Source: Candidatus Avelusimicrobium pullicaecorum (GTDB lineage Bacteria; Elusimicrobiota; Elusimicrobia; Elusimicrobiales; Elusimicrobiaceae). Taken from it: 64,000 bases of DNA. The translations under genes were made by a program, and so were the position numbers. Position 1 is the first letter of the stretch, and each line of letters begins with the position of its first letter. The DNA lies in the NCBI GenBank assembly GCA_944322825.1, contig CALUQD010000003.1, positions 1 to 64,000 of the forward strand, given 5' to 3'. Positions 1 through 64,000 of this stretch are shown one piece after another. The notes beneath the pieces were generated by a model. It did not search any database. It saw only the letters and a program-made list of their open reading frames with translations, and had not been told where the DNA came from.

Positions 1-1479
1 TACGAATTTTTCCACTTCCGCATCGCTCAGCTTGTTAGGAGAACTGATGGTAATGTGCTGTTCTTTATTGGTGCCCAGGTCTTTGGCGGAAACGTTTAAG
101 ATACCGTTGGCATCAATATCAAACGTCACTTCAATCTGCGGCACGCCGCGCGGAGCTGGCGGAATACCGTCCAGGTCGAATTTACCCAGCGGCACGTTGT
201 CTTTGGCCATCGGACGTTCACCCTGCAAGACGTTGATGGTTACGGCCGGCTGGTTGTCCGACGCCGTAGAGAAGATCTGCGTCTTGCGCACCGGGATGGT
301 GGTGTTGCGTTCGATGAGGCGCGTGCACACGCCGCCCAACGTTTCCAAGCCCAAGGACAGCGGCGTGACGTCCAACAAGAGCACGTCTTTGACGTCGCCC
401 GTCAAAATACCGGCCTGCACAGAAGCGCCGATTGCCACGCATTCCATCGGGTCAATACCGCGTTCAATTTTCTTGCCGACGAGGTCTTCCACGTATTTCT
501 GCACGATCGGCATACGGGTCGGGCCGCCGACCAAGATGATGCGGTCAATCTGCGAAGCGGTTAATCCCGCATCAGACAAGGCTTGGTTGACCGATTTGCC
601 GCAGCGTTTGACGATATCGTCCACCAGGCTTTCCAGTTTGGCGCGGGAGAGTTTCAATTCCAAGTGTTTCGGGCCGTCCGCACCGGCGGAGATGAACGGC
701 AGGTTGATGTCCGTTTCCATGGTGGTGGACAGTTCAATTTTGGCTTTTTCGGCCGCGTCTTTCAGGCGCTGCTGGGCCTGTTTGTCCTGGGACAAATCAA
801 TGCCGGTCTGTTTGCGGAATTCGTCCACCATCCAGTGAATGATGGCGTTATCCATATCCGTACCGCCCAGCTGCGTATCGCCGGAGGTGGAAAGCACGTC
901 GAAGGTGCCTTCTTTGCCCATTTCCATAATGGTTACATCGAGCGTACCGCCGCCCAAGTCGAACACCATTACTTTTTGTTCTTTGCCGGCTTTGTCGATA
1001 CCGAACGCCAACGCGGCGGCCGTCGGTTCGTTTACCAAGCGGACTACATCCAAGCCCGCAATGCGGCCGGCGTCTTTGGTGGCCTGGCGCTGGTTGTCGT
1101 TAAAATAAGCGGGTACGGTGATAACAGCTTTTTCCACCGGTTCGCCCAAGAAAGCTTCGGCATCTTTTTTCACCTTCTGCAAGATAAAAGCCGACAGCTG
1201 CTGGGGCGTAAATTCCTGCCCGCGCAAATTATATTTGTAATTTTCCCCCATTTTGCGTTTGAAGGCGGTTACGGTGCCTTCCGGGTTGGCAATAGCCTGA
1301 CGGCGGGCCGGTTCACCCACCAGACGCTGTCCGTCTTTGGTAAACGCCACATAAGACGGGAACGCCTTGCCGCCGATAGAGCTGCCTTCGGCAGACGGAA
1401 TGATGGTTCCTCTGCCTCCTTCCATCACCGCCGCAGCCGTGTTGGAAGTTCCTAAGTCAATACCAATGATTTTAGCCAT
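1..1479 (-). CDS. dnaK: Chaperone DnaK (Hsp70), 3' end outside the window
   Basis: This is the ATP-dependent Hsp70 chaperone, acting in the cytoplasm with GrpE and DnaJ. Reading the minus strand from 1479 gives 493 uninterrupted residues beginning [15 protein letters not shown], with the phosphate-1 loop GIDLGTSN, the ATPase motifs [12 protein letters not shown] and [10 protein letters not shown], the interdomain linker [13 protein letters not shown] and most of the substrate-binding domain. The C-terminal lid is cut off by the window edge. The start is supported by AAAGGAG a few bases upstream. It is the third gene after hrcA and grpE, with a 53-bp gap to grpE. No dnaJ is visible inside the window. 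Confidence 0.97.
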
Positions 1480-1532
1480 ACTGTTGTTTCTCCTTTGTAA
1501 ATCAAAAAATGTTTACCCCAAAGTGGAAAGGC

Positions 1533-2114
1533 TTACCCTTCCGCGTGCTGGCCGACAATCACCCGCGCCGGGCGCAGGACTTTGCCGTCCATGGTGAAAC
1601 CCATCTGCACTTCTTGCAATACCATTCCGTCCTGAGCTTCGGATGACGGAAGCATCGCCACCACTTCTTGGGTGGCAGGGTCGTAGGGTTTGTCCAGCAC
1701 GTCCATATGCTCGATCCCTTCGGCCTTGAAGGCTTTTTCCAGCTCCGTAAAAACCATATTCAGTCCATCTTTTACGGCTTTTAACGAAGCGGGGCATTCT
1801 TCTTCAGTTTGTTTTTTTGCTAACTCCTCGCGCTGACGCAATAGCACTTCATATGCGGGCAGCAATTTTTCGGCAAATTGTTTTTTACCATAGGCCAGGA
1901 AAGACGCTTTTTCGCGTTCGGTCCGTTTGCGGTAATTCTCAAAATCGGCGCTTAATCGGACCAACTGGTCGTAATAATCAGGTTTTTTTTCTTGGGCGGG
2001 TTCATCGGCCGGTTTTACGTCAATTTCCGGTTCGCTTACTTCCGGCAAGTCCTGTTCGTTCAATTCTTCGGCGGCTTCGGCGGCGCCGTGTTTTTGCTGA
2101 TGTTTCTTACTCAT
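1533..2114 (-). CDS. grpE: Nucleotide exchange factor GrpE
   Basis: GrpE releases ADP from DnaK. The protein of 193 residues has a charged, Glu/Lys-rich disordered N-terminus (about residues 1-50), a long coiled-coil helix containing the family motif DFENYRKRTEREK, and a C-terminal beta domain ending in MDGKVLRPARVIVG. I prefer the start MSKKHQQ at 2114, which overlaps the hrcA stop by 8 nt and has AAGG just upstream; an alternative ATG lies four codons earlier (2126) but has GAGG immediately abutting it. It sits between hrcA and dnaK in the conserved heat-shock order. Confidence 0.95.
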   Translation of the reverse strand: MSKKHQQKHGAAEAAEELNEQDLPEVSEPEIDVKPADEPAQEKKPDYYDQLVRLSADFENYRKRTEREKASFLAYGKKQFAEKLLPAYEVLLRQREELAKKQTEEECPASLKAVKDGLNMVFTELEKAFKAEGIEHMDVLDKPYDPATQEVVAMLPSSEAQDGMVLQEVQMGFTMDGKVLRPARVIVGQHAEG

Positions 2115-3207
2115 AATCCTTTTCATCCTCGGCGGGTAATGCGGCCCAATGGTTCATAGAAGCCTGCAACAGTTCGCCAATAAAATTCACCAAGGACATC
2201 ACTCTGGTGTATTCCATATGCTTGGGCCCGATAATGCCCAACATCCCCACCGTTTTATCCCCCACGCGGCACGCGGTAGACACGATACTAAGGTTCTTTA
2301 ACTCTTGCAGTTCGTTCTCGCTGCCGATGCTGACGTTTACTTTTTGGTTGGATTTCTCCATATCCGTCATTTTCTCGTTGAGTAACGAGGAAAAACGTTC
2401 ACGCTCCTCTACGACGCGCATCATTTGCTTCAAATCTTCGTAATCGGCCTGCGTAGTATTTTCCAACAGGCGGCCGATCCCTTCCACATACAATTCATCC
2501 GCTCCGGTTTGCGGCCGTTCAATATCCTTTAATACTTGGGTGGCCAAATCCGCCAAGTCCGAAATTTCCCGGTGCCCCGAATGTATGTGCTGCCACAACA
2601 CTTGGCGGGCTTGCGCGAGCGTCAGCCCGGCGATTTCTTCGTTAATAAACCGGCTGAGTACCCGCAGGCGGGAAGGTTCTATCACATACCCCGTACGCAC
2701 CGGCCAGTGCCGCACCGTGCCGGACTGGGTTACCAACACCGCCAAAATCATCCCCGGAGCCACCGGGATGAAATCCAGCCGCTGGATGCGCTGGTCCTCC
2801 ATATGGGCGGCGTACACAAACCCCGCCGCGCCAGAAAGCATTGCCAGCAGGCGCGAGGTCTGCACGAGCATATTGTCCACTTCGTTGACGCGCGCATCGT
2901 ATTGTTCTTCAATGCGCTGGCGTTCGCGGGCGGCCATTTTTTGCACGTTGGCCAAATAATCCACATAATAGCGGTAGGCCTTGTCCGTAGGAATGCGGCC
3001 GCCGGAGGTGTGCGGCTGGTAGAGGTATCCTTCTTCCTCCAGTTCCTTCATGATGTTGCGAATCGTGGCGCTGGATACGTCCTGTAAGGCGCCTTGCGCA
3101 ATCATCTGCGAACCGACCGGGCGGCGGGTTTCTACAAATTGTTGGATAACCCACCGCAAAATTTTTTCTTTGCGCGCTTTGGCGATTTCCGGTTTTAGGA
3201 TTCTCAT
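2107..3207 (-). CDS. hrcA: Heat-inducible transcription repressor HrcA
   Basis: HrcA represses class I heat-shock operons by binding the CIRCE operator. The 366-residue product has an N-terminal winged helix (RKEKILRWVIQQFVETRRPVGSQ, then SSATIRNIMKELEEEGYLYQPHTSGGRIPT) and the GAF-like sensor/dimerisation domain ending with the typical VGMLGIIGPKHMEYTRVMSLV segment. It is the first gene of hrcA-grpE-dnaK and lies directly behind a CIRCE-like site, so the operon is very probably autoregulated. Length and motif order match the family. Confidence 0.96.
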   Translation of the reverse strand: MRILKPEIAKARKEKILRWVIQQFVETRRPVGSQMIAQGALQDVSSATIRNIMKELEEEGYLYQPHTSGGRIPTDKAYRYYVDYLANVQKMAARERQRIEEQYDARVNEVDNMLVQTSRLLAMLSGAAGFVYAAHMEDQRIQRLDFIPVAPGMILAVLVTQSGTVRHWPVRTGYVIEPSRLRVLSRFINEEIAGLTLAQARQVLWQHIHSGHREISDLADLATQVLKDIERPQTGADELYVEGIGRLLENTTQADYEDLKQMMRVVEERERFSSLLNEKMTDMEKSNQKVNVSIGSENELQELKNLSIVSTACRVGDKTVGMLGIIGPKHMEYTRVMSLVNFIGELLQASMNHWAALPAEDEKDYE

Positions 3208-3245
3208 ATTTTCCCCTGGAGGACCTTCGGAGCGTTGGTTTTATT

Positions 3246-3272
3246 TTAGCACTCTTTGAACCTCTCTGCTAA
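3246..3272 (-). promoter_or_regulatory. CIRCE-like HrcA operator
   Basis: On the plus strand the site reads TTAGCACTC, nine bases, CTCTGCTAA. The first arm is a perfect CIRCE half-site; the second arm keeps TGCTAA but differs from the consensus at its first three bases. The nine-base spacer matches the canonical architecture. It lies immediately downstream of the -10 box of the hrcA promoter, where a bound repressor would block transcription. Confidence 0.85.
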
Positions 3273-3273
3273 A

Positions 3274-3302
3274 ATTATATGCAATTATTTTATTTTTGTC
3301 AA
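3274..3302 (-). promoter_or_regulatory. Sigma70-type promoter of hrcA-grpE-dnaK
   Basis: On the minus strand TTGACA (3297-3302) and TATAAT (3274-3279) are both perfect consensus hexamers separated by 17 bp. The CIRCE-like operator begins one base after the -10 box, which implies control by HrcA repression and not by an alternative sigma factor. Confidence 0.9.
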
Positions 3303-3370
3303 CCCCTTTTTTAGACTGCTAATTTTGAACGTATCTGCTCCGTCGGGAGAATGCGTGTCAAAGAACAAAA

Positions 3371-3403
3371 TAAAACCCTTTCTATCAGCAAGTATAGAAA
3401 GGG
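3371..3403 (-). terminator. Rho-independent terminator after the pilin-like gene
   Basis: The 10-bp perfect inverted repeat CCCTTTCTAT / ATAGAAAGGG with an 8-nt loop is followed, in the minus direction, by TTTTATTTTG. It lies about 50 bp past the stop of the pilin-like gene and separates it from hrcA. Confidence 0.85.
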
Positions 3404-3455
3404 TGATAACCAAAAACAAGCACGTTTTTATACTAGATTGCTCCGCCTCTCTTTA

Positions 3456-3950
3456 TTAAGGCAAAGCATATCCGCGATATACGAAGCCATTTTCGCTCCC
3501 GCCTATTGTCTTTACGCCGCCCAACGATTTACACACTTTATCTTGTGTACCGCCTTCGGACCCATATGCCCTGCACAAGTTGCCGCCTCTGTCTAAATAA
3601 CGGAAGTAACTGGGCACGAGAGAAGTGTCACGATCGGGCGGCCAGCAATAAACTTCATTATGCACCGCAGCATCCACAAAGCAAACGTAATCGTCCCCCG
3701 TTATGTACACTCCGTTGGACGATAAGGTGCCCGGCAGCGTGATATCCAATTGGTCAATGCGGGAGGCATATTCCCCGTTGGCCATATAATAAATTTGTTG
3801 TGCGTCGTAAAGTGCACGGCCCAGCGTCATCATTTGAACGAAACGGGATTTGGCCACGGCTACTTGATACTGCGGCAACGCCACCGCCGCCAATATGCCG
3901 ATAATAAGAACGACAACAAGTAATTCGATTAAAGTAAAACCCTTTTTCAT
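3456..3950 (-). CDS. Type IV pilin-like protein (prepilin leader)
   Basis: The 164-residue product starts with a class III prepilin leader: MKKG followed by [25 protein letters not shown], so a prepilin peptidase should cut between G4 and F5, and Glu at mature position 5 is present. A hydrophobic alpha-helix leads into a small globular domain with four Cys residues, probably forming a D-loop-type disulfide. It is monocistronic, has GGGAG ahead of its start and its own terminator, and has no pilus assembly genes beside it. Its role (pilus subunit, minor pseudopilin or secretion pseudopilin) cannot be told from sequence. Orphan genes of this type are common in Elusimicrobiota. Confidence 0.9.
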
Positions 3951-4187
3951 AAAGAACTCCCTAGCAAGTTGATTTTAGAGCTTATTTACAGTCTAATAAT
4001 TAACAGCCCAAAAATCAACGCTAGGCCCAGAGCCTGGGCTCCCCACTCTATGCCCGCCAACACGACTAATTGGGCCACACTATTCCTGTACTGTCGCGCC
4101 CTTACGCAACGGCCTTCCAGGCCTGGGAGCTCTGCCTCGGACAGGGTTCCGCTCCATACAAATATGCGAAACTCCTGCCCAAAAAGC
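3951..4187. other. Intergenic region between pilin-like gene and tatD
   Basis: About 240 bp divergent spacer. It holds small GC-rich hairpins (GCCCAG-AGC-CTGGGC near 4025 and GGCCT-TCC-AGGCC near 4111) but no open frame that I can support as a gene. An in-frame upstream extension of tatD runs through it but has no protein-like features. Confidence 0.5.
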
Positions 4188-4193
4188 TACAAT
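4188..4193 (+). promoter_or_regulatory. -10-like TACAAT box 6 nt before tatD start
   Basis: TACAAT is separated from the tatD ATG by six bases, and no Shine-Dalgarno sequence or convincing -35 is seen. The geometry predicts a transcript starting at or next to the ATG (see the leaderless-transcript finding). Confidence 0.5.
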
Positions 4194-4199
4194 ATAGGT

Positions 4200-5009
4200 A
4201 TGCAATTTATCGATTCTCACGCCCATTTAAACGACCCGGCCTTTGACGCCGACCGGGAAGAACTTCTTTCCCGCACCTTGCCGCAAGCAGGCCTTATCTT
4301 AAATGTAGAAATCGGCTGCGCCCCCGAAGAATGGCAGCCCGCGCTGGATTTGGTTTCCCGCTATCCTTCTTCCGTGCGGGCCGTGCTGGGCGTACACCCG
4401 GAATATGCCTGCAAAATGACGGACGCAAAACTGACGGAACTCGCCGCCCTCCTGCCGGACCAACGCAATGTGGCCGTGGGAGAAATCGGCCTGGACTACA
4501 CCTGTTTTGAATATACCGATAAAGACACCCAACAAAAAACATTTTCCCAAATGTTGGCGCTGGCCAATGAAGTGCAAAAACCCATCGTCTTGCACGTGCG
4601 CCGCGCTGGCGAAGATTACGCCGCATACGAAGATACCTTTCACACGTTAAAACACGAATGGAAGGGCTCTTGCGCCACGGCGCACCCGGGCGTACTGCAT
4701 TGTTTCTGCGCCCGCTACGAAGAAGCCAAACGCGCCTTGGATATGGGGCTGTTGCTGGGCGTAAACGGGTGTTTCTCTTATAAAAAAAATGAATACATCC
4801 GTGAGGCGGTCAAAAAAGCCGGGGCTGATAAAATTATTTTGGAAACGGACTGCCCGTATCTGTCCCCCCAGGGCAAACGCGGCCTGCGCAACGACCCGTC
4901 CAACATTCCGCTTATCGGGCAATTTGTGGCCGATTATCTAAACATCCCGCTGGAAGAACTGGCCGAAATAACCACCCGCAACACAAAAACATTGTACAGA
5001 TTATCCTAA
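4200..5009 (+). CDS. tatD: TatD family metal-dependent hydrolase
   Basis: TatD-family enzymes are metal-dependent TIM-barrel DNases. The 269-residue product begins MQFIDSHAHLNDPAFD, with the metal-binding HxH of the amidohydrolase fold, then AVGEIGLDYT (metal-bridging Glu), PIVLHVRRA, HCF and the C-terminal LETDCPYLSPQGKRG containing the catalytic Asp. An open frame extends 77 codons further upstream, but the family N-terminus starts exactly at MQFIDSH, so I use 4200. The product is cytoplasmic. A lipoprotein gene follows 33 bp downstream. Confidence 0.93.
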   Translation: MQFIDSHAHLNDPAFDADREELLSRTLPQAGLILNVEIGCAPEEWQPALDLVSRYPSSVRAVLGVHPEYACKMTDAKLTELAALLPDQRNVAVGEIGLDYTCFEYTDKDTQQKTFSQMLALANEVQKPIVLHVRRAGEDYAAYEDTFHTLKHEWKGSCATAHPGVLHCFCARYEEAKRALDMGLLLGVNGCFSYKKNEYIREAVKKAGADKIILETDCPYLSPQGKRGLRNDPSNIPLIGQFVADYLNIPLEELAEITTRNTKTLYRLS

Positions 5010-5042
5010 ATTTGTTATATTTTGAAAACAAGAGGACACCCT

Positions 5043-5675
5043 ATGAAAAAATTTATTTTATTCCCTTTAGCCGCCCTGCTTTTATGCGCCTGCACCACCA
5101 AAGAACAGGCACAGCAAATCCGTTTGTTTTGGTTGCAGCAGTATGCCAATTTAATGTCTGCTCAATTACAAAAGAAATTGCAGGCTGTTCAAAATAATCC
5201 CCAATTAGCCGAAATGCTGAAGCAGATGCAAACCCAAATAAGCTCTTTGCCCCAACAAGCCGCCGCGGTCAATTCCAACAAAGCAACCGCATCCGCGCAG
5301 TCCGAAGCCGCACAACCGGTTAGCCGCAGAACCTATAACGCACCGCAAATTATGGAAGTAACCCTGGATACGGACGCCTTGCCAGGGAAAGCCCCCCACG
5401 AGGACCGCGTGCGGATGAAACGCGCCCTGGAAGCCGTGCAGATTTCCAACCAAAACACCCTCAACGACATCGCCGCCACTTTTGGCGATAAAGTAAAATA
5501 CCAAGCCTTTTTGCTGACCGCGGATACCGAACGAAAATTAAAGCAAACCGCTTCCACCAGCGCCAATTTTAATGCCTACTTGGCCGCACAGAAAAAATTG
5601 ATGCAAACCCAAAATTGGAAATTAAACCAGCTGATGCAGCAAAACGCGGACAGTATTAAAAACATCCGCCGGTAA
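5043..5675 (+). CDS. Putative lipoprotein, unknown function
   Basis: I do not recognise this 210-residue protein. It has a lipoprotein signal (MKKFILFPLAALLLCAC, lipobox LCAC with lipidated Cys at residue 17), then a Gln/Ala-rich, predicted helical, possibly coiled-coil body (AQQIRLFWLQQYANLMSAQLQKK) and another helical Gln/Lys-rich stretch at the C-terminus. Start 5043 is chosen because AGAGGA lies seven bases upstream; seven codons further upstream another ATG would bury the signal peptide. The next gene starts 19 bp downstream and is also an envelope protein, so the two may form an operon. Confidence 0.8.
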   Translation: MKKFILFPLAALLLCACTTKEQAQQIRLFWLQQYANLMSAQLQKKLQAVQNNPQLAEMLKQMQTQISSLPQQAAAVNSNKATASAQSEAAQPVSRRTYNAPQIMEVTLDTDALPGKAPHEDRVRMKRALEAVQISNQNTLNDIAATFGDKVKYQAFLLTADTERKLKQTASTSANFNAYLAAQKKLMQTQNWKLNQLMQQNADSIKNIRR

Positions 5676-5694
5676 TGCCCGGAGGAAATAATTT

Positions 5695-6483
5695 ATGGGC
5701 CGTTTGCGTTTTATTGTTTGCTTATTGTTGCTGGCCGCCTTTCTGATGGTTTTTGCACAGTCTTTGGATGGCGTGCTGCGGCTGCTGAAAGAAAACCTTC
5801 CCTTCAGCACTCCGTCCGCCTCCAGCCCGGTGGCCGCAAGCGCACAGCAACGGGTAATAGACGGGGCCGTCCAACTATCCAAAAACGTTTCCGACCAACT
5901 CCTCCGCTGGCAGCAGCAAATTGCTGAATTTTCTAAAAAACTTTCCCTGGCGGATTGGCCCGAATTAACCGAATTGGCCCAATCAACGGTTTTCCCCCAA
6001 AAAGAAAAACCGCAGCCGCCCGCCCAACCGCAGCCGCGCCCGCAAAAGCCGTCCTTGCTGCAAATTATGATGGAAGACGAACGTCCCCCGCTGGAAAATA
6101 AATTGCTGGGGCCGGAAATCTCGGCTTTATTGGACGATTTTTTAGCCCGCCGGCGGGAATATAACACCCAGTTGCTGCAAGCTACGCAAACCCTCTTTGG
6201 CGACGAAGCCGCCCAAGACGCCATACACGTGCTGTTTGCCGACGAAACCGCCTCCTTCGCTAACGCCTCCACCTGCCAATCCCCGGAGGCCTTTGCCGCC
6301 AACCAACAGCGTATCGACGACCAAACCGAAAAAAATATGCTCCGCGTGTTCAACCGCTACAAACAAGAACTGGGCCGCGCACAAGAAAAAAATTCGCCCG
6401 CGTGGAAGGCTTTTTTCAAACGCGTCGAAAATTACAAACGCGTAGCAGCCGAAGGCCAGGCCGCCACCCACCCCCCAAAATAG
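5695..6483 (+). CDS. Secreted or membrane-anchored protein, unknown function
   Basis: This 262-residue protein is not recognised. An N-terminal hydrophobic segment (FIVCLLLLAAFLMVFA) is a signal peptide or anchor. A Pro/Gln-rich linker (about residues 103-122) separates two helical regions; the second carries an AREYN-like helical stretch and a conserved-looking Cys in STCQSPEAFAANQ. GGAGG precedes the start. It lies 19 bp after the lipoprotein gene and ends before a strong terminator, so both are likely cotranscribed and act in the envelope. Confidence 0.75.
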   Translation: MGRLRFIVCLLLLAAFLMVFAQSLDGVLRLLKENLPFSTPSASSPVAASAQQRVIDGAVQLSKNVSDQLLRWQQQIAEFSKKLSLADWPELTELAQSTVFPQKEKPQPPAQPQPRPQKPSLLQIMMEDERPPLENKLLGPEISALLDDFLARRREYNTQLLQATQTLFGDEAAQDAIHVLFADETASFANASTCQSPEAFAANQQRIDDQTEKNMLRVFNRYKQELGRAQEKNSPAWKAFFKRVENYKRVAAEGQAATHPPK

Positions 6484-6528
6484 CACCGCACACGCCGCCG
6501 GCAACCGTCAAACACTTTCCCTAATAAA

Positions 6529-6557
6529 CGCCCGGAACTGATAGCTCCGGGCGTTTT
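6529..6557 (+). terminator. Rho-independent terminator
   Basis: CGCCCGGA and TCCGGGCG form an 8-bp stem around a 9-nt loop, followed by TTTTG. It terminates the two-gene envelope operon ending at 6483. Confidence 0.85.
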
Positions 6558-6600
6558 GCGATAAAAGCATCCGCCTTGCCGATAGACTTTAAAACAAACA

Positions 6601-6626
6601 AAACCCCGCTCCAAAGAGCGGGGTTT
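6601..6626 (-). terminator. Terminator after rplT
   Basis: AAACCCCGCTC and GAGCGGGGTTT form a perfect 11-bp stem with a CTTT/CAAA loop. In the minus direction it is followed by a T-rich tract (TTTTGTTTGTTTT), ending the infC-rpmI-rplT operon. Confidence 0.88.
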
Positions 6627-6645
6627 CCTTGCAAAGCAGAAACGC

Positions 6646-6993
6646 TTAAGCAGCTTTGACCACGTCCACCAATTTCTTGAAGGACACCGGGTCTTTAATC
6701 GCCATTTCGGACAACATTTTGCGGTTAAGCGTAATGTTGGCTTTGGCTAAGCCGCTGATGAATTTAGAGTAAGACAAGCCTTCCTCTCTCACCGCGGCGT
6801 TGATGCGGGTAATCCACAACTGGCGGTAAGTGGTTTTTTTGTCTTTGCGGCCAACGTAAGCGTGCACGCCGGATTTATCCAGCTGCTGGGTGGCCATGCG
6901 CAAGCGGCGGGATTTATCTCCGTAGTAGCCGCTGGCTCTTTTCAATACTTTTTTCTTTCTTGCGTGTCTGGGTACGCTGAATTTAATTCTCAT
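6646..6993 (-). CDS. rplT: 50S ribosomal protein L20
   Basis: L20 binds 23S rRNA early in large-subunit assembly and in other bacteria also represses its own operon by binding mRNA. The 115-residue protein shows the expected N-terminal basic arm (MRIKFSVPRHARKKKVLKRASGYYGDKSRRLR) and the globular domain with WITRINAAVREEGLSYSKFISGL. Length is typical. It is the last gene of infC-rpmI-rplT, 12 bp after rpmI. Confidence 0.97.
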   Translation of the reverse strand: MRIKFSVPRHARKKKVLKRASGYYGDKSRRLRMATQQLDKSGVHAYVGRKDKKTTYRQLWITRINAAVREEGLSYSKFISGLAKANITLNRKMLSEMAIKDPVSFKKLVDVVKAA

Positions 6994-7005
6994 GTTTCTA
7001 ACCTC

Positions 7006-7212
7006 TTATTTGGCCATCGGGAGATATTTTTCCAAAATCTTCCCTTTGTTGGACTCGGGCGTAATCACGCCGGTCTTTCTGGTTTCGTGCTTCCGGGAGG
7101 CAGAAACAGGCGTAAGCAAGTGTTTTCTGCCGGCTTTTCTGTGGGTGAATTTACCCGTGGCGGTTTTTCTGAAGCGTTTTTTGCCGCCGCTGTGGTTTTT
7201 CAATTTAGGCAT
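7006..7212 (-). CDS. rpmI: 50S ribosomal protein L35
   Basis: L35 is a small basic protein of the large subunit. The 68 residues start MPKLKNHSGGKKRFRKTATGK and include HLLTPVSASRKHETRK, both family hallmarks. It lies between infC and rplT. The 100-bp gap to infC contains a nested inverted repeat that could be an L20-binding regulatory RNA controlling this start codon. Confidence 0.95.
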   Translation of the reverse strand: MPKLKNHSGGKKRFRKTATGKFTHRKAGRKHLLTPVSASRKHETRKTGVITPESNKGKILEKYLPMAK

Positions 7213-7236
7213 TGTTATAGTACCTCTGTTTAATTA

Positions 7237-7302
7237 GTCCTTTTTCCGAACAACCTGCGCCGGGAGCCGGTCAAGCCCCGTACGCAGTACACTAAAAAGG
7301 AC
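7237..7302 (-). promoter_or_regulatory. Candidate L20-type mRNA leader between infC and rpmI
   Basis: GTCCTTTTT (7237-7245) and AAAAAGGAC (7294-7302) are perfect complements enclosing a nested CTGCG/CGCAG pair (7255-7259 with 7283-7287) and a third GC-rich inner helix. It sits just upstream of the rpmI ribosome-binding site and is not followed by a T run, so it is not a terminator. By analogy with known L20 autoregulation it may bind L20; that role is inference. Confidence 0.5.
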
Positions 7303-7313
7303 CTAAAAATCGT

Positions 7314-7853
7314 TTAGTTTTTGGGCACGAAGGTCATCGACATTCGGTTCCCCATAGACTGCAAACCGCCGTCTACGTTGGCGAGTTCGGCCAAGCGTTT
7401 GGCCGTATCGTTCAAAATCTGAATGCCAATATCTTTGTGCTGGTTTTCGCGGCCGTGGAACACCACCACGAAACGGACCATATCTTTCTTGCGCAAAAAA
7501 TCTTCAATTTGGCGTATTTTAACGTCCAAATCGTGCGGAGCGATGCGCGATTTGATGCGCAGCTCTTTCAACGTTACTTTGGCCTGTTTCTTTTTGGCTT
7601 CCGCCGCTTTCTTTCCCTGTTCGTACACATACCGGTTGTAATCGAGTATCTTACAGACAGGAGGCTGGGCGTTGGGTGAAATTTCCACCAAGTCCAACTC
7701 TTGTTCTTTGGCCAGGGCGATGGCTTGCGCCACCGGCATGACCCCAATCATTGCGCCGTCGGAATTGATGACTCTCACTTCCGGGACGCGGATATTCTGG
7801 TTTCTGCGATAGAGATCTTTTTTGTATTCTCTTCTAGTATCGTATCTGGCCAT
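7314..7853 (-). CDS. infC: Translation initiation factor IF-3
   Basis: IF-3 keeps 30S subunits free and checks start-codon pairing. The 179-residue protein has the N-domain (NQNIRVPEVRVINSDGAMIGVMPVAQAIALAKEQELDLVEISPNAQPPVCKILDY), a Lys-rich linker (GKKAAEAKKKQAK), and the C-domain with RPHD-like IAPHDLDVKIRQIEDFLRKKDMVRFVVVFHGRE. It begins with ATG, not the rare AUU used by some infC genes. It opens the infC-rpmI-rplT operon and has a terminator-like hairpin in its leader. Confidence 0.97.
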   Translation of the reverse strand: MARYDTRREYKKDLYRRNQNIRVPEVRVINSDGAMIGVMPVAQAIALAKEQELDLVEISPNAQPPVCKILDYNRYVYEQGKKAAEAKKKQAKVTLKELRIKSRIAPHDLDVKIRQIEDFLRKKDMVRFVVVFHGRENQHKDIGIQILNDTAKRLAELANVDGGLQSMGNRMSMTFVPKN

Positions 7854-7867
7854 TTAATTGTTCTTTC

Positions 7868-7894
7868 AAAAAAATAGTTCCCCTATACGGGAAC
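7868..7894 (-). promoter_or_regulatory. Terminator-like hairpin in the infC leader
   Basis: In the minus direction GTTCCC and GGGAAC form a 6-bp stem around a 6-nt loop, followed after two bases by seven T residues, all between the promoter and the infC start at 7853. This resembles an attenuator; premature termination here would set expression of the operon. The stem is short, so the effect may be modest. Confidence 0.45.
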
Positions 7895-7900
7895 ATATTT

Positions 7901-7930
7901 ATTATACCAACTTATTCGAAAACGTGTCAA
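7901..7930 (-). promoter_or_regulatory. Promoter of infC-rpmI-rplT
   Basis: On the minus strand TTGACA (7925-7930) and TATAAT (7901-7906) are perfect hexamers spaced by 18 bp. The -35 box overlaps the last codons of the upstream lipoprotein gene. Confidence 0.85.
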
Positions 7931-8352
7931 TTCTCCTGCGGGTTGGGTGCCGTATACAGCAAGCGGCCTTGGTGCCAGCATTCCCAGCCGGAGGGCAGGC
8001 GTTTTAACAGCCAGGTGTGTTGGCTGTCGGTCCAATAGGGGCCGTCCGGCGTAAAAGCGCGCGTCAACAGCGGCGGACGCGTTTTGACCGGCACAAACAG
8101 CTCGGCTTGCGCTCCATCTTTGGAAAGGATTACATACACCGCCAAATTTTTGTCCGTCCCATCCGCGGGAAATAAGGCAATTCCCTCTTCCCACAGCCGC
8201 ACGCAAGACCCCTGCGCTTCGCTCCAGGTGTATCCGGCTGACCCTATGCAGCCGTGCACGTCGCGGTCGGCACCGACCAAATGTTGTTCGGGCACGACGG
8301 AACAGGCCCCTAGCAAAAGCCCTGTCGACAAACAAATTAAAAATTTCTTCAT
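7927..8352 (-). CDS. Putative lipoprotein with GCIGSAGYTWSE motif
   Basis: The 141-residue product has a lipoprotein signal (MKKFLICLSTGLLLGACS, lipobox LGAC). Residues 33-55 carry the motif HGCIGSAGYTWSEAQGSCVRLWE, which I have the impression of seeing in hypothetical lipoproteins of anaerobic gut bacteria but cannot assign to a named family. The C-terminal half looks like a small beta domain ending in W-x-C-W-x-x-G-x-L-L-Y. No function can be given. No Shine-Dalgarno is visible; a TATAAT box sits exactly six bases before the ATG, suggesting a leaderless message. Confidence 0.75.
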   Translation of the reverse strand: MKKFLICLSTGLLLGACSVVPEQHLVGADRDVHGCIGSAGYTWSEAQGSCVRLWEEGIALFPADGTDKNLAVYVILSKDGAQAELFVPVKTRPPLLTRAFTPDGPYWTDSQHTWLLKRLPSGWECWHQGRLLYTAPNPQEN

Positions 8353-8358
8353 AGGACT

Positions 8359-8364
8359 ATTATA
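8359..8364 (-). promoter_or_regulatory. -10 TATAAT box 6 nt before the lipoprotein start
   Basis: A perfect TATAAT on the minus strand is followed by six bases and then the ATG at 8352. No consensus -35 is evident at 16-18 bp. Confidence 0.55.
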
Positions 8365-8401
8365 TTTCTTTTGAGTCCGTCTGCCTAGCCGGGCCCGCCA
8401 T

Positions 8402-8430
8402 AAAAAAGCCCCGCCGAAGCGGGGCTTTTT
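8402..8430 (-). terminator. Bidirectional terminator
   Basis: AAAAAGCCCCGC and GCGGGGCTTTTT pair around a CGAA tetraloop. It ends the GIN-domain gene in the minus direction. Confidence 0.87.
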
Positions 8431-8433
8431 AGG

Positions 8434-9243
8434 TTAATCTTCGTAATCGTGGTCGCGGTCGCGGCGGATTTTCCTCGTATTCCCCGTGCGCTTTACCGTC
8501 GTGGGATAGCCTTTGTATTCAATCGTTCCGCGTCCGTTGGCGTTGGCATAAAAGGTTTCCGACGGGAACGCTTTGATATCCCCCGACGCGTTGGCGGTGG
8601 CCGTGACGGTCGCGGCGCGCAAATCTTCGGCGTCGACTTCTCCAGCCCCATTATTCGTCAGCACCGCTTCCTGTACATCACCAGATAAATCCACATCAGC
8701 CCGACCCTCTGCCGTAGCTTCCACCCGGTCCGCCTGGACCCGGTTCAAATCAATTTCCGCCCGGCCGGACGCTTGGGCAAGCACCGAAGAAGCCTGAATA
8801 TGGTCCGCTGAAATTTCGGAGTCCTGTTCGGCCATCAGCATTAGTTTGTTGGTGTGCAAAGAACCGCGCACTTCAAATTCGCCCCCTTGCTGCACGGACA
8901 CTTTTTCCAGCGTCGGCGCGCTGACAGTCACTTTCAAATGTCTTTCCCCGCGGATGCGCACCGGGCGCGTAAAACCAACCACCAACACCCCGTTTTCCAC
9001 GCGCACATCGGACATCTGCACTAAATTTTCCGCGCCGCTGATGCTCACCGACGTATTGGGCTGCTGCATAAAATCCACTTCCGCATCGCCGCGCACTTCT
9101 ACCTCCGTAAAGGCTGGCACGTCCGCAAGCGTGCGCGACGTATAGCGCCCTTCTCCAACGACCGTCTGCATTTTCTGCGCGGAGGCAGGCACCGCCAAAC
9201 ATAGGGCGAGAACGCCCGTAAAAAACAGTTTTTTATGGTTCAT
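8434..9243 (-). CDS. DUF2807 (GIN-domain) secreted protein
   Basis: The 269-residue product has a Sec signal peptide (MNHKKLFFTGVLALCLAVPASAQ) and a right-handed beta-helix-like repeat body rich in short strands such as VEVRGDAEVDFMQQ, LKVTVSAPTLEKVSVQQGGEFEV and ADVDLSGDVQEAVLTNNGAGEVDAEDL, which is the pattern of the DUF2807 head/GIN domain (putative adhesin-like). The C-terminus is strongly charged (RKIRRDRDHDYED). Start 9243 is chosen because AAGGGGGA precedes it and the signal peptide follows; the open frame extends 61 codons upstream without protein-like character. Function is unknown. Confidence 0.8.
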   Translation of the reverse strand: MNHKKLFFTGVLALCLAVPASAQKMQTVVGEGRYTSRTLADVPAFTEVEVRGDAEVDFMQQPNTSVSISGAENLVQMSDVRVENGVLVVGFTRPVRIRGERHLKVTVSAPTLEKVSVQQGGEFEVRGSLHTNKLMLMAEQDSEISADHIQASSVLAQASGRAEIDLNRVQADRVEATAEGRADVDLSGDVQEAVLTNNGAGEVDAEDLRAATVTATANASGDIKAFPSETFYANANGRGTIEYKGYPTTVKRTGNTRKIRRDRDHDYED

Positions 9244-9418
9244 AAATCCCCCTTCTTTAATGTAGAATAAGCAGGTATATAGTAGCATAAAAAGAAAGCG
9301 AAAACCAGCACAAAAATTATTACTGTGCCCGCCTGGCAGGCAATCCTGCAAGACGAAAGGAAATTTGCTAAAATCTATATGGCTTTTATGACAATTTTTA
9401 CGTTTTAAGGTGGCAATT

Positions 9419-11826
<2,408 letters not shown>

Positions 11827-11843
11827 GCTCAAACACAATTAAC

Positions 11844-11877
11844 AAAAAAGCGGAGAGGAAACCCTCTCCGCTTTTTT
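11844..11877. terminator. Bidirectional terminator between ligA and TPR gene
   Basis: AAAAAAGCGGAGAGG pairs with CCTCTCCGCTTTTTT around a short A-rich loop. It serves both convergent genes. Confidence 0.88.
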
Positions 11878-11890
11878 ATGTCGGGTTCGC

Positions 11891-13243
11891 TTATTCCAAC
11901 AAATCGCCGTCGTCCAAACAAACGGTATACCCATAAAACGCATAGCTTTCCACCAGCGAGTTGGAGGGCACTTTTACATTCGGGTTGCGCTTGGCGCGCG
12001 ACGCCATCAAATAATAATACGGCACGCCTTTTTTCGGGTCCGCCGTTTGGCGGGCCAACACAAAATAGCGGCGGTCGTTTTTGGTAACATTCAGCACATA
12101 AACGCCCAATTTAGTAACCAGGGTCTGCTCGGAACATTTGGTTTGGTTTTGAATCATTTTCAGTTCCGAACGCGTAATTTCCACATAGCCGGCTTCTTTT
12201 AATTGCTTCATCCGTTCGGCCACTTGGGTTAAAAAGGCTTGCGTGGGCGGGACGTCTTCCGTCGGAAGGAGGAAGGCTTTGCGGCCTTGTACGGCTTCGG
12301 TATAAACGTAAAAGCCACTGTCTGTTAAAGTGCTTTGCGGCGTAAAAACTTTTCCGCCTTTCATATCCCGCAAATAAAACACGTCCTGGATAGGCACCCC
12401 TACTTTTTGAAATACGGCAACCGCATCTTGGCCGATGCTCTTTTCCAGGGCGTTGTAGCCGTCCAGCGTCAGCATATCGCGGGCAAAGCCCGTATCCTTG
12501 TTAAGCGTAACGATGTAATCCTGCGGCACGCGCGTGTATTTGTTTTTTAAATAATCCAGCCCGCCCCGCTGTTCGGCGCTGTGGATTCTTTTAAACAAGG
12601 CGCGGTTTTCTTCGGTTAATTCTTTGGCGTCGGGTTCTACGGCATACCGCTGTTTGAGGGCCGTCAGCATTTCTCCGTCCGTCAAATAGTCGGGCTCCAG
12701 GCTGATTAACCGCTTGCGCGCAACCAAGTTAAGCGGTTCCACCGCCAGCGCCGAACGATAGTATTCCGCCGCTCCTTGTTTATCGCCTTGATATTCCACA
12801 ATGACGCCCTTGCCCACCAACGAATTGACGTTGGCGGCGTTGTATTCGAGCGATTTGGTATACATTTTTAAAGCCGTATCGTTTTGTTGGCGCTTGAGAG
12901 CGATATCCCCCAACATCGAATACGTATACGACCAGTAGGGCGACGTTCGTTCCATATTGCGAAGCGCAGCATAAAAATACTTTTCGGCGCCTCTTAAATC
13001 GTCCTGCGTCAGCAATACTCCCGCCAAAGACAGGTTTGCCTCCACATTATCCGGGTCTAATTTTAAACAACGGGTAAAAGCGTCCCGCGCCTGCGAGTAC
13101 GATTTGGCGGCAAAGGCCTTTTTCCCGCTTTCCAAACAAGCGGAAAGCGTCTGGTGGCCCTGCGCGGCAGAAACAGACGGCGCACACAGACACGCGGCAA
13201 ATACACACAAAAAACACTTAGAAGAAAGTTTTGAGTAGCGCAT
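11891..13243 (-). CDS. Secreted TPR-repeat protein
   Basis: The 450-residue product begins with a signal peptide (FLCVFAACLCAPSVSA) and carries several TPR units at about residues 30-190 (for example AFTRCLKLDPDNVEANLSLAGVLLTQDDLRGAEKYFYAAL). The C-terminal 220 residues form a domain I do not recognise, with paired Cys near the end (CSEQ, TVCLDDGD). It is probably a periplasmic scaffold protein. Its start overlaps the 3' end of the squalene/phytoene synthase gene by 26 bp, so it is probably in the same transcript. Confidence 0.82.
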   Translation of the reverse strand: MRYSKLSSKCFLCVFAACLCAPSVSAAQGHQTLSACLESGKKAFAAKSYSQARDAFTRCLKLDPDNVEANLSLAGVLLTQDDLRGAEKYFYAALRNMERTSPYWSYTYSMLGDIALKRQQNDTALKMYTKSLEYNAANVNSLVGKGVIVEYQGDKQGAAEYYRSALAVEPLNLVARKRLISLEPDYLTDGEMLTALKQRYAVEPDAKELTEENRALFKRIHSAEQRGGLDYLKNKYTRVPQDYIVTLNKDTGFARDMLTLDGYNALEKSIGQDAVAVFQKVGVPIQDVFYLRDMKGGKVFTPQSTLTDSGFYVYTEAVQGRKAFLLPTEDVPPTQAFLTQVAERMKQLKEAGYVEITRSELKMIQNQTKCSEQTLVTKLGVYVLNVTKNDRRYFVLARQTADPKKGVPYYYLMASRAKRNPNVKVPSNSLVESYAFYGYTVCLDDGDLLE

Positions 13244-14036
13244 ACAAAATACTGTTTATCTTTTCGCCTTTTGTTAATTTTACAGGCTGGGAGAAGATAA
13301 AACCCGTTTTTTCTATTTTAGCAAGATTTTTGAAATATACATACCCCATCACCCGGCACGGAATCATTTTAAGGCGGGGAAACCCTTGCATACAGGCGAA
13401 CGCGCGCACATATTCCTCCTGCGTACGGGCCGCCAGTTCTTTCAGCACGGCTGCCAGCACGCGGGGATTGCGGTTTTCCAACACGTCCTGCCGGGTCAGC
13501 CCAAAACGCGCGAGCAAATCGTCCGGGAGGTATACGCGCCCCATCCGGGCGTCGTCCGGCACGTCGCGGATGATGTTGGTCAGCTGGACGGCCGTTCCCT
13601 GCCGCAAGGCCAATTCATCCGCCGCGGGGCCTTGGAGGCCCACTATATCCAGCGTCGCCAGCCCCACGGCTACCGCCACGCGGTAAATGTACCAATCCAG
13701 CTCCGCCTGGGTTTGATAGGCGCGCCCTTCCAGGTCGGCCTGCATCCCCTCAATAAGCAACAAAAATCGGTCCGGCGGGATGGAAAAAAGCTGCGCGTCC
13801 GCGGCCAGCCGGCGGCCTAATTCCGTTTGAGCTTCGCCGCGGTACATCCGTCCGATTTCTTCGCGCCAGCGGGCCAGCTGCCCCGCCGGGTCCGGCACAT
13901 CCGGTTCGTCGGCGATATCGTCCAGCCGGCGGCAAAATTCGTAATAATTGGCCAATGCTTCGCGGCGGCGTTTGCCCAAAAAGAAAAACGCCGGGCCGAA
14001 ACTGGATTTTTTATACGACTGTTGATTAGCCGACAT
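13218..14036 (-). CDS. Squalene/phytoene synthase family protein
   Basis: Enzymes of this family join two prenyl diphosphates head to head. The 272-residue protein has both Asp-rich motifs: RRLDDIADE (about residues 34-42) and IIRDVPDDARMGRVYLPDD. I start at MSANQQS (14036), which overlaps the pantothenate kinase by 11 bp; an upstream extension of 54 codons is out of family. The product could be squalene, presqualene diphosphate or phytoene; no other carotenoid or hopanoid gene is in the window, so substrate and product are open. Confidence 0.85.
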   Translation of the reverse strand: MSANQQSYKKSSFGPAFFFLGKRRREALANYYEFCRRLDDIADEPDVPDPAGQLARWREEIGRMYRGEAQTELGRRLAADAQLFSIPPDRFLLLIEGMQADLEGRAYQTQAELDWYIYRVAVAVGLATLDIVGLQGPAADELALRQGTAVQLTNIIRDVPDDARMGRVYLPDDLLARFGLTRQDVLENRNPRVLAAVLKELAARTQEEYVRAFACMQGFPRLKMIPCRVMGYVYFKNLAKIEKTGFIFSQPVKLTKGEKINSILYALLKTFF

Positions 14037-14871
14037 ACAACTTTCCGTGTTTGTACAAATACGAAAGCGCCGCCCCCGTGGCCGTAGCATAAATGGCGTT
14101 GGGCGGAATAATAAAATTGACTCCGTGCATTTTGTGCAACGCTTGGAAAACATTTTTGGCAAACGGCACCTGTGTAAGCGTGCCGGTGAGCACCACATCT
14201 TTTACCTCGTCGTTGCGGCAAGCGAAAACGGCCATCATCCCAATCGTTTGGAATACCATATTCAGCACGCCCAGCGTTAAATCCTGCGGGGCAACGCTAT
14301 CTTCCATCTTGCCGAAATTGGACGCCGTCGTATCCGGTGTAAGCGTAGAAATAACCCCTTTGCTGATATCACAAATGTTCAAATCCACGCGGTCCAGCTG
14401 GCCGCCTTCGGCCAGTTCTACAACCGTTTTAAAAGAAGTGGCGCCGCAAAGTTTTTCGCACAAGCCCAGCACCGTCCCGCCGCCTACGCCCGATCCGCCA
14501 ATGTGGCGGATGCCGTCTTTCCCGGCGCGCACAAAAGCCGTCCCCGTGCCCATACTCACAATCAGCCCTTCTTTTTTGCCGGACAGCGCCAACCCGCCCG
14601 AGCCGATGGCTTCAAATTCGTCCACGGACGAAGTGGGTATGCCGTAAATGTTTTTTTTAAACAAAGAGGAGCCCACCCCCGTTAAAATAATTTGCTGTAC
14701 ATCCGAAAGGGCGAGGCCGTTTTCGTTAATAAATTTTCCTAAAGCGCCATAAGCGCTGGTCAGCGGATCGGCGGCTTCCACTTTAAGCATAGAGATGAGT
14801 TTTCCCTCATCGGTATAGCCTACGATTTTGGTGGTGGAGCCTCCAACATCGATACCGATAACAACGCTCAT
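14026..14871 (-). CDS. coaW: Type II pantothenate kinase
   Basis: This enzyme phosphorylates pantothenate, the first step of coenzyme A synthesis. The 281-residue protein has the ASKHA-fold phosphate motif VIGIDVGGSTTKIVGY, the adenosine-binding GTGTAFV and IGGSGVGGGTVLGL motifs, and the C-terminal VVLTGTLTQVPFAKNVF segment seen in eukaryotic-like and staphylococcal CoaW proteins. GGAGG precedes the start, which overlaps the M3 peptidase stop by 4 bp. Its pairing with a peptidase and an isoprenoid enzyme has no obvious pathway logic. Confidence 0.9.
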   Translation of the reverse strand: MSVVIGIDVGGSTTKIVGYTDEGKLISMLKVEAADPLTSAYGALGKFINENGLALSDVQQIILTGVGSSLFKKNIYGIPTSSVDEFEAIGSGGLALSGKKEGLIVSMGTGTAFVRAGKDGIRHIGGSGVGGGTVLGLCEKLCGATSFKTVVELAEGGQLDRVDLNICDISKGVISTLTPDTTASNFGKMEDSVAPQDLTLGVLNMVFQTIGMMAVFACRNDEVKDVVLTGTLTQVPFAKNVFQALHKMHGVNFIIPPNAIYATATGAALSYLYKHGKLYVG

Positions 14872-16916
14872 AAATCCTCCTGGTTAAGCCCGATAGACTG
14901 CAAGAACGGCGTGATATCCGCCGGGCGGCCCAAAAAGTTTTCTACCATTTTTTCTTCGTCTATTGTGCCGCCTTTTTCCAAAATTTCGCGGCGGAATTTT
15001 AAACCCGTTTCGGGGTTGAAAATGCCGTTCTTTTTAAATTCGCCGAAGAAATCTTCCGCAATCACTTCCGACCACAAATAACCGTAATACCCCGCATCAT
15101 AACCGCCCATAATGTGCCCGAAGGAGGCCTGCGGAATGGTGCCTTTGGTAAGCGGCAGGCGGCGGATTTTTTTGGTTAAATCGAAATACAGTTTGGTAGA
15201 GTCCGGCGTTTCTTTGGCGGTGTGGAGCGTCATATCGTATTGGGCAAAAAAATCCTGCCGCAAATACGTGCCGCCCGAACCAAAATTTTTGGCCGCAATC
15301 ATTCGCTGGATTAAATCATCCGGCAGCGGTTCGCCCGTTTGATAGTGCTTGCTGATTTTTTTAAGCACTTGCGGATCCCACGCCCAGCGTTCGAGCAGCT
15401 GGCTGGGGGCTTCCACAAAATCCCAGCTGACGCTGGTGCCCGAAAAAGCCGAATACTTGGACTTCGTAAGCGCGTTATGCAATACGTGCCCAAATTCGTG
15501 GAACAACGTTTCCACCTCGCTGTGTTTTAAAAGCGACGGAGTGGATGCGGAAGGCTTGTTCATATTGGCTACAATGGCCACAAACGGCGTTTGATAGGTG
15601 CCGTCTTTCTTTTCTTCCCCTTCCACCAAACCGAAACAAGCCGCGTGTTTGTATTTGCCTTCGCGGGGATAAAGGTCCATATAGAAGTAAGCGATTAATT
15701 CGCCGCTTTGGCGGTCCTTGATTTGAAAGGCTTTCACGTCCGGGTGCCAGACGGGGATGTCCACCGGTTCAAACGTAATGCCAAACACGCCGCCAAACAA
15801 ATCAAGCATTCCGTCGATAACCACTTGAGAAGGGAAATACTCTTTTATTTTTTCGCTGTCGAGTTCCAAATTTTCTTTGCGGTATTTGTTGCTCCAGTAG
15901 CCGCTTTCCCACGAATAAAGCGTGCGGCTTTTTTTGCCGGTTTTGCCGTTTTTGTAGGCAATCATTTCTTTGTCTTCTTTTTGGGCGAGCGGTTTTAACT
16001 TTTTCTGCAAATTTTTCAAAAATTTCATCACCGTTTCGGGATTTTTGGCCATCCGGTCTTCCAGCTTGAGCTGGGCGTGGTTTTCGTACCCCAAAAGCCG
16101 GGCGATCTGGCGGCGCAGGGTGAGTGTTTTTTCCAACAGTTCCACGTTTTCCTGCCCGCCGCGGCGGTTGTATTTAAATTCCAAGGCCTTGCGGGCATCT
16201 TCGTCATCCGCGTTTAGCATAAAAGGCACATAATCGGGGTAGTCCAGCGTGACGAGGTATTTGCCGTCGTCGGTTTTTTCCAATTTTTCGATATAATCGT
16301 TTCCCAGTCCTTTTAACTGGTCCGCCGTCACGGCCAGCGGGTCCTTATATTCCTGGACGTTTTTATCAAATTTAATCACATATTCCGCTTTTTCTTTATT
16401 TAACGCTTTGAATTTTTCCAGGTCTTCGTCATTCAGTTCCATCCCGCTGTTTTTAAAGCCAATCAGCATTTCTTTAACGAGCTTGGCCTGCACGGGGTCC
16501 AGCTGGGGGTTGGTGTCGGTATATTCGCGGATGGCGCGGTATACGTCGCGCCGGGTGGCTACGTCCACCATATACTGGCTGATTTGCATTTGCAGGGCAA
16601 GGGCGGCATCGCGGAAGTTTTTGTCGGTCGAAACATAAGACAAAAATCCGCTCATCCCCAAGGCGTTGCCGTAATCATCGAAGGCGCGTTCGTAGGCCAT
16701 AATGGTATTGTCAAACGTGCGCTGTTCTTGGGGGATGGCTACCAGCGCGGCCAAATCTTTTTCCAGCTGCACGCGCGCGGCCGCTTCGGCCGGGGCCAGT
16801 TCCTCCGCTTTGTAATCAAAATGCAACACGCCGTTTTTAAACATATCTGCCATACCATACGCTCCCGTCGCGGTAAAAAATAATGCCGTAACCAAAATAA
16901 TTTTTGTTTTTTTCAT
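14868..16916 (-). CDS. M3 family zinc metallopeptidase (thimet oligopeptidase/Dcp type), exported
   Basis: This oligopeptide-cleaving enzyme of 682 residues has the gluzincin motif HEFGH at 473-477 in the family context SEVETLFHEFGHVLHNALT, with the third ligand expected in DFVEAPSQLLERW. A hydrophobic N-terminal segment (IILVTALFFTATGAYG) indicates export to the periplasm, unlike the cytosolic E. coli PrlC. It heads a minus-strand run with coaW, the squalene synthase-type gene and a TPR gene, each overlapping the next. No Shine-Dalgarno is visible; TAATAT lies six bases before the ATG. Confidence 0.92.
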   Translation of the reverse strand: MKKTKIILVTALFFTATGAYGMADMFKNGVLHFDYKAEELAPAEAAARVQLEKDLAALVAIPQEQRTFDNTIMAYERAFDDYGNALGMSGFLSYVSTDKNFRDAALALQMQISQYMVDVATRRDVYRAIREYTDTNPQLDPVQAKLVKEMLIGFKNSGMELNDEDLEKFKALNKEKAEYVIKFDKNVQEYKDPLAVTADQLKGLGNDYIEKLEKTDDGKYLVTLDYPDYVPFMLNADDEDARKALEFKYNRRGGQENVELLEKTLTLRRQIARLLGYENHAQLKLEDRMAKNPETVMKFLKNLQKKLKPLAQKEDKEMIAYKNGKTGKKSRTLYSWESGYWSNKYRKENLELDSEKIKEYFPSQVVIDGMLDLFGGVFGITFEPVDIPVWHPDVKAFQIKDRQSGELIAYFYMDLYPREGKYKHAACFGLVEGEEKKDGTYQTPFVAIVANMNKPSASTPSLLKHSEVETLFHEFGHVLHNALTKSKYSAFSGTSVSWDFVEAPSQLLERWAWDPQVLKKISKHYQTGEPLPDDLIQRMIAAKNFGSGGTYLRQDFFAQYDMTLHTAKETPDSTKLYFDLTKKIRRLPLTKGTIPQASFGHIMGGYDAGYYGYLWSEVIAEDFFGEFKKNGIFNPETGLKFRREILEKGGTIDEEKMVENFLGRPADITPFLQSIGLNQEDL

Positions 16917-17074
16917 AGGAATATATTACACTTTTATTGTATCGGTTTTGGCCCCGCGGGGCAACCGATAGCGGTACTCGGATTATGACAAGAAACAAAA
17001 GGAATTTTCTTTTTGTTATTTGTTATAATTTATATTATATTAATTCACATCAAGGAATTAGTGGAAAAATAAAA

Positions 17075-17629
17075 ATGTACGAAGCGTTTGTACCCAAAGA
17101 GATATTCCTTACCAAAGGAATTGGCAGACACAAAGAAAAACTGGCCAGCTTTGAAGAAGCGTTGAGAGACGCCAAAATCGCCAGCTTTAACTTGGTGCCT
17201 GTTTCCAGCATTTTCCCTCCCGGCTGCAAAACCGTGCCGATATCGAAAGGCTTGCAAGAATTGCACCCGGGCCAAATTCTGCATTGTGTCATCAGCAGAA
17301 ATACCAGCAACGAATACCGCCGCTTGATTTCCGCTTCCGTGGGTCTGGCGATCCCGAAAGAAGGAAAGAAAACGCACGGGTACATTTCCGAGCACCACAG
17401 CTTCGGCGAAACCGACAAACAAGCCGGCGACTACGCGGAAGATTTGGCTGCTTTGATGCTCTCCACTACGCTGGGCATCGAGTTTGACAACAACACCACT
17501 TGGGACCAGAAAGAAGAAATCTGGAAAATGAGCGGCAAAATCGTCCGCACGACCAACATCACCCAGTCCGCGATTTGCGTGGAAGGCCTTTGGACCACCG
17601 TCATCGCGGCGGCGGTGTTTGTTAAATAA
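17075..17629 (+). CDS. Pyruvoyl-dependent arginine decarboxylase
   Basis: This enzyme converts arginine to agmatine using a pyruvoyl group made by self-cleavage. The 184-residue protein carries the self-cleavage site in VPVSSIFPPGCK, with cleavage expected between S44 and S45 to give the pyruvoyl alpha chain, and typical flanking segments (FLTKGIGRHKEKLASFEEALRDA, PKEGKKTHGYISEHH, WTTVIAAAVFVK). Start MYEAFVP at 17075 fits the family; an in-frame extension to 16937 does not. The agmatinase-type gene follows 14 bp downstream, completing a two-step route to putrescine. Confidence 0.93.
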   Translation: MYEAFVPKEIFLTKGIGRHKEKLASFEEALRDAKIASFNLVPVSSIFPPGCKTVPISKGLQELHPGQILHCVISRNTSNEYRRLISASVGLAIPKEGKKTHGYISEHHSFGETDKQAGDYAEDLAALMLSTTLGIEFDNNTTWDQKEEIWKMSGKIVRTTNITQSAICVEGLWTTVIAAAVFVK

Positions 17630-17643
17630 ACTCCGGTACCATT

Positions 17644-18528
17644 GTGAGCGATAACGTACAGACTGATAAGTTTATGGGGCTAGAGAGCCAATACAGCTCT
17701 CTGCCCCTTTGTAAATTCGTGGTCGTGCCCGTGCCGTTTGAAAAAACGGTCTGCTACGGGCACGGTACCGCCAAAGGCCCCGCCGCCGTGATTGAAGCCT
17801 CCACCCAGATTGAACTTTGGGACGAAGAAACCAAAACCGAAACCTGGGAACTGGGCATCAACACGCAGCCTGCCGTCAACTGCAAAGGGTCCACCAATAC
17901 GGTTTTTAAAAATATCGATAAAACCGTACGCAACCTGATGCAATACAAAGCCATTCCGTTCTACATTGGCGGAGAGCACACGGTCACGCAGGCGCTGGCG
18001 CAGCCTTATATTGATAAATATAAAAATTTGAGCATCCTGCACTTCGACGCCCACGCCGATTTGCGCGAAACCTTCGAAGGTACGCCCAAAAGCCACGCGT
18101 GCGCCCTGTACCCGGCTTCCCGCCAGGTGCCGGTGGTGCAAGTGGGCATCCGCAGCGTAGCCAGCGAAGAAAAACAATACTGCAACGCCGGCAAAGTGAC
18201 GACTTATTTAATGCACGAAAACCGGGACATCAAAAAATTAATCCCGCAAGTGCTTAAAAAACTGACGGATACCGTGTACATCACCATTGATGTGGACGGC
18301 TTTGATCCGTCCGTCATCCCGGCTACCGGCACACCGCAGCCTGGCGGTTTTATGTGGTATGAAGCGCTGGACTTGTTCCGCGAAGTCATTAAACATAAAA
18401 AAATTGTGGCGGTGGATGTGGTGGAAGCCTGCCAGCGTAAAGCCGACACCATTACGGAATTTAACGTATCTAAGTTAATCTACCGGCTGATGGGATACCT
18501 GGCTTTAAAGGACCAAAAGAAAAAATAA
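17644..18528 (+). CDS. speB: Agmatinase (ureohydrolase family)
   Basis: The 294-residue protein belongs to the arginase/agmatinase family, with the Mn-binding motifs GGEHTVT, HFDAHADLR and ITIDVDGFDPSVIPATGTPQPGG. Because it directly follows an arginine decarboxylase, agmatine is the likely substrate, giving putrescine and urea; arginase or guanidinobutyrase activity cannot be excluded from sequence. The annotated start is GTG at 17644 without a clear ribosome-binding site; ATG at 17674 (MGLESQYSS) is an alternative that would still keep the domain complete. Confidence 0.9.
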   Translation: MSDNVQTDKFMGLESQYSSLPLCKFVVVPVPFEKTVCYGHGTAKGPAAVIEASTQIELWDEETKTETWELGINTQPAVNCKGSTNTVFKNIDKTVRNLMQYKAIPFYIGGEHTVTQALAQPYIDKYKNLSILHFDAHADLRETFEGTPKSHACALYPASRQVPVVQVGIRSVASEEKQYCNAGKVTTYLMHENRDIKKLIPQVLKKLTDTVYITIDVDGFDPSVIPATGTPQPGGFMWYEALDLFREVIKHKKIVAVDVVEACQRKADTITEFNVSKLIYRLMGYLALKDQKKK

Positions 18529-18535
18529 TTTTTCA

Positions 18536-18560
18536 CTCGCTCCTAAGGAGCGGGTTTTTT
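18536..18560 (+). terminator. Terminator after speB
   Basis: CGCTCC and GGAGCG pair around a TAA loop, then GGTTTTTT follows, ending the arginine decarboxylase-agmatinase operon. Confidence 0.8.
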
Positions 18561-18632
18561 ATGGATTTTATCCTGCCGCTAATTCCGCCCGCTCCGGCTT
18601 CGTACCCGGGGCGGGTTCGCTTGCATATAAAT

Positions 18633-18664
18633 AAAAAGCCCCGTCCTTTACCGGCGGGGCTTTT
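18633..18664 (-). terminator. Terminator of the 18.7-kb outer-membrane gene
   Basis: AAAAAGCCCCG and CGGGGCTTTT pair across a GC-rich loop; the minus direction ends in a T run. Confidence 0.8.
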
Positions 18665-18680
18665 ATATGGTGTGGCAAAA

Positions 18681-19295
18681 TTAGAAATAAAACCGTCCGG
18701 CCAGCGCGGCAGAAAAACCGCTTCTGTCAGAGACGACTTCTCCTTCTTTTTCCATTTTAGCAGAAAAATTGTATTTCAGATCTAAACCCAGAGCAAATAT
18801 TTCTGTAAATCTATACTCTATACCGCCCAAAACATGCGGAAAAACCTTGTCTTCTTCAATCTTATCTACCACGCGGCCAAAAGCGTCTCTAAATTGAGAA
18901 AAGTCTATTTCGCTGTTAATATACGTCACGCCAACCCCTATAAAATAGCTTAATTTCTGCACGCCATTGTCTTTTTTATAGTAAACGGACCAGGGAACGG
19001 CATAGGTGTTTTCCGTCGCTTCAAAAACACCCCACTCATATTTATTCTCGCCGTATACGTCAAGACCCAATTTCAAACCAATTTTATCGGTTTCATTTAA
19101 ATTCCATTCATGCAACGCTTCTAAAGCAACCAAGCCATCTGAAGTAGTTAACTTTCCGCCATATTCATCAAAAGTCTCGTCCATGCTTTTTGGATTGTTT
19201 TCACCTATCCCTAATTTCACACCAATACCCCAGTTTCCTGCAAAAGAAACAGAGGACAAACATAATAGGCCCAACACTGCTAGCAGTTTCTTCAT
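18681..19295 (-). CDS. Outer-membrane beta-barrel protein (porin-like, small)
   Basis: The 204-residue product has a signal peptide (MKKLLAVLGLLCLSSVSFAG) followed by alternating amphipathic strands (WGIGVKLGIGE, KIGLKLGLDVYG, LSYFIGVGVTYI, FALGLDLKYNF) and ends in an aromatic residue (AALAGRFYF), the outer-membrane insertion signature. It looks like an eight-stranded OmpA/OmpW-sized barrel with no periplasmic domain. AAGGAG precedes the start. Its base composition appears more AT-rich than its neighbours. Function unknown. Confidence 0.8.
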   Translation of the reverse strand: MKKLLAVLGLLCLSSVSFAGNWGIGVKLGIGENNPKSMDETFDEYGGKLTTSDGLVALEALHEWNLNETDKIGLKLGLDVYGENKYEWGVFEATENTYAVPWSVYYKKDNGVQKLSYFIGVGVTYINSEIDFSQFRDAFGRVVDKIEEDKVFPHVLGGIEYRFTEIFALGLDLKYNFSAKMEKEGEVVSDRSGFSAALAGRFYF

Positions 19296-19426
19296 CTTTT
19301 TCTCCTTTTTAAAACTACATCTACTAAAATTTAACCCAAATGGAGAGATACCTCCATGTTTTTATTTCATGCGTCGCTGCTGACATAATCAAGCCCAAAC
19401 GCCGGCGCGGGTTTTTACATCTGAAT

Positions 19427-19460
19427 AAACATCCCCCGGCTATGCCGGGGGATGTTTATT
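19427..19460 (-). terminator. Terminator of the 19.5-kb outer-membrane gene
   Basis: AAACATCCCCCGGC and GCCGGGGGATGTTT form a perfect 14-bp stem with a TAT loop, followed by a T-rich stretch in the minus direction. Confidence 0.85.
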
Positions 19461-19477
19461 TATGAGGGAGCAAAATC

Positions 19478-20194
19478 TTAGAAGCGATAGCCCAGTTTCA
19501 ATAACAAGGCGAAGTAGCTCAGGTCTTCTTTGCCGTATTCGTCGGAGAATTTTCCGTAATCAAACGTAAACGCTTGGTAGCGGCCTTCCAAGCCCCACAC
19601 CCAGTTGTTATGGAAGTTTCCTTCCATACCCAACCCGATATAATAGGCGAAAGAAGTGCTGCGTTGGCTGGTGGAAGAACTGTCCTGGTCTAAAAGACCG
19701 CCTGCCATTTCCACATAGCTCAAGCTGAAGGTAGCCTTAGAAGAAGCCATCCCCAGCCCTAACGGAATGTAAAAACGGGTATTGGCCTGCGGATTGAACG
19801 TATAGCGGCCCGCCACCATAAAATTTTGCACATTCATTTTGCTTTCCACTTCGTCTTCGCCCCAATCGCTGGCAGAAGCAAAATACGTTCTTTCATATTC
19901 GGCGTCGCCAAAGCTGTTGCCGTTATATTCGGCCCCAATGGCAAAGTGCGGCGTAAGCGCATACATATATTGCACCCCGTAAGAAAGGGCGCCGTCGCCC
20001 CAATCCAACTCGGCATTGGCAATCGGATCACCCGTCAATGCTTCGGAGTTTACCCCCGATTCATTGAGCGGCGCTGCGCCTCCCAAAAACACAGAAACCA
20101 TTTGGTCGCCTTTTTCGATCCCTTGCGCCGATGCTGCAACCGGCCACGCACACAACATACTGATTAACACAGCCAGGAACGTCAGTTTTTTCAT
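19478..20194 (-). CDS. Outer-membrane beta-barrel protein
   Basis: The 238-residue protein has a signal peptide ending in VAASAQ, barrel-type strands (ALTPHFAIGAEYNGNSF, FMVAGRYTFNP, FYIPLGLGMASS, WVWGLEGRYQAFTFDYG) and a terminal aromatic residue (LLLKLGYRF). It resembles the 24.4-kb barrel in overall plan and in the loop motif GLEGRY/GVEGRY, so the two are likely paralogues. AGGAGG precedes the ATG. No OmpA peptidoglycan-binding domain follows. Function unknown. Confidence 0.8.
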   Translation of the reverse strand: MKKLTFLAVLISMLCAWPVAASAQGIEKGDQMVSVFLGGAAPLNESGVNSEALTGDPIANAELDWGDGALSYGVQYMYALTPHFAIGAEYNGNSFGDAEYERTYFASASDWGEDEVESKMNVQNFMVAGRYTFNPQANTRFYIPLGLGMASSKATFSLSYVEMAGGLLDQDSSSTSQRSTSFAYYIGLGMEGNFHNNWVWGLEGRYQAFTFDYGKFSDEYGKEDLSYFALLLKLGYRF

Positions 20195-20269
20195 TTTCCC
20201 TCCTAAGGAAATGTTGGTTTGGTTGTTTTTTATAAAAACCCTTCTCCCACGGAGAAGCGGTTTTACAAA

Positions 20270-21466
20270 TCAGCCTTGGGGCGGCAGCGGGCCGACATCC
20301 CCGCTGGACGGCGCCGCGTACGGTTTTTTTAACAACAATTCCGCCGCTTCGTCAAACCCCCATTTGTCATCAAATGATAGCACATATTGATATTGTTGGA
20401 CCGCTTTTTCGCGCTCGCCCAATACATCGTACACTTCCCCCAGGCGCAGTTCGTTCCACACGCCCCAGCGGCTGGGTTCTTGGTTTTGAATGGCGGAGCG
20501 TCCCTTTTCAAACAAGGTGCGGGCCTGCTGCCAGTTCCCCTGCGCCATTTGCACGGTTCCTAACGCGGTGTAGGCGCGGGAAAGATAAATATCTTTATAA
20601 AAAGGGTCTTTGCCGATTAACTTTAAAAATTCTTCCGCCTGTGCGGTGACTTCATCGTAATGGCCTGTTTCGTACAAGCAGATAATTTCCACATAATGCA
20701 TCAGCGGGTTTTTAGGGTATTTGGCGCGCAGCTGGCGGATAAACTCCAATGATTTTTGCGGATTATAATACGGGCTGTTGCGTGTATTTTGAACTTCAAT
20801 CAAAATCAATTTGGAGCTGTCCCCCGTGAAATGCGCTTTTTTGCGGGACAAATTCAGCTGGGCCACGCCTTCGTCCGGGTCGCCTTTAATGGCCACAATT
20901 TTGGCTAAAATTTTAATGACAGCCGGCAACGTTCCTGCATAATACTGATAAATGCCCAGCCCAAAGTACGCATCGTAATACGTAGGGTCCAATTCCAAGG
21001 ATTTTTCCAAACTTTTAATGGCTTTGCGGCCCGAAAAATACGCCGTAATCCAGCTGCGGTTGCGCATACTAAACATCGCCCGCAGGCCGTACAGCGCGCC
21101 AATGCCCATATACGCGTTGGGGTCGTCGGGGTGCTGTTTCATCCAGCGTTTGATGCCGGCGATGGAATCATCCAGGATTTTTTCAAACACTTTGCGTTGG
21201 CGGTCGTCGCTGAGTTCATATTCGTACTCGTAACGGCTCCAAGCAATCATTGCGTTGCCAAAGTGAGCGAAAGGGTGATCCGGGTAGTGGGCAAAAACCC
21301 ATTCGATATTTTGTTGGGCGGTATCAAAATCCAGGCTGTACACGCCGTGGATGCCTTCGGTGGCGTGCTGCATGACATCCGGCGGCAGCGTCAGTTCGGA
21401 AGACGCGGGCAGCACCATCGCAAGCATCATCCAGCCAGCCGCCGCCAAACGAAACAGCCGTTTCAT
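20270..21466 (-). CDS. Exported TPR-repeat protein
   Basis: The 398-residue product has a signal peptide (FRLAAAGWMMLAMVLPASS) and TPR-like helix pairs throughout (FAHYPDHPFAHFGNAMIAWS, SLEKSLELDPTYYDAYFGLGIYQYYAG, AYTALGTVQMAQGNWQQARTLFEKG). The tail is Pro/Gly-rich. It is probably periplasmic. Its ATG overlaps the serS stop codon (TAATG), with no own ribosome-binding site, so translation is probably coupled to serS. Function unknown. Confidence 0.82.
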   Translation of the reverse strand: MKRLFRLAAAGWMMLAMVLPASSELTLPPDVMQHATEGIHGVYSLDFDTAQQNIEWVFAHYPDHPFAHFGNAMIAWSRYEYEYELSDDRQRKVFEKILDDSIAGIKRWMKQHPDDPNAYMGIGALYGLRAMFSMRNRSWITAYFSGRKAIKSLEKSLELDPTYYDAYFGLGIYQYYAGTLPAVIKILAKIVAIKGDPDEGVAQLNLSRKKAHFTGDSSKLILIEVQNTRNSPYYNPQKSLEFIRQLRAKYPKNPLMHYVEIICLYETGHYDEVTAQAEEFLKLIGKDPFYKDIYLSRAYTALGTVQMAQGNWQQARTLFEKGRSAIQNQEPSRWGVWNELRLGEVYDVLGEREKAVQQYQYVLSFDDKWGFDEAAELLLKKPYAAPSSGDVGPLPPQG

Positions 21467-22755
21467 TATTTTTTGGCCTCAATTTTATCTTTGCCAAAGT
21501 ACGGGCGCAGCGCCGGCGGAATGACCACGGAGCCATCCGCTTGTTGGAAGTTTTCCAAAATGGCGGCGAATGTGCGGCCCACGGCCAACCCGCTGCCGTT
21601 TAAGGTGTGTACATATTCCTGTTTGCCTTGGGCGTTTTTAAAGCGCAAGCCCATCCGGCGGGCTTGGAAGTCCAGGCAGTTGGAACAGGAAGAAATTTCG
21701 CGGAAGCGGTTTTCGCTCGGCATCCACACTTCAATATCGTATGTTTTGGCCGACGAGAACCCAATGTCCCCGCTGCAGAGTTCCACCACGTGGTACGGAA
21801 TGCCCAGTTCTTTTAAAATTTCCTGTGCGTCGGAAACCATAATTTCCAACATTTGGTAGGAATGTTCCGGCTTGGAAAGCATCACGAGTTCCACTTTGTC
21901 GAACTGGTGGTTGCGGATGAGGCCGCGGGTATCTTTGCCATAGGTGCCCGATTCCTTGCGGAAGCACGGCGAGTAGGCAGTGAGTTTGATGGGCAGTTCC
22001 GCTTCCGGGATGACGCGAATGCGGTTCAGGTTCGTCAGCGGGATTTCGGCGGTGGAAATTAAAAATTGCTTGGGCTCGCCCGTCAGCTCGTACATATCTT
22101 CGCGGAATTTGGGCAGCTGGCCGGTGCCGATTAAAATGTCTTCGTTTACGATGACCGGCGGCAATACTTCGGTATAGCCTTTTTTGGCGTGCATATCGAG
22201 CATAAACGAAATAATCGCGCGTTCCAAGCGGGCACCGTCGCCTTTAAACAAGGCAAAGCGGCTGCCGGACAGCGCGGCGGCGGCTTCAAAATCCAAAATG
22301 CCCAATTTTTCGCCGACGGCTTGATGGTCCAACGGTTTGAAATCAAATTTGGGGAGCGGGATGGTGCAGGGCAGATATTCCGGGTTGTCCGCGTCCGACA
22401 CGCCCACCGGGATATGTTCGTTGGGCATATTGGGGATGCTTAACAGCAAATCGTTGATTTCTTTTTTCATCGGTTCGAGCTCGGCTTCTTTTACGGCCAT
22501 TTCTTCTTTGAGCTTACCGACGGCAGCCATCGCTTCTTTGGCGGCTTCGTCGCCTTGTTCTTTTTTAATTTTGCCGATGGATTTAGACATCTCGTTGCGT
22601 TTGGCGCGCAGTTCTTCCACACGGGCCAAAACGGTTTTGTAAGCCGTATATTTTTCCAACACGCCGTCTATCTGGGCGGCCAGTTCCGGTTTGCGTAAAG
22701 AAAGCCGTTTTTTGACTTCTTCCGGATTTGCAACAATATATTTGATGTCTAACAT
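21466..22755 (-). CDS. serS: Seryl-tRNA synthetase
   Basis: SerS charges tRNA-Ser. The 429-residue class II synthetase has the N-terminal coiled-coil arm (KTVLARVEELRAKRNEMSKSIGKIKKEQ to AELEPMKKEINDLLLSIPNMP), motif 2 (FRKESGTYGKDTRGLIRNHQFDKVELV) and motif 3 (NGSGLAVGRTFAAILENFQ). CGAGG precedes the start. It lies in a run with a CsgG-like lipoprotein and a small membrane protein upstream and a TPR gene downstream. Confidence 0.97.
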   Translation of the reverse strand: MLDIKYIVANPEEVKKRLSLRKPELAAQIDGVLEKYTAYKTVLARVEELRAKRNEMSKSIGKIKKEQGDEAAKEAMAAVGKLKEEMAVKEAELEPMKKEINDLLLSIPNMPNEHIPVGVSDADNPEYLPCTIPLPKFDFKPLDHQAVGEKLGILDFEAAAALSGSRFALFKGDGARLERAIISFMLDMHAKKGYTEVLPPVIVNEDILIGTGQLPKFREDMYELTGEPKQFLISTAEIPLTNLNRIRVIPEAELPIKLTAYSPCFRKESGTYGKDTRGLIRNHQFDKVELVMLSKPEHSYQMLEIMVSDAQEILKELGIPYHVVELCSGDIGFSSAKTYDIEVWMPSENRFREISSCSNCLDFQARRMGLRFKNAQGKQEYVHTLNGSGLAVGRTFAAILENFQQADGSVVIPPALRPYFGKDKIEAKK

Positions 22756-22766
22756 AAAAACCTCGG

Positions 22767-23015
22767 TTATTTATTTTCTAAATCAATTAAGTAGGGCTCC
22801 GGGAACCAATGGCGGTACGGCTTTAAAGTAGCCACGGCATATTCCATCCCGTACGAAGTAAGCAGCCGCAAACTGACCGGCGCCACCGCACTTTGCCCCG
22901 CCACCAACGCTCCTACCGACAGCGCCAGCAAAATAAACAGCGTTTTAACCAACATAAAAAACGCTTTAAACAAAACCACGGCCGACTGTTCGGCAAAGGA
23001 AGTACGGGGGTACAT
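22767..23015 (-). CDS. Small single-span membrane protein, unknown
   Basis: This 82-residue protein has one hydrophobic segment (VLFKAFFMLVKTLFILLALSVGALVAGQ) and a C-terminal soluble tail ending in YLIDLENK. I do not recognise it. The start at 23015 shares an A with the stop codon of the upstream lipoprotein gene (TAATG), so coupled translation is likely, and serS follows 11 bp downstream. A longer in-frame reading up to 23132 only covers the upstream gene's antisense-frame shadow and is rejected. Confidence 0.7.
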   Translation of the reverse strand: MYPRTSFAEQSAVVLFKAFFMLVKTLFILLALSVGALVAGQSAVAPVSLRLLTSYGMEYAVATLKPYRHWFPEPYLIDLENK

Positions 23016-23695
23016 TATTTTTGTTCCTGGAGTTTGGTTAATTCTTTGGTAAAACTTTTCACCAGCGCCCGGGCAATATAGTCCGCCGCGTCCAGCGCAC
23101 TGGAGGAGGACGCCTCGTCCGACCCAATCCATACGATTTCGGCCGTTTCCACATCTACCAGTTTGGCGATAATGCCCACCCGCGCATTGATGGTGTATTC
23201 CGTCGGACGTACATCCGTGGAATGGGAATACTGCGTGCCTACTTGGCGGGTATACCCCACATAGGTTCCATCCGGCAGCTGCATTACATCCTGCGTATAG
23301 ACCGGGCGGGATTCCGTGCGGCGGGTGGCCGTCATTGTTAGTTCGGTGCGGGCCGGCGTATAGGAACTCACTTCGCCAATCAGCAATACATCTACTCCCA
23401 AAATCCGGCCGATTTCGCGCGTTGTTTCCGGCGACAGATACCCCGAAACCGATATGTGATGTTCCCGGAGAACGCTTTCCAATTGGGCGCGTTCCACCAC
23501 TTTATACCCCGCATTAATCAGGTATTTGGCAAATAAATTTTCCACCCCCTGCATAGCCGGCCAAGAGTTGGTAAACCCCATTACCCCAATGCGGTTCATT
23601 TGGTTAAAATCGTACGTCTGGCTAATCACCGTTTTGGGCGTACATCCCCCAAAACCCAGCAGGCATACCAGCGCCAAATGGATAAATTTTCTCAT
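23015..23695 (-). CDS. CsgG-like lipoprotein
   Basis: The 226-residue product has a lipoprotein signal (ALVCLLGFGGCTP) and the CsgG/FlgO-type fold pattern: IGVMGFTN, the ENLFAKYLINAGYKVVERAQLESVLREHHI segment, IGRILGVDVLLIGEVSSY and AKLVDVETAEIVWIGS. CsgG itself is an outer-membrane secretion pore, but many relatives are periplasmic-facing lipoproteins without a pore, and no curli genes are nearby. A TATAAT box lies exactly six bases before the ATG and there is no Shine-Dalgarno, suggesting a leaderless message. It diverges from kdsC. Confidence 0.82.
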   Translation of the reverse strand: MRKFIHLALVCLLGFGGCTPKTVISQTYDFNQMNRIGVMGFTNSWPAMQGVENLFAKYLINAGYKVVERAQLESVLREHHISVSGYLSPETTREIGRILGVDVLLIGEVSSYTPARTELTMTATRRTESRPVYTQDVMQLPDGTYVGYTRQVGTQYSHSTDVRPTEYTINARVGIIAKLVDVETAEIVWIGSDEASSSSALDAADYIARALVKSFTKELTKLQEQK

Positions 23696-23701
23696 ACGAT
23701 A

Positions 23702-23740
23702 ATTATATAATTTTTAGGCCGGGAAAAATAAAAGTATAAT
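23702..23740. promoter_or_regulatory. Back-to-back -10 boxes of the CsgG-like gene and kdsC
   Basis: A minus-strand TATAAT (23702-23707) lies six bases before the CsgG-like start at 23695, and a plus-strand TATAAT (23735-23740) lies nine bases before the kdsC ATG at 23750. Neither start has a clear ribosome-binding site, and the whole divergent spacer is only 54 bp. Confidence 0.6.
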
Positions 23741-23749
23741 AAAGAAAAT

Positions 23750-24352
23750 ATGACTACCTTTTCACTCAATCCGCTTTTCATCCAAAAAGCGCGTCAAATC
23801 AAACTGTTGCTGACCGATGTGGACGGCGTAATGACCGACGGCACGCTTAGCTTTTTTACCGACGCCCAAGGCATTACGCGGGAAATCAAAAATTTCGAAT
23901 CATTAGACGGAATGGGTCTTTTGTATTTGGCTTATTGCGGCCTGCAAACCGGAATTGTGTCCAAGGGGGCCAGCAATACGTTGGAATTTTGGGCAAAAGA
24001 ATTAGGAATGCGTTATCTGTTTTATAATACGTCCGTAAAGCACCACGTCCTGGATTTTTTGCAAACCCAATTTGATATTTTACCCGACGAAATTGCGTTC
24101 ATCGGCGACGATTTGATAGACGTCGGCCTGTTGCAGCGCGTGGGCTTGCCGTTGGCCGTGGCCAACAGCGTGCCCGAGGCCCAAGAAGTCGCACTCTATA
24201 CCTCCCCCCGCCACGGCGGAAACGCCGCCGTACGCGATATCGCCGAGCAAATCCTGCGCGCCCGCGGCCAATGGGAGCGCGTGGTAGCCGATAACGCCTC
24301 CGGCGTTTTTCAGAACCCCCGGAATGAACTTTGTATTGTAAAAGGGTTGTAA
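23750..24352 (+). CDS. kdsC: KDO-8-phosphate phosphatase KdsC (HAD family)
   Basis: KdsC releases phosphate from KDO 8-phosphate during lipopolysaccharide core synthesis, which points to a diderm envelope. The 200-residue protein has HAD motif I in LLTDVDGVMTDGTLSF (D23, D25), motif II/III region GIVSKGASNTLEFWAKELGM and motif IV FIGDDLIDVGLLQRVGLPLAVANS. A longer C-terminal tail than average (about 25 residues) is present. Related HAD enzymes acting on other sugar acids cannot be excluded. Confidence 0.85.
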   Translation: MTTFSLNPLFIQKARQIKLLLTDVDGVMTDGTLSFFTDAQGITREIKNFESLDGMGLLYLAYCGLQTGIVSKGASNTLEFWAKELGMRYLFYNTSVKHHVLDFLQTQFDILPDEIAFIGDDLIDVGLLQRVGLPLAVANSVPEAQEVALYTSPRHGGNAAVRDIAEQILRARGQWERVVADNASGVFQNPRNELCIVKGL

Positions 24353-24407
24353 AATTTTTACAATATATGTAATCTTTTAGTAATCTTTAAAATACCGAAG
24401 GAGCCTT

Positions 24408-25043
24408 ATGAAAAAATTATTTTTATTGTGTGCGTTAGTCCTTTCCGTACCGGCCGCAGCACAGGAATACTACGGCTTGCAGGAATACGGCTTGCGCAAG
24501 AACACCACTCGCGTGGAGTTTTACGGAGGAATGGTCTTGCCGCAAGACGATTGGGTGCATAACGGACAGCCCGTAGACCTGGGCGGAACGGGGTGGACCG
24601 TCGGCCTGGGCTTTGTGCGCAATATCTCCCGCATGTTTGCGCTGGGGTTGGACGGCAACTACGCGCAAATGGGCGACGGGGATAATTTTATTTCCAACGG
24701 CCAAAACGCTTATTACCGCACCGGAATCGCCACCGGGCTCGTGACCGGGCGCGTCAACTTCTTCCCGAGCGAATCCACCCGCCTCTACGTCCCGTTTGGG
24801 GTGGGGGTCGGCCATATGTTCGCCCGCCAAAAAAATGACGACGGTTCCCACCTGACCACCAACAGCACCGACTTGGCTTGGATGTTGGGCTTGGGGTTGG
24901 AATTTGATATCGACGAAACCGTCATCTTTGGCGTGGAAGGGCGCTATAACTTGGTAGAAGCCGACGGCGAATTTAAAGACGCTTTCGGCCAAAGCCGCTA
25001 CCATTACTTATCGGTAATGCTTAAAATCGGTACGCGCTTTTAA
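24408..25043 (+). CDS. Outer-membrane beta-barrel protein
   Basis: The 211-residue product has a signal peptide (FLLCALVLSVPAAAQ), strands typical of a small outer-membrane barrel (TRVEFYGGMVLP, GWTVGLGFVRNISRMFALGLDGNY, LYVPFGVGVGHMFA, TVIFGVEGRYNLV) and a terminal aromatic residue (SVMLKIGTRF). It resembles the 19.5-kb barrel. GAAGGAG precedes the ATG, and a terminator follows. Function unknown. Confidence 0.8.
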   Translation: MKKLFLLCALVLSVPAAAQEYYGLQEYGLRKNTTRVEFYGGMVLPQDDWVHNGQPVDLGGTGWTVGLGFVRNISRMFALGLDGNYAQMGDGDNFISNGQNAYYRTGIATGLVTGRVNFFPSESTRLYVPFGVGVGHMFARQKNDDGSHLTTNSTDLAWMLGLGLEFDIDETVIFGVEGRYNLVEADGEFKDAFGQSRYHYLSVMLKIGTRF

Positions 25044-25060
25044 CCCGCAGTTCTTTTAAA

Positions 25061-25092
25061 AACCCACCGCCTACTCGGCGGCGGGTTTTTTT
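25061..25092 (+). terminator. Terminator after the 24.4-kb barrel gene
   Basis: ACCCACCGCC and GGCGGCGGGT pair imperfectly across a short loop and are followed by a seven-T run. Confidence 0.8.
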
Positions 25093-25144
25093 ATAACCTA
25101 AAATATCACTTGGTCGGCGCGCCAAAAAAGGATTTAATACCCCT

Positions 25145-26197
25145 ATGGAACAACAATTATCTGCCGCAGCGATGACGCTGCTTTCTTTGATTGTACTGGC
25201 CGCTTTAACGCTGCCGTTTCTCGTCCACAAAGTGGAAGAAGAATTGGAAATTTTTCTCTTGGTATGCGGTTTGTGCGCGGTGACAATTTCCGGCGCGTGG
25301 AACGGCCACTTAATCGCCGAAGCCCTCAAAGAACCGATCGCCATTACGGCGGCGGTGTTGGTGTTGGGCGTTTTGTTTAAACGCTTCGGCCATTGGACGG
25401 CCCACGCCGTACACGCCGTAGAAACCAAAACCGGCCCCAAAACCTTATTGTTTTTAACCGTATTTTTGATTGGCTTATTCTCCAGCGTGCTGACAGCCAT
25501 TATCGCCGCGCTGATTACGGCGGAAATTATCAAACTGCTGGATTTGCCCGCGCCAGCCAAAACGCGCTTGGCCGTATATGCGTGTTTTGCCATTGGTTTC
25601 GGCGCCGTTCTAACCCCCATTGGCGAACCGCTGTCCACTATCGTTATCGCTAAATTAAAAGGCGAGCCTTATCAGGCCGATTTCTTTTTCTTGCTGCGCT
25701 TGATGGGCGTGTGGATTCTCCCGGCGCTGGTGCTGTTTGGGGCGCTGGCCGCGCGCCTGGGAAAACGACCCCTTACGGCCCGGCCTGAAGGAAAAACCGA
25801 AACCGAACCCTACAAACAAATCTGGCTGCGCGCCGGGAAAGTATATCTATTTGTGGTCGCGCTTATTTTGCTGGGCGAAGGCTTAAAACCCCTGGCCGCC
25901 CGCACCATCACGCATTTATCCAAATATGCTTTGTATTGGATTAACTCGCTGTCGGCCGTGTTGGATAACGCCACCCTGGCCAGCATTGAAATTATGCCTT
26001 CGCTGCCCCAGGAAACATTGGTGTTTTTGCTGGCGTCGCTTATTTTGGCGGGCGGATTGTTAATCCCGGGCAATATCCCCAACATTATCTGCGCGTCCAA
26101 ATTGGGCATTAAAAGCCGCGAATGGGCCCGCGCCGCACTGCCGGTTGGCTTGGCCTTAATGGTGGTTTACTTTATCCTGCTGTCTGTTGTATTATAG
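25145..26197 (+). CDS. Ion transporter superfamily membrane protein (DUF1646-like)
   Basis: The 350-residue protein has about nine or ten hydrophobic segments. Conserved-looking intramembrane motifs are GFGAVLTPIGEPLSTI (about residues 157-172), LDNATLASIEIMP and PGNIPNIICASKLGI, the type of half-helix sequence found in NhaD/ArsB-like ion transporters and in the DUF1646 family. A cation antiport role is therefore plausible but the ion is unknown. AAGGAT precedes the start. The mgtC-like gene begins four bases after its stop. Confidence 0.68.
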   Translation: MEQQLSAAAMTLLSLIVLAALTLPFLVHKVEEELEIFLLVCGLCAVTISGAWNGHLIAEALKEPIAITAAVLVLGVLFKRFGHWTAHAVHAVETKTGPKTLLFLTVFLIGLFSSVLTAIIAALITAEIIKLLDLPAPAKTRLAVYACFAIGFGAVLTPIGEPLSTIVIAKLKGEPYQADFFFLLRLMGVWILPALVLFGALAARLGKRPLTARPEGKTETEPYKQIWLRAGKVYLFVVALILLGEGLKPLAARTITHLSKYALYWINSLSAVLDNATLASIEIMPSLPQETLVFLLASLILAGGLLIPGNIPNIICASKLGIKSREWARAALPVGLALMVVYFILLSVVL

Positions 26198-26201
26198 TGT
26201 T

Positions 26202-26831
26202 ATGGACGACATCTTTATCAAAGTGTTTCTTGCGTTGGTACTTGGCGGAGCCCTTGGACTTGAACGCCAATACCACGATAAACCAGCCGGTTTCGCCACC
26301 AACTGTTTAATCTGCTTGGGGGCTATGCTGTTTACGGTCTTATCCGAATTTATGAGCCTGCAAGGCGGCGACCCGGGGCGCATCGCGGCGCAAGTCGTTA
26401 CGGGTGTGGGCTTTATTGGCGCAGGGTCCATCCTGCGCGACGGAAATAAAATTTCCGGCTTGACCACCGCCGCCGGCGTGTGGCTGGTGGCCGCCATTGG
26501 GATGGCGGTGGGCTATGGGCAGTATTTTTGGGCGTCATTATCCGCCGCGGCTATTTTGATTGTACAGCTGGGCGTGCGCAAAACGCTGACGCTGATGGAA
26601 TTTGTTAAACGGTATGATACATTCTATGTCACCTGCGAACCCAGCTGGCAGGTAGTGAATAAAATCATCCAGCAAATTGAAGCCCAAAACGTTACGATTT
26701 TAAAAAGCGAAGTCTCCAAGCAGGATAACCGCTTTCACGTCAGCTTGGTGGCCACGTTTACCGGACACGATTTCCAAAACGTCACCAAAGAACTCTTGGA
26801 AATGCCCGAAGTATACAGCTTGTTTAAATAA
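26202..26831 (+). CDS. MgtC/SapB family membrane protein
   Basis: The 209-residue product has an N-terminal membrane domain with the MgtC signatures [25 protein letters not shown] and [40 protein letters not shown], and a C-terminal ACT-like cytoplasmic domain (residues about 135-209). Members influence Mg homeostasis or modulate ATP synthase in pathogens; the role here is unknown. I use ATG 26202; the frame extends five codons upstream via TTG. TATTAT lies exactly six bases before this ATG, so it may have its own leaderless promoter inside the operon. Confidence 0.87.
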
Positions 26832-26851
26832 TACAGGAGCAATACGCATTT

Positions 26852-27991
26852 ATGACCGACGACACTACACCCATTCCGCTGTTTAACCTCAAAGAACAAC
26901 ACGACAGTTTAAAGGAAGAAATCAATCGCGCCGCGCTGGACGCCCTCAATTCGATGCGGTGGCTGCTCGGCCCGCAAACCGAAAAATTTGAAGAAGAATT
27001 TGCCTCTTTAATCGGCGTGAAACACTGCATCACCTGTTCGTCGGGCGCCAGCGCACTGCAAATTGCGCTCCAAGCGGCCGGTATCGGCGAAGGGGACGAA
27101 GTCATCACGACGCCGTTTACGTTTATCGCCACTACGTCGTCCATTTCCCTGACGGGCGCAAAATTCGTCTTTGCCGACATCGACCCCCGCACCTATAACC
27201 TGGACGTAAAAGATGCGGAACGCAAAATCACCAAAAAAACCAAAGCCATTTTGCCCGTTCACTTGTATGGTTACCCGGCCAATATGGACGCCATTATGCA
27301 CCTGGCCAATGAACACGGTTTGAAAGTGATTGAAGACTGCGCCCAAGCGCACCTGGCAATGGCCGACGGCGTAATGGTGGGAAGCATCGGCGATGCGGGT
27401 TGTTTTAGCTTTTACCCCAGCAAAAACCTGGGCGCCTGCGGCGATGCGGGCTGCGTGACCACCAACGACGACGAAATCGCCAACCGCTGCCGCTCCCTGC
27501 GCCACAGCGGCCGCGCATTGGGCAAAGCCTATGAATATGATTTGGAAGGCTCTACCTTGCGTATGGACGAAATCCAAGCCGCTATCCTGCGCGTCAAATT
27601 GCCGCACTTGGAAGAATGGACCGAAAAACGCCGCAAAGCAGCCGCCTTATATGCAGAAGGCCTGGCGGGCGTGCCGGTAATCTTGCCGCCGACGCCGCCG
27701 GCGGGGTATGCCCAATCGTACTACGTCTATACCATCCGCGCCGAAAAACGTGACGAATTACAGGCGTATTTGAAAGAACACAACATCGGTTCGGCGGTGT
27801 ATTATCCGGTGCCGCTGTACAAACAGCCGGCCTATAAAAACCGCGGATTTAAAGCGGAAGACTACCCCGAAACCGAAAAAGCCGCCCAAGAAGTGTTGTC
27901 TATACCGATGTTCCCGGAAATTACCGAAGAACAAATCCACCGCGTCTGCGAAACCATCCGGGAATTTTACGAAAAAGACGCCACTGTATAA
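26852..27991 (+). CDS. DegT/DnrJ/EryC1 family PLP-dependent sugar aminotransferase
   Basis: These enzymes transfer an amino group to keto-sugar nucleotides used in surface polysaccharides. The 379-residue protein has the fold type I features [41 protein letters not shown] (Asp162 for the pyridine nitrogen) and [14 protein letters not shown] with the PLP Lys at 191, plus the family's [14 protein letters not shown] and C-terminal [14 protein letters not shown] precedes the ATG. No other sugar-nucleotide gene is adjacent, so the substrate is unknown. Confidence 0.92.
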
Positions 27992-28008
27992 TTTGTTACA
28001 CCCCTCAA

Positions 28009-28037
28009 ACGCCGGGCTTGCAGGCCCGGCGTTTTTT
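28009..28037 (+). terminator. Terminator after the DegT aminotransferase
   Basis: GCCGGGC and GCCCGGC pair around a short loop (with flanking A/T pairs) and six T residues follow. Confidence 0.85.
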
Positions 28038-28521
28038 ATGCCGTTTTTGCGGGCCCATGCATTCAAGCCGCGTATCCGCCAGAACCATATCCATTTATCC
28101 CCTCCACCCAGGAACGCAACCCGGAACGCGCCCCATATAGGGTGGACGCTTCGCGCCGCGGGCCGGAAGGCGGAGGAAATATCCAGCCGACCGTTAAAAA
28201 CGAAGCACGGGGCATTTTTGCAAATTATCCTTATTATTTAAGGATTTTTTACACATCCCGGCCACTTTACACACGGCGGACCAAATGCTGCCCGCGCGCT
28301 GAATAATATCCCCCGCCGCTTTACACGCTGCGGACAACACACTTGTTCTTGCCCCGGACGCTGCACTTACGCCATCCGCTTCCACGCGTTGGGCCCGCCA
28401 CATATCCCGCCGCCACAGCCGCGCCCGGCCGCGTGCGGGCGTTCAGCCCCAAAGGACTTCCCTCCCGGTGCGGATTCTTTCTTGCGCCAGCGCCTGCCCC
28501 CCATCGTGTGCCCCCTACAAC
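28038..28521. other. GC-rich intergenic region between converging operons
   Basis: About 480 bp between the aminotransferase terminator and the parB terminator. It holds no recognised gene. It contains an imperfect direct repeat of about 28 bp around CTTTACAC (near 28252-28281 and 28306-28335) and one small doubtful frame on the minus strand listed separately. No RNA gene is recognisable. Confidence 0.5.
28194..28403 (-). CDS. Doubtful small Cys-containing basic ORF
   Basis: A 69-codon frame downstream of the parB terminator. It contains two related segments, SAACKAAGDIIQRAG and SAVCKVAGMCKKS, reflecting a DNA-level direct repeat. A weak GGCGGG precedes the ATG, and codon choice is not obviously foreign. 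There is no family resemblance and no promoter is evident, so it may be spurious. I list it because the repeat is in frame. Confidence 0.25.
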   Translation of the reverse strand: MWRAQRVEADGVSAASGARTSVLSAACKAAGDIIQRAGSIWSAVCKVAGMCKKSLNNKDNLQKCPVLRF

Positions 28522-28547
28522 AAAAAACCCCGGCTTTTGGCCGGGGG
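28522..28547 (-). terminator. Terminator after parB
   Basis: CCCCGGC and GCCGGGG pair around AAAA/TTTT and are followed in the minus direction by TTTTTTG, just past the parB stop. Confidence 0.87.
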
Positions 28548-28569
28548 TGTGCAAGAAATACTTATCCAA

Positions 28570-29469
28570 TTACAGCATTTTATTTTTTAAGCGGCTGGCG
28601 ATATTATCCAATTCGTCCAGCGAATGATAGTGGATGACCAATGTGCCTTTTTTCATATTCTTGCCGTATTTTACTTCCACTTTGGTACCCAAGGCATTTT
28701 GAAGTTCGTTTTCAAACGAAGCTACCTCGACGGGTTTGGCGGTTTTATCCGCCTTTTTGGCCGGCAGCATTAAAGCGCGGGCGGCGTCTTCGGCCTGGCG
28801 AACAGACATTTTGCTTTTGCACATCTTTTTAAAGAGCAAATCCCGTTTGACGCAATCCGTCACCATCAACAGGGCGCGGCCGTGCCCTTCGGAAAGGGTG
28901 CCTTCCTGCAAGGCTTGCTGGATTTCCGGTTCCAAGTCCAATAACCGAAGCGCATTGGAAATAGCCGCTTTGGATTTGCCGCAATAAGAAGCCAAATCCG
29001 TTTGGGTAATATAGAATTTGCTCATCAAATTGCGGTACCCGAGGGCGGTTTCAATGGGGTTTAAATCTTCACGTTGGATGTTTTCAATCAACGCCAAGGC
29101 GCACATTTCCTGGTCCCCCAGGTGCTTGTGTACAATGGCGTCAATTTCCGTCATTCCCGCCAGCTGGGTGGCGCGGAAGCGGCGTTCCCCCACCACGATT
29201 TCGTATTTATCCAAGCTGGCATCATACACGACTACAATGGGCTGCGTAAGGCCGTGTTCTTTGATAGACTGCGCCAACTCTTGGAGTTTTTCTTCATCAA
29301 ATACGCGGCGCGGCTGAAAACGGTTGGGCACAATTTTGCCGACCGCAATCCGGGTGACGCTCATCCCCGGGGTTTGCAGCTGTTGGGCTTGTTCCGCGGG
29401 CATTTGCATTACTTCTTGGGTTTGTTTAATTAAGGCGTCTAAACCTTTTCCTAAAGCCTGTCTGGACAT
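28570..29469 (-). CDS. parB: Chromosome partitioning protein ParB
   Basis: ParB binds parS and, as a CTP-dependent clamp, loads the origin segregation complex. The 299-residue protein starts MSRQALGKGLDALIK, has the nuclease/CTPase-like domain with VVGERRFRATQLAGM and ENIQREDLNPIETALGY, the HTH (TQTDLASYCGKSKAAISNALRLLDL) and a C-terminal dimerisation region. GGAGG precedes the start. It lies five bases after parA, and parS-like sites are 0.9 to 1.9 kb upstream. Confidence 0.96.
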   Translation of the reverse strand: MSRQALGKGLDALIKQTQEVMQMPAEQAQQLQTPGMSVTRIAVGKIVPNRFQPRRVFDEEKLQELAQSIKEHGLTQPIVVVYDASLDKYEIVVGERRFRATQLAGMTEIDAIVHKHLGDQEMCALALIENIQREDLNPIETALGYRNLMSKFYITQTDLASYCGKSKAAISNALRLLDLEPEIQQALQEGTLSEGHGRALLMVTDCVKRDLLFKKMCKSKMSVRQAEDAARALMLPAKKADKTAKPVEVASFENELQNALGTKVEVKYGKNMKKGTLVIHYHSLDELDNIASRLKNKML

Positions 29470-29474
29470 CTATT

Positions 29475-30308
29475 TTATCCTCCAAAATCGTAGTTCAAGG
29501 GCATTTCACCCGTCATTTTAAAATCTTTGTACATTTGCGCGTCCGCGCCGCGGCGGGTTAAAAATTCAATGGCTAACTGGATATAGGCATTGGCACCGCG
29601 GCAAGCGGGGTCGTAGTCAAAAATGGATTGCCCAAAGCTGGGTGCTTCCGCCAAGCGGATGTTGCGCGGAATGGGCGTTTTATAGACTTGTTCCCCAAAA
29701 AAGCGGCTGACTTCCGCAAATACTTGCTTGGATAAATTCATACGCGCATCGTACATCGTCAATACGCCGCCGTCCATTTTCAGTTTAGGGTGCAAAAATT
29801 GCTTAATTTTGGCCACTGTGCTCATAAAATGCGCTAAGCCTTCCATCGCATAGTATTCACACTGTACGGGAGTAATCACACTATCTGCCGCCATCATAGC
29901 GTTCAACGTCAACAGCCCCAAGGACGGTGGACAATCAATAATAATATAGTCGTACATATCGCGCAGCGGGGCCAAGGCATCCTTGAGCATATTTTCCCGC
30001 CCGCGCACGTTGACTAATTCCACTTCGGCGCCGGCTAAATCTTTGCAGGCAGGCAGTACATCGAGCATTTCGCTGGAGGTTTGCCGGACGACTTGCTCAA
30101 AGGGGGCGGTTTTCGTCAGCAGGTGATAGACAGATTTTTCGCCGTCCGCTACGGTAACCCCCAACCCGGAACCCGCATTTCCCTGCGGGTCAAAATCCAC
30201 TAGCAAAACTTCTTGGTCCAAGCACGCCAAGGCATAGGAAAGGTTAATAGAAGTAGTAGTTTTTCCTACCCCTCCTTTCTGGTTTGCTACGACGACGATT
30301 TCTCCCAT
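29475..30308 (-). CDS. parA: Chromosome partitioning ATPase ParA (Soj)
   Basis: ParA is the DNA-binding ATPase that moves ParB-parS complexes. The 277-residue protein has the deviant Walker A NQKGGVGKTTTSINL, Walker A-prime VLLVDFDPQGNAG and Walker B DYIIIDCPPSLGLLT. I start at MGEIVVV (30308), which has GGGAGGA at ideal spacing; an ATG four codons upstream precedes that site and is probably not used. A 134-bp spacer containing parS sites and the lepB terminator lies upstream. Confidence 0.96.
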   Translation of the reverse strand: MGEIVVVANQKGGVGKTTTSINLSYALACLDQEVLLVDFDPQGNAGSGLGVTVADGEKSVYHLLTKTAPFEQVVRQTSSEMLDVLPACKDLAGAEVELVNVRGRENMLKDALAPLRDMYDYIIIDCPPSLGLLTLNAMMAADSVITPVQCEYYAMEGLAHFMSTVAKIKQFLHPKLKMDGGVLTMYDARMNLSKQVFAEVSRFFGEQVYKTPIPRNIRLAEAPSFGQSIFDYDPACRGANAYIQLAIEFLTRRGADAQMYKDFKMTGEMPLNYDFGG

Positions 30309-30376
30309 AAATCCTCCCATATTAGTATACTTATATTAAACATTAATTAACGTAAAAATGCAATATGGCTGCGGTC

Positions 30377-30392
30377 GTTTTCACGTGAAAAC
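30377..30392. promoter_or_regulatory. parS-like site 1
   Basis: GTTTTCACGTGAAAAC is a perfect 16-bp palindrome that keeps the TTTCACGTGAAA core of the bacterial parS consensus. It lies upstream of parA. Confidence 0.88.
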
Positions 30393-30401
30393 CTGGAATG
30401 T

Positions 30402-30427
30402 AAAACCCCTGCTTGGGCAGGGGTTTT
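30402..30427 (-). terminator. Terminator after lepB, overlapping parS
   Basis: AAAACCCCTGC and GCAGGGGTTTT pair around a 4-nt loop just past the lepB stop; the minus-strand product ends in TTTTACATT. Its outer arm shares bases 30423-30427 with parS-like site 2. Confidence 0.8.
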
Positions 30428-30438
30428 CACGTGAAAAC
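30423..30438. promoter_or_regulatory. parS-like site 2
   Basis: This is identical to site 1 (GTTTTCACGTGAAAAC), 46 bp away. Its first five bases are part of the lepB terminator stem, and its other end is within five bases of the lepB stop codon. Confidence 0.88.
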
Positions 30439-30442
30439 AAAA

Positions 30443-31411
30443 CTATTTAATTAAACCCATCCGGCTGGGCGGCCAGTGGATAAACCAGGCCTTCCCTTTG
30501 ATGTTTTCGCGCGGGACGGGTCCCCAAAAACGAGAGTCGCACGAGTTATCCCGGTTGTCCCCCATTACAAAATAAGTGTTCTCGGGCACTGTAACCGGGC
30601 CGAAAGAGTCCCGTAGATAAAAGCCTAGATAATTATCTAACTGGTGCTCCTGCCAAACTTGCTGGTATTGTTCCGGGTCGTCCGGGGCTTCGTAAGGCAT
30701 ACGTTCTACGGCTTCATACAATTCATAAGGCTGCTGCGGCAGCGGTTTGCCGTTTACCCAGGGGCGGCCGTCTACCACTTGCACGGTATCGCCCGGCATC
30801 GCAATCACGCGCTTTACAAAGTCCTTCCCATATTGGCTGCCGCCGCAATTTTGCTGGGTGCGGTCCTTGGCCGGGAACTGGAAAACGATAATGTCCCCCG
30901 GCTGGATGGGGGTCGTTTCCCCAAAGCGGATATTCGTCAGCGGGATACGGAACCCATAGGCGGCTTTGTTGACAAATAAATGGTCCCCCTCCAATAATGT
31001 GTTGTGCATCGAAGCGGAAGGAATTTTAAAAGCCTGGATAAAGAAGAACATTACAATCGAAGCGACAAATCCGGCAAAATAAACCGTGTTGCTCCATTCC
31101 AAATCCGCCTTCATCAGGCTTTCTTGTTTTTTAGCATTGGCTTTCCGACCGCTATGATATCCATACACGGCACACGCCGCCGCCAATACCAAACTGGCAA
31201 CAATTTTGCCCATTCCTACCGGTTCCCCGGTGCCTCCTCCCATCACAAATAATAATAAGTAGGCGGCACAGAGAATAATTAAAAATAAGAAGGACGCGTG
31301 CCAGCGCGCAAACGATTGGGCCGCCGTCAGCTTCTTGCGTTTATTTAAATAGCGAGTCACCAGCGTAAAAGCATACATCACGCACGCCGCGATAAAAAGA
31401 CGTTGTTCCAT
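30443..31411 (-). CDS. lepB: Signal peptidase I
   Basis: LepB removes Sec signal peptides at the outer face of the inner membrane. The 322-residue protein has the catalytic Ser in KIPSASMHNTLLEGD (S134), the general-base Lys in KDFVKRVIAMPGD (K200) and box E YFVMGDNRDNSCDSR. It has about four predicted membrane segments before the catalytic domain, more than usual (three in the first 95 residues plus one leading into the active site). AGGAG precedes the ATG; the glycosyltransferase gene ends seven bases upstream. Confidence 0.94.
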   Translation of the reverse strand: MEQRLFIAACVMYAFTLVTRYLNKRKKLTAAQSFARWHASFLFLIILCAAYLLLFVMGGGTGEPVGMGKIVASLVLAAACAVYGYHSGRKANAKKQESLMKADLEWSNTVYFAGFVASIVMFFFIQAFKIPSASMHNTLLEGDHLFVNKAAYGFRIPLTNIRFGETTPIQPGDIIVFQFPAKDRTQQNCGGSQYGKDFVKRVIAMPGDTVQVVDGRPWVNGKPLPQQPYELYEAVERMPYEAPDDPEQYQQVWQEHQLDNYLGFYLRDSFGPVTVPENTYFVMGDNRDNSCDSRFWGPVPRENIKGKAWFIHWPPSRMGLIK

Positions 31412-31418
31412 ATTTCTC

Positions 31419-32534
31419 CTAGTGGGAAGTTTTCACGTGAAAACTGCCCGTAATAAGTTGTTGATAAAGGTGTTGATATTGTGGAGAAGTAGCGGTTATC
31501 CGCTCGGAAATAGCCCGAGAATTTTCCCCCATTTCTATCCGGCGGGAAGCACTTTGAGCGGCTTCTGCCAAAAAACAGCTCAGCAGGGTAATATCCCCCG
31601 GTGTAAATACAAAACCATTTTTTCCGTGTTCCACCCACAAAGGCATATCCCCCACCCGGCTGACAATACAGGGTAATCCTACCCGCAAGGCTTCCAGCAA
31701 GGCCAGCGGCAGGGATTCTTCCACCGAGGGCAACACAAATACATCCGCCATATTCAGCCACGCATTGACGTCCGTTTGTTCCCCCTCCAATTGAACAGCC
31801 GGCTCCAGTTGGTTTTCCTGGATATACGTCATCATTTTGGCCCGTTCGGGGCCCTCCCCAAGGTATATCAACCGGGCCGACAAATTCGTCCGCCGTAAAT
31901 TGCGAAAGGCCTGCAGCAGTGTCAGCGGGTCCTTTACGGGCGCCAAACGCCCTACACAGATAAATACAGGTTGGTCCGCTTGATATCCGTGCTCCCGGCG
32001 CATTCGTTCGCGGAGGGATTTATCGGGGAAAAAAACCCGCGCATCCGCTCCGTTCGGGAGCAAATAGACTTTGTCTTTGGCGTATTTTTGTTTTTCCACT
32101 AAATAACGCGCCGTGGAAAAGGATTCCGCTACCGTCAGCGTATCCAAATCCTTTAACAGGCGGTCCGTCCAACGAAATACAAAGGATTTTTTAGATAAAT
32201 CAAAATGCGGAGTTGTTACCAATTTTAGCTTCTTACCGGCAGACGCCACACGGGTATATTCTATCCCGCGGAATAACATCGCGTGTACAATATCCGGCTG
32301 AAAAGCCGTGATTTCGGCCGCTATCCGCTGTATGATGCGGCTTTGATTATACCAATGCATATCCAGCGTTTTTACTTCCGCCCCGGCTTGTTTCAGTTCC
32401 GCCGCTACCGCTCCAAGCGGTTTAAGGGAAACCACGCGGACCGCGTTTTCCCCCATCATAAAACGCACCAAATTCAATAAGGCTTTTTCGGCACCGCCTG
32501 TTTCGGTAGAAGTAATGACGTACAAAATCTTCAT
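31419..32534 (-). CDS. Glycosyltransferase family 4 (GT-B fold)
   Basis: The 371-residue protein has the GT-B pattern: N-terminal GGAEKALLNLVRFM, then VFICVGRLAPVKDPLTLLQAF, LIYLGEGPERAKM and the C-terminal nucleotide-sugar site VLPSVEESLPLALLEALRVGLPCIVSRVGDMPLWV with the EX7E motif. It probably acts in cell-surface glycan synthesis; donor and acceptor are unknown. Its last codons (GSFHVKTSH) are encoded by a parS palindrome. No Shine-Dalgarno is visible, and TATAAT sits exactly six bases before the ATG, suggesting a leaderless message. Confidence 0.92.
   Translation of the reverse strand: MKILYVITSTETGGAEKALLNLVRFMMGENAVRVVSLKPLGAVAAELKQAGAEVKTLDMHWYNQSRIIQRIAAEITAFQPDIVHAMLFRGIEYTRVASAGKKLKLVTTPHFDLSKKSFVFRWTDRLLKDLDTLTVAESFSTARYLVEKQKYAKDKVYLLPNGADARVFFPDKSLRERMRREHGYQADQPVFICVGRLAPVKDPLTLLQAFRNLRRTNLSARLIYLGEGPERAKMMTYIQENQLEPAVQLEGEQTDVNAWLNMADVFVLPSVEESLPLALLEALRVGLPCIVSRVGDMPLWVEHGKNGFVFTPGDITLLSCFLAEAAQSASRRIEMGENSRAISERITATSPQYQHLYQQLITGSFHVKTSH
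31429..31444. promoter_or_regulatory. parS-like site 3, inside a coding sequence
   Basis: A third copy of GTTTTCACGTGAAAAC overlaps the final codons of the glycosyltransferase gene, where it encodes Ser-Phe-His-Val-Lys-Thr. It lies about 1 kb from sites 1 and 2. Confidence 0.85.
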
Positions 32535-32540
32535 ATGTTT

Positions 32541-32546
32541 ATTATA
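32541..32546 (-). promoter_or_regulatory. -10 TATAAT box 6 nt before the glycosyltransferase start
   Basis: Perfect TATAAT on the minus strand, six bases before the ATG at 32534, without a ribosome-binding site or a convincing -35. Confidence 0.55.
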
Positions 32547-32603
32547 CTAAAGTTTCGTTTTCAAACCGGCTGAATTTCCGTTTATTTGCTCCGGGCAGAA
32601 AAA

Positions 32604-32636
32604 CCAAAAAGGGGCTTCTACAAGAAGCCCTTTTGG
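32604..32636 (-). terminator. Terminator of the oxygen-defence operon
   Basis: CCAAAAAGGGGCTTCT and AGAAGCCCTTTTGG pair with a 3-nt loop and one bulge, and a T tract follows in the minus direction. A further AT-rich hairpin lies between it and the rubredoxin stop (about 32648-32682). Confidence 0.8.
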
Positions 32637-32688
32637 TATCATAAAAATGCTTAAATTTTAAGCGTTTTTTTAAAAAACGCCCCAAAAT

Positions 32689-32850
32689 TTAATTTTCCGG
32701 CTTAAACTGGTCCTTTCCTACCCCGCAAACCGGGCATACCCAGTCTTCTTTTACATCTTCCCACTTGGTTCCGGCCGGCACGCCGTGTTCCGGGTCGCCC
32801 ACCGCGGGATCATACGTATAACCACAAATTTCACACACATATTTTACCAT
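32689..32850 (-). CDS. Rubredoxin
   Basis: This 53-residue electron carrier binds one iron through four Cys. The sequence shows [15 protein letters not shown] and [13 protein letters not shown], giving ligands C6, C9, C39 and C42, with the usual aromatic core residues. GAGGAAA precedes the ATG. It is the last gene of the tpx-dfx-fprA-flavin reductase operon and is the natural electron donor for flavodiiron protein and superoxide reductase. Confidence 0.97.
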
Positions 32851-32881
32851 AAGATATTTCCTCCCCTGCTAGTTAAGATTT

Positions 32882-33394
32882 TTACGAATGCGTTGCACCG
32901 GCCGGCGTTTTGCCTTTTATCACGTGGTGATAATAATCATACGTCAGCGCGGTGCCGTTGGGTTTAAGCACGCCGGCGTCTTTTACCTCGCCGATAAACA
33001 ACGTATGCGTCCCCACGTCCACTTGTTGGGCCACTTGTACTTCCATATACGAAAGCGTATGTTCCGTAACAATCGGGCAGCCCAATGCGCCCATTTTATA
33101 GGGCACGTTTGCAAATTTATCAAAGGTGCGCCCCGTGCGAAAACCAAAAATTCCAATAAACGGCAACGTCGTGGCCTGTTCCAAAGGCATTGCGGCAAAC
33201 ACGCCGCTTTTGGCAATCATTTCGTGCGTCAAACTGTTTTTATTGACGGAAATGGCTACCCGCGGCGGAGTGGCCGTCACCTGGAAAACTGTATTTACAA
33301 TAAGGCCGTTTTTCTTTTCTCCGTCGGCCGTCGTAACGATATACAGCCCATACGTTACATATTGCAAACCGTCGTTGATGTCTTGCACGGACAT
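32882..33394 (-). CDS. Flavin reductase-like domain protein (FMN-binding)
   Basis: The 170-residue product has the split-barrel flavin reductase fold: LQYVTYGLYIVTTADGEKKNGLIVNTVFQVTATPPRVAISVNKNSLTHEMI, FGFRTGRTFDKF and a C-terminal LTYDYYHHVIKGKTP. This domain is fused to rubredoxin in the high-molecular-weight rubredoxin of acetogens; here the two are separate neighbouring genes, 31 bp apart. It probably passes electrons from NAD(P)H to rubredoxin for oxygen reduction by the adjacent flavodiiron protein; that link is inferred from context. Confidence 0.88.
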   Translation of the reverse strand: MSVQDINDGLQYVTYGLYIVTTADGEKKNGLIVNTVFQVTATPPRVAISVNKNSLTHEMIAKSGVFAAMPLEQATTLPFIGIFGFRTGRTFDKFANVPYKMGALGCPIVTEHTLSYMEVQVAQQVDVGTHTLFIGEVKDAGVLKPNGTALTYDYYHHVIKGKTPAGATHS

Positions 33395-33403
33395 AGCACG
33401 CTC

Positions 33404-34600
33404 CTATTTTACTTTTTCCGCCAATTTTTGGCTGACCAAAAGGCCTAAATCGCGGCAGGCTTGTTTGATGTTATCGTCGGGCACAAAAGGCGATTTAATT
33501 GCCGGAGCAACCACCTGCACTTGCATACTTTCCAACGTTTTGGTCAATTCGTCCACCGGCGAGCCGTTCCAACCATACGAACCAAACGCCGCCCCGATGA
33601 GGCCTTTTTTACGCAAGCCTTTCAAGTAGCAAAGTACGTCCGCCATCGCCGGGAAAATCTGGCTGTTAAGCACCGGCGAACCAATAAGGAGCGCGCTGGC
33701 GTCCAACAGTTCGGTGGCTACATCGCTGCGGTGGTTGGCATGCATGGAAAGCTGTTTGACTTCCGTCCCCCCCGCGCGCAAGCCGTCGGTAATGTAGTTG
33801 GCCATTTTTTCCGTGCTGCCCCACATCGTATCGTAGACGACGAGAGCTTTGTTTTTGGGCACTTGGGAAGCCCATTTGGCATACAGATTGATGATTTTGG
33901 AAGGATCCTTCCGCCACACAAAGCCGTGGTCCGGCGCAATCATCCGCGGGGAAAGCCCCATTTTTTGCACTTGCGCCAAAAAGCGCAGCACAATATCGGA
34001 ATACGGCAGCACGATATTGGCGTAGTATTTTTCGGCCTCGTAGAGCCAGAGGCGTTCTTCGTTCTCGTCGTCAAATAGTTTGCCGGTGGCATAGTGCATA
34101 CCAAACACGTCGTTGGTAAAAAGTACGTTTTCTTTTTCCAGGTAGGAAAACATACTGTCCGGCCAATGCAGCATACGCGCTTCCACAAACGAAATGGTAT
34201 CACCGCCGACGTCGATGCGGTCGCCGGTTTTGACGGTTTTTAATTTCAAATCACAATGAAATTGGGCCGTGATGTCTTTAAACCCCATATCCGATACATA
34301 AACTTCGTCCGGCTGAATATAATTGACCGCTTGCGGCAATGCGCCCGAATGGTCCATTTCCGAATGGTTGGAAATAATAATTTTAATTTTCTTCGGGTCT
34401 ATCACGCTTTGGATACGTTCCATCATTTCGCCGTAAAATTCTTTTTTAACGGTATCCACCAAAGTGGGTTTTTCCCCCATCACCAAATAAGCGTTGTACG
34501 TCGTGCCGCGTTTGGTGGAATAGCCGTGAAAATCCCGGATGTTCCAATCAATCGCACCGACCCAATACACGTGTTCTGAAATTTTTACCGCTTCCATCAT
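33404..34600 (-). CDS. fprA: Flavodiiron protein (A-type flavoprotein, oxygen reductase)
   Basis: Flavodiiron proteins reduce oxygen to water or NO to N2O. The 398-residue protein has the metallo-beta-lactamase-like diiron domain with ligands in SNHSEMDHSG (H79, E81, D83, H84), MLHWPDSM (H145), FTNDVFG (D164) and APDHGFVW (H225), followed by a flavodoxin domain from about residue 250 (ALVVYDTMWGSTEKMANYI). GAGGAG lies upstream of the first of two consecutive ATGs. Neighbours supply rubredoxin and flavin reductase. Confidence 0.96.
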   Translation of the reverse strand: MMEAVKISEHVYWVGAIDWNIRDFHGYSTKRGTTYNAYLVMGEKPTLVDTVKKEFYGEMMERIQSVIDPKKIKIIISNHSEMDHSGALPQAVNYIQPDEVYVSDMGFKDITAQFHCDLKLKTVKTGDRIDVGGDTISFVEARMLHWPDSMFSYLEKENVLFTNDVFGMHYATGKLFDDENEERLWLYEAEKYYANIVLPYSDIVLRFLAQVQKMGLSPRMIAPDHGFVWRKDPSKIINLYAKWASQVPKNKALVVYDTMWGSTEKMANYITDGLRAGGTEVKQLSMHANHRSDVATELLDASALLIGSPVLNSQIFPAMADVLCYLKGLRKKGLIGAAFGSYGWNGSPVDELTKTLESMQVQVVAPAIKSPFVPDDNIKQACRDLGLLVSQKLAEKVK

Positions 34601-34627
34601 ACTTACATTCTCCTCTTGCCAAACAGC

Positions 34628-34648
34628 GCCCCCCGTTTAACGGGGGGC
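34628..34648 (-). promoter_or_regulatory. Intercistronic GC hairpin between dfx and fprA
   Basis: GCCCCCCG and CGGGGGGC form a perfect 8-bp stem with a TTTAA loop in the 56-bp gap between the dfx stop and fprA start. It lacks a T run in the direction of transcription, so it is more likely an RNA-stabilising or processing element than a terminator. Confidence 0.5.
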
Positions 34649-34656
34649 TCTTAAAA

Positions 34657-35043
34657 TTAATTTGCTTTTTCCCACAGCCCGTGCAAGTTGCAATACTCGC
34701 GCGCTACTACTTTTTCCGCCTTGGTTTCAAATACCGCTTCGGGCGCATCGCCGGGTTTTAACTGTTTGCGCATGACCTTGCCGCATTCCAAGCAAATCAG
34801 TTCAATCCATTCAATATAGTGCGCTTCCAACATCGGGTGTGCCGCACTGCCTACCTTCACACGGTAACCACCGTCGATTTTTTCAATCACCGGGACGTGC
34901 TTTTCCGTCGCTCCGTCGGTGGTACCGGGGTTTTGCACTTTCATCGGCTGCCCGCAGCACACCAGTTCCCCCGCTCCTGCGTGCACCACTTCCACCATAT
35001 TTCCACATACGGAACATTTGTAAATTTCATTTATTTTCGTCAT
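34657..35043 (-). CDS. dfx: Desulfoferrodoxin (superoxide reductase)
   Basis: The enzyme reduces superoxide to peroxide without making oxygen. The 128-residue protein has the desulforedoxin-type centre I (C10, C13, C29, C30 in YKCSVCG and LVCCGQP) and the active centre II ligands H49, H69, H75, C118 and H121 ([29 protein letters not shown]), so it is a two-iron class I form. It lies 12 bp after tpx and before fprA. Confidence 0.97.
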
Positions 35044-35055
35044 AACTGTTTCTCC

Positions 35056-35565
35056 CTATAAACATTTTTTAATTTCCAGCAGGACCGTTTGATAATCCGG
35101 CTCCTGTGTGACTTCGGGAACAAACTGAATATATCTTATTATACCTTGTTTGTCTACGATAAACACAGCCCGGGTGAGTAATCCCAAATCTTCCAACAGA
35201 ACGCCATAGTCCTGGGCAAAACCAAAGTTGCGGTAATCCGACGCCGTAACGACATTTTTTACCCCGTTCGCCGCACACCACCGGGCTTGGGCAAACGGCA
35301 AATCCCGGCTGACCGTTAAAATAACTACTTCTTCCGGCAAGGCGGCGGCTTCTTGGTTAAAACGGCGCGTTTCCAAACTGCACACCGGCGTATCCACCGA
35401 CGGAACACACGAAATAACGCATACTTTTCCGGCAAATCGGTCCAATGTCACCGGCTCTAGGGAATTGCCTACCAGTTGAAAAGCGGGCGCTTTCTCCCCC
35501 ACTTGCAACACCGCTCCGCTCACTACCGCAGGCAAACCATTCATTGTAATGGATTGTGAAATCAT
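35056..35565 (-). CDS. tpx: Thiol peroxidase
   Basis: Tpx is an atypical 2-Cys peroxiredoxin that removes hydroperoxides. The 169-residue protein has the peroxidatic Cys in PSVDTPVCSLETRRFN (C62) and the resolving Cys in FAQARWCAANG (C97), with the C-terminal EVTQEPDYQTVLLEIKK typical of Tpx. The N-terminus MISQSITMNGLPAVVSG fits the family, so I keep the first ATG. It heads the oxygen-defence operon and diverges from dnaA. Confidence 0.95.
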   Translation of the reverse strand: MISQSITMNGLPAVVSGAVLQVGEKAPAFQLVGNSLEPVTLDRFAGKVCVISCVPSVDTPVCSLETRRFNQEAAALPEEVVILTVSRDLPFAQARWCAANGVKNVVTASDYRNFGFAQDYGVLLEDLGLLTRAVFIVDKQGIIRYIQFVPEVTQEPDYQTVLLEIKKCL

Positions 35566-35807
35566 ATGCTTATTAATAATTTTTCCTATTAAAAGTATAT
35601 CATATTTTCTTTATTATAAAAGAAGAAAAAATGTTGTGCAAGGGCAAAAAGTAACTAGATGGATTTAAACAACAAAAAAAGTTATTTTTCGTAAAATCCC
35701 GCATAAAAAAAGGTTAGTAATGGGGGGATGTGAGGGTAGCCAAAATCCAAAAACACGCCAAATAACGCATTTTAAGCTATTTTAAAGCGGTTTTACGTTT
35801 TTTATCA
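35566..35807. other. AT-rich intergenic region between tpx and dnaA
   Basis: About 240 bp, AT-rich, with no open frame of note. It contains A-tracts and minus-strand promoter-like elements for tpx (TATACT near 35600), but I see no consensus DnaA box here; the DnaA boxes lie on the other side of dnaA. Confidence 0.55.
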
Positions 35808-35837
35808 TTGACCTTGCCTTACAGAAAGTAGTAATAT
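35808..35837 (+). promoter_or_regulatory. Candidate dnaA promoter
   Basis: TTGACC (35808-35813) and TAATAT (35832-35837) are separated by 18 bp, about 30 bp upstream of the GTG start codon. Confidence 0.6.
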
Positions 35838-35868
35838 ATAAAAAACTTCTTCTTATGGCGGCATTATT

Positions 35869-37236
35869 GTGGAAAATTTACAAGCCTATCCCCAGTTGAT
35901 TCCTGTTTTCCAAGATATTGAAAACATTATAGGAAAAGATACATATGATATGTGGCTGCGCCCCGCTCAATTTGTGTACAACGGCAACACGCTCACCCTT
36001 TTGCTGCCTAACCAATTCTGGGGAAAAACCATCCGTGAACGATACGAACATATTATCAAAGACGCGTTTCTAAAACATTTAGGGGTGGAAATCATCGTTA
36101 CGTACGAAGAATCCGCCCACGCTCCGGCTCCGTCCATTAGTTCTGCACAGGATGTTATTCCCGTCCGCCCAGAACCCGCGCCGGTGGTGAAAAAAAATCC
36201 GTTTCCATCACGTTTAAATTCGTCGTATACATTTGATAATTTTATTGAATCTCCCTCCAACCGCTTTGCTTATAAAGCGGCGGAGGCCGTTGTACATAAA
36301 CTAGGCAACCGCGAAAATAACCCGCTGGTCATTTATTCCGCCCCGGGGCTGGGCAAAACCCACTTGCTGCACGCCATTGGAAACCAAATTCTAAAAGAAA
36401 ACCCAAGCGCGAAAGTTTTATATATGTCCGGGGAAGAATTTGTCAGCGAATACATCGAAGCGCTGCAGAATAAGTCGTCGGAAAGTTTCCGCAAAAAATA
36501 CCGCTCGCTGGATTGTTTTTTAATGGACGACATCCAATTCGTGGCCGGAAAATCCGCCAGCGAAATTGAATTTTTCTATACGTTTAACGCATTGTTTGAA
36601 AGCCGCAAACAAATCGTGCTGTCATCGGACAGAACCCCACAGCAATTAGACTTAGATGAACGTCTTTCCTCGCGCTTGCTATCGGGCATTATTGCGGAAG
36701 TAAAAAAACCCAACTTGGAAACGCGTATTGCTATTTTACGCCAAAAACGCGATTCGATTAATTTTGACATCGGCGACGACGTATTAGCTTTCATCGCCGA
36801 AGGCATTCAAACCAACATCCGCGAACTGGAAGGCTCGCTGTTTAGGCTGGTGGCCTACTGCGGGATGCACGGCGTCACGCCGACGATTGCCATCGCCAAA
36901 GAATTACTGGCCGATATTTTAACCAACGATACAGATTTATCCATTAATGTGAACTCGATTAAAAAAATCGTCGGCAAGCATTTTAATATCAAAATGGAAG
37001 ATTTTAATTCCAAGCGCAAAACGCAGTCTATCGCCTGGCCGCGCCAAATTGCGATGTATTTAACCACGGAACTGACGGATTTATCGCTGCCGGAAATCGG
37101 CCGGGAATTTAACCGCGACCACAGTACCGTTGTTCACGCACGGGACGTCGTAAAAGATAAAGTAGCGGCAGACCCGTTTTTTGCGGCCGAAATTAATCAA
37201 ATTATTTTGGATATTAAAGCTGTGGATAAAAAATAA
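35869..37236 (+). CDS. dnaA: Chromosomal replication initiator DnaA
   Basis: DnaA opens the origin. The 455-residue protein has domain I ([23 protein letters not shown]), a variable linker, the AAA+ domain with Walker A SAPGLGKT (about residues 157-164), Walker [10 protein letters not shown], sensor motifs [19 protein letters not shown], and domain IV with the DNA-binding signature [18 protein letters not shown]. The first Gly of the usual GxxGxGKT is replaced by Ser here. Start is GTG at 35869 with only a weak GGCGG upstream; an ATG at 35855 is out of frame. DnaA boxes begin in its last codons. Confidence 0.97.
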
Positions 37237-37371
37237 AAAACGGTGGATAACCCGTTTAGAAAAATAAAAAAAAGCGGATAAATTTTTTTGCGGTGGAAAA
37301 TGTGGACAAAAAAAGCAGTTTATGCACAATCCGGCTTCCCGGTATGTATAGGGAAACAAACATTATCCACA
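37221..37371. other. Candidate oriC: DnaA-box cluster between dnaA and dnaN
   Basis: Perfect TTATCCACA boxes occur at 37221-37229 (minus orientation, overlapping the dnaA stop region) and 37363-37371 (plus). Near matches are GGTGGATAA 37242-37250, TGTGGACAA 37301-37309 and TTATGCACA 37320-37328, with a weaker AGCGGATAA at 37273-37281. A-rich tracts between 37252 and 37291 could serve as the unwinding element. Gene orientation diverges around this locus, and parABS is nearby. Confidence 0.78.
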
Positions 37372-37404
37372 CAATAAACAGGACATATATATAGGGATTA
37401 AGAT

Positions 37405-38513
37405 ATGAAAATAAATATAACTAAAGCCACTTTGCTGGAAGGCATTCAGATTGTTTCTTCGGGTGTGTCGTCCCGTACTACACTCCCGATTTTGCATAAC
37501 TTTTTAATGGAAGCCCAAGGCGGTAAATTAAAACTCGTCCGCACCGATATGGAAATGGCTACCGTCCATTATGTAAACGCCGAAGTGGAAGAAGAAGGCA
37601 GCATCACTGTACCGATAAAAGAATTTTCCGACATCATTAAAAACTTACCCGATGACAAAGAAATTAATCTGTACAGCGACGAAAACAACAAATTTCATAT
37701 CAAATCCGGCAAAAGCAAATTTTGGGTGATTGGTACGCCCAAATCGGAATATCCCGCTATCCCCGAAGTGGAACGCGCCAACAGCGTGTCGTTGGATCCG
37801 CTCCTCTTACAGCAGATGATTGAAAAAACCGCTTTTTCCGCTTCCACCCAGGAAACCCGCTATATTTTAAACGGGCTGTTGTGGAACAACACCGCGGAAA
37901 AATTTGAAATCGTCGCCACCGACGGAGGCCGTTTGGCTGTGGCCACGCACGAAGCGCTGCCCGGCAGCAAAGAATTTAAAATTATTATTCCGACCAAAGT
38001 CCTTACGGAACTGTGCCGCTATATTACGATTGCCAAACCCGGCAAGGACAGCAAAATCGAAGTCAACGTGGCGTCCAACCAAGTCAGCTTTATGATGAAC
38101 GAAACCACGTTTATTTCGCGCTTGATTGAAGGAAACTTCCCCAACTACAACCAAGTAATTCCGACGAAAAAGAACATTGGTTTTGAAGTATTTTCCAAAG
38201 AATTGCTGGCTTCCACCCGCCGGGCCGCGTTATGCGCGGGGGAATTTGGCAGCGTAGTAAAGTACAAATTAGAAAACAACACACTGACGGTATCTTCCAA
38301 CTCGCAAAATATGGAATTTACCGACGAACTGCCGATTGAATATACACAAGAAGCGTTTGATGCGGCATTCAACCCGCAGTATATTATTGACGTATTAAAA
38401 AACATTTCGTCGGAAAAAGTATCTTTTTCGTTTATTAATTCTTCCCAGCCGGTGTTGGTGGAACCGGTGGGGGATAATACGTTTAAGTACGTCATTATGC
38501 CGGTGAGAGCGTA

Positions 38514-38514
<1 letters not shown>
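37405..38514 (+). CDS. dnaN: DNA polymerase III sliding clamp (beta)
   Basis: The clamp tethers polymerase to DNA. The 369-residue protein has three repeated clamp domains and typical segments (LPILHNFLMEAQGGKLKLVRTDMEM, TRYILNGLLWN, FISRLIEGNFPNY, and the C-terminal FKYVIMPVRA, which ends with the conserved MPVR motif of the peptide-binding pocket). It follows oriC and overlaps the DUF721 gene by one base (TAATG). Confidence 0.97.
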
Positions 38515-41316
<2,802 letters not shown>

Positions 41317-41378
41317 TTTCCGCCGGGCGCCGTTTGTTCTGCCCGGCAGCGATTTATCCGTAACAGGAGATATTTGTA

Positions 41379-43898
41379 ATGAGTGAAGAATTAACCAATC
41401 AGCCCCAAGCCCAAAACGCCAATGTGGACTTGTTCGGCAATATCCAACAGCGCGACATCGCGGGCGAAATGCGCTCGTATTACATCGACTACGCGATGAG
41501 CGTCATCGTCGGGCGCGCCCTGCCCGATGTGCGCGACGGCCTAAAACCCGTACACCGCCGCGTGTTGTATTCAATGAACGAAATGGGCTTAAAATACAAC
41601 AAACCGTACAAAAAATCCGCCCGCGTAGTCGGTGACGTGTTGGGTAAATACCATCCGCACGGCGACATCGCCGTATACGATACGCTGGTGCGTATGGTGC
41701 AGGATTTTTCCCTTAGAAAGCCGCTGATTGACGGGCAAGGCAACTTCGGCTCCATCGACGGCGACTCCGCCGCCGCCATGCGTTACACCGAATGCCGCCT
41801 GCAGCGCATTTCCGAAGAAATGCTGGGCGATTTGGACAAAGACACCGTCAAAATGATCCCTAACTACGACGGTTCGCTGATGGAACCGTCCGTTTTGCCG
41901 GCCAAACTGCCGGCTTTGTTGGTCAACGGTTCGTCCGGCATCGCCGTCGGTATGGCCACCAACATTCCCACCCACAACCTGGGCGAAGTGTGCGACGGTA
42001 TTATCGCCTACATCCAAAACCCGGATATTTCCACCAAAGAGATGATGAAAATCATCAAAGGGCCCGACTTTCCGACGGGCGCTATCATTCGCGGTACCAA
42101 AGGCATTTACGAGTATTTTGAAACGGGCCACGGCAGTGTAAAAGTACAGGCCAAAACCGAAATTGAACAGCGCAAAAACGGGCGCGAAGCCATCATTGTT
42201 ACGGCGATTCCGTACCAGGTGAACAAAACTTCGCTTATTGAAAGCATCGTGGCCCTGGTGCGCGATAAAAAAGTGACCGATATTTCCGATATCCGCGACG
42301 AGTCGGATCGCCGCGGGATGCGGCTGGTTATCGAAGTAAAACGCGATGGAAACGCCCAAGTGGTGCTCAACCATCTGTTCAAGCATACCCAGCTGCAAAC
42401 GTCCTTCCCGGTCAATATGCTGGCCATTGTGGACGGCCGCCCGCGCGTGCTTTCCTTAAAGGAAGTGATGAAGGCCTATGTAAAACACCGCCAGGAAATC
42501 ATCACCAACCGCACGAAATTTGATTTAAACAAGGCCCAAAAACGCGAACACGTGTTAAACGGCTTGCTGGTGGCGATTGCCAATATGGACGAAGTCGTAG
42601 CCATCATCCGCAAAGCCAAAGACCCGACGGAAGCTAAGTTTACGTTGATGGCGCGCTTTACGCTTTCGGAAGTGCAGGCCCAGGCCATTTTGGATATGCG
42701 CTTGCACCAGCTGACCCAACTGTCCGCGCTGGCGATTGAAAACGAACGCAAAGACTTGCTCAAATTGATTGCCGACTTGCAGGACATTTTGGGCAACCCG
42801 CAGAAAATCCTGGATATCATTGTGGAAGAACTCCAGGAACTCAAAAAAGACTACGGCGATCCGCGCCGCACGGAAATCGGCCCCGACGTGACGGACTTCT
42901 CGATGGAAGATTTGATTGAAAAAGAAGACGTTGTCATCACCATTTCCAACGACGGCTACGCCAAACGCATTCCGCTTTCCACCTACAAGAGCCAGAACCG
43001 CGGCGGCAAGGGCATCATCGGCAGCAAGACGAAAGAAGAAGACTTTATGGAACATCTCTTCATCACGTCTTCGCACGCGACGATTTTGATGTTCACCAAC
43101 CGCGGCCGCGTGTTTGCGCTGCGCGCGTTTGAAATCCCCGAAGGCAACCGTATGTCCAAGGGCAAGGCGATTGTGAACCTGCTGCAGTTAACGGGCGAAG
43201 AAAAGGTGACGTCCGCGGTGGCAATTGAGGAATTCAACCCCAAACACTGCGAAAATACGTACCTGACGATGTGCACCCGCTACGGCAGCATTAAACGCGT
43301 GGAATTGGCCGAATTTGCCAACATCCGCCGCACGGGCATCATTGCCATCGGCCTGGAAGAAGGCGATGTGCTGGTAGGTGTACAGACCACGCACGGCAAG
43401 TCCGATATCATCGTGGCTACCAAGAACGGCAAATCCATCCGGTTTGACGAAAACCAGGTGCGCTGTATGGGCCGCCCGGCCAAGGGCGTGCGCGCCATCA
43501 ACTTGGCGCAAGGCGACGTGGTCGTGGGGATGGAACACGCCCCGACGGACGAACCGCAGCCCGATGTGCTGTCCGTGTGCGAAAACGGCTTCGGCAAACG
43601 CACGGAATTTAGCGAATACAAACGCCAGAACCGCGGCGGGATGGGTGTGATTACTATCAAAACCAGCGCCCGCAACGGATCAGTCGTCGGCATTAAGCTG
43701 GTGGACGAAAGCAAAGACTTGATGATCGTTACCGAAAAAGGAATGACGATCCGCGTCCGCTGCGCCGATATCCGCTCCGTCAGCCGCAACGCCCAGGGCG
43801 TTACGCTGGCCAAGATGGAACCCGGTGACAAAATCGCCCGCATCGCCCCCGTTGTGAAAGACGAGGACGATACGCATACCGAAGAATCCGCCAAATAA
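41379..43898 (+). CDS. gyrA: DNA gyrase subunit A
   Basis: GyrA cuts and rejoins DNA. The 839-residue protein has the N-terminal catalytic domain ([32 protein letters not shown], active Tyr in [10 protein letters not shown]) and a C-terminal beta-pinwheel with a GyrA box of the form QNRGGKG plus a second QNRGGMG repeat. AGGAG lies upstream of the ATG. It follows gyrB by 62 bp and is followed by a strong terminator. Confidence 0.97.
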
Positions 43899-43923
43899 CC
43901 GCGGGTTGTCGGTCAACTTTATT

Positions 43924-43960
43924 TCCGCCTTTCCCGTGGTCGGGGAGGGCGGATTTTTTT
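43924..43960 (+). terminator. Terminator after gyrA
   Basis: TCCGCC and GGCGGA, extended by CCC/GGG pairs, form the stem, followed by seven T residues. Confidence 0.85.
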
Positions 43961-43998
43961 GCGTTTTATGGGTGGAAAAGCGCTTTTTCTTCATCAAG

Positions 43999-44011
43999 TT
44001 ACCGCTCGGTA
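43999..44011. repeat. Palindrome TTACCGCTCGGTA, copy 1 (upstream of GH13 promoter)
   Basis: TACCG and CGGTA are inverted around CT. It lies eight bases upstream of the -35 box of the GH13 gene. An identical 13-mer is found in the ATP synthase leader at 45760-45772. Confidence 0.6.
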
Positions 44012-44019
44012 AAAAAAGG

Positions 44020-44048
44020 TTTACAACCGCCCCCGAAAGTGCTATAAA
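44020..44048 (+). promoter_or_regulatory. Promoter of the GH13 gene
   Basis: TTTACA (44020-44025) and TATAAA (44043-44048) are spaced by 17 bp and lie 20 bp upstream of the start codon. Confidence 0.75.
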
Positions 44049-44068
44049 AAGAATAGGGGAAATCTGTT

Positions 44069-45532
44069 ATGAGGACAAATCCGCATATTTTGGAAATAAA
44101 TACGCGCTCTTGGCTAAAACGCCTGGAAGCGCAGTTGGGGCGTTCCATCACGTTGGCTGACGTGCCGGATGAGTATTGGAACCGGGCCAAAGACGCAGGG
44201 TTTGACGCCATCTGGCTGATGGGGGTATGGAAACACAGCCCGGCCGCTGAAAAAATCGCACGCGAAAATAAAGAAATTCAAACCCAAATCCGTGCCATAA
44301 AACCGGATTTTAAGCCGGAAGATATTGCGTCTTCTCCGTATGCTGTGTATGCATACGAAGTAGATGCGTCGCTGGGTGGGAACGAAGCCTTGGCTGCCTT
44401 GCGCGCCAAATTAAATGGGTTAGGCATTCATTTGCTGTTGGATTTTGTAGGAAACCATACGGCTATCGACAGCCCAACCGTCAATTCCAACCCCGATCTA
44501 TACATCAACACCGGCACCCAAGAACCCGCCACCCACAAAGACTGGTTTTTTAAGAACGACCAAGGCGTCTATATCGCGCACGGGCGCGACCCGTATTTTG
44601 CCCCGTGGGCCGATACGGCGCAGCTGAACTATTTTAACCCCAAAACGCGCGAGTTTATGCTTGCCAATTTAATGCACGTGGCCGAAATGTGCGACGGCGT
44701 CCGCTGTGATATGGCGATGCTTTCGCTCAACAAAGTGCAGCGCGATACGTGGTGGGAATTTATCGGCGGCAATTTGCCCAAAGAAGAATTTTGGCACCAA
44801 GCGTTAAACGCCGTGCGCGAAAAACACCCCGAATTTATCTTCATCGCCGAAGTCTACTGGGGCTTGGAGTGGGACATCCAGGAAATGGGTTTTGACTATA
44901 CGTACGATAAAGTCCTCTATGACCGGCTCCGTTTTTCCAACCCGGAAAACATCAAAGGCCACTTGGGCGCCGAACATTTGTTCCAGATGCGCTCCATCCG
45001 CTTTACCGCCAACCACGACGAAGAAGAAAGTTTAAAAGCCTTTGGAAAGGAAAAATCCCTTGCCGCCAGCACCATTATTGCCACGCTGCCCGGCGCGCGG
45101 ATGTTCCACTTGTTCCAGCTGTTGGGCCGCCCGGAACGGATGCCCATCCAGTACATCAAGGACGATTTTGCGGAAAACAAAGAAGTATTGGATTATTATC
45201 TAAAACTCTTGCATATTGCGTCGGACCCGGCCTTCCACGGGGGGCAATGGTCGCTGCGGGATGTGGCTGCCGTGGCGATGGGGGACGATTCCCACCGCAA
45301 CATTTTGGCTTGGCAGTGGAAACAGCGCAATACGGGCAAGATGATTGTGATTAATTACAGCAGCGCCCCGGCGAGAGGACGGTTGTCGATGAAAGGCGTC
45401 TACGGCCCCGGCAGCCAAGTGGTGGAAGAACTGACCGGCCAGCAAATAGAAGTCACCCCGGAAATGCTTTCGCAAGGCTACGAACTGCAGTTAAAACCGT
45501 ACGAAAGTAAAATTTTTACGTATAAGGTCTAA
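44069..45532 (+). CDS. GH13 alpha-amylase family protein, cytoplasmic
   Basis: The 487-residue protein has the GH13 conserved regions: LLLDFVGNHTA (region I), DGVRCDMAML with the catalytic Asp (II), FIAEVYWGLEWD with the acid/base Glu (III) and RFTANHDEEES with the third Asp (IV), then a C-terminal beta domain (MIVINYSSAPARG). It has no signal peptide, so it acts in the cytoplasm, perhaps on glycogen-type or imported oligosaccharides; the exact specificity cannot be set. AGGGG lies ten bases upstream. It is monocistronic with its own promoter and terminator. Confidence 0.9.
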   Translation: MRTNPHILEINTRSWLKRLEAQLGRSITLADVPDEYWNRAKDAGFDAIWLMGVWKHSPAAEKIARENKEIQTQIRAIKPDFKPEDIASSPYAVYAYEVDASLGGNEALAALRAKLNGLGIHLLLDFVGNHTAIDSPTVNSNPDLYINTGTQEPATHKDWFFKNDQGVYIAHGRDPYFAPWADTAQLNYFNPKTREFMLANLMHVAEMCDGVRCDMAMLSLNKVQRDTWWEFIGGNLPKEEFWHQALNAVREKHPEFIFIAEVYWGLEWDIQEMGFDYTYDKVLYDRLRFSNPENIKGHLGAEHLFQMRSIRFTANHDEEESLKAFGKEKSLAASTIIATLPGARMFHLFQLLGRPERMPIQYIKDDFAENKEVLDYYLKLLHIASDPAFHGGQWSLRDVAAVAMGDDSHRNILAWQWKQRNTGKMIVINYSSAPARGRLSMKGVYGPGSQVVEELTGQQIEVTPEMLSQGYELQLKPYESKIFTYKV

Positions 45533-45539
45533 CTGGTTA

Positions 45540-45566
45540 AAACCCCGCCGGCCGGCGGGGTTTTTT
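45540..45566 (+). terminator. Terminator after the GH13 gene
   Basis: AACCCCGCCGG and CCGGCGGGGTT form a perfect stem followed by T6. Confidence 0.88.
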
Positions 45567-45743
45567 GCGTGGCGCTAATGCCCGAGAAAAGGGGGATTAC
45601 GCCCGCGCGCTATTTGGGCGGACGCGGTTCCGGCCGGCAGTGCTTTTCTTTTCGAAAAATACCCGTATGCTTCTCAGATTTAATACAATAAAAGAAAGGC
45701 TGTTTTCGCACGAAAAAGAATAGCTTTTTGAGCGAAAGTTTTT

Positions 45744-45749
45744 TATAAT
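45744..45749 (+). promoter_or_regulatory. -10 box of the ATP synthase operon
   Basis: TATAAT lies 40 bp upstream of the first gene. No good -35 is seen at normal spacing. The rest of the 45567-45743 spacer holds no gene I can support. Confidence 0.55.
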
Positions 45750-45759
45750 ATAAGTATAT

Positions 45760-45772
45760 TTACCGCTCGGTA
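45760..45772. repeat. Palindrome TTACCGCTCGGTA, copy 2 (ATP synthase leader)
   Basis: Identical to the 13-mer at 43999-44011. Here it sits ten bases downstream of the -10 box, that is, around the expected transcription start of the atp operon, a position suited to an operator. Confidence 0.6.
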
Positions 45773-45789
45773 GAAAACCGGGGCAATTT

Positions 45790-46047
45790 ATGGCGCTGGG
45801 ACCTTTTAGCAAACAGGACCATTTGCAGATTACCACCTTGGGCTTAGAATTCGCCGTTTCGGAAATTCTATGCGTGTGGGCTGGTTTTTGGGCGGATAAG
45901 AAACTGGGGTCCTTTCCGTGGGGCGTGGTAGCCGGTGCAGCCGTTGGGTTTGCGCTGGGGTTTTACCAAATTCTGCGGGCCGCCAAACAGATGGCGCAGG
46001 ACAACGCCAAATTAAAAAAGGCAGAACAAAAAGATGGACGTCGTTGA
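45790..46047 (+). CDS. AtpZ/AtpI-family ATP synthase accessory protein
   Basis: This 85-residue protein has two hydrophobic helices (AVSEILCVWAGFWADKKLG and WGVVAGAAVGFALGFYQILRA) and a charged C-terminal tail, which is the AtpZ/AtpI pattern. Family members assist c-ring assembly or Mg uptake. It opens the atp operon and overlaps atpB by 14 bp. The ATG has only a weak CGGGG upstream. Confidence 0.8.
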   Translation: MALGPFSKQDHLQITTLGLEFAVSEILCVWAGFWADKKLGSFPWGVVAGAAVGFALGFYQILRAAKQMAQDNAKLKKAEQKDGRR

Positions 46048-46795
46048 AATTATTTCTCATCACATTTTAGACCACGACTGGGGGGTTATCCTCGGCGGGT
46101 TTCGTCTTCCGATTACGACGCACACGGTGACGCTCTTTGCCGTCAGCCTTGTGCTTTTGTTTGGGTTGCACTGGATTTCGCTGGGCCGCCAAAGCCGCAC
46201 GGGCCGCCTGCTGACTACGCTGACCGAAGAATATGTAGCCTTTATCCGCGACGGAATGGTGCTGCCCAATATGGGCGAAGAAGGGCGCCGGTTCCTGCCG
46301 TATTTTTGCACGCTATTTTTGTTCGTTTTGTTTTGCGCGTTGGCAGGTTTGATTCCCAATATGAAAACCGCCACCGCCAACATTTCCGTCACCGCCGCGT
46401 TAGCGTTATGCTCCGGCGGGCTTATTTTGTACTGCGGGCTTAAATTCCACGGATTTGTAGGCTTTTTAAAAGGCTTTGTCCCTTCGGGTACGCCGGGGTG
46501 GCTGGTGCCGCTTTTGTTCCCGCTGGAAGTATTGAGTTTGGTCATCAAAGTGTGCGTGCTGGCGATCCGTTTGTTTGCCAATATGCTTTCGGGGCATATG
46601 GTGCTGATTTGTTTGCTGCTCATTATTTTTATTGTCGGGCAAATGCACATTGCCGCCGGAGCCGGGGCGTTTTTACCGGCGATGGCGCTGGAACTGTTTA
46701 TGACGTGCCTGGAATTGCTGGTGGCGTTTTTGCAGGCGTATGTGTTTACGCTTTTAACCAGCATTTTTGCGGGTTCGGTCATACACACGCATTAA
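46034..46795 (+). CDS. atpB: ATP synthase F0 subunit a
   Basis: Subunit a forms the proton half-channels against the c-ring. The 253-residue membrane protein has the conserved helix with the essential Arg in SLVIKVCVLAIRLFANMLSGHMVL and the C-terminal helix AFLQAYVFTLLTSIFAG. Five to six membrane spans are apparent. It overlaps the upstream AtpZ-like gene and precedes atpE by 47 bp. Confidence 0.96.
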   Translation: MDVVEIISHHILDHDWGVILGGFRLPITTHTVTLFAVSLVLLFGLHWISLGRQSRTGRLLTTLTEEYVAFIRDGMVLPNMGEEGRRFLPYFCTLFLFVLFCALAGLIPNMKTATANISVTAALALCSGGLILYCGLKFHGFVGFLKGFVPSGTPGWLVPLLFPLEVLSLVIKVCVLAIRLFANMLSGHMVLICLLLIIFIVGQMHIAAGAGAFLPAMALELFMTCLELLVAFLQAYVFTLLTSIFAGSVIHTH

Positions 46796-46842
46796 TTTAA
46801 AAAATCTATCAAAAGGGCTTTAGCCCAAAAGGAGAATAATAT

Positions 46843-47073
46843 ATGGAACTCGTAGCACTGAAATACATCGCCGCCGGTATTGGCGCGGGACTCACCGTAA
46901 TTGGTGCGGGTCTTGGTTTGGGTAAAATCGGTAATGCGGCCTTGGAAGGTACGGCCCGTCAGCCGGAAGCTGGTTCGGATTTGCGCTCTACGATGATTAT
47001 TATTGCCGCGTTGTTGGAAGGGGCCGCCATGTTGGGTTTGGTCATCTGCCTGCTGACGCTGGTCCTCAAATAA
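46843..47073 (+). CDS. atpE: ATP synthase F0 subunit c
   Basis: The 76-residue hairpin protein has the Gly-rich helix 1 (AAGIGAGLTVIGAGLGLGKIG), the polar loop ARQPEAGSDLRS and helix 2 with the ion-binding Glu in ALLEGAAML. The Gln and Glu-Ser signature of sodium-type rings is absent (GLGK where GQG is expected; EG not ES), so proton coupling is predicted. AAGGAG precedes the start. Confidence 0.95.
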   Translation: MELVALKYIAAGIGAGLTVIGAGLGLGKIGNAALEGTARQPEAGSDLRSTMIIIAALLEGAAMLGLVICLLTLVLK

Positions 47074-47092
47074 CCCATAAGGGAGTATACTG

Positions 47093-47587
47093 ATGGAAAA
47101 TTTGTTGAAGCCGGACTACGGCGTGTTGGTGCTTACCATCTGCAACTTTTTGCTGTTGGTGTATTTGCTTAAAAAATTTGCGTGGAACCGCATTATCGGC
47201 GGGTTAGAACAGCGCGAAAAGCAAATCGCCGACGATAAACAGCAAGCGCAGGACGCCCGCGCCGCCGCGGAAACACTCAAACGCGAATTGGACGAAAAAT
47301 TGGCCCAAATTTCGGATGAAGCCGCTAAAAAAATGGCCGAAGCCGTAAAATTGGGCGAAACCCAGAAAGACCAAATTCTCGCCGCCGCCAAGGAACAATC
47401 CGAGCGGTTGCTGGAACAAGCCAAAACGCAAATTGAAGCGGAAAAAAACAAAGCCCTGGCCGACGTTCGCGGCGAAATTGCGCGCACGGCGGTGCTGGCT
47501 GCCTCGAAAGTGGTGCAGCAGCAAATGAGCGAAGAATCCGCCCAGCAAGTAGTGGACCGCGTTTTACAAGAAATTAAAGCGAAGTAG
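47093..47587 (+). CDS. atpF: ATP synthase F0 subunit b
   Basis: Subunit b is the peripheral stalk. The 164-residue protein has one N-terminal membrane helix (YGVLVLTICNFLLLVYLLKKFAWNRI) followed by a long charged coiled coil (EQREKQIADDKQQAQDARAAAETLKREL and onwards) ending in SEESAQQVVDRVLQEIK. GGGAG lies upstream. It is followed by atpH three bases later. Confidence 0.95.
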   Translation: MENLLKPDYGVLVLTICNFLLLVYLLKKFAWNRIIGGLEQREKQIADDKQQAQDARAAAETLKRELDEKLAQISDEAAKKMAEAVKLGETQKDQILAAAKEQSERLLEQAKTQIEAEKNKALADVRGEIARTAVLAASKVVQQQMSEESAQQVVDRVLQEIKAK

Positions 47588-47590
47588 CCT

Positions 47591-48118
47591 ATGAACAGTT
47601 CAGACAGAATAGCGGTGCAGCGTTACGCCGCCGCTTATGACGGGTTAAGCACCACCAACGAACAAGCCGAGCGCCGCGCCGAAGATTTGCGCGCCGCCGC
47701 CCGCGCGCTGGATGCCGTGCGCAGTTATATGACCAGCCCGCGCGTGATGACGCAGCAAAAAAAGCAGACGGTCCGTGCCGCTTTGCAGCGCGCGCCGGAA
47801 ACGGCGTCGTTCGTGGAACTGTTGATTGACGCCAAACGGTATGCGTTGTTGGATGCCGTTTCCCGCCGGGTGGGGGAACTGTTGGACGACCGGCTGGGCA
47901 TTGTGCGGGCGGAGGTTGTGTCGGCCCGTGCATTAAGCGCCGCGCAGCAAAAAGAAACACAAGACGCTCTTTCGTCGCGCTACGGCGGGCGGGTAGAAGC
48001 GGTTTTTACGGTGGACCCCGCGCTGCTAGGCGGGCTTAAAATCCGCTGCCGGGGCGAACTGATAGACGGCAGCCTGCAAGGGCGTTTAGCCAAACTGCAG
48101 GAAGAATTGACACATTAA
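47591..48118 (+). CDS. atpH: ATP synthase F1 subunit delta
   Basis: Delta links the F1 head to the b stalk. The 175-residue protein has the OSCP-like helical N-domain (RIAVQRYAAAYDGLS) and the C-terminal KIRCRGELIDGSLQGRLAKLQEEL, close to the family's VDPxLLGGLxIRxGxxxxDxSxxGRLxxL pattern. It starts three bases after atpF with no clear ribosome-binding site, suggesting translational coupling. Confidence 0.93.
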   Translation: MNSSDRIAVQRYAAAYDGLSTTNEQAERRAEDLRAAARALDAVRSYMTSPRVMTQQKKQTVRAALQRAPETASFVELLIDAKRYALLDAVSRRVGELLDDRLGIVRAEVVSARALSAAQQKETQDALSSRYGGRVEAVFTVDPALLGGLKIRCRGELIDGSLQGRLAKLQEELTH

Positions 48119-49666
<1,548 letters not shown>

Positions 49667-50605
49667 ATGGACGCTAAAACGAAGAAAAAATACCTGGTTA
49701 CCGGCGGCGCCGGGTTCATCGGCAGCAACATTGCCAAAACCCTGGAAGCCCAAGGCCACGAAGTGACCGTGCTGGACGATTTTTCCAAAAACGGGCATTT
49801 CAAAAACTTGATTGGTTTTAAAGGGGACGTCATCACCGCGGATTTATTTGAATATATGCCCACGGATATGTATTTTGACGCCATCTTCCACGAAGCTGCC
49901 ATCACCGATACCACCGTTATGGACCAAAAGGCTATGATGGAACAAAACGTGGAAGCGTTCAAAAACCTGTTGAACTTCGCCGCGGAAAACGATATTAAAA
50001 AAGTTATTTACGCTTCTTCCGCCGCGACCTACGGCAACGGCCCCGTGCCCAATGTGGAAACGCAGCCCACCCACCCGGAAAATGTGTATGGATTTTCCAA
50101 GGTGATTATGGATAATGTCGCCCGCCAATTTGCGGAAGACAATAACGATATGACCATTATCGGCTTGCGCTATTTCAACGTGTACGGCCCGGGGGAATAC
50201 TTTAAAGGCAAGATGGCCAGTATGGTGTACCAGCTGTACAACCAGATGAAAGCCGGCAAGCGCCCGCGCGTATTTAAATACGGCGAACAACAGCGCGATT
50301 TTGTGTACGTCAAAGACATCGTCAAAATCAACCTGTGCGCGCTCAATAACGGCAAGGAAACCGGCGTGTATAACGCCGCCACCGGCATTCCGCGCGACTA
50401 TAACGCCATCATCGCGTGCCTGAATAAAGAACTGGGCACAAAACTGGAACCCGAATACATCGACAATCCGTATCCGTTCTTCCAGCTTAAAACACAGGCG
50501 GATATGACGCTGGCGAAGGAAAAACTCGGCTACGAGCCGGATTATTCGCTGGAAGCCGGCATCGCCGACTATGTGTCCATCTTGGAAGGCCGCAACCAAA
50601 AATAG
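49667..50605 (+). CDS. ADP-glyceromanno-heptose 6-epimerase-like SDR, inside the atp operon
   Basis: The 312-residue NAD(P)-dependent epimerase has the Rossmann motif VTGGAGFIGSNIAKTL, DAIFHEAA, KKVIYASSAATYGNG, the catalytic YxxxK in NVYGFSKVIMD, and RYFNVYGPGEYFKGKMASMVYQLYNQMKAGKRPRVF and RDFVYVKDI, all close to HldD. HldD makes the heptose precursor for lipopolysaccharide core. The gene sits exactly between atpA and atpG (zero and nine bases away), breaking the usual atpAGD order. Another sugar epimerase of the same subfamily is possible. Confidence 0.85.
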   Translation: MDAKTKKKYLVTGGAGFIGSNIAKTLEAQGHEVTVLDDFSKNGHFKNLIGFKGDVITADLFEYMPTDMYFDAIFHEAAITDTTVMDQKAMMEQNVEAFKNLLNFAAENDIKKVIYASSAATYGNGPVPNVETQPTHPENVYGFSKVIMDNVARQFAEDNNDMTIIGLRYFNVYGPGEYFKGKMASMVYQLYNQMKAGKRPRVFKYGEQQRDFVYVKDIVKINLCALNNGKETGVYNAATGIPRDYNAIIACLNKELGTKLEPEYIDNPYPFFQLKTQADMTLAKEKLGYEPDYSLEAGIADYVSILEGRNQK

Positions 50606-50614
50606 GATTATTCC

Positions 50615-52956
<2,342 letters not shown>

Positions 52957-52959
52957 GCT

Positions 52960-53370
52960 ATGGCCAAAAAACTGACCCTAAACCTGATTACGCCGGAAAA
53001 ACAGCTTATCTCCAACCTGCAGGTGGATATGGTTATCCTGCCTGCTTTGTTGGGGGAGATGGGCATTTTACCTGGGCACGTCAAAACGATTGTGCAGCTG
53101 GGCATGGGTTCCCTGCGCTATAAAAAGGACGGGAAGGAAGAAGAATTCGCCGCGTTGGGCGGATTTGTGGAAGTGTTAAACGACGTGGTCAGCGTATTTG
53201 CGGAAGGGGCGGCCCTCGCCGATGAAATCGATGAGGAAGCCGAAAAGCAAAAAATCAAAGCCGCCAAGGAATCCCTCTCCCGCAAGGACGCCGATATTGA
53301 TTTTGAGCTGGCGGAACTTGAAATCAAACAGGCCATCGCCCGTATGAAAGTGAAAAAGAAACATATGTAA
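52960..53370 (+). CDS. atpC: ATP synthase F1 subunit epsilon
   Basis: Epsilon couples the c-ring to gamma and can inhibit hydrolysis. The 136-residue protein has the N-terminal beta-sandwich (LTLNLITPEKQLISNLQVDMVILPALLGEMGILPGHVKTIVQLGMGSLRY) and a C-terminal helical domain that is charged (EIDEEAEKQKIKAAKESLSRKDADIDFELAELEIKQAIARM). It starts three bases after atpD and ends the operon. Confidence 0.95.
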   Translation: MAKKLTLNLITPEKQLISNLQVDMVILPALLGEMGILPGHVKTIVQLGMGSLRYKKDGKEEEFAALGGFVEVLNDVVSVFAEGAALADEIDEEAEKQKIKAAKESLSRKDADIDFELAELEIKQAIARMKVKKKHM

Positions 53371-53385
53371 TTTATCGTTTCTATA

Positions 53386-53413
53386 AAAGCCCCGCTGTAA
53401 AATGGGGCTTTTT
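53386..53413 (+). terminator. Terminator of the atp operon
   Basis: AAAGCCCC and GGGGCTTT form the stem around a 10-nt loop, followed by further T residues. Confidence 0.85.
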
Positions 53414-53567
53414 GTTTCGGAGTTAAAAAGGATACTCCTAGAACCACGGATAGTAGGAATAGGAGAAGTGCTGTGGGATGTCTTTCCGGGGGCGTGGACC
53501 GAACCGAGCACAAGCGATTAATTTTAATATAATATATTGCTTTGCAATTTTATTTTAAGGAGAAAAA

Positions 53568-54377
53568 ATGAGAAACATTACCCCTATTTCGCTCAATTGG
53601 AAAAAAATTTGGCTGCCGCTGGTGGTTTTGGTGGCGGCGGTTGGCGCGTATAGTTCTTTTTTTACGGTTTCCGCCGGCAGTGCGGCTGTAAAATTGCGCT
53701 TTGGCAAAATCGTCGGTGCATATGGCGAAGGATTGCATTTTAAATTGCCGGTGATTGACCAAGTGGAAAAATTTTCCGTCCGCATTAAAAAAGATTCGTT
53801 TGAAACGGAAGCCTTCTCCAAAGATTTGCAAACCGTCGGGTTAACGTTGGCCATTAACCACCGTATCTTGCCCGACACCATTGAATCGATTTACCGCAAT
53901 CTGGGGCCGGAATATACCAGCACCGTACTAAAACCAATGGTGGAAGAATGGACGAAAGCCGTTATTGCCAAATACTCGGCCGACAGTTTGATTTCCAACC
54001 GCGTGGAAGTGGCGCGCGAACTGGACCAGATTTTAAAGGACAAGATGAAAGAAAAAGAAGTGATTGTTTCGGATATTGCAATTACGAATTTTGAGTTTTC
54101 GCCCCAGTTCTTAAAAGCGGTGGAAGAAAAACAAATTGCCGAGCAGGAAGCCAAACGCGCCACCAACTTGGTGGAAAAAGTAAAAAAAGAAGCCGAGCAG
54201 AAAATCCTGCAGGCGGAAGCGGAAGCCAAATCCCTGCGCCTGCAGCGGGAAGTGGTATCCGATAATTTGATTAAACTGCGCCAAGTGGAAGCCCAGCTCA
54301 AAGCCATCGAAAAATGGGACGGGCGGATGCCCACTTATATGGCGGGCGACCAGATGCCTTTTGTGATGACGAAATAA
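53568..54377 (+). CDS. SPFH/prohibitin-family membrane protein
   Basis: The 269-residue product has one N-terminal membrane helix (WLPLVVLVAAVGAYSSFFTV) and the band-7 domain: VSAGSAAVKLRFGKIVGAYGEGLHFKLPVIDQVEKFSVRIKKDSFETEAFSKDLQTVGL, then a long Ala/Glu/Lys coiled coil (EEKQIAEQEAKRATNLVEKVKKEAEQKILQAEAEAK). Such proteins form membrane rings that can regulate FtsH-type proteases, as HflK/HflC do; no protease partner lies next to it. AAGGAGA precedes the ATG, and TATAAT lies near 53527. Confidence 0.88.
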   Translation: MRNITPISLNWKKIWLPLVVLVAAVGAYSSFFTVSAGSAAVKLRFGKIVGAYGEGLHFKLPVIDQVEKFSVRIKKDSFETEAFSKDLQTVGLTLAINHRILPDTIESIYRNLGPEYTSTVLKPMVEEWTKAVIAKYSADSLISNRVEVARELDQILKDKMKEKEVIVSDIAITNFEFSPQFLKAVEEKQIAEQEAKRATNLVEKVKKEAEQKILQAEAEAKSLRLQREVVSDNLIKLRQVEAQLKAIEKWDGRMPTYMAGDQMPFVMTK

Positions 54378-54409
54378 GCGTTTTAAAAGACTGATGGTAA
54401 AGGTATAAT

Positions 54410-54435
54410 AAAAGGGAGGCTCGTCCTCCCTTTTT
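54410..54435 (+). terminator. Terminator after the SPFH gene
   Basis: AAAAGGGAGG and CCTCCCTTTT pair around a short loop, with T residues following. Confidence 0.85.
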
Positions 54436-54456
54436 ATTTTCGTAAGAGAGTTTGGT

Positions 54457-55587
54457 ATGAAAACATTTTTAAAAATTGTTCTATTTTTGGTCTTGTTAGC
54501 GGGCTTGTGTGTATTTGCTTTTTACAAAACCCCAGCTCAGCGTTCTTTTGAAAAAACCCTCTCCGCGGCGGTGGCAGGGGATAATCAAGCCGCCAGCCAA
54601 GTGGCCCGAATGTATGCCCAGGGGCAGGGCACGGCGGCGGACGGCAATCAAGCGGCCGAGTGGTACCGCAAAGCCGCGGCGGACGGCAATATGCAGGCCG
54701 CGTGGGAGCTGGCGCAGCTCTATATCCAGGGGCAGCTTGTCGCGCAGGATTTGGATGAAGCGGCGGTTTACTTGCAAGCGGCCGCCCGCGGGGGCGTGGT
54801 AAACGCGCAAAAAGAATTAGCCCGTTTTTACCAACAAGGGTTGGGGGGGCTCACCACGCAGCCGGGGGAAGCCTTGTATTGGCAAATTCAAGCCGCCAAT
54901 GCCGGCGACGAAGAAGCCCAAACCACCGTGCAAGATGTACAGTTAGAAAATCCGCAGTTGTATGAAGAAGTTACCCGCTTTATCGGGGTTTTAACCCGCG
55001 CACAAGAGGGCAACAGCCAAGCCCAGTTGGAAGCGGGGCAAGGCTTGCATATGGGTTATCCGCTGGCACGGGATGACGAGGAGGCTTTCCGTTGGTTTAC
55101 ACAAGCCTGGCAGAAAGGAGATAAACTGCCGCAGGCCGCGTACGAACTTTCGCAATTGTACCAAAAAGGCGAAGGAACCGAAAAAGACGAAGCCAAAGCG
55201 ATGGAACTGTTGGGCACGGCCGCACAGGCCAAAAACCCGGATGCCCAATATATGCTGGGTACCTTGTCTTACGGCGGCAACCCGCCGAACTACCAAGACG
55301 CCTTTGCCTGGTTTTCCAATGCCGCCGCCGGCGGGCAGGCGCAAGGGCAGTATATGACGGGCTTTATGCTGATGCAAGGACAGGGAACGCCGAAATCGGT
55401 TCCGTTGGCGATCCGGTTTTTCCACGATGCGGCCGAACAAAACTATACTGCGGCCCAGTATGTGCTGGGGCAAATCTATTGGAAAGGTTTAGGCGTGCCT
55501 GTAAACAAAAAAGAAGGCGAAACGTGGCTCCGCCGCGCCGCAGAAAATGGAAACAACGCGGCGCAGGAATTATTAAATGCCCAATAA
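54457..55587 (+). CDS. Sel1-repeat protein, membrane-anchored or exported
   Basis: The 376-residue protein has an N-terminal hydrophobic helix (FLKIVLFLVLLAGLCVFAFY) and about eight Sel1-like repeats (for example ASQVARMYAQGQGTAADGNQAAEWYRKAAADGNMQAA and AQYMLGTLSYGGNPPNYQDAFAWFSNAAAGG). Sel1 proteins are helical scaffolds for protein-protein contacts, probably in the periplasm here. It lies just before the terminator that faces the four-protease array. Partner unknown. Confidence 0.88.
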   Translation: MKTFLKIVLFLVLLAGLCVFAFYKTPAQRSFEKTLSAAVAGDNQAASQVARMYAQGQGTAADGNQAAEWYRKAAADGNMQAAWELAQLYIQGQLVAQDLDEAAVYLQAAARGGVVNAQKELARFYQQGLGGLTTQPGEALYWQIQAANAGDEEAQTTVQDVQLENPQLYEEVTRFIGVLTRAQEGNSQAQLEAGQGLHMGYPLARDDEEAFRWFTQAWQKGDKLPQAAYELSQLYQKGEGTEKDEAKAMELLGTAAQAKNPDAQYMLGTLSYGGNPPNYQDAFAWFSNAAAGGQAQGQYMTGFMLMQGQGTPKSVPLAIRFFHDAAEQNYTAAQYVLGQIYWKGLGVPVNKKEGETWLRRAAENGNNAAQELLNAQ

Positions 55588-55607
55588 ATAAATGGTTACG
55601 TTAAACA

Positions 55608-55635
55608 CCCCGGTGTTTGCAACACCGGGGTTTTT
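55608..55635 (+). terminator. Terminator between the Sel1 gene and the protease array
   Basis: CCCCGGTGTT and AACACCGGGG form a perfect 10-bp stem with a 3-nt loop, followed by T5 on the plus strand. It may also stop the converging protease operon. Confidence 0.85.
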
Positions 55636-55639
55636 GTAG

Positions 55640-56851
55640 TTAGTCGTCGTCTGCTTTTTTGAGAAAGGTGTGATTGACTTCACCCGTTGGCAAATGGACG
55701 GTAAGCAATTCTTTTTGTTCTACGCCGGCGCCGATTTCTTCCGGCCCGCCGCGAATGATGATCAAGGAAAAATCTGTGACGTTATCCAGCGGGAGCAAGG
55801 TTTCCAAATGTTGGTAGTCGACGGCTTTTTCATCGTGCCACAACAGCCGCTTCCCAGCGGGTTTCCCGTTGTTTGTGGTAACCACCGCCGCGATGTATTC
55901 ATCCAGCCGAATGGTGCCGATAGCCCGCCCGGACAAAACCAAATCGTACGTTTTTATTTCACCGCGCTGGGCCGATTCCAGCAGGTCCGTCAAAAGACCG
56001 ACGGGGATAGCGTAACTCTCCTGTTTGTGGACGGAACTGCCGCAATGCACGCCGACCACTTCGTTTTGTTCGTTTATCAGCGGCCCGCCGCACGCGCCGG
56101 CGCGTGCCAGGTTGCCAAATTCAAATGAAGTGATCACCCGCCCCGGGGTAGTTTCGCGAACCGTGCGGTTGGGCACGATGCGAAAATCCCCGTGGAAAAA
56201 CCCGTAAGAGCGCAGTTTTTCGCCTACAGCCGGGGGCTGGGTGGCCAGTTTAAGCGGCTGGATATACGGCGCCGCATTTGTCGGTACATCCAACAACGCC
56301 ACATCCGCGCGGCCCATCGTGCCGGAGGTGATAAATTTTACGGGGAAGTGTTTTTCTTCGCCGGAAGGCAGGCGCAGAAAAATATACAAATTATCATACA
56401 TTATGTCTTGTGCGTGCGCTACCGTTACCCCCAGCAAACGTTTTTTTCCGTGCCAATCGGCCTCTATAAAGAAGACCGAAGCATTCGTCGGAATGAACGC
56501 GGAAATGGCCGGATTTTCCAGCCGCGCCACGGTTTGCAGTAAATGGGCGTCCAAGGCGGCCGGGGTCTCCACAGCCACTCGGAGAGAAGAGGGCAAAAGG
56601 CGGCTCTTTTTAGCCGTGTGCGGGCGGACGCCGGGCGCCTGCGGCGCCGGCCGCTGTGACGAGGCGGCAAACAGCCGAAAGTCCTTTATAGCTTGTGCCA
56701 CGCGGCGCTGTAAGCCGGTTATTTTTATTGGCGCGCGTTTCGTTTTGACGAGCGCGGATTTAAAATGCAAAGGCAGCTTGCGCTGGGCGTGTGCAGACAC
56801 CGAAAAACACAGACAAAAAGAAAGACTCAACAAAAAAACACGTATAGACAT
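55640..56851 (-). CDS. Secreted trypsin-fold protein with Cys nucleophile, paralogue D
   Basis: The 403-residue product has a signal peptide (FLLSLSFCLCFSVSAHAQ), a basic N-terminal region, a chymotrypsin-like domain at about 120-290 and an unrecognised C-terminal domain. Triad candidates are H146 (GVTVAHAQD), D183 (GRADVALLDVP) and C254 (AGACGGPLIN), where Ser proteases have GxSGGP. Downstream GVHCGS resembles the GxH substrate-pocket motif of viral 3C proteases, which makes D the most 3C-like of the four. It is the last gene of the array, five bases after paralogue C. Substrate unknown. Confidence 0.82.
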   Translation of the reverse strand: MSIRVFLLSLSFCLCFSVSAHAQRKLPLHFKSALVKTKRAPIKITGLQRRVAQAIKDFRLFAASSQRPAPQAPGVRPHTAKKSRLLPSSLRVAVETPAALDAHLLQTVARLENPAISAFIPTNASVFFIEADWHGKKRLLGVTVAHAQDIMYDNLYIFLRLPSGEEKHFPVKFITSGTMGRADVALLDVPTNAAPYIQPLKLATQPPAVGEKLRSYGFFHGDFRIVPNRTVRETTPGRVITSFEFGNLARAGACGGPLINEQNEVVGVHCGSSVHKQESYAIPVGLLTDLLESAQRGEIKTYDLVLSGRAIGTIRLDEYIAAVVTTNNGKPAGKRLLWHDEKAVDYQHLETLLPLDNVTDFSLIIIRGGPEEIGAGVEQKELLTVHLPTGEVNHTFLKKADDD

Positions 56852-56856
56852 AGCTT

Positions 56857-58041
56857 TTATTGCCGCACAAGAACTTGGTGCGTATCCATATGCAGTTCAT
56901 ACCAGTAAGTGCGGCGTTTTTGGGAGGAACGGTCCCCCTGGCGGATGATGATTCGGAACACATCGTGCGGCTGTATATCAAAAAAATGTTCCAGGCGTTT
57001 GTAATCCATAAACGGATAGGCGGGGATGGATTTGACGAGCCTGTCGTTGCGGATTTGCTCGATGGCGCGGATGCTTTCATCCGGGTGCAGCACCCCGATG
57101 GGACGGCCTTTGAATTTCAGCACGGTCCCTTGCGGTTGTGTGCTTTGTTTTATTATTTTGCGCACCCACGTAATAGGTATGGCGTAGTTGAACGAATTGA
57201 TTTGGACGGATAAATGGGGAAATAACGCGGAATACCAAGCGCTTTTTCGGGCCGTTTCCGAGGTTATGACGCCGGCAAAAACGCCCACTACTTTGCCGTT
57301 GGAAAGGAGCGGCGAACCACAGTATCCGCTGCGGATGGGGGAATCTTGGTAGCGCGTTAAAATGCGGTGCGTACTGGAAAAAAAGACTTGAATGCGCGGA
57401 AACCAACCAAAATTTCCGTGCGAAAATCCGGCCGATTGCACCGATGACCGGGCCGCCGGCAGCCGGTAATCCGGCACCAGCGGCGTAAGGCGCGGCTGCA
57501 CCTGCGGCGGAATGCGAAAAACCGCAATATCGGCCCCGTGGATATTGCCTTCCCGTACGGAATTTACTTGAAAGAAAATTTCCTTGCCTTTTTGGTCCGG
57601 TATGGATAAATACGGCGCGCGGCCGATATCATCCAACACGTGCCGGGCGGTTACGCCCCACATTTCTCCGTCGATAAGCACGGCAAAGGCCGAGCCCTTC
57701 CCTTTTGCGCCCGGCACCGCTTGCAGCGTAAATACGGCGCGCTGGATGGCTTTTGGCGCCGGCTGCAGGGGCCGCGTCGAAACGGGTTGTGTTATGGGAG
57801 AAAACAGCATTCCCATGTGCGCCGTCGGGTGGGACGAAAAAGCCTTAGCAGGCAGAGAAGCCTTGGACAAAATGCGGTACAGCTGCGGAAATTTAACGGG
57901 CGGGAGTTTGACCGGTTTATGAAACGAAGTAAGCGATTTGAGCCATTTGGGGAAATTCTTTTGCGCGTAAGCTGGCGACCAACTTCCGTTGGACGCCAGC
58001 AGACAGAAGCAAAGCAAACAAGTTCCCCCTGTTTTTTTCAT
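56857..58041 (-). CDS. Secreted trypsin-fold protein with Cys nucleophile, paralogue C
   Basis: This 394-residue protein has a signal peptide ending near AYAQ (residue 27), a protease-like domain from about residue 100 and a C-terminal domain containing IGVLHPDESIRAIEQI. Triad candidates are H134 (GVTARHVLD), D171 (GADIAVFRIP) and C241 (SGYCGSPLLSNGKVVGV). Its start codon overlaps the stop of paralogue B (TAATG), so translation is coupled. Catalytic residues look complete, but activity is unproven. Confidence 0.82.
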   Translation of the reverse strand: MKKTGGTCLLCFCLLASNGSWSPAYAQKNFPKWLKSLTSFHKPVKLPPVKFPQLYRILSKASLPAKAFSSHPTAHMGMLFSPITQPVSTRPLQPAPKAIQRAVFTLQAVPGAKGKGSAFAVLIDGEMWGVTARHVLDDIGRAPYLSIPDQKGKEIFFQVNSVREGNIHGADIAVFRIPPQVQPRLTPLVPDYRLPAARSSVQSAGFSHGNFGWFPRIQVFFSSTHRILTRYQDSPIRSGYCGSPLLSNGKVVGVFAGVITSETARKSAWYSALFPHLSVQINSFNYAIPITWVRKIIKQSTQPQGTVLKFKGRPIGVLHPDESIRAIEQIRNDRLVKSIPAYPFMDYKRLEHFFDIQPHDVFRIIIRQGDRSSQKRRTYWYELHMDTHQVLVRQ

Positions 58042-59264
58042 TACCAGGAATCCTTTTTTTCCACTTCTCGTGTGAATAAGTTTATCAAATATACATACGT
58101 TTGCGCACGGCCTTTGTTCACCACAATTTCCGCTTGGAGAGCTCCCGGGAGTGAAAAGGGTTTTTCCAAAAAAGTTAACTGCATAAAGGGGTTGCGCATC
58201 AAACGGAAATACTTGCCATTGGCATACCGAACGGTGACGCTTTCTATAAATTCGTCGGGGGCCAGCTGCCCGACGCGGATGCCGTTAAACCACATCGTCC
58301 GCGCCGCCTGGTCCGGATGGCGGTAGACGTTAAGCAAATCGTAGGCGCGGGAAATCGGCACAATTTCGCTGATGCGGGACAAATCTTCCTGGGGTAAAAA
58401 GTCCAATTTCTGGCGGAGCTGATACCACTGCTGCCCTTCTTTTTGGGGCGAGTAACCGCCGACTTCAATCCCCACGGCCTGCCCCTGCGCATTGAGCACC
58501 AAACTGCCGCAAAAACCGGGGCGCGGCTGGCTGGTGGACGGGAAATTGGCTACCACCCGTTCGTCGCCGGAAAACAACACGTGACGGAATGTTTTTTTGT
58601 AAGTGCCCGCACTGAAACCAAAGGTAAACAACGGGTCCCCCGGCTTTGGGGCCTGGGTGGAGGCGATGACCGGGAGGGCTACTTCGGCCACTTCCGGCGG
58701 CAGTTTAATCAGGGCGGCGTTTAAGCCATATTTGCGCCCGGTGAGTACGATTTCGGCCGGATAGGTGTATTCTTTCCCGTCGGAATAGAAAGTTACATTT
58801 ACATCCTTGCCCATATAGCGCACCACGTGGGCGCCCGATACGCCCCATAAAACGGTCTTGTCGCCTTGTTTTTCGGCAATGACGAAGCCGCTTCCTTTAA
58901 AGGGGTCCTGGACGCCGCGCTGTGAAACGGTGAAAATAAAATGACGAACATACTGTTCTACCGGGGTGAGCTCGGGCTGGCGGAAAAGAGGTTGTTGCAC
59001 TTTTATTTTGCTCGCCACCGCCCGGGAGAAAGAGAGCGCTCTTTCCGGGGACATATGCGGATCTTTAAAAGGCGGCAGCTGGGCGGTTCCCGCCGTGAGC
59101 AGTTTTGCAGAAAACTTAGGTTTCCCCAAAGGAGGAAGACTTTTTTTGATGCTGTTGCTCAGGAAGGCTTTTCCGGCGCGCACCAATTTGTTCTGCGCCC
59201 AGAGTCCGTTTGGCGACAAGAGCGCCAAACTTAATACACACAACGTGATATAATTTTTGTTCAT
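58041..59264 (-). CDS. Secreted trypsin-fold protein, Cys nucleophile but Asp missing, paralogue B
   Basis: The 407-residue protein has a signal peptide (ITLCVLSLALLSPNGLWAQ), a protease-like domain with H146 (VSGAHVV) and C252 (RPGFCGSLVLNAQGQAVGI), and a C-terminal domain with VGQLAPDEFIESVTV. The catalytic Asp position reads GLNAALIKLP (N182), where the paralogues have D. It may be a weakened or inactive protease, or may use a Cys-His dyad. It starts six bases after paralogue A. Confidence 0.8.
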   Translation of the reverse strand: MNKNYITLCVLSLALLSPNGLWAQNKLVRAGKAFLSNSIKKSLPPLGKPKFSAKLLTAGTAQLPPFKDPHMSPERALSFSRAVASKIKVQQPLFRQPELTPVEQYVRHFIFTVSQRGVQDPFKGSGFVIAEKQGDKTVLWGVSGAHVVRYMGKDVNVTFYSDGKEYTYPAEIVLTGRKYGLNAALIKLPPEVAEVALPVIASTQAPKPGDPLFTFGFSAGTYKKTFRHVLFSGDERVVANFPSTSQPRPGFCGSLVLNAQGQAVGIEVGGYSPQKEGQQWYQLRQKLDFLPQEDLSRISEIVPISRAYDLLNVYRHPDQAARTMWFNGIRVGQLAPDEFIESVTVRYANGKYFRLMRNPFMQLTFLEKPFSLPGALQAEIVVNKGRAQTYVYLINLFTREVEKKDSW

Positions 59265-59270
59265 AACTGT

Positions 59271-60488
59271 TTACCAACGAATGGGTTGATATTCGAAAGT
59301 ATCTTGCTCCTTATTATAAATTAAATAGCGAAAGGGGTTGTCCATATTAAATTCCATCGGTTTGTTTCCGCGGTCTTCCAGCATAAAACGCAAAAAATGC
59401 GTATCCGGCAGTGTCAGCAAAGCCAGCATAGTCGATTGCGGAAGGCGGTTTTGCGTATCGTATTTGCCGATAGTTTGGCGTTGTGCGTTTAATGCTTCCA
59501 CCGAATGGATATGTTCGGTGGTTTTAATGTCGCCTAACTTAATGGAACCAGCCACCAGGGGAATATCCGCACTGCCTTTGTGTTGGGCTTCCAGCAAGTA
59601 TGACAATACGTTTGTATTGGCGGCAAAAGCTACATCTGCCTCCCAAATGCTGCCGCAGTAGATGCCGGCTACTTCGCCCTGGGCATTGATAAGCGGCGAG
59701 CCGCACAGACCAGCGCGGTTTTTGAGAGGAACGAAAAAATCCGTGCGTAAGAAACGGGAATTATCTTTTTGCAAATGTTGTTTGCCGGTGTAAATAAAGC
59801 GGTGGTTGCTGTATCCGCCCGCAATAAAGGCTTCCCCGGTTTTGGCCGGCGCGTCGGACAAGGGCAGCGGTACAATTTCCGGCGGCAGGTTTTCCGGCAG
59901 TTTCAGCAGGGCCAGGTCAGAAATCATATTCGGCCCATATTGCACGACTTTGGCCGGGAGGACGATCTTTTTATCGCCTTCATAAAACACCAGGGTTAAT
60001 TGCTGCCCCATCCCCTTGGCAATATGTGCGGCTGTCGCGCCCCAAATTTCTTCTTTGCCGTTATAAGTGGTCTTAAAAATAAAGGCGGTTGCCACCGGCT
60101 GTTGGTGTTCGGGCTGGTCTTTTAACAGGACAGACTGCAGTTTGGCGATAGACAGGCGCAAATCTTTGGCGGGCTCGGCGGATGTTTTTTGGGCCGCGGC
60201 CGAAAAAACGATTCTGTCCACCTGGGGCATTTCGTCTGTGTTGCCCCGGGCGTTGGATAAAAGGTTTTGAAGGGTTCCCGTGTGCAGCCCTGCCGTGGGG
60301 CGTACGGCGGGGAGCGACGGCAGCTTCGGCGTGCGCAGCCCCGGCAAATGCGGTGTAGACAAGGATTTTTCCAACACGGCTTTGGCCGCCTGGCGGACGG
60401 GCAGTTGTTGGGCGCAGACGCGGCCCGCGGGACAAACCGCCGCGGACAACGTGAGCTCCAGCGAATACACACAAAGGGACCGTTTCAT
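59271..60488 (-). CDS. Secreted trypsin-fold protein with Cys nucleophile, paralogue A
   Basis: The 405-residue product begins with a signal-peptide-like segment ending near VCAQ (residue 27). The protease domain (about 130-300) has H155 (GATAAHIAKG), D191 (ISDLALLKLP) and C262 (RAGLCGSPLINAQGEVAGIYCGS); the C-terminal domain follows. It is the first gene of the four-gene operon. There is no clear Shine-Dalgarno; TAGAGT lies six bases before the ATG. Similarity among A-D in the motif regions marks them as tandem duplicates that have since diverged. Confidence 0.82.
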   Translation of the reverse strand: MKRSLCVYSLELTLSAAVCPAGRVCAQQLPVRQAAKAVLEKSLSTPHLPGLRTPKLPSLPAVRPTAGLHTGTLQNLLSNARGNTDEMPQVDRIVFSAAAQKTSAEPAKDLRLSIAKLQSVLLKDQPEHQQPVATAFIFKTTYNGKEEIWGATAAHIAKGMGQQLTLVFYEGDKKIVLPAKVVQYGPNMISDLALLKLPENLPPEIVPLPLSDAPAKTGEAFIAGGYSNHRFIYTGKQHLQKDNSRFLRTDFFVPLKNRAGLCGSPLINAQGEVAGIYCGSIWEADVAFAANTNVLSYLLEAQHKGSADIPLVAGSIKLGDIKTTEHIHSVEALNAQRQTIGKYDTQNRLPQSTMLALLTLPDTHFLRFMLEDRGNKPMEFNMDNPFRYLIYNKEQDTFEYQPIRW

Positions 60489-60494
60489 ATCTAT

Positions 60495-60500
60495 ACTCTA
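60495..60500 (-). promoter_or_regulatory. Possible -10 box 6 nt before the protease operon
   Basis: TAGAGT matches the TAnnnT pattern and lies exactly six bases upstream of the ATG at 60488. It is weaker than the other examples because only the T-A-T positions match. Confidence 0.3.
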
Positions 60501-60552
60501 TCGTTTTTGTATGGGAGAAACCAGGGCCTTTGGACCCAGAAGCCGGGCCGCT

Positions 60553-60605
60553 TTGGTCCTATGAGCTCTGGGACCAAAAAACCCCGCGGAGGCTGTCCCG
60601 CGGGG
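60553..60605 (-). terminator. Terminator after glyA plus an adjacent inverted repeat
   Basis: CCCCGCGG (60582-60589) and CCGCGGGG (60598-60605) form the terminator stem, followed in the minus direction by TTTTTTGG. A second inverted repeat, TTTGGTCC / GGACCAAA (60553-60579), lies just beyond it. Confidence 0.85.
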
Positions 60606-60623
60606 CGATACAGAACATTCGTT

Positions 60624-61871
60624 TTATTGCAAAGAAGGATAAAGCGGGAAACGCGCCAAAAACGCTTTGACCTGCTCGGCAATGTGCGCCAGGTACGCGT
60701 CGTCCTGCGCGTGGGAGATGGCGTCGTCGATAAACGCGGCGATTTGGGCCATATCGGCTTCTTTCATTCCGCGCGTGGTGACGGCGGGCGTCCCTAGCCG
60801 CAGCCCGCTGGTGACGAACGGTTTTTCCGGGTCAAACGGGATGGTGTTTTTGTTGGCGGTGATGCCGGCTTTGTCCAGTGCGGCTTCGGCCGCCTTGCCG
60901 GTGAGTCCTTTGGAGCGCAAGTCGATACACATCACGTGGCAGTCCGTCCCGCCGGCTACCAAACGATAGCCGCGGGCCGTTAATTGTTTGGCCAGTTCCT
61001 GGGCGTTTAACTTGATTTGGTGTTGGTACGCTTTAAATTCGGGTTTTAAGGCTTCGCCAAAGCAGACGGCTTTGCCCGCGATGACGTGCATCAGCGGGCC
61101 GCCTTGCGTGCCGGGGAACACAGCCGAATTGATGGCTTTGGCCAACGGTTCTTTGCACAAGATAAGCCCGCCGCGCGGTCCGCGCAGCGTTTTGTGCGTG
61201 GTGGTGGTGACGACGTCCGCATACGGGAACGGATTGGGGTATTCGCCCGCGGCGATGAGCCCGGCGTAGTGGGCTACGTCGCACGCAAGGTATGCCCCGC
61301 ACGAGTCCGCAATTTCGCGCAATCGCTTCCAGTCAAACACGCGCGAATAGTTGGACGCGCCCGCCATAATGAGTTTCGGCTTGTGTTCCACGGCCAGCTT
61401 GGCGGCTTCGTCGTAGTCGATTTCTTCGGTGTCGGGGCGGACGTTCATGGCGATGATGTTATACAACTTGCCGGAAAAATTCATCGGGTGTCCGTGCGTT
61501 AAGTGCCCGCCGTGGGAAAGGTTCAGCCCCAGTACGGTGTCCCCGGGCTGCAATAAGGCAAAATACACGGCCATATTGGCCTGCGCGCCGGAATGCGGCT
61601 GCACGTTGGCGTGTTCGGCGTGAAAGAGTTGTTTGGCGCGGTCGATGGCGAGTTGTTCCACCTCGTCTACAAACTCACACCCGCCGTAATAGCGTTTGCC
61701 GGGGTAGCCTTCGGCATATTTGTTGGTCAGCACAGACCCTTGGGCTTGCATTACGGCCAAAGAGGTAAAATTTTCCGAAGCAATCAGTTCCAATTTTTCG
61801 CGTTGGCGGGCCAGTTCTTTGGCTACTGAAGCAAAAACGGCCGGGTCGGTTTTTTGAAGGTCAGGATACAT
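60624..61871 (-). CDS. glyA: Serine hydroxymethyltransferase
   Basis: GlyA interconverts serine and glycine with tetrahydrofolate. The 415-residue PLP enzyme has ASENFTS, the family N-terminal segment [33 protein letters not shown] and the PLP lysine in [16 protein letters not shown] (K227). I start at MYPDLQK (61871), with AAGGAG eight bases upstream; the in-frame GTG three codons earlier abuts that site. It diverges from the DHS-like gene. Confidence 0.96.
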
Positions 61872-61880
61872 ACAAGGCAC

Positions 61881-62023
61881 TCCTTGGGCGGGGGCGCAGA
61901 AAAAAGCGGTTTCTGTTCTTGTTTCCCGCCGTAAATTTTTTATAATTTTTCTATGAAAATGCGTCGTTATTTAATATAATTTACTAAATAGCAGTAAATA
62001 AATCCAGCAGAGGTGTAAAAGAA
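61881..62023. promoter_or_regulatory. Divergent promoter region of glyA and the DHS-like gene
   Basis: For the plus strand, TATAAT boxes occur near 61940 (with TTGTTT 16 bp upstream) and near 61975, and AGAGGTG lies before the 62024 start. For glyA only the ribosome-binding site AAGGAG is clear. No open frame is present in the spacer. Confidence 0.55.
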
Positions 62024-63100
62024 ATGGCAAAACTTACCAAAAAAGACTTTCTCAAAGACACCATCAAACACATTGACCTGAAAAAATACAATGTGGTCCC
62101 TATGGTGGAAGCCTTTGGGAGCATGGCCTATGCGTCCCGCGAAGTGGCCAGAGCGAGCAAAATCTATAATATGATGCTTTCCGACAAAAAATGCTCCGTC
62201 ATTTTGTGCATCGCGGGGTCGCTTGTATCCGCCGGCCTGAAAAAAGTAGTGGTGGATATGATTCAAAACAATATGGTAGACGCGATTGTTTCCAACGGTG
62301 CCAACATCGTGGACCAGGACTTCTTTGAAGCGCTGGGCTATAAACACTATATCGGCACTCCCTACAACGCCGACGACAATTTGCTGCGCGATTTGCATAT
62401 TGACCGCATCTACGACACCTATATCGACGAAGACCAACTCAAAGAATGCGACGAAACCGTCCATAAAATCTGCAACGCCTTGGAACCCCGCCCCTATTCT
62501 TCCCGCGAATTTATCTGGGAAATGGGCAAATGGCTGGAGAAAAAAGGCAAAGGCAAAGATTCTATCGTTTATAACGCGTACAAATACGGCGTGCCCGTGT
62601 TTGTGCCGGCGTTTTCCGACTGCTCGGCCGGTTTCGGCTTTGTAGCCCACCAGACCGAACACCCGGAAGCCCATGTGTCTATCGACAGTGCCAAAGATTT
62701 CTTGGAACTGACCAAAATCAAAATCAAAGCCAAAGAAACCGGCCTTATGATGTTCTCCGGCGGCGTACCGAAAAACTTTGCGCAGGATACGGTGGTGGCG
62801 GCCGAAATTTTGGGTGCCGATGCCCCGATGCACAAATACGCCGTGCAAATTACCGTAGCCGACGTGCGCGACGGCGCGCTCTCCGGCTCCACCCTCAAAG
62901 AAGCTTCTTCTTGGGGTAAAGTTTCCACCGCGCTGGAACAGATGGTTTACGGCGAATGCACCACGCTTATCCCGCTCATCATCGGTTACGGCTATCACAA
63001 AGGCGCGTGGAAAAAACGCAAAGCCGCCAACTACGTCAAGTTCCTCCAGGACGAAGACGCCAAAGTGGCCGCGCTGAAAGCCAAAAAAGCGAAAAAATAA
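62024..63100 (+). CDS. Deoxyhypusine synthase-like protein
   Basis: The 358-residue protein is a bacterial member of the deoxyhypusine synthase family: NAD-binding segments (IAGSLVSAGLKKVVVDMI, VSNGANIVDQDFFEALGY), the FVPAFSDCSAGFGF stretch and the active-site Lys region STLKEASSWGKVS (K299). eIF5A, the eukaryotic substrate, does not exist in bacteria, so the likely reaction is transfer of an aminobutyl group between polyamines, for example making homospermidine. The arginine decarboxylase and agmatinase genes at 17-18.5 kb would supply putrescine. Specificity is inferred. Confidence 0.85.
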   Translation: MAKLTKKDFLKDTIKHIDLKKYNVVPMVEAFGSMAYASREVARASKIYNMMLSDKKCSVILCIAGSLVSAGLKKVVVDMIQNNMVDAIVSNGANIVDQDFFEALGYKHYIGTPYNADDNLLRDLHIDRIYDTYIDEDQLKECDETVHKICNALEPRPYSSREFIWEMGKWLEKKGKGKDSIVYNAYKYGVPVFVPAFSDCSAGFGFVAHQTEHPEAHVSIDSAKDFLELTKIKIKAKETGLMMFSGGVPKNFAQDTVVAAEILGADAPMHKYAVQITVADVRDGALSGSTLKEASSWGKVSTALEQMVYGECTTLIPLIIGYGYHKGAWKKRKAANYVKFLQDEDAKVAALKAKKAKK

Positions 63101-63106
63101 CTTGTA

Positions 63107-63961
63107 ATGCGACTGAAAACCGCGTTTCTCAGTTTAGCCTTGCTGATCTGCCCGTGTGCGTTATGCTACGGGCAGCTCAGTTTTTCGGGGGTAAACGGGG
63201 AACGCGGCTATGCCGCCCTGCGGGCGTATTACCGGCTGGATTTGGATAACGGATTTGTGTTTACGCCGATGTACGGATATTACCGTATGACGGATAAAGA
63301 AATTGACGAAGCAGGCTCCACCTCCCGCTACGGGCTGGAGGTTTCGTATGAATTAAACGACGCCTGGCACGTAATGGCCGAAGGTTTTTGGCAGCCGCAG
63401 GCCGTGGGCTATCAGGCGGTGGGTTATGCGGCGGGGGCGGGGTGGATTCCTTTTTACCGCTGGGGGTTTTTTAGAAACCCGCTGCTGAACGGTTATGTGG
63501 GCCAAACGCGCTACCGTACGTATGTGGACAAGCGCGGCAACGATTTGCCCGGCGGCTCATTTGGGGAAGTGGAAACCACCGCATATGTGCAAGCCTCTGC
63601 CGACGCGGGAAATTTTAATTTGAAAGCCGCCTGGCAGAAAGTGCTAGAATATAGTAGCCAGCCGCCTGCCAATGTGACGTTTAGCTGGGCCAATATCCCT
63701 TTTATGACGGCGGTTGTGCAAGGGTTTGTAAAAGAAGCCGCCGCCCTGCGTATTAGCTACCGCACGCCATACATCACGCCGTATGCTTCGTTGGCGCGGT
63801 ACCGCTACAACGAACTAAGTGATACGGCGGCCGCAGTCAGCGCGGGGCTTCACTTGCATTTGGGGGAAATGTCCCTTTCCGGCGGGGTGGAAGTGTTTGA
63901 ACCGCGGCGGGAAGCCAACCGCAGGACCTATTTTTCTATGTCTGCCGAAGTAGAATTTTAA
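63107..63961 (+). CDS. Outer-membrane beta-barrel protein
   Basis: The 284-residue product has a signal peptide (TAFLSLALLICPCALCYG), many alternating strands (GYAALRAYYRLDLDNGFVFTPMYGYYRM, ALRISYRTPYITPYASLARYRY) and a terminal Phe in MSAEVEF, consistent with a barrel of about 12 strands. It starts six bases after the DHS-like gene, so the two are probably cotranscribed, but no functional link is obvious. Function unknown. Confidence 0.78.
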   Translation: MRLKTAFLSLALLICPCALCYGQLSFSGVNGERGYAALRAYYRLDLDNGFVFTPMYGYYRMTDKEIDEAGSTSRYGLEVSYELNDAWHVMAEGFWQPQAVGYQAVGYAAGAGWIPFYRWGFFRNPLLNGYVGQTRYRTYVDKRGNDLPGGSFGEVETTAYVQASADAGNFNLKAAWQKVLEYSSQPPANVTFSWANIPFMTAVVQGFVKEAAALRISYRTPYITPYASLARYRYNELSDTAAAVSAGLHLHLGEMSLSGGVEVFEPRREANRRTYFSMSAEVEF

Positions 63962-63973
63962 CCGGAGGTTCTT

Positions 63974-64000
63974 GTGCCTATAACCAATTTACGCTGTAAT
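63974..64000 (+). CDS. Start of a further gene, cut by the window edge
   Basis: GGAGG is followed after five bases by GTG and nine in-frame codons (MPITNLRCN) to the window edge. The sequence NLRCN recalls the start of the CxxxCxxC region of radical SAM proteins, but nine residues are too few to assign. Confidence 0.45.

What the first reader, a model, noticed from the sequence alone, without database searches (positions are those of the whole stretch)
49667..50605. HldD-like epimerase gene embedded between atpA and atpG
The ATP synthase order is otherwise canonical, yet a heptose-epimerase-type SDR has zero and nine bases to its neighbours and its own AGGAG inside atpA. It must be cotranscribed with atp genes, coupling envelope-sugar synthesis to ATP synthase expression, or it is a neutral insertion.
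Basis: partly seen in the sequence, partly recalled or inferred. Interest (0 to 1): 0.5.

Follow-up and report, generated by a model that had tools for sequence, protein, structure and literature searches.

The report
Heptose epimerase inside the ATP-synthase operon
In gut and groundwater bacteria of one class, the enzyme predicted to finish a sugar of the outer membrane is encoded in the middle of the ATP-synthase operon, an old and stable arrangement of an ordinary enzyme rather than a new system.

Summary
A complete 312-aa hldD gene (49667-50605, +) lies between atpA and atpG with 0 and 9 intergenic bases and its own AGGAG within the end of atpA. It scores over the curated cut-off for ADP-glyceromanno-heptose 6-epimerase (314.9 against 274.6 bits). 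It keeps four positions recalled as important in E. coli HldD, and its closest solved relative is Helicobacter pylori HldD.

It is the only hldD found in this 87%-complete genome. hldA, hldC, a gmhB-type and a gmhA-like gene are elsewhere, gmhB and hldA beside lipid A and KDO-type genes.

The arrangement is not recent. Of 123 Elusimicrobiota genomes with this hldD type, 119 have it upstream of atpG on the same strand (118 within 177 bases), across five families. The rest: one contig break, one without atpG, two with hldD elsewhere. One genus lost hldD, leaving atpA and atpG adjacent; one of its two genomes has an E. coli-type hldD elsewhere.

Best reading: an ordinary HldD, moved long ago and co-expressed as an atp cistron. 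Regulatory coupling of envelope heptose to ATP synthase is possible but untested. Other unrelated genes in the same operon of some relatives suggest a permissive operon rather than a specific link.

The parts
49667..50605 (+). [quoted passage not shown]
49656..49660 (+). AGGAG, probable ribosome-binding site of hldD, inside the atpA coding end
   Evidence: GGAG-type motif at 79 of 102 distinct atpA-hldD junctions against 3.2% of random atpA stretches
48131..49666 (+). atpA, ATP synthase alpha subunit, directly upstream
50615..51517 (+). atpG, ATP synthase gamma subunit, directly downstream (9 bases)
50018..50020 (+). codon of Ser118 (E. coli HldD Ser116 position)
   Evidence: same in 137 of 137 sequences of this HldD type; codon place counted; role recalled
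50087..50089 (+). codon of Tyr141 (E. coli Tyr140 position, catalytic base as recalled)
   Evidence: 137 of 137; codon place counted; only the title of the two-base mechanism paper was seen
50204..50206 (+). codon of Lys180 (E. coli Lys178 position, second catalytic base as recalled)
   Evidence: 137 of 137, against N, E and gap in three SDR paralogues; codon place counted
46034..48118 (+). atpB, atpE, atpF, atpH: upstream cistrons of the same run
51538..53370 (+). atpD and atpC: downstream cistrons of the same run

Best explanation
[quoted passage not shown] In an early ancestor of this class (Elusimicrobia) the gene came to lie between atpA and atpG. It is now transcribed with the atp genes and translated from an RBS in the end of atpA, so it is expressed as one more housekeeping cistron. 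It is usually the only hldD, so loss costs the L-glycero heptose unless another HldD is acquired, and a clean move out of an important operon is rare; so the position persists. Shown: identity by profile and key residues; single copy found; rest of the pathway elsewhere; class-wide position; purifying selection. Inferred: co-transcription, translational coupling, enzyme activity, and that persistence needs no specific regulatory benefit.
For: TIGR02197 equivalog 314.9 bits over the 274.6 cut-off. The four best PDB hits are HldDs, 3sxp H. pylori E 9.7e-74 first. Positions of E. coli S116/Y140/K144/K178 are the same in 137 of 137 sequences, partly redundant. Exactly one TIGR02197 match over cut-off in 28 of 30 genomes of the genus tested, own genome included. 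Own genome: HldA 369.9 bits over cut-off, HldC 188.8 over cut-off, GmhB-type HAD 129.8 over a broad family's cut-off, GmhA-like 190.9 under the 209.45 cut-off, three PF01075 matches (137.1, 29.9, 26.6 bits). Contig C56 reads lpxK, lpxL-like, gmhB, DUF3108, hldA, kdsB-like, without hldD. Linked in 119 of 123 genomes. 91 of 102 distinct atpA-hldD junctions have a gap of at most 20 bases. No + strand terminator-like match between 49222 and 51155 and no + strand promoter-like match between 46603 and 51485; totals are 16 against a shuffled 14.5 and 10 against 6.6. HldD and AtpA trees both place f4 with f3 and f9. G076, which lacks the atp copy, has an E. coli-type HldD elsewhere; so does G152, which has no atpG found either.
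Against: No transcript, protein or enzyme data. The genome is 87% complete and could hide a second hldD, though 99%-complete congeners G011 and G031 also show one. The GmhA match is under its curated cut-off. Five atp-linked copies of f4 and f7 (G142, G176, G173, G162, G154) score 259.6-272.8 bits, just under the HldD cut-off. G045 has both an atp hldD and an E. coli-type one. G097, G147, G133 and G150 keep an hldA over cut-off but show no HldD over cut-off, so some relatives do without it. Contig C56 is only 6,782 bases, so the cluster is cut by its end. On the HldD tree two f1 genomes (G195, G198) and f13 (G109) fall with other families, so descent is not cleanly vertical. Persistence across a class is also what selection for co-expression would give.
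Confidence: 0.78

Rival explanations
1. Adaptive coupling: selection keeps hldD in the atp operon so that supply of LPS-core heptose, an ADP-activated and ATP-costing sugar, rises and falls with ATP-synthase synthesis.
For: Same junction and strand in 119 of 123 genomes over five families, with tight spacing in 91 of 102 and a GGAG-type motif in 79 of 102 distinct junctions.
Against: G126 (f3) and G189 (f9) have hldD away from atpG and genus g10 lost it. The other heptose genes of the own genome are on other contigs. Five of seven f7/f8 loci also carry an unrelated ORF before hldD, and three of three checked carry a PilZ gene after atpG, so entry is not specific to heptose genes.
Confidence: 0.15
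2. HldD, or its cistron between alpha and gamma, acts on the synthase itself, as a translational spacer that sets alpha to gamma stoichiometry or as an assembly factor.
For: Position between the 3-copy alpha and 1-copy gamma cistrons, kept over a class.
Against: Missing in g10, with 12-15 bases between the atpA and atpG hits; hldD elsewhere in G126 and G189; the catalytic positions are kept, as expected for an enzyme.
Confidence: 0.03
3. A different sugar-nucleotide epimerase (GalE-like SDR) rather than HldD.
For: SDR family shared with GalE, dTDP-glucose dehydratase and others; some linked orthologues in f4 and f7 fall just under the HldD cut-off.
Against: The window protein is over the HldD cut-off and far under the other equivalogs listed. 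The Lys178 position is kept in 137 of 137 and in none of three paralogues. The own genome has separate weaker SDR relatives. No other HldD over cut-off was found in the genome.
Confidence: 0.04

Closest known systems
HldD / RfaD (TIGR02197), H. pylori type (PDB 3sxp)
   Same: Over the equivalog cut-off; nearly full-length match; S, Y, K and K positions kept.
   Different: Genomic place: within the atp operon, not in an LPS cluster or next to hldA/hldE.
E. coli-type HldD beside hldA in Endomicrobia (G120, Endomicrobium proavitum by exact chromosome length 1,588,979, PMC4505116)
   Same: Same predicted reaction; directly followed by hldA and by kdsB-like and kdsA-like genes (L160; the last two named by eye).
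   Different: Another HldD clade, about 34% identical to the window protein, in a canonical LPS neighbourhood.
Bacterial atp operons with an extra gene (e.g. an unknown gene between gamma and beta in Rhodopseudomonas blastica; recalled, not checked)
   Same: A non-subunit gene between F1 cistrons.
   Different: Here a known enzyme family of envelope synthesis, at the alpha/gamma junction, over several families of a class.

Membership tests
[quoted passage not shown]
   314.9 bits
[quoted passage not shown]
   GGAGFIGSN in the translation; S118, Y141, K145 in 137 of 137
[quoted passage not shown] coli (role recalled) | tested here: met
   K180 in 137 of 137 of this type and 6 of 6 of the E. coli type; 0 of 3 paralogues
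[quoted passage not shown]
   HldA and HldC over cut-off and GmhB-type HAD beside hldA: met; GmhA-like SIS protein only under its cut-off (190.9 against 209.45 bits)
[quoted passage not shown]
   needs purified protein and substrate
Cistron of the atp operon | Same strand, short gaps, no terminator- or promoter-like match on the + strand at its two junctions | tested here: met
   gaps 0 and 9; no + strand match between 49222 and 51155 (a simple consensus scan)
Cistron of the atp operon | Found on one transcript with atpA and atpG | not testable with these tools
   needs RNA data

The most novel reading that the evidence does not exclude
Across this class, the last step of LPS-heptose activation is kept under the control of the ATP-synthase operon because co-expression is selected: the cell scales outer-membrane core synthesis with its energy-coupling machinery through one polycistronic mRNA.
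Probability: 0.15. Interest if true: 0.55.

Novelty: new variant of a known kind. Interest (0 to 1): 0.33.

Why it matters
It shows that a classic operon can hold an enzyme of an unrelated envelope pathway through the diversification of several families of a class. It also warns that pathway searches limited to LPS clusters would miss hldD in this class.

Tried and rejected
A recent insertion in this genus was rejected: linked in f1, f2, f4, f7 and f8. A second canonical hldD in the own genome was sought with the curated model and not found. A foreign origin by composition was not supported: hldD GC 0.500 and GC3 0.667, against atpA 0.545/0.673 and atpG 0.498/0.647. Trees were built from rows that I chose: 46 HldD and 43 AtpA rows out of 176 loci held. 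The linked HldDs as one clade are rejected on the HldD tree (AU p 0.013), because the unlinked f3, f9 and f13 sequences fall inside. The corresponding test on AtpA, with the g10 genomes counted in, is not rejected (p 0.094). Counting events does not clearly separate one gain with later moves from two gains at the same junction; I prefer one gain because junction and strand are identical. The HldD tree has several open forks and long rows, and its deep order is unsure. Paper searches did not turn up this arrangement (search listings only; the library lacks most subscription papers, and I opened only the papers, so this does not show that it is unpublished). The E. coli catalytic roles were not confirmed in a paper text: only the title of Morrison and Tanner 2007 was seen, in a reference list.

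Full report
What is there. The window (G000, contig C3) carries a run on the + strand: an AtpZ-like gene, atpB, E, F, H, A, then hldD, then atpG, D, C. hldD starts on the base after the atpA stop codon and ends nine bases before atpG. AGGAG lies at 49656-49660 inside atpA.

Identity. The protein scores 314.9 bits against the HldD equivalog TIGR02197 (cut-off 274.6). No other curated cut-off among the 25 families shown (of 32 matched) is reached. Its four best solved relatives are HldDs, H. pylori 3sxp first (E 9.7e-74; E. coli 1eq2 6.3e-51). Positions that I recall as important in E. coli HldD (S116, Y140, K144, K178) are the same in 137 of 137 aligned sequences of this type; these are partly redundant, as some genomes are held in two collections. 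They are also the same in 6 of 6 of a second, E. coli-like type. The K178 position is N, E or gap in three SDR paralogues of the own genome. Not every linked relative passes the HldD cut-off: five of f4 and f7 score 259.6-272.8 bits.

Pathway. In the own genome, HldA (C56, 369.9 bits, over cut-off), HldC (C48, 188.8 bits, over cut-off), a GmhB-type HAD (C56, 129.8 bits) and a GmhA-like SIS protein (C25, 190.9 bits, under its cut-off of 209.45) are present, with three PF01075 matches, two of them weak. Contig C56 reads lpxK (opposite strand), then lpxL-like, gmhB, DUF3108, hldA and a CTP_transf_3 (kdsB-like) gene, with no hldD; the contig ends soon after, at 6,782 bases. With the HldD model, the own genome has one match over cut-off. 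Of 30 genomes of the genus tested, own included, 28 have one, G045 has two, and G050 has none because its contig starts inside atpG.

Distribution. Kinship and family codes are the tool's; I call the class Elusimicrobia from the titles of named loci. Of 207 genomes (handles G000-G206), 123 hold this hldD type. In 119 it is upstream of atpG on the same strand: 61 of 63 of the window's genus, 13 of 13 of other f1 genera, 36 of 40 of f2, two of two of f4, six of six of f7, one of one of f8. In 118 the hits are at most 177 bases apart; G193 has 1,185 bases, which hold another ORF. Of the other four, G053 is split over two contig ends, G109 (f13) has no atpG found, and G126 (f3) and G189 (f9) have it on another contig. 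In f2, G076 and G097 (genus g10) have atpG but no such hldD, and in G096 and G100 neither was found. Among 80 named public loci, the best 80 of 360 relatives, atpA is the next searched gene upstream in 80 and atpG follows in 79; the contig of the other ends.

Losses and replacements. In g10 the atpA and atpG hits are 12 and 15 bases apart. G076 carries an E. coli-type HldD on another contig but no HldA over cut-off; G097 has an HldA over cut-off but no HldD match at E 1e-33. G147 (f5), G133 and G150 (f18) also have atpA next to atpG, an HldA over cut-off and no HldD over cut-off. G152 (f6) has an HldD over cut-off that groups with the E. coli type, and no atpG found. In f10, G120 has an E. coli-type HldD directly before hldA. 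G120 is Endomicrobium proavitum by its exact chromosome length (contig length; PMC4505116, whole text read).

Age. The AtpA tree (43 rows) puts f4 with unlinked f3 and f9 (85/83), apart from f1, f2, f5, f7 and f8 (96/95). The HldD tree (46 rows) also joins f4, f3 and f9 (100/99), and f2, the window's genus and f7 are each one group. That fits mostly vertical descent. Against it, two f1 genomes (G195, G198) fall among other families on the HldD tree at unstarred forks, and f13 falls inside the class. Holding all linked HldDs as one clade is rejected (AU p 0.013), so unlinked genes lie inside the linked group. I read this as one early entry with later moves or losses; two entries at the same junction are not excluded.

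Expression anatomy. Of 102 distinct atpA-hldD junctions, 91 have a gap of at most 20 bases and 22 have no gap or overlap. A GGAG-type motif is upstream in 79 of 102, against 3.2% of random atpA stretches. Over the operon, promoter- and terminator-like matches are near the shuffled expectation, and none on the + strand lies at either hldD junction. This supports, and does not prove, co-transcription. Within the genus, hldD dN/dS is 0.020-0.046 in the 7 of 10 comparisons with unsaturated dS (two of the seven give identical values and are probably one genome), close to atpA and lower than atpG in each.

Is it special coupling? Some relatives carry more foreign genes in the same operon. In five of seven f7/f8 loci (not L162, L163) a related 141-164 aa ORF with a hydrophobic start lies between atpA and hldD. 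In three of three checked of these loci a PilZ gene lies between atpG and atpD. G193 has a DUF4932 gene between hldD and atpG, G198 a 178-aa ORF between atpA and hldD, and G189 a 232-aa ORF between atpG and atpD. Spacing over 250 bases occurs in 6 of 132 atpA-hldD, 1 of 132 hldD-atpG and 5 of 132 atpG-atpD loci, against 1 of 96 atpB-atpE and none at the other five junctions (loci partly redundant). The operon looks permissive in its F1 part.

Verdict. A real, old and stable gene order holding an ordinary enzyme. New, as far as these searches show, as a place and not as a kind of system.

Noticed in passing
L138:2715-3143, L139:3226-3720, L140:3251-3682, L141:3450-3881, and L165 (families f7, f8): A related ORF of 141-164 aa with a signal-like start lies between atpA and hldD; five copies align over most of their length (30-59% identity). 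The four searched have no Pfam match.
   Followed up: partly
L139:5573-5953, L140:5660-6079, L141:5718-6023: A PilZ-domain protein (known as a c-di-GMP receptor family) is encoded between atpG and atpD in three f7/f8 loci.
   Followed up: partly
L159:5851-6837 (G045) and L157:4135-5121 (G076): An E. coli-type HldD, a different clade from the atp one; G045 has both types, G076 only this one.
   Followed up: partly
L142:5001-6116 (G193): A DUF4932 protein gene between hldD and atpG.
   Followed up: partly
L133:5112-5810 (G189): A 232-aa ORF with a signal-like start between atpG and atpD in a genome that keeps hldD elsewhere.
   Followed up: no
L145:2307-2843 (G198): A 178-aa ORF between atpA and hldD, without a Pfam match over cut-off.
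   Followed up: no
L156:5012-6529 (G097 contig C27): An ORF that looks like a fused HldA-HldC (HldE-like), in a genome with no HldD match at E 1e-33.
   Followed up: no

What the first reader, a model, noticed from the sequence alone, without database searches (positions are those of the whole stretch)
55640..60488. Four tandem secreted trypsin-fold proteins with a Cys nucleophile (GxCG), 3C-protease-like
All four proteins of the tight operon (gaps of 6 bp, a 1-bp overlap, and 5 bp) replace the Ser of the GxSGG motif by Cys: C262, C252, C241 and C254 for paralogues A-D. The His is kept in all four and the Asp in three. PA-clan cysteine peptidases are known mainly from viruses (3C and 3C-like), and chromosomal, signal-peptide-bearing bacterial arrays of them are, to my knowledge, not described. 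A separate TGC/TGT codon in each gene argues against sequencing error.
Basis: partly seen in the sequence, partly recalled or inferred. Interest (0 to 1): 0.82.

Follow-up and report, generated by a model that had tools for sequence, protein, structure and literature searches.

The report
Bacterial trypsin-fold family with cysteine nucleophile
Four neighbouring genes of a gut Elusimicrobiota bacterium encode exported relatives of trypsin/HtrA in which the active-site serine is a cysteine, and this cysteine is kept in about 150 relatives; such enzymes are catalogued only from RNA viruses, so this looks like a cellular family of cysteine peptidases that nobody has tested.

Summary
Genes A-D (window 60488-55640, minus strand) encode exported proteins with a trypsin fold, and each has Cys at the nucleophile position (C262, C252, C241, C254). 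The feature is not local. I collected 170 family proteins from same-genus genomes: Cys is kept in 159, His in 160, Asp in 152, and none has an intact His-Asp-Ser triad. Cys was lost about four times, and in three of those events His was lost too. In 81 of 159 members this Cys is the only one in the mature protein, and DsbB and VKOR were not found in 41 genus genomes, so a disulfide role is unlikely. An AlphaFold model of D is confident and matches HtrA/Deg proteases; profile alignment places His, Asp and Cys on the HtrA triad. The likeliest reading is a clade of exported cysteine endopeptidases derived from HtrA-type serine proteases. The resemblance to viral 3C is convergent. The paralogues keep different S1-pocket residues and B always lacks the catalytic Asp, so they appear specialised. 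The C-terminal beta domain is not PDZ and has no PDB match. In Elusimicrobium the same Cys domains sit inside giant proteins of up to 5734 residues. Activity is not shown.

The parts
59271..60488 (-). Gene A, 405 aa, exported trypsin-fold protein, triad H155/D191/C262
58041..59264 (-). Gene B, 407 aa, H146/N182/C252 (acid replaced by Asn, as in all 9 Cys-bearing members of its ortholog group)
56857..58041 (-). Gene C, 394 aa, H134/D171/C241
55640..56851 (-). Gene D, 403 aa, H146/D183/C254; AlphaFold model pLDDT 83.5
59703..59705 (-). Cys codon A (C262, TGC)
58509..58511 (-). Cys codon B (C252, TGC)
57319..57321 (-). Cys codon C (C241, TGT)
56090..56092 (-). Cys codon D (C254, TGC)
60024..60026 (-). 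Catalytic-position His codon A (H155)
58827..58829 (-). Catalytic-position His codon B (H146)
57640..57642 (-). Catalytic-position His codon C (H134)
56414..56416 (-). Catalytic-position His codon D (H146)
55643..55963 (-). C-terminal all-beta domain of D (residues 297-403), present in the family; pLDDT 90, no PDB match at E<=0.001
60581..60606 (-). Terminator-like hairpin (10 pairs + T run) between glyA and gene A; suggests A-D is its own transcription unit
   Evidence: consensus scan only
55607..55631 (.). Terminator-like hairpin (11 pairs) in the gap between D and the convergent Sel1-type gene
   Evidence: scored on + strand; use for D is inference
60624..61880 (-). Conserved upstream neighbour, serine hydroxymethyltransferase-like (name from sequence, not searched); flanks the array in all 8 named relatives
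54457..55587 (+). Conserved downstream neighbour, Sel1/TPR-like repeat protein (name from sequence), convergent

Best explanation
A-D belong to a large family of exported PA-clan cysteine endopeptidases of Elusimicrobiaceae. They descend from bacterial HtrA-type serine proteases by a Ser-to-Cys change that has since stayed fixed. Each protein is exported through an N-terminal signal peptide, has a variable Pro-rich linker or pro-region, a double-barrel protease domain with a His-Asp-Cys triad, and a family-specific C-terminal beta domain in place of PDZ. The anoxic gut and the lack of a detected disulfide-forming system keep the thiol free. The His acts as base and the Cys attacks the peptide bond, as in 3C/TEV proteases. 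The paralogues have specialised pockets: D has His at the S1 position used by Glu/Gln-specific enzymes, C has Phe, B has Glu. B lacks the acid and may be a weak enzyme or a pseudo-enzyme partner. Fast divergence and copy-number change suggest changing targets outside the cytoplasm (host, diet or rival proteins). Shown: fold, residue conservation, co-loss of Cys and His, synteny. Inferred: catalysis, specificity, target, location beyond export.
For: Triad conservation: HDC in 148 of 170; Cys 159, His 160, Asp 152. Every Cys-bearing member with a residue there has His (158 of 158; one more has a gap), and 9 of 11 non-Cys members lack His. About four Cys-loss events, three with His loss; replacements are A, H, W, Y, N, Q, M, R and one S in a member that has also lost the His. 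Cys is the only mature cysteine in 81 of 159, and the next commonest Cys column is 22%. AlphaFold of D: pLDDT 83.5, core above 90; Foldseek best hits are Deg/HtrA, DegS TMt 0.80. Profile alignments put Cys on the HtrA Ser, His on His and Asp on Asp. The genome's own HtrA-like proteins keep Ser. All Cys domains but one cluster apart from Ser proteins, support 0.80. DsbB and VKOR absent in 41 genus genomes. Paralogue groups keep distinct S1 residues. Same locus in 8 of 8 named relatives.
Against: No activity data. Cys-His distance not measured. B's group lacks the acid. Occurrence outside the phylum could not be searched. Export is judged from N-terminal hydrophobicity and an AxAQ-like site only. 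The key profile alignments are built from family members, and the tree uses about 170 columns with modest support at some nodes.
Confidence: 0.75

Rival explanations
1. Non-proteolytic thiol enzymes or binders: the fold and Cys-His pair are kept for another acyl-transfer (transpeptidase, deamidase, esterase) or for ligand/metal binding, as in repurposed PA-fold proteins such as MamO.
For: No substrate known; acid replaced by Asn in nearly all of the B group; C-terminal domain without a PDB match; precedent of a repurposed trypsin-like protein in bacteria (MamO, PMC4794232, listed; title and abstract only).
Against: Complete triad plus G-x-C-G oxyanion-type motif in 148 of 170; S1-pocket residues differ by paralogue, as expected of peptidases.
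Confidence: 0.15
2. Catalytically dead family (pseudo-proteases) in which the Cys is a neutral, inherited substitution and the proteins act as binders or scaffolds.
For: Some members have lost Cys, His and Asp.
Against: At about 20% pairwise identity the His, Cys and flanking Gly are among the very few invariant columns (representatives were chosen with the triad, but the full set gives the same picture). Dead members form a few distinct lineages.
Confidence: 0.07
3. Structural cysteine (disulfide or lipidation) at that position.
For: D-type members have a second Cys nearby (GxHC).
Against: The second Cys column is only 22% filled, 81 members have no other Cys, and no DsbB/VKOR was found; the residue lies far from the N terminus.
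Confidence: 0.02
4. Acquired viral 3C-type protease.
For: GxCG and GxHxG motifs; weak profile hits to 3C over the motif only.
Against: Best structural and sequence hits are HtrA/Deg and S1B; no relatives found in viral contigs, phages or plasmids.
Confidence: 0.01

Closest known systems
HtrA/Deg serine proteases (MEROPS S1C; e.g. DegS, Deg2; Pfam PF13365)
   Same: Double beta-barrel fold, triad order His-Asp-nucleophile, exported bacterial protein; best Foldseek and profile matches
   Different: Cys for Ser; no PDZ found; unrelated C-terminal beta domain; tandem, fast-evolving copies
Viral 3C/3C-like and potyvirus NIa cysteine proteases (MEROPS C3, C4, C30, C37)
   Same: PA fold, Cys nucleophile in GxCG, many members with GxHxG
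   Different: Encoded in bacterial chromosomes with export signals; no significant Pfam C3 score (13.1 against cut-off 22); closer to bacterial serine proteases
Bacterial glutamyl endopeptidases and Spl proteases (S1B: V8, SplB)
   Same: G-S-P motif in many members and G-(I/V)-H S1 pocket in D-type members; SplB alignment
   Different: Ser nucleophile; no family C-terminal domain; only some paralogues have His213

Membership tests
PA clan / Trypsin_2 (PF13365) | Chymotrypsin double-barrel fold | tested here: met
   Pfam hits, AlphaFold + Foldseek
PA clan / Trypsin_2 (PF13365) | His-Asp-nucleophile in homologous positions | tested here: met
   Profile alignments to own HtrA and Deg2; B lacks Asp
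HtrA (S1C) | Ser nucleophile | tested here: not met
   Cys in all four and in 159 of 170 relatives
HtrA (S1C) | C-terminal PDZ domain | tested here: not met
   No PDZ in Pfam; C-terminal domain has no PDB match at E<=0.001
PA-clan cysteine peptidases, viral families C3/C4/C30/C37 | Cys nucleophile in PA fold | tested here: met
   (position only; catalysis not shown)
PA-clan cysteine peptidases, viral families C3/C4/C30/C37 | Sequence family membership (Pfam Peptidase_C3) | tested here: not met
   Only D, 13.1 bits against cut-off 22
PA-clan cysteine peptidases, viral families C3/C4/C30/C37 | Encoded by a positive-strand RNA virus polyprotein | tested here: not met
   Chromosomal locus, syntenic in 8 relatives
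Cysteine peptidase (activity) | Thiol-dependent peptide hydrolysis | not testable with these tools
   needs bench work
Glutamyl endopeptidase-type S1 site | His213 plus Ser/Thr190 | tested here: inconclusive
   His213-equivalent in D only of the four (A Tyr, B Glu, C Phe); residue 190 not reliably placed

The most novel reading that the evidence does not exclude
The Cys-PA module is a bacterial counterpart of viral 3C. In Elusimicrobium it is embedded in several copies inside giant multi-domain proteins and cuts them into working parts (a cellular polyprotein), and the UBA1436-type arrays are the split or parallel form of the same system.
Probability: 0.12. Interest if true: 0.92.

Novelty: new variant of a known kind. 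Interest (0 to 1): 0.7.

Why it matters
The PA clan's cysteine peptidase families are all listed from positive-strand RNA viruses (PMC6524800). A large cellular clade with a fixed Cys would let one ask directly why and how the trypsin fold changes nucleophile, with a bounded set of serine outgroups and natural dead members. It would also be a new class of exported peptidases in gut bacteria, probably insensitive to serine-protease inhibitors, with possible biotechnology use as sequence-specific cysteine proteases like TEV.

Tried and rejected
Sequencing error or recoding: four separate codons TGC/TGT, 142 TGC and 17 TGT across the family, while HtrA-like paralogues in the same genome use Ser. 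Disulfide: rejected. Phage, plasmid or virus origin: no relatives found. PHROG 9683 'protease' matches A and C weakly (E 2e-4 and 3e-7), but phage records gave nothing significant. First genome-contig query with A1 failed for lack of conserved stretches. Fisher tests on Cys-His co-loss ignore relatedness, so I rely on the count of loss events.

Full report
Observation. The four genes lie where stated, with the stated spacing. The Cys residues are at the stated numbers, His is kept in all four, and the acid is Asn in B. All four match Pfam Trypsin_2, C slightly below the curated cut-off. Terminator-like hairpins lie between glyA and A and between D and the convergent repeat protein, so A-D look like one transcription unit (consensus scan only).

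Organism and distribution. Close relatives are metagenome genomes named uncultured Elusimicrobiales and Elusimicrobia bacterium UBA1436. The window's genome has three more paralogues, all with GxCG, and two HtrA-like proteins that keep Ser. Of 101 related genomes, 63 have matches. In the same genus there are up to 13 copies per genome, and some genomes have none. The strongest matches in the phylum stay within the family Elusimicrobiaceae.

Conservation of the nucleophile. I aligned 170 family proteins from the genus. Cys is present in 159, His in 160, Asp in 152, the full triad in 148. None has His-Asp-Ser. Eleven lack the Cys and nine of these also lack His. On a tree this is about four Cys losses, three with loss of His; the exception keeps His with Ala. 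Linked loss is what a catalytic pair predicts and a structural Cys does not. In 81 of 159 Cys members there is no other Cys in the mature chain, and the next Cys column is 22% filled. DsbB and VKOR were not detected in 41 genomes of the genus, although both families were found in control genomes. An exported free thiol is therefore plausible, and a disulfide role is unlikely.

Fold. AlphaFold2 with a 38-sequence alignment gave pLDDT 83.5 for D, with the protease core above 90. Foldseek's best PDB matches are Deg/HtrA proteins; against the DegS protease domain TMt is 0.80. Profile alignments place His, Asp and Cys on the HtrA triad. Coordinates are not released, so the Cys-His distance was not measured. 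The C-terminal domain (D residues 297-403) was predicted alone at pLDDT 90 with seven strands, and found no PDB match at E<=0.001. It is not a PDZ domain by any test made here.

Origin. In a tree of protease domains, all Cys domains of the genus, the Elusimicrobium giants and one genome of another family of the phylum (G297) cluster together (support 0.80), though this cluster also holds the family members that have lost the Cys. One Cys domain in another genus (G130) falls with a Ser protein, so a second Ser-to-Cys change is possible. The literature names PA-clan cysteine families only from positive-strand RNA viruses (PMC6524800), and my ten searches of an open-access library found no bacterial family; that is not proof of absence. 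The 3C resemblance is limited to the motif, so I treat it as convergence.

Specialisation. The array sits between the same neighbours in 8 of 8 named relatives, with 2 to 4 copies. The conserved flanking genes are mostly 81-99% identical (the Sel1-type neighbour 68-83%), the array proteins about 30-73%. Within proteins the protease domain is more conserved than the N-terminal part. Ortholog groups keep different residues at the S1-pocket position equivalent to His213: D His (9 of 9), C Phe (10 of 12), B Glu (10 of 11), A mostly His (5 of 7) with Tyr in the window's own A. His213 is the shared S1 element of Glu- and Gln-specific proteases (PMC5508998), so D is predicted to cut after Glu/Gln. 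All nine Cys-bearing B members have Asn in place of Asp; two B relatives have lost Cys. B may be a weak enzyme or a partner.

Mechanism. Most likely: exported cysteine endopeptidases in which His activates Cys, with TEV-like chemistry (PMC9647873), acting on proteins outside the cytoplasm. Fast divergence and copy-number change fit variable targets. The target is inference.

Giant proteins. In the sister genus (G118, one contig of 1,643,562 bp, which I recall as the size of Elusimicrobium minutum) the module occurs in a 1371-aa frame and several times in a 3968-aa frame that also has many hydrophobic segments. In G119 a 5734-aa frame holds five His-Asp-Cys modules among receiver-like, HAD-like and helical-repeat regions (the receiver and HAD labels are my reading of the sequence). 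In the window's genus one 782-aa frame (G015) holds two fused modules. This suggests, but does not show, self-processing.

Verdict. A real and well-conserved cellular Cys variant of the trypsin fold. Interest is high, mechanism likely but untested.

Noticed in passing
L215 (G118:C1:728000-747000), L217 (G119:C6:38000-57900), L216, L221, L222: Giant open frames in the sister genus (up to 5734 aa) with several embedded His-Asp-Cys PA modules, plus receiver-like, HAD-like, hydrophobic and helical-repeat regions; polyprotein-like layout.
   Followed up: partly
L220 (G297:C179): 3451-aa frame in a genome of another family of the phylum with a Cys PA domain (GTCGAA) next to a low-molecular-weight phosphatase-like domain.
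   Followed up: partly
L219 (G130:C113): 1775-aa frame with a Cys PA domain (TGNCGGPV) that groups with a Ser domain in the tree, a possible second independent Ser-to-Cys change.
   Followed up: partly
L168 (G015:C8): Two complete Cys modules fused in one 782-aa frame within the window's genus.
   Followed up: yes
L063, L065, L066, L067, L069, L070, L115, L117: Family members that lost both Cys and His (pseudo-enzymes), in at least two lineages.
   Followed up: partly
genus-wide (41 genomes): No DsbB or VKOR detected, suggesting no standard disulfide-forming system in these gut bacteria.
   Followed up: partly
window proteins A and C: Weak match to PHROG 9683 (phage 'protease'); whether that phage family has Ser or Cys was not determined.
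   Followed up: partly
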